From a virus: 27,562 bases of DNA. Where the stretch lies: positions 1-27,562 of the IMG/VR virus record IMGVR_UViG_3300032668_000117; one strand, 5' to 3'. Shown here one piece after another: positions 1 to 27,562 of this stretch. The notes under the pieces were generated by a model, which had not been told where the DNA came from, did no database searches, and saw only the letters and a program-made list of their open reading frames with translations. The translations under genes and the position numbers were made by a program. Every line of letters starts with the position of its first letter. Positions within the stretch are counted from its first letter, which is position 1.

Positions 1-2
1 CA

Positions 3-329
3 TTCCTTGAAATGAGGAAGAAGAAACGCGCTCCGGTAACACCTAGGGCCGTCAAAAGCCTTTTGGCGAAACTGGACGGCTGGCGTCTCAAGGGTCACGA
101 CCCTACCGCGATTATCGACCAGTCGATAACAAACGCTTGGACCGATTTTTACGAATTAAAGGATTTGAAAAATGGACGACAGAAGCAATCCGCCCACTCA
201 AAATTCGCAGAGGGGGCTTACCTCGCCGCTACCGAACCCGAACCAGGATTGGAAAATGGCGGTATCGGCCATCCTGACGCGATTGGCTACCCACTATTGG
301 AGACCAGACTTCGAACCGAACCAGATTAA
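3..329 (+). CDS. Phage replication protein, C-terminal part (5' end outside window)
   Basis: The frame is open to the left edge. It reads FLEMRKKKRAPVTPRA, then a helical stretch, then GHDPTAIIDQSITNAWTDFYE. From memory of phage proteins, this 'FLEMRKK...DPTAIIDQSI' block is the usual C-terminus of phage replication (replisome organizer or helicase-loader type) proteins. I therefore treat the gene as truncated by the window rather than starting at the ATG at 12. The last ~55 residues, after TDFYELK, are low in recognisable signal and overlap the next gene by 158 nt. The true protein may effectively end near 180 in other phages, with the tail here an extension or the trace of a frameshift. Its role in DNA replication initiation is inferred from family resemblance only. 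Confidence 0.6.
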   Translation, partial: FLEMRKKKRAPVTPRAVKSLLAKLDGWRLKGHDPTAIIDQSITNAWTDFYELKDLKNGRQKQSAHSKFAEGAYLAATEPEPGLENGGIGHPDAIGYPLLETRLRTEPD

Positions 330-630
330 ATACATGATGGTCGATTACCTAAATGACCTTTCAGCCTATTCGCCAGCGGACATTGAAGCCGCGTGTGCGG
401 TGTATCGGCGTGATCCCGACAGCAAGTTTTATCCCCGCTCTGGAGAGTTGCTGGCCATACTGATCCCGAAGCGCGAGCCGGTTACGGAACGCTGGCGACT
501 ACCAAAATTCAGCGCCAGCGAATACGACAGACCGCGCTACAATCTGAAATCTGTCGCGGAAGTCTTGCGCGATACCGGGCATGTGAGTGCAGCTAATGCA
601 TGGGAAGAACGAAAGCTAAATCGCTCATAA
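172..630 (+). CDS. Hypothetical phage replication-associated protein
   Basis: This 152-residue protein has a helical core (LTRLATHYWRPDF, then MVDYLNDLSAYSPADIEAAC) and a segment reading RRDPDSKFYPRSGELLAIL. That segment resembles small proteins encoded directly after phage replication initiators, possibly helicase-loader related, but I cannot name the family. The ATG at 172 has an AGGA eight bases upstream. An in-frame ATG at 256 also follows AGGA and would reduce the overlap with the upstream gene from 158 to 74 nt. The residues with the clearest coding look begin at about 256, so the start is uncertain. The position beside a replication gene suggests a replication role. Confidence 0.6.
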   Translation: MDDRSNPPTQNSQRGLTSPLPNPNQDWKMAVSAILTRLATHYWRPDFEPNQIKYMMVDYLNDLSAYSPADIEAACAVYRRDPDSKFYPRSGELLAILIPKREPVTERWRLPKFSASEYDRPRYNLKSVAEVLRDTGHVSAANAWEERKLNRS

Positions 631-637
631 GCCACTG

Positions 638-690
638 AATCCCCCCAACCAAAAGGACTATGAGGGGTAAGGGGGAGTAGACGGGGGATT
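638..690 (+). repeat. Inverted repeat (AATCCCCC / GGGGGATT) upstream of a small ORF
   Basis: Eight bases at 638-645 (AATCCCCC) are perfectly complementary to 683-690 (GGGGGATT), with a 37-base loop that holds two further G runs. There is no U tract after it, so it does not look like a simple intrinsic terminator. It ends six bases before the ATG at 697 and could mask the G-rich region that would serve as that ORF's ribosome binding site. Confidence 0.35.
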
Positions 691-696
691 GTAATA

Positions 697-807
697 ATGT
701 TGCGTGATGACGCAGGCATTGCCGCGCTGATCGAGGAAGTCGAGCGTCTGCGCATATCTCTCAGGGCGCGAGAGTCCGAGCAGTCTTTCCATGCTGCCTG
801 TCGCTAG
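697..807 (+). CDS. Small hypothetical protein, 36 aa
   Basis: The ATG at 697 opens a 36-codon frame that begins MLRDDAGIAALIEEVERLR and ends at TAG 805-807. The peptide is charged and helical, with a heptad-like Leu/Ile pattern. The region just upstream is very G-rich (GGGGGAT ten bases before the ATG), which could act as a Shine-Dalgarno region. The frame lies in an otherwise uncovered stretch between 630 and 791 and reads in the same direction as its neighbours. No function is recognised, and it could be a chance ORF. Confidence 0.35.
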   Translation: MLRDDAGIAALIEEVERLRISLRARESEQSFHAACR

Positions 808-820
808 ATCGGAGCGTCCA

Positions 821-991
821 TTGGGCATTTCAAAGCGCATTGTTGAATGGTTGGCAGAGCTAGACGCATCAGCGTCGCGCCCTGACCGGGGCGACGGCTG
901 GCAGATTACCGACAAGGGCCGTGCGGCGCGCAAACGTGATCGGCAACGTGCAGAAGATTTGCGCACGTTGATCGACGCCAAGACACTTTAG
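821..991 (+). CDS. Small basic hypothetical protein
   Basis: This encodes a basic, helical peptide of about 56 residues (GISKRIVEWLAELDASASRP, then a GWQITDKGRAARKRDRQRAE section). The sequence 'W.ITDKGRAA' looks like a small winged-helix or DNA-binding fragment, but that is only an impression. I prefer the TTG at 821 because GGAG lies six bases upstream at 811-814. An in-frame ATG at 791 would add ten residues and overlap the preceding micro-ORF by 17 nt, with a poor ribosome binding site. It is followed by a 126-nt non-coding stretch. Confidence 0.5.
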   Translation: MGISKRIVEWLAELDASASRPDRGDGWQITDKGRAARKRDRQRAEDLRTLIDAKTL

Positions 992-1117
992 AAACGGAGA
1001 CCCACTCCACACATCCCCCATTTGCCTTACATAAAGTTACAAGGTAGGGGATGACTGGGCTGTTGCTTTAGCCTAATATTTGGTGTAGTTTCGCTCTGGG
1101 TAAAATCAGGGCTGTCA
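992..1117 (+). promoter_or_regulatory. Non-coding gap with a weak promoter-like pair
   Basis: This 126-nt gap separates the leftmost small genes from the packaging cluster. It contains TTGCTT at 1063-1068 and TAGTTT at 1086-1091, 17 nt apart, a poor but correctly spaced sigma-70-like pair upstream of the gene at 1118. No terminator hairpin is visible. This is a weak candidate only. Confidence 0.2.
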
Positions 1118-1498
1118 ATGGCAAAACCTCCGATTGAATACCGGCCAAAGAAGGCCAGCGGGCGCAAAGCAGGGCGATTGGCCCAGCAGGGGGTGGGAGA
1201 AGTACCCCAGACACCCAAACTCGCGCCACAGACCATAGGAATCGATCTGGAGACAGTTTTCCCCGCGCAAGAACATGAGCCAATTGTCGGGACGATGGAT
1301 TTAGCAGAATTATCGCTTGCTCAAAGCCTTGCCCCATCCGTCGATCCAGAGCCGCCTAAAATCTCAAAGTCTATTTTCGACCGCAACGCCTATCAGCGCG
1401 TCTATATGCGGGATAAGCCCAAGGCGGAAGCCGAAGGTCTAAAAGTCGATGCTTGGCGAAAAAAGCATGGGCTGGAAGATTGGCAGGCGCGGCTGTGA
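1118..1498 (+). CDS. Hypothetical protein, 126 aa
   Basis: The N-terminus is basic and Lys/Gly-rich (KKASGRKAGRLAQQG). A Pro/Glu-rich middle follows, then a C-terminal RNAYQRVYMRDKPKAEAEG segment that resembles the Arg/Tyr-rich 'NAYQR.YMRD' tails of several small phage proteins. No catalytic motif is visible. The start follows AGGG. The gene ends in a GTGA overlap with the next gene, so the two are translationally coupled. The position immediately upstream of the small terminase suggests an accessory packaging or DNA-contact role, but this is inference. Confidence 0.6.
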   Translation: MAKPPIEYRPKKASGRKAGRLAQQGVGEVPQTPKLAPQTIGIDLETVFPAQEHEPIVGTMDLAELSLAQSLAPSVDPEPPKISKSIFDRNAYQRVYMRDKPKAEAEGLKVDAWRKKHGLEDWQARL

Positions 1499-1779
1499 TT
1501 TACTTCACCCCGTCCCAAATGGACGTGATGGCCGAACAGATTTTGCTGTGGGACCGCGCAGCCTTGGATGCTGCCAATGGACGAACTCGCGGTACAATGG
1601 CGTCAAAAGACGCACCAGAGGCTTTACGGCTGGCGCTGAACGCCATTTACGGCCAGACCGGCTACTTGGTGCTTGGGGACTGGCCCCGCGATGTAGCGTC
1701 TCCTGAGTGGCCAGAAGCACTTACGGCAATGGGAGTAAAAGCATGGGCAAACACTCCGATGGAGATGCTCCGTGTCTAA
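1495..1779 (+). CDS. Hypothetical protein, 94 aa
   Basis: A GTG start at 1495 overlaps the stop of the upstream gene (GTGA), giving a 94-residue protein that begins MIYFTPSQMDVMAEQILLWD. A longer reading from ATG 1453 would overlap the upstream gene by 46 nt and is less likely. The sequence has an amphipathic N-terminal helix and an Ala-rich middle (ALRLALNAIYGQTGYLVLGDW). I do not recognise the family. The C-terminal 8 nt overlap the terminase small subunit start, which places it in the packaging operon. Confidence 0.55.
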   Translation: MIYFTPSQMDVMAEQILLWDRAALDAANGRTRGTMASKDAPEALRLALNAIYGQTGYLVLGDWPRDVASPEWPEALTAMGVKAWANTPMEMLRV

Positions 1780-2260
1780 TCGTGGAAGACCGTCTAAATA
1801 CACTCAGGAAATAGCAGACGAGATTTGTTCTCGGTTAGCCGATTGTGAAAGTCTAAACGACATTTGTTCTGATGACGGAATGCCTCACGAATCAACCGTA
1901 AGGTCTTGGGTTATCGACAATAAAGAGGGTTTTTCTACGAAGTACGCCCGCGCGCGCAACATCGGTTTAGACATTCGTGCCGAGCGCGTGAAAGACGCCT
2001 TTATGTCTGAGCCTGATTCAGCGCGGGCCAGGCTGATTTTCGACCATGAGCGGTGGTATCTGTCTAAGCTTGCTCCAAAGACTTACGGTGATCGCACCAT
2101 GACTGAAATCACCGGCAAAGACGGTGGCGCTATTCAGATTGCCCAGAAGACGCTACATTTTGATGTGATGTCTCTGCCGCTTGAACAGCGCGAGGCTCTA
2201 AAGCTGGCTTTGCTATCTGCTGAAGAACCTGAAACCATTGAGCAAGAGGCCATGGAATGA
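1772..2260 (+). CDS. terS: Terminase small subunit
   Basis: The N-terminus NRGRPSKYTQEIADEICSRL, followed by a 'SLNDIC...GMPHESTVRSW' helix-turn-helix at about residues 25-50, and the later KLAPKTYGDR motif near residue 110 are typical of phage terminase small subunits of the YGDR type. These bind the packaging site on the concatemer and hand DNA to the large subunit. The GTG start at 1772 is supported by GGAG at 1761-1764 with a seven-base spacer. The length (162 aa) is normal. It lies five small genes upstream of the large subunit rather than adjacent to it. The C-terminal tail is acidic. Confidence 0.88.
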   Translation: MSNRGRPSKYTQEIADEICSRLADCESLNDICSDDGMPHESTVRSWVIDNKEGFSTKYARARNIGLDIRAERVKDAFMSEPDSARARLIFDHERWYLSKLAPKTYGDRTMTEITGKDGGAIQIAQKTLHFDVMSLPLEQREALKLALLSAEEPETIEQEAME

Positions 2261-2325
2261 TCTATGCGGCTGCTGGCTTTATTGTTTTCATCCTGGCGGC
2301 ATTTGCCATATGGGCGGCGAAATGA
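2257..2325 (+). CDS. Micro-ORF, single-pass membrane peptide (22 aa)
   Basis: The ATG at 2257 overlaps the terS stop (ATGA). The 22-residue product, beginning MIYAAAGFIVFILAAFAIW, is one continuous hydrophobic segment long enough to span a membrane, ending in a lysine. It is followed by a second hydrophobic micro-ORF in ATGA overlap. Two consecutive coupled hydrophobic ORFs are unlikely by chance but remain unproven. The role is unknown; there is no evidence for holin activity. Confidence 0.45.
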   Translation: MIYAAAGFIVFILAAFAIWAAK

Positions 2326-2414
2326 TCGCGGCATTCCTGATCGGATTAGTCTTATGGGCTTGTGTTGGCGGCGTCTGTACGCTGCTGGAATCTAATTGGC
2401 ATTGGCCGCGATAG
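2322..2414 (+). CDS. Micro-ORF, membrane peptide (30 aa)
   Basis: The ATG at 2322 overlaps the preceding stop (ATGA) and opens 30 codons ending at TAG 2412-2414. The peptide begins MIAAFLIGLVLWACVGGVC, a membrane-spanning stretch with two cysteines, followed by a short Trp/His/Arg-containing tail. The overlap and the hydrophobicity, like those of the preceding ORF, support translation as a coupled pair. Function unknown. Confidence 0.45.
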   Translation: MIAAFLIGLVLWACVGGVCTLLESNWHWPR

Positions 2415-2429
2415 ACTAAGTGAGACTAA

Positions 2430-2621
2430 ATGGCTTCTACGTGGGCACGGCAGCACTTTGAAGATTCAGTCATGCGATTGCCGAATTTGACGGTGGTTCC
2501 TGCTGACGCATTCCCTGGCGACCTTTGCAAGGTTAACGGCGGTGTGATGATTTTTACAGGCTACGAATGGAGGGCCGTTTCGGATATGGAAACGGCTTGC
2601 CACAAAGTGCAGGTAGACTAA
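2430..2621 (+). CDS. Hypothetical protein, 63 aa
   Basis: This small protein contains LPNLTVVPADAFPGDLCKVN and a GGVMIFTGYEWRAV strand-turn-strand pattern, suggesting a small beta-rich fold. The ribosome binding site is weak (GTGAG upstream of the ATG). The next gene starts directly after its TAA. No family is recognised. Confidence 0.5.
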   Translation: MASTWARQHFEDSVMRLPNLTVVPADAFPGDLCKVNGGVMIFTGYEWRAVSDMETACHKVQVD

Positions 2622-2858
2622 ATGTTCGGCGTGCCCATCAGTGCTGGCCGGATTAGACTTGAGGGTGACGCCGTGCCCAACGAACAAATTGAGGCCATTA
2701 GGGCTTTCGCATCCGATCCAGATGTTAATGAGATTTTACGTTGGCTGGACTTCAAATCGTGTGGCTGGTCTCCGGACGAACAGCTTTATGTTGGGGCTCG
2801 TAAGCTATTGGAGGCGGCTGGCGTTGATGCCACTAAACCAAAACAGGAATTGTCGTGA
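2622..2858 (+). CDS. Hypothetical protein, 78 aa
   Basis: The ATG follows the previous stop immediately. The protein has an acidic helical middle (NEQIEAIRAFASDPDVNEIL) and a C-terminal helix (YVGARKLLEAAGVDATKP). A GTG at 2673 is an alternative start. The last codons overlap the next gene as GTGA. It is not assigned to a family; it looks like a small accessory phage protein. Confidence 0.5.
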   Translation: MFGVPISAGRIRLEGDAVPNEQIEAIRAFASDPDVNEILRWLDFKSCGWSPDEQLYVGARKLLEAAGVDATKPKQELS

Positions 2859-3073
2859 TCTATTGTCCCGAGTGTCTGCGCCCGCATCCTGGCATTAAGC
2901 GTAACCAGATTGGCGCTGACTCAACAACCAAATGTGATTGGTGTTACGTCGCCAGAGAGATTGAGCGCTCTGAAAAGACCATGCAGGAAGTCCTGTCAAA
3001 GCTATGCTATCCTCATGGCCGCGAAACGTTCATGCAAGAGTTTGATAAACGTTTCATTACGCTTAAAAGCTAA
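2855..3073 (+). CDS. Small zinc-ribbon-like protein, 72 aa
   Basis: A GTG start at 2855 overlaps the upstream stop (GTGA). Two cysteine pairs, CPEC at residues 4-7 and CDWC at about 27-30, are spaced like a treble-clef or zinc-ribbon metal site. The rest is a charged helix (AREIERSEKTMQEVLSKL). It probably binds a metal and perhaps nucleic acid or protein; this is inferred from the cysteine pattern. The large terminase starts directly after its stop codon. Confidence 0.55.
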   Translation: MIYCPECLRPHPGIKRNQIGADSTTKCDWCYVAREIERSEKTMQEVLSKLCYPHGRETFMQEFDKRFITLKS

Positions 3074-5692
3074 ATGCCCACCACAGTATTCTTTGACGGC
3101 AAACCAATAGACCGCGATGAAACGCTGCTAGAGATAGAGCGCGTTGAATGCGAGGAAAGCCTTTATCAGTTCTTAGTCTCAGCGTGGAAATATATTGATC
3201 CCGCACCGTTTACGGATGGCTGGGCAATTGAGGCGATCTGCGAACACCTGCAAGCGGTATGTGATGGGCAGATAAAACGGCTCATAATCAATCAACCGCC
3301 TCGCACATCGAAGAGCAGCATAACCAGCGTTGCCTTCCCGGCGTGGGTCTGGGCACAGCGGTTTAATTCTCCCACAAGTGGGCCTGGTGTACCGTTTCTG
3401 ACGGCTTCCTATGGCTATTCCCTCGCGCTGCGCGACAGCATGAAGTCGCGGCGTTTGATTGACAGCGCGTGGTATCAGCGCCTCTGGGGGAACAGATTTA
3501 GACTTACGAGTGACCAGAATACGAAAGGCCGGTTCGACAATGACAAGGGCGGCACTCGCCTTAGTACATCTGTGGACGGGTCCAATACCGGCGAAGGCGG
3601 CAACTGCTTTGTGGCTGGAACAATGGTTTCAACGCCGTCAGGGCCGCAGCCAATTGAGGCGCTAAAGGCTGGCGATCCGGTAATTGCCTTTGACCATTTA
3701 CGGGGTAAGGCGGTAATATCTGAGGTAGTGGCAACTCAGGTTTCTTCGTCTAATGACTTCTACGAAGTATGTACACTTTCGGGAAATAGATTCGTCTGTA
3801 CTGGCGCTCATCCGATATTCCAGCCGGGGCGAGGATATGTTGCCGCTTCTGAAATGGGGCGAGGAAACCGGGTTGTTGTCGAAATCTGGGCGTCTGATCC
3901 TTCTGCACCTGATTTGCGACAAGTGCGGGAAGCAAACGGACAAGCATCTGTACGAAGCCCGCAAGGCTCTCAAACAGGGCAGTCGGGACGCCTATTGTTC
4001 CAAGAAATGCTGTTCGGCCCATCACGCAATAAAACAGGCGAAGCCATGCGTGATTTGTGGAATGCCGCGAAAGCATCGGCACACCGAAACTTGTTCAACA
4101 GCGTGTCAGCAACAGGTAAGATGGGAAAAACGCAAAAAGCGGATATGCCCAAGATGCAGGGGGCGCTTCGCTGGCTGGACAGTTTATTGTTCCTCGGATT
4201 GTGCGGACGCCGATCACTCAGAGAGAATGCGGGGTTCGCAAAACTCGCGCTTCAGATTGATTGGCCGCTATTCAAATCAGTTCAAGGAAATGCGGTTAAT
4301 TGTATTAGAGCGGGATTCACACCGCTGTGCATCATGCCAAGCGCCAGACAAGAGAGTAACGCACGGGAAAAGAATGCGCGGGTTTCTTCAGGCGCATCAC
4401 ATAGACGAGAACTCGCGGAACAACGTCCCAGAGAATCTAATTTCCTTATGTCCGCGCTGCCACAAGAAGCATCATCATGGGGTATTGGCTATATCGCCTC
4501 AGTTACCCGCCTTAGCTGCGAGCCGCAGCGCGTCTATGACATCCAAGTTAAAGGATGCAGCAACTTCTTTGCTGATGGCGTTCTCGTCCACAACTGCGTG
4601 ATTATTGACGATCCTAACTCAGCACAGGAAGCGTTCAGCGAAGCCACAATCGAAAAAACAATATCGTGGTGGGACGGTGTGATGAGCACTCGTCTAAATG
4701 ATCCAAAGACTGGTGCTTTTGTTGTTGTTCAACAGCGCCTCGCGGAAGACGATCTAACAGGCCATATTCTGTCAAAAGATGTTGGAGAGTGGACCCACCT
4801 CTGCTTGCCAATGCGCTTCGAGCGTGACCGCTCGTTTGTATCCACCATCGGATGGCAAGACCCGCGCACCATTGAAGGAGAATTGCTTTGGCCGGAGCGG
4901 TTTGGCGAAGATGAAGTTAGCCTGCTTGAGAAACAGCTAGGGCCATTTTCGGCATGTGGCCAGCTACAACAGCGCCCTGAACCGGCTGGCGGCGGCGTCA
5001 TCAAGCGCGAATGGTGGAAGCTATGGGAGGAAGACGCTTTCCCACCCATGGACTTCATCGTGGCCAGTCTAGATACGGCTTACACCACAAAGACCGAAAA
5101 TGACTTCAGCGCCCTGACTGTGTGGGGCGTCTTCACTGGCGATACGGTTGCCCAGGCGACGCGCATCATTGGCCGCGATGGCAGGCCGACATATGACGAA
5201 CGCTCTTATTCCGATGGCTCGCCTAAGGTCATGCTTATGGGCGCATGGCAGGAACGGCTTGAACTGCATGATCTGGTTAAGAAGGTTGGCGACACATGCA
5301 AGAAGCTGAAGGTGGATAAGCTTATTATCGAGTCTAAAGCTGCTGGTCATAGTGTGGCGCAAGAAATCAGGCGGTTGTATAATAACGAGACGTTCGCGGT
5401 GTTTCTCTATGACCCGAAGGCGCAAGATAAGTTGGCGCGTCTATATAGCATCCAACATCTATTTGCAGAGGGAATGATTTATGCGCCAGACCGTGCGTGG
5501 GCTGACATGGTGATTACGCAGGTAGGCCAATTTCCAAAGGGTAAACGAGATGACTTGGTAGACACGGTAAGCCAAGCTCTTAGACATATGCGCGACCTTG
5601 GCCTGATGATACGCGGCCCAGAACGCATTGCAGAGATTGAGCAGATGAAGCAATACACGGGCTGTCCGCCGCAGCCGTTGTACCCAGCATAG
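3074..5692 (+). CDS. terL: Terminase large subunit precursor interrupted by an intein
   Basis: This is the ATPase-nuclease motor that packages DNA through the portal. The ORF is 872 codons; removing the intein (residues 178-507) leaves a 542-residue terminase, a normal length. Visible motifs are a Walker A-like NQPPRTSKSS (Lys80), the conserved NTGEGG-N segment, and Walker B CVIIDDP directly after the intein. An RNase H-type nuclease follows, with Asp667 in ASLDTAY, Glu in IIESKAAGHS, and Asp826/827/830 in RDDLVDT. The intein separates NTGEGGN from CVIIDDP, so splicing is required for an active ATPase. It starts with ATG directly after the upstream stop. The stretch of the precursor frame between about 3890 and 4490 carries no recognisable intein or terminase sequence and overlaps an HNH gene in another frame. 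Confidence 0.92.
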   Translation: MPTTVFFDGKPIDRDETLLEIERVECEESLYQFLVSAWKYIDPAPFTDGWAIEAICEHLQAVCDGQIKRLIINQPPRTSKSSITSVAFPAWVWAQRFNSPTSGPGVPFLTASYGYSLALRDSMKSRRLIDSAWYQRLWGNRFRLTSDQNTKGRFDNDKGGTRLSTSVDGSNTGEGGNCFVAGTMVSTPSGPQPIEALKAGDPVIAFDHLRGKAVISEVVATQVSSSNDFYEVCTLSGNRFVCTGAHPIFQPGRGYVAASEMGRGNRVVVEIWASDPSAPDLRQVREANGQASVRSPQGSQTGQSGRLLFQEMLFGPSRNKTGEAMRDLWNAAKASAHRNLFNSVSATGKMGKTQKADMPKMQGALRWLDSLLFLGLCGRRSLRENAGFAKLALQIDWPLFKSVQGNAVNCIRAGFTPLCIMPSARQESNAREKNARVSSGASHRRELAEQRPRESNFLMSALPQEASSWGIGYIASVTRLSCEPQRVYDIQVKGCSNFFADGVLVHNCVIIDDPNSAQEAFSEATIEKTISWWDGVMSTRLNDPKTGAFVVVQQRLAEDDLTGHILSKDVGEWTHLCLPMRFERDRSFVSTIGWQDPRTIEGELLWPERFGEDEVSLLEKQLGPFSACGQLQQRPEPAGGGVIKREWWKLWEEDAFPPMDFIVASLDTAYTTKTENDFSALTVWGVFTGDTVAQATRIIGRDGRPTYDERSYSDGSPKVMLMGAWQERLELHDLVKKVGDTCKKLKVDKLIIESKAAGHSVAQEIRRLYNNETFAVFLYDPKAQDKLARLYSIQHLFAEGMIYAPDRAWADMVITQVGQFPKGKRDDLVDTVSQALRHMRDLGLMIRGPERIAEIEQMKQYTGCPPQPLYPA
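3605..4594 (+). other. Intein in terminase large subunit (330 aa)
   Basis: Intein motifs are clear in the terminase frame. Block A begins at Cys178 (CFVAGTMVSTPSGPQPIEAL). Block B contains the TxxH motif in RFVCTGAHPIFQ. Block F reads RVYDIQVKGCSNFFADG, and block G ends VLVHN (His506, Asn507), followed by Cys508 as the +1 nucleophile. All residues for standard Cys1/Asn/Cys+1 splicing are therefore present. The Hint halves cover roughly 3605-3890 and 4490-4594. The roughly 200 codons between them are open in this frame but match nothing I know, because the DNA there encodes an HNH endonuclease in the next frame. The insertion is at the Walker B motif, a highly conserved site as expected for inteins. 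Confidence 0.92.
3837..4601 (+). CDS. HNH homing endonuclease encoded out of frame inside the intein
   Basis: Read one base further than the terminase frame, the intein DNA encodes a multi-zinc-finger HNH protein. It shows Cys pairs CDKC...YCSKKC, CVIC...CSTAC and CPRC...YCSSDC. An HNH core follows: HRCASCQ (Cys pair), LQAHHIDEN (catalytic His pair at 4395-4400), NVPENLISL (Asn) and CPRCHKKHH. These are the hallmarks of phage HNH homing nucleases. The frame opens after TAG 3726-3728. Candidate starts are ATG 3753 and ATG 3837; I prefer 3837 because GGGGCGAGG lies just upstream, and 3753 would overlap Hint block B more deeply. Beyond about 4485 the frame only shadows the intein C-terminus before its stop at 4599. 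Whether it is translated independently is inference. Confidence 0.8.
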   Translation: MLPLLKWGEETGLLSKSGRLILLHLICDKCGKQTDKHLYEARKALKQGSRDAYCSKKCCSAHHAIKQAKPCVICGMPRKHRHTETCSTACQQQVRWEKRKKRICPRCRGRFAGWTVYCSSDCADADHSERMRGSQNSRFRLIGRYSNQFKEMRLIVLERDSHRCASCQAPDKRVTHGKRMRGFLQAHHIDENSRNNVPENLISLCPRCHKKHHHGVLAISPQLPALAASRSASMTSKLKDAATSLLMAFSSTTA

Positions 5693-5701
5693 GAGATTAG
5701 T

Positions 5702-5926
5702 TTGGACCCGTTAGACCCATTCAGCATTAAGCCGCCGCTTGGATCAGACATAAGACATAGAATGGAAGACGGTAGGGATGCTTGCCGTATCTGCCACCGT
5801 ACAGCGCAGGAAATCATAAATAGCGACAAGCCTTTTTGCGTTCCGATAATGAAGGCAAATGGCGCGGCGCATCGAGCTTGGGCTAAAACACTAAGCAGGT
5901 TGTCGAATGCAGCCCGCGCGAGTTAG
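5702..5926 (+). CDS. Small hypothetical protein with Cys pair, 74 aa
   Basis: A TTG start at 5702 is preceded by AGGAG about six bases upstream, a strong ribosome binding site that fixes the start despite the rare codon. The protein begins MDPLDPFSIKPPLGSD and contains CRICHRTAQEI, with a further Cys about 20 residues later, a possible metal site. The C-terminal helix is basic. It lies between terL and the portal. No family is recognised. Confidence 0.55.
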   Translation: MDPLDPFSIKPPLGSDIRHRMEDGRDACRICHRTAQEIINSDKPFCVPIMKANGAAHRAWAKTLSRLSNAARAS

Positions 5927-5930
5927 TCTA

Positions 5931-6131
5931 ATGCAGCGCGTACTAGCGTCCGCTACCCTTGAGCAAATCAAGCCTTCGCCTAATCCCTTATGGGAGGTTA
6001 CAGTTACAGGAGAACCGCCCCACGATCACCGCCGCATATATACACTTGGCGGAAAATCGGATAATGAGGCTGCTATGGAGGGCATCCGCCAGTTTGTCGC
6101 GGAAATGGAATGCCTGTCCGTTGGGGATTGA
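5931..6131 (+). CDS. Hypothetical protein, 66 aa
   Basis: I place the start at ATG 5931, four bases after the previous stop. An in-frame ATG at 5907 would overlap the previous gene by 20 nt. The protein contains WEVTVTGEPPHDHRRIYTLG followed by an AAMEGIRQFVAEME helix, a compact beta-beta-alpha layout seen in many small phage proteins that convert between strand and helix elements. No function is assigned. It is followed three bases later by the portal gene. Confidence 0.5.
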   Translation: MQRVLASATLEQIKPSPNPLWEVTVTGEPPHDHRRIYTLGGKSDNEAAMEGIRQFVAEMECLSVGD

Positions 6132-6134
6132 TTG

Positions 6135-8471
6135 ATGTCGCAACCGGGCGGCTTAGCGCCAATGAATATCCGCCAGCCCGGACCCGTGGCTAACGATGCA
6201 GATGGCGATGACGCGGATGTCATTGTCGAAATGGCTGACGAGAATGTTGACCAGCCTGACTTCGACGTAGACGGCAATATCCTCAAGATCGAACACGGCG
6301 ACGGATCGGTAACGGTATCTCTGAATGGCAAGCCGCTTGAGGAAGCTAATAAGGCTTCGTCTAAGGGCTGGTTCGACAATTTGGTTGAGGAAATCGACCA
6401 GAACGAACTCAGCCGCATATCCGATGAACTTCTGCGCGGTATCCGTGATGACCTCACAAGCCGTCAGGAATGGATTGAAGATCGCGCGCTCGGTCTAAAG
6501 CTGCTCGGTCTAAAGATTGAGATTCCGGGACTTCAGGGCGCTAGCGATGGCGCTCCCGTTGAGGGAATGAGCAAGGTCCGCCATCCGCTTTTGCTGGAAG
6601 CTGTGTTGCGCTTCCAAGCCAATGCCCGTAGCGAAATGCTGCCGACTGATGGCCCAGTTAAAATCCGCAACGATGATACCAAAGCGGAACTGAAGGAAGA
6701 CCAGCAAGCCAACGCGCTTGAGATGGACCTAAACCATTATCTCACGGCGGTTGCGAAGGAATACTATCCCGATACTGACCGCATGTTGCTGATGCTGGGC
6801 TTTGGCGGGACTTGCTTCAAGAAGGTCTATAACTGCCCGCTGCGCAACCGTCCCGTTAGCGAAAGCGTTGATGCCGATGATCTGATTGTGAATAACGACG
6901 CCACGGATTTGATGAACGCCAAGCGCGTCACGCACAAATCCATGATGCGCCCTTCAATTGTGAAGCGGCTACAGATTCTCGGCGTGTACCGTGATGTAAG
7001 TCTAAGCACTCCAAACCAAGCAAAGCTTGATAGCGTCCAGCTAGAGAAGAAGTCACAGCAGGGCACACAGCAAAGCACGGCCAACCCGGAAGACCGCGAC
7101 CGGGAGATTTACGAGTGCTATTGCGAACTGGACATCAAGGGCTTTGAGCATAAGCACAAGGGCAAGGAAAGCGGGCTGGAAATCCCGTATCGCGTCACAA
7201 TCGACGTGTCTTCGACAGAGATTCTGTCCATCGTCCGCAATTACGACGAAGACGACAAGGAATTGCCAAATCCCCGGCAAGTATTCGTCAAGTATACATT
7301 TGTCCCCGGTCTTGGCTTCTACGACATTGGCCTGCTTCACATCTTGGGGAATACTACCAATGCTATCACAGCCGCATGGCGTGAATTGTTGGATGCTGGC
7401 ATGTATTCCAACTTCCCGGGCTTTCTTATGGCTGACACGGGGGCGAGACAGAACACGAACATCTTCCGTGTACCGCCGGGAGGGGGCGCGCTCGTCAAGA
7501 CTGGTGGCGTTCCGATAAGCGATGCCGTTATGCCGCTGCCCTACAAGGAGCCTTCCACGGCCCTTATGGCGCTCGTTACCGACATGGCCACGACTGGTAT
7601 GCGGATTGGCGGCACAAGTGAACAGCAGGTTGGTGAGGGCCGGGCCGATGCCCCTGTAGGGACGACGCTGGCGATGATCGAGCAGGCCACCAAGGTCATG
7701 AACTCGGTTCATAAACGTATGCACGCCGCTCAGGCCGAAGAATTTCAATTGCTTGTCAGGTGCTTCAAGGAAAACCCGGAGGGCTTCCTACAGCGCAAAT
7801 GTAAGTCTAATACGAAATGGACTGAGGAATCCTTCCTTCAGGCCATCACCAATTGCGATTTGGTCCCGCAGGCTGACCCGAACACAGCCAGCCATGGCCA
7901 GCGCGTCATGAAGATCATGGCGCTGAAACAGCTTCAGGCCGCTAGTCCGCAAATGTACGACCCCATCGCCATTGATATTGCGGCGCTCCAAGCTATTGGC
8001 TGGAATAATCCCGAGCAATTCTTTGCGCCGAAGTCTGCCCAGGCTGCACCGCCTCCGCAGCTACAGCAGATGCAGGCCAAGATGGCGACGGAGAAGCAGG
8101 ATGCAGATACGCGAACTGCGCTGGCCAATGCCAAGGTTGCCGAGGTTAAGGCTAAGTCTGCGGTTGAAGCAGCCAAGATTCAGGGCGGTCTCTATACCAA
8201 GGACAAGGACGAACCGGAGCCCCAGCAGGTTGATACGCCAGTCGATATGATGACGGCCAAAGCCAAACTTATGGATGCTGAGACTAAGCGCCATCAGGTT
8301 GGTGTGAACTTGCATGAAAATATGATCGAGGATCAGAACCGCGACCAAGACCGCAAGAGCCGCGAGAAAATTGAGGTTTTGCAGATCGCCAAGGAAATTT
8401 TGGCTGAGACACATAAGCCGGAAGCGGCTGAGAAGGAAGCGAACAAAATTGATAAGGGCGTGAAGACGTGA
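6135..8471 (+). CDS. Portal protein
   Basis: This 778-residue protein forms the dodecameric ring at the capsid vertex through which DNA passes and on which the terminase docks. Recognised segments include SKVRHPLLLEAVLRFQANAR, YYPDTDRMLLMLGFGGTCF, SVDADDLIVNNDATDL, DIGLLHILGNTTNAITAAW and RELLDAGMYSNFPGFL. Together these are typical of the long portal family in environmental podoviruses. The C-terminal ~130 residues are Gln/Ala/Lys-rich with probable coiled coil, as in P22-type portal barrels. I choose ATG 6135 (GGGGAT upstream) over the in-frame TTG at 6132. The gene ends in a GTGA overlap with the next gene. Confidence 0.88.
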   Translation: MSQPGGLAPMNIRQPGPVANDADGDDADVIVEMADENVDQPDFDVDGNILKIEHGDGSVTVSLNGKPLEEANKASSKGWFDNLVEEIDQNELSRISDELLRGIRDDLTSRQEWIEDRALGLKLLGLKIEIPGLQGASDGAPVEGMSKVRHPLLLEAVLRFQANARSEMLPTDGPVKIRNDDTKAELKEDQQANALEMDLNHYLTAVAKEYYPDTDRMLLMLGFGGTCFKKVYNCPLRNRPVSESVDADDLIVNNDATDLMNAKRVTHKSMMRPSIVKRLQILGVYRDVSLSTPNQAKLDSVQLEKKSQQGTQQSTANPEDRDREIYECYCELDIKGFEHKHKGKESGLEIPYRVTIDVSSTEILSIVRNYDEDDKELPNPRQVFVKYTFVPGLGFYDIGLLHILGNTTNAITAAWRELLDAGMYSNFPGFLMADTGARQNTNIFRVPPGGGALVKTGGVPISDAVMPLPYKEPSTALMALVTDMATTGMRIGGTSEQQVGEGRADAPVGTTLAMIEQATKVMNSVHKRMHAAQAEEFQLLVRCFKENPEGFLQRKCKSNTKWTEESFLQAITNCDLVPQADPNTASHGQRVMKIMALKQLQAASPQMYDPIAIDIAALQAIGWNNPEQFFAPKSAQAAPPPQLQQMQAKMATEKQDADTRTALANAKVAEVKAKSAVEAAKIQGGLYTKDKDEPEPQQVDTPVDMMTAKAKLMDAETKRHQVGVNLHENMIEDQNRDQDRKSREKIEVLQIAKEILAETHKPEAAEKEANKIDKGVKT

Positions 8472-10324
8472 TTCCACCCGATCCCAAGGCCCCTAAGAAG
8501 GCCATGATGGTGGCAAATGCCCCAACGTCGCCTTTTCCAACGCTACCACGGCGATTCGCATCTGGCGGTGAGGTGACGCCTCAACCGAACACCATGGGAC
8601 TGTACAGCCAAGGCGCTGTGGCTGCTAAGGCACTTCCACAGTTCAAGGGGACGCCGCAGCAAATGGTAGCCTCACTGAAGGCAGTTAAGCCGGAAGAAGT
8701 CAGATGGAGTGGCGCGGATAAGGCATTTGCTGGCAAGCCGATAGTGGATAAGCACGAATTGGCCGAACACTTTCAAAAAAATATGCCGCCTTTGCAGGAC
8801 AGAGCCTTGCAGCGGCCCAGACTTTCAGTGGTTCCGAACCACGAAGAAACTGAACATGCTGGGTCGCCAATGGTTGATGTTGTAAATCAACATGGGCGGA
8901 CGCATTTTACTGGCGCGCCGGAAGATGCCGAACAGTATATGCAAGAAGGTGTTGGTGGAGATAATCAGCCAAAATTCGAGAAATACACATTACCCAGCGG
9001 AGAAAATTACCGTGAGGTTCTGACCAAATTACCGCCTGAAAAGAAAGTTATGGCGGAATATAAGGTTATGCGGCCTGACGGCCATGTGTACGGAACATAT
9101 GATACAGCCGACAACGCAGCGAGTGTGCGTGCCGCTATCAACGGCACCGTTGCGCCGCCGACATCTACTAATATCGAAACCGGATTTAAGTCACAGCATT
9201 GGCCTGATTTAAATGTAGTGCTGCATCGCCGTTTGGCAGATCGTAATGGAACTGACGGCAGCAAGATTCTCCATTTGGAGGAACTCCAGAGCGATTGGGG
9301 ACAGAAAGGGCGCAGTGAGGGCTTTAAACATTCTGAAGAAGAGCGCGAGGCCGCAAAACAAAACATGATCGCCAAGCACGGCGAATACATGCTGGCTCAT
9401 AGCCGCGCCTTAAAAAGGCGAGATGAAACCGGAAGCGACCCTAAAAATGATTCAGATTTGTTAAAGGCGAGCGCAGACTTTGATGCCTCGAAAGAGGCGC
9501 TAAGAAAGATTGCTGGTGGTAAAGTTCCGCAAGGGCCGTATGTCGGAAACACACAATCATGGACAGATCTTGGTCTAAAGAAAACCCTGCACGATGCGGC
9601 TAAAGGCGGGTACGACAAACTGGCTTGGACGCCAGGACAAATGCAGGCTGACCGCTACGACTTAAGCAAGCAGATTAGTAAAATTGAATATGAGCCGGAT
9701 GAAAATGGCACATATGAAGTTATTGCTCATGACCACAATGGCCGCAAAGTTCTAGAAGAATCGGACATTCCAAAAGACAAGCTGCATACCTATGTTGGCA
9801 AAGAGTTGGCTGACAAGATTGATAAGGGTCACGGGGAGCATACTGGAGGCGCTTATCGCGGGTGGAAAACGCTTTCAGGATTAGATTTGAAAGTTGGCGG
9901 CGAAGGCATGAAGGGATATTACGATAATATCCTGCCAAAGCGCCTTATGGCATTGGCCAAAGAGCATGACCCAGAAGCATCGTTAGGCCATGTTGAAACG
10001 GTAGCCGACAAAGACGGTTGGCATATCACTCCGCCATCGGCCACCGTTAAGGGCAAGTGGATGGTGAAAAGCAGCGATTACAATTCCAAGGGGCTGCACT
10101 TTGATACCGAAGAGGAGGCCAAGAAGGCGCTCACGGATAAACAGGCTAAGGCGATTTTGCCTGCACTTACAATTACGCCAAAGATGCGAGAAAGCATTCT
10201 AAGACGTGGTTTCAAAGCCTATGCGCGTGGCGGTTCAATCGCTAAGACTAAATCGCAGTCATCCATCGTAGAACATGCATTGCAATTGACTAATCCTGTA
10301 TTGCGGCACAATGCTGCGGTATAA
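8468..10324 (+). CDS. Polyvalent-type phage protein of uncertain function, 618 aa
   Basis: A GTG start overlaps the portal stop. The N-terminus is Pro-rich and carries the short motif FASGGEV. The main part contains ILHLEELQSDWGQKGR, then WTDLGLKKTLHDAAKGGYDKLAW, QADRYDLSKQI and GMKGYYDNILPKRL. From memory this set of motifs recurs in large phage and mobile-element 'polyvalent' proteins next to portal genes. Its biochemical activity is unknown to me. The C-terminus again carries a GG motif (YARGGSIAK), shared with the basic GG-motif proteins downstream. Being coupled to the portal, it is probably a virion component or is injected with the DNA. Confidence 0.6.
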   Translation: MIPPDPKAPKKAMMVANAPTSPFPTLPRRFASGGEVTPQPNTMGLYSQGAVAAKALPQFKGTPQQMVASLKAVKPEEVRWSGADKAFAGKPIVDKHELAEHFQKNMPPLQDRALQRPRLSVVPNHEETEHAGSPMVDVVNQHGRTHFTGAPEDAEQYMQEGVGGDNQPKFEKYTLPSGENYREVLTKLPPEKKVMAEYKVMRPDGHVYGTYDTADNAASVRAAINGTVAPPTSTNIETGFKSQHWPDLNVVLHRRLADRNGTDGSKILHLEELQSDWGQKGRSEGFKHSEEEREAAKQNMIAKHGEYMLAHSRALKRRDETGSDPKNDSDLLKASADFDASKEALRKIAGGKVPQGPYVGNTQSWTDLGLKKTLHDAAKGGYDKLAWTPGQMQADRYDLSKQISKIEYEPDENGTYEVIAHDHNGRKVLEESDIPKDKLHTYVGKELADKIDKGHGEHTGGAYRGWKTLSGLDLKVGGEGMKGYYDNILPKRLMALAKEHDPEASLGHVETVADKDGWHITPPSATVKGKWMVKSSDYNSKGLHFDTEEEAKKALTDKQAKAILPALTITPKMRESILRRGFKAYARGGSIAKTKSQSSIVEHALQLTNPVLRHNAAV

Positions 10325-10362
10325 CCTTATTTGCGGGAAGCCGCGCCGAAGGAGAATTTAGA

Positions 10363-11580
10363 ATGTCAGAAGCTTCGATTGCCGCCCGCAAGGCGATGCA
10401 CGAAAAGATCAAGCGCATTACCAAGGCGGAGACCGGCAAGGTTGACGGGTCGGATTTTACCCCCGCCGAACCGCTGCTTACTGAGTCTAAGACCGGCGCA
10501 CGGCCTATTTCCCCACGCCAGTACAAGCGCGGCGGTAAGGTCGAAGGTATTCATGCCAAGGTTCGCGCTGACCGCAAGGCTCGTAAAGATGGCGGGCGCG
10601 CGAAGCTGACCCCCGACAACTTCCTGAACCGCGACGTGAAGGAGGCCAATGAGGAACGTGGCGGCTCAAAGCATGTTGGCGGTTGGAAGAAGGGTGGCCG
10701 TATCGGCAAGATGGATGGCGGCTCTTTTGTCCCCACCAATCGCCTGCCATCCGTTGGTGTCAATTCCCGCATGGATCAGGCCGCTGGCCTGAAGCGCGGC
10801 GGGAAAGCTCACAAGGCGTCTGGTGGCGCGCTGGGCAAAGATGAGATGGAGGCGGTGTCCAAAGTTATGGGCAACCGCAATCCTAAGACTGGCCTGCGCC
10901 CCCGCACTGATAAGGCGGATGAGGAAATCTTTGACAAAGCCCGTCCCAAGCTAATGGCCGACAAATACGCCAAGTATCAGGCTGGTAAGAATGCCTTGGA
11001 ACTGACCCCGGACATGGAAGTCCGCAAGAACGGTGGCAAGGTCAAGCATAAGGACGAAGCCGAAGACAAGAAGCTCATCAAAGCTGAAGTTAAGCCGTCC
11101 GCTTTGAAGGGTCATGGCGAACACTGCAAATGCGCCAAGTGCATGGGTGGTAAGGTTGCGAAGTGCGGTGGTGGTTCTGCCATGAAAAAGGGCGGCAAAG
11201 CCGAGAGCGTTTCGGACGGTGAACTTGAGGGTACGCGCCCGACTGGTGGCCGGATGGCCCGCAAGCATGGCGGTAAAACCGGCAAGGATAAGATGAACGT
11301 CAACATCATCATTGCCACTGGCAAGGGTGGCGCTGGTCAGCCTGGAATGCCTATGCCTCCCGGTGGCCCGATGCCGCATCCTGTCATGGCACCGCCCGTA
11401 GCCCCGCCGCAGGGTGCATCTATCGGCGCTGCGCCTCCGATGGGCGGTATGCCTCCGGGTGGAGTTCCTCCCGCCATGATGGGCCGCAAGTCTGGTGGCC
11501 GCATTCCTCATATGGAGGCTGGTGCTGGTAGCGGTCTTGGCCGTCTTGAAAAGATCAAGGAATACGGAAAGAACGCCTAA
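10363..11580 (+). CDS. Lys/Gly-rich GG-motif repeat protein, 405 aa
   Basis: Start ATG 10363 has AAGGAG upstream. The protein is strongly basic and built around repeated short motifs of the type [KR]xGG[KR]: YKRGGKV (55-60), RKDGGRA (75-80), WKKGGRI (108-113), LKRGGKA (143-149), RKNGGKV (221-227), MKKGGKA (274-280), ARKHGGKT (299-306) and GRKSGGRI (374-381). A Cys cluster, HCKCAKCMGGKVAKC, lies near 254-268. A Pro/Met/Gly-rich low-complexity stretch covers about 325-372. The same motifs occur in the 112-residue protein at 17810 and singly in the protein at 8468. The function is unknown. The charge and context suggest a DNA-contacting virion protein. It is probably largely disordered. Confidence 0.7.
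   Translation: MSEASIAARKAMHEKIKRITKAETGKVDGSDFTPAEPLLTESKTGARPISPRQYKRGGKVEGIHAKVRADRKARKDGGRAKLTPDNFLNRDVKEANEERGGSKHVGGWKKGGRIGKMDGGSFVPTNRLPSVGVNSRMDQAAGLKRGGKAHKASGGALGKDEMEAVSKVMGNRNPKTGLRPRTDKADEEIFDKARPKLMADKYAKYQAGKNALELTPDMEVRKNGGKVKHKDEAEDKKLIKAEVKPSALKGHGEHCKCAKCMGGKVAKCGGGSAMKKGGKAESVSDGELEGTRPTGGRMARKHGGKTGKDKMNVNIIIATGKGGAGQPGMPMPPGGPMPHPVMAPPVAPPQGASIGAAPPMGGMPPGGVPPAMMGRKSGGRIPHMEAGAGSGLGRLEKIKEYGKNA
11485..11502 (+). repeat. 18-bp direct repeat, copy 1 (GG motif coding)
   Basis: CGCAAGTCTGGTGGCCGC is identical to 17951-17968. Both copies encode RKSGGR in the same reading phase, in two different genes. Confidence 0.7.
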
Positions 11581-11772
11581 GTGCAGACTGCATTCGAGGC
11601 CGATCTGCGTAAGTTGATTGATGGCGCAATTGAGCAGCACAAGGAAAACCTTGGGCTTGGTCATGCCCCAAAGGATTTTGCGGGCTACAAAGAGATTGTA
11701 GGTAAGATTCAGGGCCTAAAGGACGCCCTTGCGCTGTGCGATGAAGTCAACGCTAAACAGTCCGAACAATAA
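11581..11772 (+). CDS. Small conserved helical phage protein, 63 aa
   Basis: The GTG start directly follows the upstream TAA. The sequence is helical throughout, with EADLRKLIDGAIEQHKENL, then DFAGYKEIVGKIQGLKDAL and a C-terminal helix. The segment 'Y..IVGKIQGL.DAL.LC' resembles a small protein commonly found in phage structural modules between portal and scaffold genes. The role is not known; it may assist head assembly. It is followed 17 nt later by the co-chaperonin-like gene. Confidence 0.6.
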   Translation: MQTAFEADLRKLIDGAIEQHKENLGLGHAPKDFAGYKEIVGKIQGLKDALALCDEVNAKQSEQ

Positions 11773-11789
11773 AACGGAGAAGTCATCAT

Positions 11790-12182
11790 ATGCCTGCCAT
11801 GCAGATGGTTCATGAAGCAGACCCTAAAGACGTAAAGCTTAAAGAACTCGGAAGCATCAAAGACATCGAGATTTTCAACAACCAGGTTCTTGTTGCCGTC
11901 TACCTTCGCCCCGAAAAGACCAAGGGCGGCATTTTGCTCCCCGATCAAAACCGCGCTGAAGACCAGTATCAGTCGAAAATTGGCCTTGTCGTTAAGCTGG
12001 GGCCTGACGCATTTGTGGATTCCAGTGGCGCTTGGTTCAAGGATATGGACATTGCGCTGCATGATTGGGTCATTTTCCGGCCATCCGATGGCTGGAGCAT
12101 CACAGTGAATGGCGTTTTGTGCCGTATCCTGGAAGACACTGCTGTTCGCGGTCGCGTTCAGAGCGTTGACTCAATTTGGTGA
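11790..12182 (+). CDS. Phage GroES-like co-chaperonin
   Basis: The fold signature is clear: NQVLVAVYLRPEKTKGGIL at residues 31-49 corresponds to the GroES 'RV.V......T.GGI.LP' start of the beta-barrel and mobile loop. It is followed by KIGLVVKLGPDAFVD, then HDWVIFRPSDGWSITVNG and CRILEDTAVRGRV. Phage co-chaperonins such as T4 gp31 replace or supplement host GroES so that GroEL can fold the major capsid protein; this one lies upstream of the scaffold and capsid genes. The length, 130 residues, is longer than host GroES (about 97) and in the range of phage versions. The ATG start is 17 nt after the previous gene, with GGAGAAG upstream. Confidence 0.82.
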   Translation: MPAMQMVHEADPKDVKLKELGSIKDIEIFNNQVLVAVYLRPEKTKGGILLPDQNRAEDQYQSKIGLVVKLGPDAFVDSSGAWFKDMDIALHDWVIFRPSDGWSITVNGVLCRILEDTAVRGRVQSVDSIW

Positions 12183-12186
12183 CAAA

Positions 12187-12792
12187 GTGTTTAGAATTTG
12201 TAAATCTTGTTCAATAGAGCAGCCAATAACCAGTTTCGGAAAATCCAAAACTGGCAAGTATGGTGTTAGGGCTGTATGCAAAGGTTGTGTTTGCGCGGCT
12301 GCGCGAGAAAAGTACCGTAAAGACCCATTGAAGACCAATGAGAGGGTGCGAACCTTTTTAAGGAAAGACAGGGCCGCCAACCCCAAAAGGTACAAGGAAT
12401 ATTTCTTGAAAAGAAACATTCCAAATACTTTGAAAGCAAACAGAGAGTGGTACGCGCGAAATGTTGATGAACAGCGCATCAGAGCATCGAAATGGTATAA
12501 AAATAATACCGCTCGTTCGTTAGCTTTATCCGCAAGGCGGCGCGCGGCAGAAATAAATGCTACCCCGTCTTGGTTAAACCAAATACAGTTAAACCAGATT
12601 GAGGAAATGTATGACGTTGCCGCCGCTTGTGATACGCAGATAGGCGTAAAGCACCATGTTGATCATATTTTCCCACTACAAGGGAAAAACTTTTGTGGTC
12701 TTCATGTGCCGTGGAATCTGCAAGTTATTCCAGCCACTGAAAACATAGCAAAGCATAACAAACCACCGCAAGAATACGCGCATCTCTTTTAG
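12187..12792 (+). CDS. Free-standing HNH homing endonuclease (paralogue of 20634)
   Basis: The N-terminal zinc finger has Cys5/Cys8 and Cys31/Cys34 (CKSC...CKGC). A long Arg/Lys-rich helical linker follows. The C-terminal nuclease reads WLNQIQLNQIEEMYDVA, then KHHVDHIFPLQGK, HVPWNLQVIPATEN and KHNK, the DH..PL..... WNLQ form of the HNH/EndoVII superfamily. GTG 12187 is the start, four bases after the GroES-like stop; longer readings run into that gene. It is A-rich compared with its neighbours, consistent with transfer. It sits exactly between two structural genes without altering them. Confidence 0.82.
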   Translation: MFRICKSCSIEQPITSFGKSKTGKYGVRAVCKGCVCAAAREKYRKDPLKTNERVRTFLRKDRAANPKRYKEYFLKRNIPNTLKANREWYARNVDEQRIRASKWYKNNTARSLALSARRRAAEINATPSWLNQIQLNQIEEMYDVAAACDTQIGVKHHVDHIFPLQGKNFCGLHVPWNLQVIPATENIAKHNKPPQEYAHLF

Positions 12793-12806
12793 GAGAATTA
12801 GATTTT

Positions 12807-13706
12807 ATGGCCGATCCAGCAGAACAGATTGAAATTGAACTAGAAGATGCTCCCGACAAGGCAAAAGACGGCGATATTGAGGTTTTAAAGGCGGAAGACG
12901 CACCCGCTAAACCTGCCGCTAAAGTCATGGAGCCGGAAGAGGGTCTTGAAACCCTTAAGGCGCAGCTTGAACAGGAAAAAGCAGAGCGCATCGCTCAGAC
13001 CAACCGCGCAAATAAGGCTGAAGAAACCGCTCATAAGGCGAAAAACGAGGTTCAGGACAGCAATCTTACGCTTGTAACGAATGCCATTGAGACGGTTAAG
13101 CAGTCTAATGAGGTTCTGAAGGCTAATTACTCCGCAGCCATGTCCGCTGGTGACTATGATCGGGCAAGCGAAGTACAGTTGGCCATGTCTACCAACGCTG
13201 CGAAGCTTTTGCAGCTTGAACAGGGCAAGCAGGCGCTGGAAAACGCACCAAAAGCTGAAAAGCCGCGTCAGATTGCTGCCGATCCCGTCGAGGCCCTTGC
13301 ATCTCAGCTTACCCCACGGTCTGCCGCATGGGTTAGGGCGCATCCTCAGTGCGCTACGAACAATCGCCTGTATTCAAAGATGCTGGCGGCGCACAATCTG
13401 GCGATTTCCGATGATATTGCGCCCGATACCGATGCCTATTTCGAGAAAATCGAAAATATCATGGGCTTCAATAAGCGAGAGGAAATCCAAAATGATGATC
13501 CTATGGCCGGGGCAGCGGTTGTGACCCAGCGTCGATCCGCACCGCCCGCAGCGCCAGTATCCCGCAGTGGTAACGGTACTGGAAGCAAGCCTAATGTTGT
13601 TCGTCTGACTTCCGCAGAGCGTGAAATCGCACAAATGAACGGAATGTCCGATGTTGAATACGCTAAGGCAAAGCTCGCCCTTCAAAGAGAAGGTAAATTG
13701 AACTGA
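12807..13706 (+). CDS. Probable head scaffolding protein
   Basis: The layout is that of a capsid scaffold. The N-terminus is acidic and Pro/Ala-rich. A long predicted coiled coil follows (LEQEKAERIAQTNRANKAEE onward, about residues 45-155). A middle contains LTPRSAAWVRAHPQCATNNR, and a basic C-terminal segment ends TSAEREIAQMNGMSDVEYAK. That last motif is common near the C-terminus of phage scaffold-like proteins. It would direct capsid protein assembly and then be released or digested. AGGAGA precedes the ATG. It is encoded upstream of the capsid gene, as expected. The assignment rests on architecture rather than a catalytic motif. Confidence 0.7.
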   Translation: MADPAEQIEIELEDAPDKAKDGDIEVLKAEDAPAKPAAKVMEPEEGLETLKAQLEQEKAERIAQTNRANKAEETAHKAKNEVQDSNLTLVTNAIETVKQSNEVLKANYSAAMSAGDYDRASEVQLAMSTNAAKLLQLEQGKQALENAPKAEKPRQIAADPVEALASQLTPRSAAWVRAHPQCATNNRLYSKMLAAHNLAISDDIAPDTDAYFEKIENIMGFNKREEIQNDDPMAGAAVVTQRRSAPPAAPVSRSGNGTGSKPNVVRLTSAEREIAQMNGMSDVEYAKAKLALQREGKLN

Positions 13707-13717
13707 TGGAGACGAAC

Positions 13718-14386
13718 ATGAATAATACTGCCCAGACCGCGCCGCGCCGTCCACGTGGTCGCCCGCCCGGTATCAAGCGCGCCGAAACGTCCGCTTCGCC
13801 TTCAGCACCGGAACCGGAAATGACCTTTTCCGCTCCTGAAAAGCCTATTGAAATGATTTCCGTCTCTCGGGAATCTGCCAATGAACCTCCCCGTCATGAA
13901 ATGAGGGCTCCCATGCGTGAAGAAGACCCGCGCACCCGCGCTGCCAAGCGCGCTGCTGAACTCCGTGGACACCTTGGCGACATGGATGAAGGCCCTGACG
14001 ATTTCTACATCGACAAGGATGCAATTCCGCAGGGATGGGATTACGAATGGAAAACCCGTACCGTTCTAGGTGCTGAAGACCCGGCCTATCAGGTTCAATT
14101 GGCGCGCAAGGGTTGGGAGCCGGTTCCAGCTAGTCGGCACCCGTCTTACATGCCGCAGGGTAGCAAGAGCGCCACGATTGAACGCAAGGGCATGGTTCTC
14201 ATGGAGCGTCCACTGGAAATCACGGAAGAAGCGCGCGACATTGAATTGAAAAAGGCCCGCAATCAGGTTCGCCAAAAGGAAGCGCAGCTTAACTCCGCAC
14301 CCGAAGGCCAATTTGAGCGCAATCACCCTTCCGTAAAAGCCAAGATCACGAAAACAATTGAAGCGATGCCGATTCCGAAGGATTAA
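13718..14386 (+). CDS. Hypothetical virion-associated protein with AT-hook-like N-terminus
   Basis: I choose ATG 13718, seven bases after GGAGA; an in-frame ATG at 13706 would overlap the scaffold stop. The N-terminus carries RRPRGRPPGIKR, an AT-hook-like core (RGRPP) that can bind the DNA minor groove. A Pro/Glu-rich linker follows, then a folded part with DFYIDKDAIPQGWDYEWKT, AYQVQLARKGWEPVPASRHP and a C-terminal charged helix. This 'IP.GW.Y.WK......GWEPVP' block recurs in phage proteins next to capsid genes; its function is not established. A terminator follows. Confidence 0.65.
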   Translation: MNNTAQTAPRRPRGRPPGIKRAETSASPSAPEPEMTFSAPEKPIEMISVSRESANEPPRHEMRAPMREEDPRTRAAKRAAELRGHLGDMDEGPDDFYIDKDAIPQGWDYEWKTRTVLGAEDPAYQVQLARKGWEPVPASRHPSYMPQGSKSATIERKGMVLMERPLEITEEARDIELKKARNQVRQKEAQLNSAPEGQFERNHPSVKAKITKTIEAMPIPKD

Positions 14387-14418
14387 GGCGCGTCTTTAAT
14401 AAGACTAAGAGATAAATC

Positions 14419-14448
14419 AGGGCGGCCTTTGTGCCGCCCTTTTATTTT
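14419..14448 (+). terminator. Rho-independent terminator
   Basis: AGGGCGGC (14419-14426) pairs with GCCGCCCT (14433-14440) across a six-base loop and is followed by TTTATTTTAT. It closes the scaffold transcription unit upstream of the capsid block. Confidence 0.85.
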
Positions 14449-14454
14449 ATTCTG

Positions 14455-14484
14455 TTGACACGGAACGGAATTGCAGGATAGCTA
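14455..14484 (+). promoter_or_regulatory. Sigma-70-like promoter candidate for the capsid block
   Basis: A perfect TTGACA box at 14455-14460 lies just after the terminator. The best -10 candidates are ATAGCT (17-nt spacer) and TAGCTA (18-nt spacer), both imperfect. About 95 nt of leader follow before the GTG at 14581. The leader includes GGAACG (14462-14467) and CGTTCC, a short inverted repeat, and AGGAGA before the start. The position between a terminator and the most highly expressed structural genes supports the call. Confidence 0.5.
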
Positions 14485-14580
14485 ATGGAAAGTGACGTTC
14501 CTCGGGGGGCGTTTTATTTAAATCCAAAGTCTAAGCTGGCCCGGCGCTGTGCGATGACTCCGTAAAAGGAGAAACCGTCT

Positions 14581-15204
14581 GTGGCCAATAATTTCGCGCC
14601 CTTCGGATTTAGTCAGCACAACGGCACCGGCTCTGCGCCGACCTATGAGCAGGTCACGGGTAATATCAAGTACAACACCGCCAATATCTTTTATGGCGAT
14701 CCGATTTTCCGTCTTTCGGATTCGACCCTCGCGGGCGTGACAACTGGCCCCGGTCCCGGCACTGGCATTCTTGCCGGTGTGTTTGTCGGCTGCAAATATC
14801 TTTCTACCGCGATGAAGCGCACCGTCTGGTCTAATTGGTGGCCCGGCAGCGATGTTTCGAGCGCAAACTCCGCTTCGACCGAAGCCTATTACATCAACGA
14901 TCCGAACGCACAGTTTTTGGCGCAGGTTGCCAACTCTGCGACCACGGATACCACGGGCGTTGTGCAGACCAATATCGGTCTAAACGTGCAGTTTGCTTAT
15001 GGCACGGGCAATACCTCTACCGGCATTTCCGGCGCGTATGTGGACATCAACACCACACCCGCCACGACCAATACCTTGCCCTTCCGCTTGGTAAGCCTTG
15101 TATCAAGCCCGCCCGGCGCAAACGGGACCACTGTTGGAGCCTTCGATTATGTGATCGTGGCGTTCAACAACGTTGAAACCAAGTCGCTGACCGCGCAGAA
15201 CTAA
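14581..15204 (+). CDS. Probable capsid decoration / minor structural protein, 207 aa
   Basis: GTG start with AGGAGA upstream. It begins MANNFAPFGFSQHNGTGSAP, an opening typical of beta-rich phage structural proteins encoded just before the major capsid gene. The body is Thr/Gly/Asn-rich with alternating hydrophobic strands (NTANIFYGDPIFRLSDST, AYYINDPNAQFLAQVAN, PFRLVSLVSS). There are no charged helices or catalytic motifs. It is probably a head decoration or stabilising protein by position and composition. It is the first gene after the promoter candidate, so it is probably made in large amounts. Confidence 0.6.
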   Translation: MANNFAPFGFSQHNGTGSAPTYEQVTGNIKYNTANIFYGDPIFRLSDSTLAGVTTGPGPGTGILAGVFVGCKYLSTAMKRTVWSNWWPGSDVSSANSASTEAYYINDPNAQFLAQVANSATTDTTGVVQTNIGLNVQFAYGTGNTSTGISGAYVDINTTPATTNTLPFRLVSLVSSPPGANGTTVGAFDYVIVAFNNVETKSLTAQN

Positions 15205-15216
15205 GGAACAGGACCA

Positions 15217-16131
15217 ATGGCTGTTAATCTTTCTGCGATTAAAGACCTTCTGCTCCCCGGCCTTCGCGGGGTAGAAGGCAAGTACGAGATGATCCCGTCT
15301 CAGTACGACAAGATTTTTACCAAGCATAATTCCAAGTTGGCTTTGGAACGTACCGCTGAAATGCGGTATCTGGGCCTTGCCCAGCTTAAGACGGAAGGTG
15401 GCCAGACCTCCTTCGATAACAACGCTGGCGAGCGCTATATCTACAACCAGGAACACAACGAAATTGCTCTTGGTTACGCGATTACTCGCAAAGCGATTGA
15501 CGATAACCTGTACAAGACCCAGTTTCACCCCTCCAATCTGGGCCTCATTGAGTCGTTCCAGCAGACCAAAGAAATCTACGGCTCGAACATTCTCAATACC
15601 GCGACGACCTATAATGCCGCGATTGGCGCTGATGGTGTTGCTCTTTGTTCCACCGCACATCCGATTGACGGCGGAACGGTTGCCAACACGCCGACCGTGC
15701 AGGCTGATCTGAACGAAGCCACGCTGTTGAACGGTATGATTTCTATCCGTACCAACTTCAAGGATCAGGCTGGCCTGAAGGTTTTCGCCCGTGGCCGGAA
15801 ACTGATTGTTCCTCCGCAGCTTGAGCCTATTGCGATCCGTCTGACCAAGACGGAATTGCGCCCTGGCACTGCGGACAATGATGTGAATGCGATCATCTCG
15901 ACCGCTGGTGGTCTGCCGGAAGGCTATATGGTCAACGATTTCTTGACCTCTGCCTACGCGTGGTTCCTGCTAACCAATATCGACGGCCTGTCGTATATGG
16001 AACGTATCGCTTTCGAAACTGACATGCAGGTGGACTTCGTTACCGACAACCTGCTGGTGAAAGGATATGAGCGCTACAGTTTCTCGTACTACAACTGGCG
16101 CGCCCTTTATGGAAGCTTCCCTACTTCATGA
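15217..16131 (+). CDS. Major capsid protein
   Basis: The 304-residue protein has the features of an HK97-fold major head subunit: an N-terminal helix (LSAIKDLLLPGLRGVEGKY), EGGQTSFDNNAGERYIY in the extended-loop region, and LFAD-like contact segments. It also has the frequently seen CSTAHPIDGGTVANTP followed by LNEATLLNGMISIRTNF and ARGRKLIVPPQLEPIA. The block AHP..GGT..NTP...ADLNEA.L is common to Mu gpT-like capsid proteins. AGGAACAGG precedes the ATG. Its stop overlaps an endonuclease start (ATGA). Confidence 0.85.
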   Translation: MAVNLSAIKDLLLPGLRGVEGKYEMIPSQYDKIFTKHNSKLALERTAEMRYLGLAQLKTEGGQTSFDNNAGERYIYNQEHNEIALGYAITRKAIDDNLYKTQFHPSNLGLIESFQQTKEIYGSNILNTATTYNAAIGADGVALCSTAHPIDGGTVANTPTVQADLNEATLLNGMISIRTNFKDQAGLKVFARGRKLIVPPQLEPIAIRLTKTELRPGTADNDVNAIISTAGGLPEGYMVNDFLTSAYAWFLLTNIDGLSYMERIAFETDMQVDFVTDNLLVKGYERYSFSYYNWRALYGSFPTS

Positions 16132-16616
16132 TTGATAAGGCCAAAGCCGCTGCTAGAGCCGCTCGTTGGCGCGCTAAGAATCCTGATAAAGTCAGGATTA
16201 TTCAGCGTCGAGCCAGGGAGAAAGCATTGCTCAATCCGGATAAGGCTGCGAAAATTCGTGAGTTCCAGAGTGGCTATCGTGAAAAGAACCGCGAATATCT
16301 TTCTGGCAAGGAACGTGAGCGTCGCTTTGGGATAAGCCTTGCTGATTATTCCGTGTTGGTTGCTGCACAGGACAACAAGTGCGCCATCTGTTTTCAGCCT
16401 GAAACTGAAATGCGTAATGGTAAGGTCAAGGCTCTTGCGGTCGATCACGACCATGAAACTGGCGAAAATCGTGGCCTGCTCTGCGTTGCCTGCAATACGG
16501 GAATTGGTAAGCTGAAAGAGGATCGTAATATTATGATTTCAGCCATCAAATACCTTGATAAATACTCCGAAGCTCGCCCCAATGTGGTGCCTTTGGTCAG
16601 CAAGGGGAATAAATAG
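16128..16616 (+). CDS. Endonuclease VII-like HNH endonuclease
   Basis: Cys85/Cys88 (KCAIC), the catalytic-type AVDHDHETG (Asp106-His109), NRGLLCVACNTGIG (Cys119, Cys122, Asn123) and the following KLKEDR match the recombination endonuclease VII family (T4 gp49-like, His-Me finger). Such genes also act as free-standing homing endonucleases. The N-terminal 70 residues are a basic Arg/Lys/Ala-rich helical region. The ATG overlaps the capsid stop (ATGA), and the next structural gene begins right after its stop. The protein could process branched DNA before packaging or be a mobile gene; its placement between structural genes favours the latter. Confidence 0.85.
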   Translation: MIDKAKAAARAARWRAKNPDKVRIIQRRAREKALLNPDKAAKIREFQSGYREKNREYLSGKERERRFGISLADYSVLVAAQDNKCAICFQPETEMRNGKVKALAVDHDHETGENRGLLCVACNTGIGKLKEDRNIMISAIKYLDKYSEARPNVVPLVSKGNK

Positions 16617-17798
16617 ATGAGCGTTAGTGCATTTACCGGCCCTCTGATTAGCTTCGGGCAGGCCCAGTTTGATGATAATAATTCTGTCGCCGGTCCTTCG
16701 CTGTTTTATAACGGCAGCGGCATTCTGGACCCGCGCCAGACATTTACTTATCAGCCCGGTCAGCGGAATGGTCAGCCGACTTATGGTTTTTTGGGCACCA
16801 ACCGCATCCAGACTCTGAACGTCATCCCCTATACCCTGACGGCTGGCTTGCTTGCGGCGGCGCAGCATACCACGAACGGTACTGCCATGACGCTGGCGTC
16901 TGCCACGGCCACCGGTCTGGCAGTTGGTGTTTCGATTACCCGTCAGGATACCGGCGTTGTTGTTACTGGCCTGCTGGAAATTGATCCGTGCGTTGCAGTT
17001 GCCACGGCCACCATTCCTGCTGGATCGACTGTGATGAATGTCACGGCGCTTACTGCTCCTAGCGGCACTAGCTACAATACCTTTTATCCCGGCATGGTGC
17101 TGACTGGCACTTCGGTTGTGGCTGGCACGACCATTACTAGCTTCGGCACGGGTAATGGCGGTATCGGCACCTATAACATCAGCGTTCCGCCGTCTGCTGC
17201 CATTACTGGCGGCACGATTACCGGCACTGGAACTGGCCTTGTTAGTTCGGTTGCCTATGGCCTGGATAATTGCATCAATCTGTGGAACCCCGTTGCACTT
17301 CTGGGTCGCGCGGTCAGCATTACGTCCACGACCAGCCAGATTTCTGCCGCTACCTTCACCGTTCGCGGCTTTGACGTATATGGCTTCCCAGTTACCGAGG
17401 TTATTACGACTTCCGGCACATCTGCCACGACCACAAACGGCAAAAAGGCGTTCCGCTATATCCTGTCTGTCACGCCGAATACGACTGATGGCACCGGAAG
17501 CTATTCGGTGGATACGACCGACATTATTGGCTTCCCGCTTCGCTCCGATACTTTCCAGATCGGCACCGAGTATGACATTGCCATTGCTTCTAACAATGCT
17601 ACCGTTGCGGCCACGACCGGCTACACCGCTGCCGTAAAGACCGTGGCTACTGCAACTACGGGCGACGTGCGCGGCACTTTTGCGCTTCAGACGCCTTCTA
17701 ATGGCACACTTCGCTTCCTGACGACGCAGAGCCCGCCGCTCCCTGCGCTTGGCAGTATCGCTGGTCTATTCGGCGTCACCCAGTACGCAGATTTTTAA
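16617..17798 (+). CDS. Structural protein with beta-rich repeats, 393 aa
   Basis: The N-terminus reads SVSAFTGPLISFGQAQFDDN and the protein is rich in Thr/Gly/Ala strands throughout. About residues 75-205 contain a module with PGMVLTGTSVVAGTTITSFG and GNGGIGTYNISV, the recurrent 'G..V.GT.I.....G.GTY.VS' phage structural motif. The flanking parts (NVIPYTL near 70; LGRAVSITSTTSQISAATFT, YGFPVTEVI, FPLRSDTFQIG) look like one domain interrupted by this insert. It is likely a capsid-surface protein or head fibre by composition and position after the capsid gene. AAGGGGAATAAATAG precedes the ATG. Confidence 0.65.
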   Translation: MSVSAFTGPLISFGQAQFDDNNSVAGPSLFYNGSGILDPRQTFTYQPGQRNGQPTYGFLGTNRIQTLNVIPYTLTAGLLAAAQHTTNGTAMTLASATATGLAVGVSITRQDTGVVVTGLLEIDPCVAVATATIPAGSTVMNVTALTAPSGTSYNTFYPGMVLTGTSVVAGTTITSFGTGNGGIGTYNISVPPSAAITGGTITGTGTGLVSSVAYGLDNCINLWNPVALLGRAVSITSTTSQISAATFTVRGFDVYGFPVTEVITTSGTSATTTNGKKAFRYILSVTPNTTDGTGSYSVDTTDIIGFPLRSDTFQIGTEYDIAIASNNATVAATTGYTAAVKTVATATTGDVRGTFALQTPSNGTLRFLTTQSPPLPALGSIAGLFGVTQYADF

Positions 17799-17809
17799 GG
17801 AGACATGAT

Positions 17810-18148
17810 ATGAAGGGCCACAAGAGTAATCATCATCGCAAGCACCGCGAAACTGGCGGTGTCAACGAGGCGGAAGAAGACCTGAAGACGAAGCCGGAAG
17901 CTTACACTGACGCCAAGAAGATTGATTCTGAGGCGGAGGAAATGGAAGAGCGCAAGTCTGGTGGCCGCGCCAAGCGGAAGCATGGCGGCAAGATGGTCGG
18001 CATGGTAGAAGGCAAGCACGCCAAGCATCACGCTGGTCACAAGCCCCGCAAGGCTGGTGGCCGCGCGACTTCCGATATGAACCCGTTTACTTCGGCCCGC
18101 AAGGGTACTCCTGCCAAGGGTCGCAAGCTTGAAATGGAAATGGATTAA
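17810..18148 (+). CDS. Small basic GG-motif protein, 112 aa
   Basis: It is His/Lys/Arg-rich, with ERKSGGRAKRKHGGKMVG, HKPRKAGGRAT and a His cluster at the N-terminus. These are the same [KR]xGG[KR] motifs as in the 405-residue protein at 10363, including an identical 18-bp stretch. Strong AAGGAG eight bases before the ATG. No fold can be assigned, and it is probably disordered. Its placement at the end of the capsid transcription unit, before a terminator, suggests a virion or DNA-associated protein. Confidence 0.65.
   Translation: MKGHKSNHHRKHRETGGVNEAEEDLKTKPEAYTDAKKIDSEAEEMEERKSGGRAKRKHGGKMVGMVEGKHAKHHAGHKPRKAGGRATSDMNPFTSARKGTPAKGRKLEMEMD
17951..17968 (+). repeat. 18-bp direct repeat, copy 2 (GG motif coding)
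   Basis: Identical to 11485-11502 and encoding RKSGGR; a diverged third version (CGCAAGGCTGGTGGCCGC) lies about 95 nt downstream in the same gene. Confidence 0.7.
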
Positions 18149-18175
18149 TTGGGGGCCGTGCATTGACTGCATGAG

Positions 18176-18198
18176 CGGGGGCCTTGTGCCCCCGTTTT
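18176..18198 (+). terminator. Rho-independent terminator
   Basis: CGGGGGC (18176-18182) pairs with GCCCCCG (18188-18194) across the loop CTTGT and is followed by TTTT. It ends the capsid transcription unit, only 20 bases before the next start codon. Confidence 0.82.
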
Positions 18199-18218
18199 GC
18201 CTTGAGGGAACAGAGTAA

Positions 18219-18542
18219 ATGCAGAATATTGTTCTGACGCAGACCGGAACTGGCAGTTCGCGCGTTGCGATCCCTGATTTTTTCAAGGACACGTTCAATA
18301 TCGGCTTGCAGGCTATCGTAACCGGTACTGTGACTTACACGGTTTGGTATACTCTGGATGATACCCAGGCTGATGGCTATGTTCCTTCGACTGGAAATTG
18401 GTTTCCTGTTGCATCGCAGATGCTTGCAGCCACAGCAACAAATGCGGCGCAGTTGGTGACGCCATGCAAGGGTATATATTTGCAGGTTACGGCTGGGACT
18501 GGAACAGTTGCCCTTACAATTCAGCAGGCTGGTACGAGGTAG
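18219..18542 (+). CDS. Small beta-rich structural protein, 107 aa
   Basis: It begins MQNIVLTQTGTGSSRVAIPD and continues with strands TVTYTVWYTLDD and LQVTAGTGTVALTIQQAG. This is the profile of small phage proteins that report deviation-type beta sandwich folds near head genes. A Cys near residue 83 is isolated. GAGGGAACAG precedes the ATG. The exact role is unknown; it is likely a minor capsid or decoration component. Confidence 0.6.
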   Translation: MQNIVLTQTGTGSSRVAIPDFFKDTFNIGLQAIVTGTVTYTVWYTLDDTQADGYVPSTGNWFPVASQMLAATATNAAQLVTPCKGIYLQVTAGTGTVALTIQQAGTR

Positions 18543-18563
18543 TCGCGCCTCACGGAGTGAGAG

Positions 18564-19253
18564 ATGACGACTAGCGGAACATATAACTACAATCCGGGAT
18601 TGGGAGAGGCGACAATATACGCCTTCAATCTGTGTGGCATCCGTGGCACGGCTATTCTCCAAGAACACATGGAATCGGCCCGCATGGCAGCAAATATGCT
18701 GCTGGGTCGCTGGAGTAGCCAGGGGGTAAATCTTTGGGCCGTCGATCTTCAGACAATTAATTTGGTTCAGGGCACTTCAACATATTCTGTCCCAGCTAAT
18801 ACGATTGTGATGCTGGATGCCTATGTTACGACAACAAACGGCGGCGTCCCGATCAATCGACTTATTTTGCCTATCAGCCGCACAGAGTATGCCAGCTACC
18901 CAAATCCGCAGCAGCAAGGCTTCCCGACTACCTATTGGATGGATCGCCTTCTAGCGCCTTCTGTGACACTCTGGCCGGTACCTGACGGCAATGAGGTATC
19001 ATTTAGTTACTACAGAGTCCGGCAGGTACAGGATTCCGCCTTTACGTCCGGTCAACAGGTGGAGATTCCATATTATTTTCTGGAGGCATTCGCGTATGGT
19101 CTAGCCCAGCGTTTAGCTATGATCTGGGCGTCGGACAAGGTTGCCATGCTGAAGCCGTTAGCGGATGAGGCATATGCTATTGCGGCGGCTCAGAACATCG
19201 AGACCGCCGCAACTTACATTAGCCCCATGATTTCGTCATACTTCCGACCATGA
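18564..19253 (+). CDS. Head-tail connector / tail accessory protein (P22 gp4-like)
   Basis: The 229-residue protein begins with a helical domain (ILQEHMESARMAANMLLGRW, SSQGVNLWAVDL), followed by strands (TYSVPANTIVMLDAYV, NRLILPISRTEYASYPN). It then has PTTYWMDRLLAPSVTLWPVPDG and a C-terminal helical part. This arrangement, especially 'LN.....W...G..LW' and 'P..YWVDR...P.L.LWP.P', is seen in podoviral adaptor proteins that extend the portal and seal the packaged DNA. The assignment to the gp4-like group is from motif memory. GGAGTGAGAG precedes the ATG. The stop overlaps an endonuclease gene (ATGA). Confidence 0.7.
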   Translation: MTTSGTYNYNPGLGEATIYAFNLCGIRGTAILQEHMESARMAANMLLGRWSSQGVNLWAVDLQTINLVQGTSTYSVPANTIVMLDAYVTTTNGGVPINRLILPISRTEYASYPNPQQQGFPTTYWMDRLLAPSVTLWPVPDGNEVSFSYYRVRQVQDSAFTSGQQVEIPYYFLEAFAYGLAQRLAMIWASDKVAMLKPLADEAYAIAAAQNIETAATYISPMISSYFRP

Positions 19254-19891
19254 ATAGTGAAAACGTTTTCTATATCTACGAACACTGGCGTCCTGATAAG
19301 GGCGTTTGTTTCTATGTTGGAAAGGGAAAAGACAAACGCGCTTGGGACATGAAAAACATGCGCAATTGCCATCATAAGGCTGTCGTATCAAAACTTACAG
19401 CCATGGGATTTAGTGTAGATGTCCGCATAATCGTATCTGGCCTATCCTCAACGGCGGCACTTGCAGTCGAAATAGATCGCATTGCGACGTACAGCAGGGA
19501 AACCCTTACAAATATGACGCGCGGCGGCGATGGGCTAGTCGATCCAAGCCCTGCCGTTAGAAAGCGCATGTCTGAATCTCAGAAGACAAGATTTGCACGG
19601 CCTGAAGAAAGAGAGAAAATGAGCGCCAGGGTTACGGGACGAGTAACATCTGATGAGACTAAAAAGAAACTATCAATAACCAGCAGCGGTCGTAAGTATT
19701 CCAAAGAAACTATCAAAAAGATGAAGGTGGCCGCAAAAATACGTGGTATTTCGGCAGCGACTAGAGAAGCGCAGGTTAAGGCAATTACAGGTAAAAAGCG
19801 CGCGCCGTTCAAGGAATCTACCATTATAAAAATGCGCGCCGCTGCTAAAGTCAGAGAAGAAAAAAAGCGCCTAGCTCGCGAGGTCTCCTGA
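19250..19891 (+). CDS. GIY-YIG homing endonuclease with NUMOD3 repeats
   Basis: FYIYEHWRPDKGVCFYVGKG (residues 7-26) is the GIY-YIG motif in its common phage variant (YIYEH...FYVGKG). Glu74 in AVEIDRIATY is the conserved catalytic Glu, and LTNMTRGGDG follows at 86-95. The C-terminal half has several NUMOD3-type DNA-binding repeats (S.ETKKKLS, YSKETIKKMK, FKESTIIKMRAAAK). The ATG overlaps the upstream stop and the next structural gene begins two bases after its own stop. It is closely similar to the gene at 25959 over the catalytic domain. Mobile-gene status is inferred from family and position. Confidence 0.88.
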   Translation: MNSENVFYIYEHWRPDKGVCFYVGKGKDKRAWDMKNMRNCHHKAVVSKLTAMGFSVDVRIIVSGLSSTAALAVEIDRIATYSRETLTNMTRGGDGLVDPSPAVRKRMSESQKTRFARPEEREKMSARVTGRVTSDETKKKLSITSSGRKYSKETIKKMKVAAKIRGISAATREAQVKAITGKKRAPFKESTIIKMRAAAKVREEKKRLAREVS

Positions 19892-19892
19892 T

Positions 19893-20627
19893 ATGGCCTA
19901 CGCGTCACAAACTGGAAGAGCTAGAACAAATCCCAGTGACCCAAATGCCCACGCTATCTGTGACCGCTGTGGATTTCGGTACAATTGGATTGATTTAAAT
20001 TGGCAGAATGAGTGGCGCGGTGCGTCTCTCATGAACATCCGCATTTTGGTTTGTCGTCGGTGTTTAGACACGCCTCAAGAACAATTACGCGCCATTGTTG
20101 TACCTGCTGACCCGCTGCCTATCATCAATGCGCGAGTTCAAGACTTTGCAATAGCTGAGACTAATTACCAGACCATCACTCAGCTACCTGTTTACGATCC
20201 GACAACCGGCATTCCAATTCCGGGAACGACCACGCTTGTCACCCAAGACGGGCGCAATCTCGCCACACAGGAAACGGGACCGCCCACTGGGCTAACGCAG
20301 TCTGCTATTATGCCGTTGCAAGGCAACGTTCATTATGGCGTTTGTCTAAATCTGCTTTCGGTTACTGCGAACGGCACGACAATCATCACCGTGACTTGTT
20401 CGTCGCCGCACGGACTTTCTACGAACGGACAGATTGCAGCGGAGGGCCTGTCTAACAACAAAGCGGATGGCTTCTATAGTGTGACGGTGCTTGGGGCCAT
20501 GTCGTTTACCTACATGACAAATACCGTTATACCGAGTGGATCACTTTTGACAGCTACCGCATTGATTACAACTGCTTCTGTCGGGTTGCCGTTGCAATTC
20601 GATCAGATACCGCAGACGGGGATTTAG
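19893..20627 (+). CDS. Phage structural protein with N-terminal zinc motif, 244 aa
   Basis: The N-terminal domain carries AICDRCGFRYNWIDLNWQNEW and LVCRRCLDTPQEQLRAI, two Cys pairs that form a zinc site in a conserved family often encoded among podoviral head-tail genes. A middle contains VVPADPLPIINARV and a linker. The C-terminal part has an Ig/bacterial-surface-like strand set (TITVTCSSPHGLS, DGFYSVTVLGAMSFTYM). The latter resembles the domain in the gp10-like protein. Its role is probably in the neck or tail. The ribosome binding site is inside the end of the endonuclease gene. Confidence 0.65.
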   Translation: MAYASQTGRARTNPSDPNAHAICDRCGFRYNWIDLNWQNEWRGASLMNIRILVCRRCLDTPQEQLRAIVVPADPLPIINARVQDFAIAETNYQTITQLPVYDPTTGIPIPGTTTLVTQDGRNLATQETGPPTGLTQSAIMPLQGNVHYGVCLNLLSVTANGTTIITVTCSSPHGLSTNGQIAAEGLSNNKADGFYSVTVLGAMSFTYMTNTVIPSGSLLTATALITTASVGLPLQFDQIPQTGI

Positions 20628-20633
20628 ACTTAG

Positions 20634-21302
20634 ATGCAAGCATGTTCTAAATGCCATGTTGAAAAGCCGCTGGAGGATTTTTACCAGCGTAAAAATGGTG
20701 CGTACAGAAAGGATTGCAAATCCTGCTTTACTCAAAAGACTAAAGAGTGGAAAGAAAAAAACGCGGACAAAATGCGTGAATACTGGCGTCTTTATTGCTT
20801 AGAGGCATACCGTAAGAATCCTGAAAAGGGCAAAGAAAAGGCTCGTCGTTATCGCGCGGCAAACCCAGATCGAGTTAAAATTACGTGGGCTGACAACAAT
20901 AAAAAAAGATGGGCAAACATTACGCCGGAAAAAAAAGAACAAGAAAAGAAAAGGCTACGTATATTTTACGAGAAAAATAGAGAGAAACAGTTAGCCAGAA
21001 CTAGCGCAGCAAAAAAGCGCAATAGGGGTCATTATACTGCTTACCAAAACGCCAGACGGGCACTCCAATTGTCTGCTTCTCCGCCATGGCTTTCTGCAAT
21101 TCAGCTAAACCAAATCGCTGAAATGTATGATGTTGCCGTAGCGTGCAACATGCAGACTGGAATTAAACATCACGTAGATCACATTGTTCCTTTGCGCGGA
21201 AAGGCAGTGCGTGGACTTCATGTTCCATGGAATTTACAAGTAATTCCTGCGATTCAAAATCACCGAAAACACAATAAGCTTGTCGAAGAGTATTTACGTT
21301 GA
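20634..21302 (+). CDS. Free-standing HNH homing endonuclease (paralogue of 12187)
   Basis: Cys4/Cys7 and Cys28/Cys31 form the N-terminal zinc finger (CSKC...CKSC). A long Lys/Arg/Glu-rich helix follows. The C-terminal nuclease has WLSAIQLNQIAEMYDVA, KHHVDHIVPLRGK, HVPWNLQVIPAIQN and KHNK, nearly the same as the gene at 12187. The ATG follows the preceding stop by six bases, and its stop overlaps the next TTG start. It is visibly A-rich in the linker region. Probably mobile. Confidence 0.83.
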   Translation: MQACSKCHVEKPLEDFYQRKNGAYRKDCKSCFTQKTKEWKEKNADKMREYWRLYCLEAYRKNPEKGKEKARRYRAANPDRVKITWADNNKKRWANITPEKKEQEKKRLRIFYEKNREKQLARTSAAKKRNRGHYTAYQNARRALQLSASPPWLSAIQLNQIAEMYDVAVACNMQTGIKHHVDHIVPLRGKAVRGLHVPWNLQVIPAIQNHRKHNKLVEEYLR

Positions 21303-21739
21303 GCACAGTAACCATTCCCCAGCTTCCCATGGCAATCTCCTTGGCTGGAGCCGAGCAGATGGAAGCTGTTCAGGCTGGCGTTTCGGTTCGCTTCACCACG
21401 GCGCTTTTGGCACAGTACGTCGCTACCTTTGTCATTGTCCCGGCCATAACGACCTTCCCGCAAGTCACCAAGACGGCAAACTACGCATTAAATCCGCTCA
21501 CTGACTATTATGTTCTATGCACCACAAATGCGTTCACCCTAACGCTTCCGTCTGCCATTGGTCTTGGTGGAAAGACGTTTGTGTTACTCAACGGAAACAC
21601 AGGCGCATCTGGACATTACATAAGTCTAGCAACTGTACTTGGACAAACGGTTAGCCTTTTTTCTTCGCCATATCCAATTGCGCCAGGGGCCGTTTCGATC
21701 ACAGTATGGAGCGATAATGCAAACTGGTGGGTAAGCTAA
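21299..21739 (+). CDS. Structural protein, 146 aa
   Basis: A TTG start at 21299 overlaps the HNH stop (TTGA). The protein begins MSTVTIPQLPMAISLAGAEQ, with the 'I.QLP.A..L.G.E...VQ.G..VR.T...IA' pattern found at the start of phage tail or fibre-type proteins. The second half is beta-rich (AFTLTLPSAIGLGGKTFVLL). Its start would be lost or altered if the HNH gene were removed, unless an ancestral ribosome binding site lay upstream. The role is a tail or neck component by context. Confidence 0.55.
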   Translation: MSTVTIPQLPMAISLAGAEQMEAVQAGVSVRFTTALLAQYVATFVIVPAITTFPQVTKTANYALNPLTDYYVLCTTNAFTLTLPSAIGLGGKTFVLLNGNTGASGHYISLATVLGQTVSLFSSPYPIAPGAVSITVWSDNANWWVS

Positions 21740-22516
21740 GTGTCCCAGCCAGTTGCCACCAATCCACTGACCTATAACGGCTTCGTTACACAGCTTGGCG
21801 TGATGACCGTTGAAAATACTACGACTGTCAGCGGTGTCGTGCAGGGTGTCGATGCACCTTTTAACGCACTAATTCCACAGGCATTGAATTACGCAGAGCT
21901 AAGAATTAGCCGCGATGTGGACTTGCTACCGTCCCTGACAAATAACAATTATTCGCTGGCCGCTGGAAACAACGTCCTACAGATTTCAACCAATGATTTT
22001 GTGACGATCCAGACCATTCAGGTTGGAACGGGAAACCCGCCCCTTCTGCCAGTTTCTAAGGAATATTTGCAGACCGTATGGGGTAGCAATGCCGTTATAG
22101 GAACGCCAAAAGCGTTCGCCATGATTGGCGGTGATCTAACTACGGCTGGAAATACCTATAATAACATCATGGTTGGACCGTATCCCGACACAACTTATGC
22201 TGTGTCTATATATGGCACGATCAGGATGCCGTCCCTGTATCTCAACGCAACGCAGGCGCTTGCAAACACCGCAACAACCTTTATCAGCCAATGGCTTCCC
22301 GATCTTCTTATGCAGGCGGCTATGATTTATGTGTCTCAGTTCCAGCGGAATTTCAGCCCCACAAGTAATGATCCGCAGATGCCGGGCTCGTATGAGAGCC
22401 AGTATCAAACATTGCTCAAGGGCGCGATTGTTGAAGAGGCCAGGAAACGATTTACGGCATCCGCCTGGTCTTCCATGTCACCAGCTACCGTTGCTACCCC
22501 GACGCGAGGTGCTTAA
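21740..22516 (+). CDS. Probable head-tail / neck protein, 258 aa
   Basis: A GTG start directly follows the previous stop. The N-terminal half contains ALIPQALNYAELRISRDVDLL, a helical segment typical of podoviral neck or adaptor proteins, and strands such as NNVLQISTNDFVTIQTIQV. The middle has PYPDTTYAVSIYGTIRMPSL and a Gln-rich helix at 195-230 (LLMQAAMIYVSQFQRNF). It is encoded directly before the gp10-like protein, as neck genes commonly are. I am not certain of the family. Confidence 0.55.
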   Translation: MSQPVATNPLTYNGFVTQLGVMTVENTTTVSGVVQGVDAPFNALIPQALNYAELRISRDVDLLPSLTNNNYSLAAGNNVLQISTNDFVTIQTIQVGTGNPPLLPVSKEYLQTVWGSNAVIGTPKAFAMIGGDLTTAGNTYNNIMVGPYPDTTYAVSIYGTIRMPSLYLNATQALANTATTFISQWLPDLLMQAAMIYVSQFQRNFSPTSNDPQMPGSYESQYQTLLKGAIVEEARKRFTASAWSSMSPATVATPTRGA

Positions 22517-24631
22517 ATGCCTCACGCCTCAGTTCGTGTAACGCCGGGAATCAATACTACCGAAACACCTGCTTTGAACGAGGCGGGGATTTCATCGAGC
22601 AATCTAATCCGCTTTATGCCTGACACGGTATTGGGCGGGATAACCCAAAAGTTGGGCGGGTGGACAAAATTCTATCCCAACACAATAGCTGCGATTGTAC
22701 GCGCGCTATGGGCTTTCGAGGACACCAACAGTCAGGCGCACCTTGCACTGGGTACGCAGAATATTGGCAGTTCTGGGCAGGCACAACTTGCCGTCATAAC
22801 AAACAATAGCTTGTCGGACATCACGCCACGTGACACGGCAGATAATATTGCACTTGCAGTTGCAACTACGTCTGGAAGCGCCAGCGTCGTTATCACAGAC
22901 ACAACCACGGGAAATATCACCAATTACGATAGCGTCTATATCCCGGCGCACATCAGTATTGGCGGTATTGTTCTGTTTGGCCTTTATGCCTGCGACCCTG
23001 ATGGCTATATCAGTGCAACTAGCTATACCGTGTTTTCACGGGACATTCTGGGAAACTTACTGCCTGCAACATCAAGCTCTTCATCGCCCGTTGTAGCAAA
23101 ATTTACGACGACAAATACAACGTCCACCGTCTCTGTTCTACTGCCAAATCATGGGTATGTTGTTGGAAGCACGTACCCTGTTTTGATACCGACTACGGTA
23201 GGTGGAATTGCATTCTACGGAAATTACATCGTTCAGTCGGTAACTGACGCAAGCAATTTTGTTATTATTGGCACATCGACTGCCACGTCATCCACCACTG
23301 GCTATATCAATGGCGGAAATGCGCAGTACATTTACAACTTCGGCGTAGGGGCTATTCCATCAGGTACTGGTTACGGTATCGGCGGATATGGCTCTGGCGG
23401 CTATGGCAGTGGCACTGCCATTGTCCCGTCCACAGGAACGCCCATAGGGGCAAACAATTGGACGCTGGATAACTGGGGGCAGGTTCTTATCGCTTGCGCT
23501 ATAGAGCCCGCAGAAACGCTCTCATCCACGATTGCGCCTTACCAACCGATATACTTTTGGGACTCAACCGCCGGGGCACCGACAGCAGAGGTAATTCCGC
23601 AGGCCCCGCCATTCAATGACGGCATATTTATCGCTATGCCGCAGCGTCAGATTGTAGCCTGGGGATCGACATTCACGGGCATCCCCGATCCGCTCTTACT
23701 GCGCTGGTGCGACGTAAACAACTACGGGTCATGGATTGCGCTTCCCACAAACCAAGCCGGTTCCTTTCGCCTTCCGAAAGGATCGAAGATCGTTGGGGGT
23801 CTTCAGGTTCCGCAACAGGCGCTTATATGGACCGATATTGGCGTGTGGTCGATGCAGTACATCAATCTGCCTCTAGTGTATTCCTTCAATGAAATTGGCT
23901 CTGGCTGCGGCCTTATCGCCCGCAAGGCGGCTGCATCCTATGGCGGCATCGTCTATTGGATGGGGCCTTCGCAGTTTTATTCTCTTACCTCAACAGGCGT
24001 CACGCCCGTTCAGTGTCCTGTTTGGGATGTAATTTTCCAAAACCTAGACCAAACAAATTTGGATAAAATTAGGGTCGCGGTAAATTCACGGTTTGGGGAG
24101 GTCGCATGGTACTATCCAACGATTAGTAGTGGGGGCGAGGTCAACGCCTATGTGAAGTACAATACACTTCTGGGCCAGTGGGACTTCGGCAGCCTTGGGC
24201 GTTCAGCATGGGTGGACCAGTCAGTGCTAGGACCGCCGATAGGCGCTGACCCAAGTACGCTATATCTCTATCAGCATGAAACATCGCCAGATGCGGATGG
24301 TCAGCCACTTCTAGCCAGCTTTCAAACTGGATATTTCGCCATGGCAGAGGGCGACCTAAAGACGTTTGTGGATCAAGTGTGGCCTGACATGAAATGGGGT
24401 TATTACGGTGGTTCGCAGAACGCGACCGTGAACATCACATTCTATGTGGCTGATTATGCGGGACAGACACCAACAGTTTATGGGCCTTATTCCGTAACCC
24501 AAAGCAGCACATTCTTTACGCCGCGCTTTCGTGGCCGCCTAGTATCAATTGGAGTGGCGAGTAACGATACTGGCTCATGGTGGCGGCTTGGAAACATTCG
24601 CTATCGGTATAGCCCTGACGGGAAATTCTAA
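22517..24631 (+). CDS. P22 gp10-like packaged-DNA stabilisation / tail hub protein
   Basis: The 704-residue protein begins MPHASVRVTPGINTTETPAL and has the beta-propeller-like blades expected of this family: SNLIRFMPDTVLGGITQKLG, GGWTKF, ALWAFEDTNSQAHLALGTQ, LIARKAAASYGGIVYWMG and KTFVDQVWPDM. Proteins of this group close the portal-adaptor channel and receive the tailspike or needle. About residues 105-290 look like an inserted Thr/Ser/Gly-rich domain ending in a YGIGGYGSGGYGSG low-complexity stretch; this explains the length (P22 gp10 is about 470). ATG directly follows the previous TAA. The stop overlaps the next start (TAATG). Confidence 0.78.
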   Translation: MPHASVRVTPGINTTETPALNEAGISSSNLIRFMPDTVLGGITQKLGGWTKFYPNTIAAIVRALWAFEDTNSQAHLALGTQNIGSSGQAQLAVITNNSLSDITPRDTADNIALAVATTSGSASVVITDTTTGNITNYDSVYIPAHISIGGIVLFGLYACDPDGYISATSYTVFSRDILGNLLPATSSSSSPVVAKFTTTNTTSTVSVLLPNHGYVVGSTYPVLIPTTVGGIAFYGNYIVQSVTDASNFVIIGTSTATSSTTGYINGGNAQYIYNFGVGAIPSGTGYGIGGYGSGGYGSGTAIVPSTGTPIGANNWTLDNWGQVLIACAIEPAETLSSTIAPYQPIYFWDSTAGAPTAEVIPQAPPFNDGIFIAMPQRQIVAWGSTFTGIPDPLLLRWCDVNNYGSWIALPTNQAGSFRLPKGSKIVGGLQVPQQALIWTDIGVWSMQYINLPLVYSFNEIGSGCGLIARKAAASYGGIVYWMGPSQFYSLTSTGVTPVQCPVWDVIFQNLDQTNLDKIRVAVNSRFGEVAWYYPTISSGGEVNAYVKYNTLLGQWDFGSLGRSAWVDQSVLGPPIGADPSTLYLYQHETSPDADGQPLLASFQTGYFAMAEGDLKTFVDQVWPDMKWGYYGGSQNATVNITFYVADYAGQTPTVYGPYSVTQSSTFFTPRFRGRLVSIGVASNDTGSWWRLGNIRYRYSPDGKF

Positions 24632-24975
24632 TGAGCGCATCACTATCAGACATTTTAACAACTGCAAAAAATGTCGTAACGGCGATCAATGGGATGGCGC
24701 AGACATACCTTGCTGTTCAGGGCGCGCAGAGTCAGGCTTTAATATCTGTTGCTACACTGGTAAAAAATACCAGCGGCAGGATTTGCACAATCAGCGTTAC
24801 GACGGCTGGGAGCGCGACCGGGACGATTGTGGATTCCAACAATGCATCAAACACAGCGCGGGTGATTTACGTAATTCCAGAAGCCGTTGGCGAGTATGTC
24901 GTGAATCTACCGACTAACTACGGTATTTTGGTTATCCCAGGCACAAGCCAAGTGCTTACAGTGAGCTATTCATGA
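24631..24975 (+). CDS. Small beta-rich phage protein, 114 aa
   Basis: The ATG overlaps the TAA of the upstream gene by one base. The sequence starts with a helix (LSDILTTAKNVVTAINGM) and continues with strands (SGRICTISVTTAGSATGTIV, ARVIYVIPEAVGEYVVN, GILVIPGTSQVLTVSY), a small protein type that recurs between gp10-like genes and internal virion proteins. No catalytic motif. It is likely a virion component. The stop overlaps the next gene (ATGA). Confidence 0.6.
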   Translation: MSASLSDILTTAKNVVTAINGMAQTYLAVQGAQSQALISVATLVKNTSGRICTISVTTAGSATGTIVDSNNASNTARVIYVIPEAVGEYVVNLPTNYGILVIPGTSQVLTVSYS

Positions 24976-25454
24976 TTACGAAATATCATGTGCCAAAGCC
25001 GCACGGAATGAAGAAAATGCATCTTCACGTTGGTCCAATTCATAGCGCAGTAGCGGGGCGAACAGATCACCTTCCGATGCACGTTCCGAGCGGATCGTAT
25101 GTAATTCCAGCCGATATAATTTCCTCAATGGGAGAGGGGAACACGATAAACGGCTTTAAGCATATGCGAAGAATGTTCGGCGGAAGCCCGTATGGCGGCA
25201 GTAGCGGCCCCTACGGACAGGGCGCAGGCCCGTATGGCGAGGCGGTACAGAATGGGAAGGCGGCGGGCGGGGAAGTGTCCTCCGTGCCTATCGTGGCGGC
25301 GGGCGGGGAATACGTTTTATCGCCCGAAGAAGTCATGCACGCTGGGGACGGAGACCTTGATATGGGCCATAAAGTCTTAGACGAATTTGTTAAACGGACG
25401 CGCGCGCAGGCGATTAAAACGCTGAAGGCGCTACCACCTCCAAAGAGAGACTAA
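24972..25454 (+). CDS. Conserved phage protein with GSYVIPADI and AAGGEYVLSPEEV motifs
   Basis: ATG overlaps the upstream stop. Recognisable conserved pieces are HLPMHVPSGSYVIPADIISS, MGEGNTINGFKHM, a Gly/Tyr-rich stretch (SPYGGSSGPYGQGAGPYG), and VSSVPIVAAGGEYVLSPEEV near residues 102-121. From memory this protein is often found beside a GNAT acetyltransferase in podoviral virion modules, as here. The paired 'GSYVIPAD' and 'GGEYVLSPE' segments look like a duplicated strand motif. Function unknown. Confidence 0.65.
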   Translation: MITKYHVPKPHGMKKMHLHVGPIHSAVAGRTDHLPMHVPSGSYVIPADIISSMGEGNTINGFKHMRRMFGGSPYGGSSGPYGQGAGPYGEAVQNGKAAGGEVSSVPIVAAGGEYVLSPEEVMHAGDGDLDMGHKVLDEFVKRTRAQAIKTLKALPPPKRD

Positions 25455-25949
25455 ATGAGCGATCAAGAAGACCTAAAAATACGCCTCGCTACCGTTCCTG
25501 ATTTAGACGAAATCATGAAGCTGGCGATTGCGGCGAGCGGCGAAAATAGCTTTCTCAAAGCATCGCCCGCACGGCTCGCGGCAGAGATTTGGCCAGCCCT
25601 GAATTTAGACCATGGTCTTTGCGGAGTAATCGGCAAGGAAAACGGAAGCATAGAAGGCGCGGTTCTTTTGCGAATTGGAACAATGTGGTATTCAGACAGC
25701 ATAGTTCTTGAGGAGCGGGCCATTTTTATTGATCCAGTACATAGAAGCGCCAAGGGTGGCCGCGCCAGGAAGCTTTGCGAGTTCAGCAAAAAGGTGTCTG
25801 ACACGCTCGGGATTCCGCTGCTCATAGGGGTACTTTCTAACGCGCGCACGCAGGGAAAGATCAAGATGTACGAACGGCAATTTGGCCCGCAGGCAGGCGC
25901 TTTCTTTTTGTACGGAGCCGCCACGGGCACCACACCGCAGACACATTAG
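25455..25949 (+). CDS. GNAT-type N-acetyltransferase-like protein
   Basis: The 164-residue protein begins with LKIRLATVPDLDEIMKLAI, a GNAT strand 1/helix 1 signature. It includes GVIGKENGSIEGAVLLRIG and RAIFIDPVHRSAKGGRARKLCE, in the place of the acetyl-CoA loop (R-x-x-G-x-[GA], here RSAKGGRARKL). The ending is LIGVLSNARTQGKIKMYERQFG. The family occurs frequently before phage internal virion proteins. The substrate is unknown. ATG directly follows the stop of the upstream gene. Confidence 0.78.
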   Translation: MSDQEDLKIRLATVPDLDEIMKLAIAASGENSFLKASPARLAAEIWPALNLDHGLCGVIGKENGSIEGAVLLRIGTMWYSDSIVLEERAIFIDPVHRSAKGGRARKLCEFSKKVSDTLGIPLLIGVLSNARTQGKIKMYERQFGPQAGAFFLYGAATGTTPQTH

Positions 25950-25958
25950 GGGTTTGAG

Positions 25959-26735
25959 TTGAACGATTACCGTTTTTATGTCTACGAGCATTGGCGTCCT
26001 GACCGGGACGAGTGCTTTTACGTGGGGAAAGGAAAGGGCGGTAGGGCTCACGATATGCATCGTGGCCGTAATCGGTTTCATAAATTTATTCAGGCAAAGC
26101 TATCCCGTATTGGTATGGCAGTAGATGTTCGCCTAATTGCTATGTGCCTAACTGAAAACGATGCCTTTGCCTTGGAGCGTGAGCGTATTTCATTTTGGCG
26201 TGCTGATGGCGTTGACTTGGCCAACATTACTGATGGTGGTGACGGCCCAAGCGGAAGAAAGCACACCGAAGAGTGGAAGTTGGCCAATAGCGAGAGAATG
26301 AAAGGGCGCAAACCTTCTGCTGAAACACGGGCGAAAATGTCTGCTGCCGCTATTGGAAATACTAAGGGGCTTGGAAAGAAAAGACCGGAAGAAGCATCGC
26401 GCATAACTGCTGAAAAAAATCGCGGTAAAAAGCGCAGTGCTGAAGTAAGGCTGCATTTAAGTGAAATAAGAAAAGTAAACCCTACGTTTAAAGGGCGTCA
26501 TCATACTGCTGAATCAATTGCTAAGATAAAAGCTCCGCAAATTGGTCGGCCAAAGTCAGAAGAGACTAAGGCTAAGATGCGAAAGCCCAAGAGCGAAGAA
26601 CATAAGCGTAAGATTGCCGCTATTCGCCTTGGAAAGAAACATACTCCGGAAACTCTTGCGAAACTTTCGGACGCGGTAAAACGCGGATGGGAAAATCGCA
26701 GGCGCAAAGCCCAGCTAAAAATGATGGATCAATAA
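25959..26735 (+). CDS. GIY-YIG homing endonuclease with NUMOD3 repeats (paralogue of 19250)
   Basis: The GIY-YIG motif is FYVYEHWRPDRDECFYVGKG, catalytic Glu73 lies in ALERERISFW, and NITDGGDGPSG follows. The rest is a series of NUMOD3-like repeats: KPSAETRAKMSAA, RSAEVRLHLSEIR, HTAESIAKIKA, KSEETKAKMRK and HTPETLAKLSDAV. The catalytic region is very similar to the gene at 19250 but the repeat array is longer. I start at TTG 25959, with GGGGTTTGAG immediately before it. It lies between the acetyltransferase and the internal virion protein gene. Confidence 0.88.
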   Translation: MNDYRFYVYEHWRPDRDECFYVGKGKGGRAHDMHRGRNRFHKFIQAKLSRIGMAVDVRLIAMCLTENDAFALERERISFWRADGVDLANITDGGDGPSGRKHTEEWKLANSERMKGRKPSAETRAKMSAAAIGNTKGLGKKRPEEASRITAEKNRGKKRSAEVRLHLSEIRKVNPTFKGRHHTAESIAKIKAPQIGRPKSEETKAKMRKPKSEEHKRKIAAIRLGKKHTPETLAKLSDAVKRGWENRRRKAQLKMMDQ

Positions 26736-26736
26736 T

Positions 26737-27562
26737 ATGGGCTCGAAGGGCAGCACTAGCACCCAAAGCGTTTCAATCCCACCTGAAGTGTTGGCAATGT
26801 ATTCGTCGGTTAACGCCAACGCTCAACAAGTTGCTCAAACACCATTCCAAACCTATAGCGGCGAGTTTGTAGCCCCGGTAAATTCTGAACAACAGTCTGG
26901 TATTGCCGCTACCAACACGGCGGCAAATCAGGCGCAACCGTATTATTCTGCCGCCACAGGTGCGCTTGGCAGCGCGGCGCAGGCCGGGACAACCGCAAAT
27001 CAGCAGGCGTCTAATCTCTATGGTGCTGGCTTGGCCGCAGCAGCCCCCGCTACGATTGCATCTGGCGCGGCAGCAAACCCGACAACCTTAGACCAATCCG
27101 CTATCAATCAATATCTGTCGCCTTACCTGAACGATGTAGTTGGCAGCACGGCTTCTTTGCTAAACCAGCAAAATCAGCAGGCCATGTCTGGCCAGACTGG
27201 AAATGCTATTAGCCAGGGGGCCTTTGGCGGTGATCGTGCCGGTATTGCGGCTGCTGTGCTTCAGGGGCAGCAAAGTCTAAATGAGGGTAATGTTCTCTCC
27301 AACCTGTTGAACACAGGCTATCAGAGCGCCCTTGGAACCGCACAGCAGCAGCAGGGCGTCGATTTGTCAGCCCAGCAGGCCAATCTAGCCCGCGAAGGAA
27401 GTGCCGCCCAGCAGCTTTATAACGAAGCTAGTGGCACAGCTTCTGGATTGGCCGGTGTTGGCAATCAGCAGTACACTCAGGGCGCTAATACCGCCAATGA
27501 ACTTGGTGCCCTTGGCACTGGCGCACAGGCGGCTGGTCTTCAAGGTGCGCAGGCGCAGCTTG
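26737..27562 (+). CDS. Large internal virion protein, N-terminal part (runs off window)
   Basis: ATG 26737 opens a frame that stays open to the window edge, 275 codons. It begins MGSKGSTSTQSVSIPPEVLA and is strongly Gln/Ala/Gly/Ser-rich and helical, with YLSPYLNDVVGSTASLLNQ and QGAFGGDRAGIAAAVLQG, motifs I associate with long podoviral internal core or ejection proteins. The ribosome binding site is weak (GGATC), inside the end of the endonuclease gene. The protein would be packaged in the head and injected with DNA; this is inferred from family and position. Confidence 0.7.
   Translation, partial: MGSKGSTSTQSVSIPPEVLAMYSSVNANAQQVAQTPFQTYSGEFVAPVNSEQQSGIAATNTAANQAQPYYSAATGALGSAAQAGTTANQQASNLYGAGLAAAAPATIASGAAANPTTLDQSAINQYLSPYLNDVVGSTASLLNQQNQQAMSGQTGNAISQGAFGGDRAGIAAAVLQGQQSLNEGNVLSNLLNTGYQSALGTAQQQQGVDLSAQQANLAREGSAAQQLYNEASGTASGLAGVGNQQYTQGANTANELGALGTGAQAAGLQGAQAQL

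Follow-up and report, generated by a model that had tools for sequence, protein, structure and literature searches.

The endonuclease of a textbook intein is a domain of the spliced polypeptide. Fractured genes, reportedly described by Dassa et al. in 2009, are said to combine split inteins with a free endonuclease ORF, one type of which is Vsr/EDxHD-like. Additionally, a 2025 preprint by Gosselin, Arsenault and Gogarten, which is cited for overlapping frames, is said to survey actinobacteriophage inteins in PhagesDB and to speak of a "non-canonical architecture"; it may describe related actinophage cases, Gordonia phage Clown (see below) being expected in PhagesDB. The closest published precedents are the non-splicing ShiLan and Pacc40 insertions (PMC11855218, Genes 2025). 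The ShiLan domain and the insertion of Pacc40 gp60 are out-of-frame HNHs in phage methylases, with splicing motifs absent by the authors' analysis. An overlap is also annotated in StellaBean, where the HNH gene gp98 lies within the methylase gene gp97. A text search of a survey of mycobacteriophage TerL inteins (PMC5050341) returned neither "out of frame" nor "overlap".

Here we analyze a terL gene in an IMG/VR virus record of 27,562 nt (27.6 kb), the whole of which is referred to as the window. We consider it very likely that this gene contains a mobile intein with split coding, which would splice in the terL frame and carry a separate HNH homing endonuclease in the +1 frame. Like the ShiLan and Pacc40 insertions, this intein interrupts a phage gene without bringing in stops, hides an HNH ORF out of frame and is sporadically distributed, and the ShiLan-type HNH, offset by +2, is a remote homologue of the window nuclease. 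Unlike ShiLan, which has a methylase host, an HNH of 195 aa and, by the authors' analysis, no Hint domain, the window insertion is a full intein with a complete Hint domain in a TerL host, and it belongs to a far larger and older family. The initial annotation knew of no well-described precedent; that statement needs correction, since out-of-frame HNH insertions without splicing motifs have been published. With canonical inteins (PI-SceI type; also L065 and L098 among our loci) the window intein shares the Hint fold, Cys1, TxxH, HN/C and a conserved ATPase motif as its site, but their nuclease normally shares the reading frame of Hint and is excised as part of one polypeptide with it, whereas the window nuclease is in another frame. 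Like the mycobacteriophage TerL inteins (PMC5050341), it is found in the TerL ATPase domain, near the Walker motifs. As in the split inteins of fractured genes, the endonuclease is a separate ORF at the center of the intein; those host genes are in two pieces, while the host here is one continuous ORF.

Layout of the terL intein and the +1 ORF

The terL ORF (3074–5692, 872 codons) is uninterrupted through an intein of 330 aa (3605–4594); in the translation, its first residue is Cys178 (nt 3605) and its last Asn507 (nt 4594), with Cys+1 and the VIIDDP of Walker B directly after. A host gene broken into two ORFs, as in a fractured gene, was not found at this locus. The motifs read in the terL frame are Cys1 at 3605 (CFVAG), TGAH, VYDIQV and VLVHN/C; the features of a class 1 Hint-type intein (Cys1, block B TxxH, C-terminal HN and Cys+1) are all present and are kept across the family. 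Pfam Intein_splicing matches this frame with an E-value of 4e-9. In the +1 frame relative to terL, an ORF of 282 aa (3753–4601) encodes several CxxC zinc sites plus an HNH domain, with Pfam HNH (PF01844) matching residues 192–242 at an E-value of 6e-6, above Pfam's cut-off; the third frame of this region contains many stops. The ORFs and Pfam matches agree with the initial annotation, which had placed the Hint motifs in the terL frame and the HNH in the +1 frame. The features are as follows.

3074–3604, + strand: TerL N-extein (terL ORF; alignment to intein-less TerLs as far as TGEGG[N/S])
3605–3874, + strand: Hint-N half in the terL frame, with Cys1 in block A and TGAH in block B (Pfam; AlphaFold2 pLDDT 85–93; Foldseek)
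3753–3874, + strand: double-coding stretch, Hint-N plus nuclease N-terminal helices (host third-position variability; nuclease model)
3753–4601, + strand: HNH nuclease ORF in the +1 frame, running from an ATG to a TGA that spans the junction with the C-extein
3875–4471, + strand: terL-frame middle, stop-free and predicted to be disordered filler, over the zinc-finger and HNH domains (AlphaFold2, identity, stop counts)
4326–4478, + strand: HNH domain in the +1 frame, HRCASC...AHHID...NN..PENL..CPRCHKKHHH (Pfam PF01844)
4472–4594, + strand: Hint-C half (VYDIQV, VLVHN), whose DNA also codes for the nuclease C-terminal helices (NCBIfam intein_Cterm; AlphaFold2; third-position variability)
4595–5692, + strand: TerL C-extein, from Cys+1 just before Walker B, C-V-I-I-D-D-P (ORF; alignment to intein-less homologues)

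Both products were modeled with AlphaFold2. Using 13 aligned relatives, the +1 protein was predicted with a mean pLDDT of 87 and confident helices at both double-coded ends. The model of the terL-frame intein has a confident Hint-N (residues 1–90, pLDDT 85–93) and Hint-C (290–331) around a disordered middle (pLDDT ∼30–55). By Foldseek, this model matches solved mini-inteins (TM 0.86, on target, for the Mtu RecA mini-intein), while the nuclease model weakly matches HNH domains of McrA-type enzymes (best E-value 5e-3). By computation, then, the terL frame encodes an intein of the Hint fold and the +1 frame a zinc-finger HNH protein that is confidently predicted to fold.

Family and probable mobility of the element

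With the HNH protein as query, a relative of 59% identity was found that has the same two-frame layout, and independent relatives at 59–65% identity have the same arrangement. Matches by tblastn include Gordonia phage Clown and Synechococcus phage S-EIVl, both of which are complete genomes of cultured phages with the same +1 layout; their loci are annotated as terminase only, the nuclease being absent from the published gene calls. Profile scans extended the family, and clustering at 80% nuclease amino acid identity gave 59 non-redundant inteins. The initial annotation had suggested looking for homologous inteins with the same offset, and these were found: the nuclease is at +1 in 59/59, so that the canonical arrangement, an endonuclease in the Hint frame, is absent from all 59 clusters. 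The Cys, His and Asn columns of the nuclease are invariant in the family alignment. In nearly all cases the insertion point is Walker B of TerL; the site of L076 is three codons and those of L059 and L077 one codon from that of the window, and a few are elsewhere (for example L088). An HNH tree, inspected to see whether the overlap arose once, was too weakly resolved, with 41 of its 74 forks open. One relative, L081, is on a contig labeled Fictibacillus arsenicus with 65% GC; the GC content of Fictibacillus is presumably far below this value, and the host label is doubtful (possible contamination).

A large family with the endonuclease in another frame changes intein annotation and shows how a homing gene can occupy a splicing element without being fused to it. 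It is also a clear case of long same-strand double coding, shared by dozens of phages that are distantly related to one another, and the uncoupling of homing from splicing becomes testable in those that have been cultured.

Presence at the insertion site is sporadic, as for homing endonucleases, with empty, mini and full alleles. Intein-less TerLs at ∼70% identity (L005–L028) are empty at the same codon; among empty homologues Cys+1 is replaced by I, V, L or F, and by I or V in those that are ∼70% identical. Occupied and empty alleles are interspersed on the TerL tree, with at least four changes, and mini-inteins of 135–167 aa occur at the same TerL site. The L196 intein lacks 510 bp of the nuclease, the loss being in frame with terL, and its exteins are identical in protein sequence to those of L076. 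Judged by its sequence, L196 is a natural HEG-deletion allele, and because the deletion keeps the terL frame, the nuclease appears to be dispensable while the host frame is not. Comparison of L076 (2653–3618) with L196 (1896–2351) also shows Hint-N to be several percent diverged in DNA, and there are hints that the intein has recombined internally.

The empty sites and the mini-intein with a deleted HNH fit homing by a separately translated nuclease, and the hidden nuclease probably spreads the intein. In the proposed mechanism, Hint-N and Hint-C would fold together in the terL-frame precursor, joined by a disordered stop-free linker, and would splice out to leave an intact TerL. The same mRNA would be read from an internal ATG at 3753 in the +1 frame, yielding a separate zinc-finger HNH homing endonuclease. 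At the codons for Walker B, this enzyme would cut those terL alleles that lack the intein; the break would be repaired by recombination, with the entire element being copied together with the Cys+1 codon. HNH identity correlates with TerL identity (r 0.80). Much of the spread may therefore be by vertical descent, and such descent over long periods is likely as well; a search for recent horizontal transfer, as an excess of HNH over TerL identity, gave no clear recent outlier. Such long vertical persistence would also suit a nuclease recruited for a phage function, packaging or the exclusion of rivals, with homing lost, and HNH proteins are known terminase partners (as cited in PMC11855218). Nevertheless, we regard recruitment as unlikely, since HNH-less mini-inteins at the same site and intein-less TerLs, both of them common, indicate that the nuclease is dispensable, and since the nuclease is located within a splicing element.

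Selection on two frames and the nuclease start

In the +1 geometry, only a nuclease codon with T as its last base, followed by a codon starting AA, AG or GA, creates a host-frame stop. Over the nuclease core, the 59 clusters contain no host-frame stops as compared to 534.6 expected from synonymous shuffles, clusters which share ancestry and are not 59 independent trials, with a divergence well beyond the memory of single synonymous sites. By the same shuffles, the third frame, which is used by no gene, has 559 stops (511.4 expected). At codon ends where T would create a host stop, T is found in 0 of 1204 cases across the clusters, while 52% of the other codons end in T. The window alone behaves similarly: the terL frame has no stops over the HNH core where 7.5 are expected (P<5e-5, synonymous shuffling), the third frame has nine (7.7 expected), and T is found at 0/18 stop-making codon ends versus 38/70 elsewhere (P 8e-6).

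Variability in the core is 0.37, 0.32 and 0.59 at the three nuclease codon positions, the periodicity of the nuclease frame, and identity over the core is 30% in the host frame versus 54% in the nuclease frame. The rate at nuclease third positions in the core equals that at extein third positions (0.58–0.60). Thus, the host frame appears unconstrained there, apart from the avoidance of stops. The ends of the nuclease gene are different: host third-position variability within the Hint domain drops from 0.63 to 0.29 after ATG 3753 (Mann-Whitney P 7e-9), and in Hint-C it is 0.35 as compared to 0.58 in the C-extein (P 2.6e-5). The low values in Hint-N after 3753 and in Hint-C indicate that ∼120 nt at each end are doubly constrained; both ends of the nuclease gene are truly double-coding. 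Sequence comparison therefore supports a double use of this DNA, one frame being kept free of stops for the intein while the other preserves an HNH nuclease, as the initial annotation had proposed from the window alone; relatives at 59–65% identity show the same.

For the internal start, ATG 3837 and ATG 3753 had both been put forward. The best breakpoints for the onset of host third-position constraint fall at 3752–3776, and in the 12-member clade around the window the start codon is at intein +148 nt in ten members (one counted after correction for a truncated contig end) and at +157 in the other two. The data favor ATG 3753, inside Hint block B, as the nuclease start; the Shine-Dalgarno signal before it is weak and not above background. 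ATG 3837, and likewise TTG 3873, was rejected: SD-like GAGG/GGAG sequences are present, but constraint begins upstream, at ∼3753.

Weak SD signals and a constant +1 offset would also be expected if ribosomes shifted by +1 out of the terL frame, producing a TerL-N/Hint-N/HNH fusion and no separate protein, and a +1 shift would lead into the nuclease frame, a −1 shift into the third frame with its many stops. A fusion, however, needs neither the onset of host synonymous constraint near ATG 3753 nor a positionally conserved start, and the DUF559 and HNH_3 versions described below have their own ORFs, two of them at a +2 offset. We therefore judge frameshifting to be quite improbable, and translation of the nuclease from its own internal start remains the preferred reading. 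That the insert is a group I or II intron removed from RNA, with the nuclease as its ORF, is very improbable: intron HEGs are often separate ORFs, but no catalytic RNA core was found in the window (no Rfam match), and the open terL frame encodes a complete Hint domain; in an intron, avoiding stops would be pointless. Finally, although this is a metagenomic contig and in-frame HNH inteins occur elsewhere (L098), neither assembly or sequencing frameshifts nor two recent frameshifts within a conventional in-frame HNH intein, both named at the outset as possible refutations, has any appreciable probability, as they are refuted by a second IMG/VR contig from another sample that is 100% identical over 7,799 nt, by the complete genomes of two cultured phages, by the same offset in 59/59 non-redundant homologues and by the avoidance of stops.

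Other intein nucleases and putative mobile genes

Out-of-frame nucleases of other types were also identified. In L187 (4001–5221), L175 (4001–4951) and L206 (656–1885), the DEAH box of a phage SNF2-helicase/methylase gene is the site of an intein; its +1 ORF encodes zinc fingers together with a nuclease of the DUF559 type (Vsr-like PDDEXK), and the host frame has no stops. Additionally, HNH_3 ORFs at the +2 offset were identified in two TerL inteins that lie close to the C-terminal nuclease region, the second intein of L154 (5990–6949) and an intein of L102 (1246–2085); over these ORFs there are no host stops (P 0.017 and 0.005, respectively). The TerL of L154 thus combines two types of out-of-frame nuclease, one per intein. 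In L065 (2182–5847), a TerL of the window family carries as its second intein a canonical one, of 345 aa, at the P-loop with an in-frame LAGLIDADG nuclease, and the HNH intein of L098 has its nuclease in frame; thus, both kinds coexist. More than one origin is probable for the out-of-frame kind. We think it likely that out-of-frame endonucleases form a general, repeatedly evolved class of phage inteins, with Hint and nuclease in different frames that are partly truly double-coding and would be separately expressed, comprising at least three types (zinc-finger HNH, DUF559/Vsr-like and HNH_3), two offsets, and both TerL and helicase-methylase hosts.

The window contains three further putative free-standing mobile endonuclease genes (16128–16616, 19250–19891 and 25959–26735), one of the endonuclease VII type and two with NUMOD3 motifs that are GIY-YIG-like by eye. 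Lastly, paralogous ORFs at 12109–12792 and 20634–21302 resemble zinc-finger HNH proteins and have no Pfam match; the former overlaps the end of the ORF at 11790–12182 in another frame.
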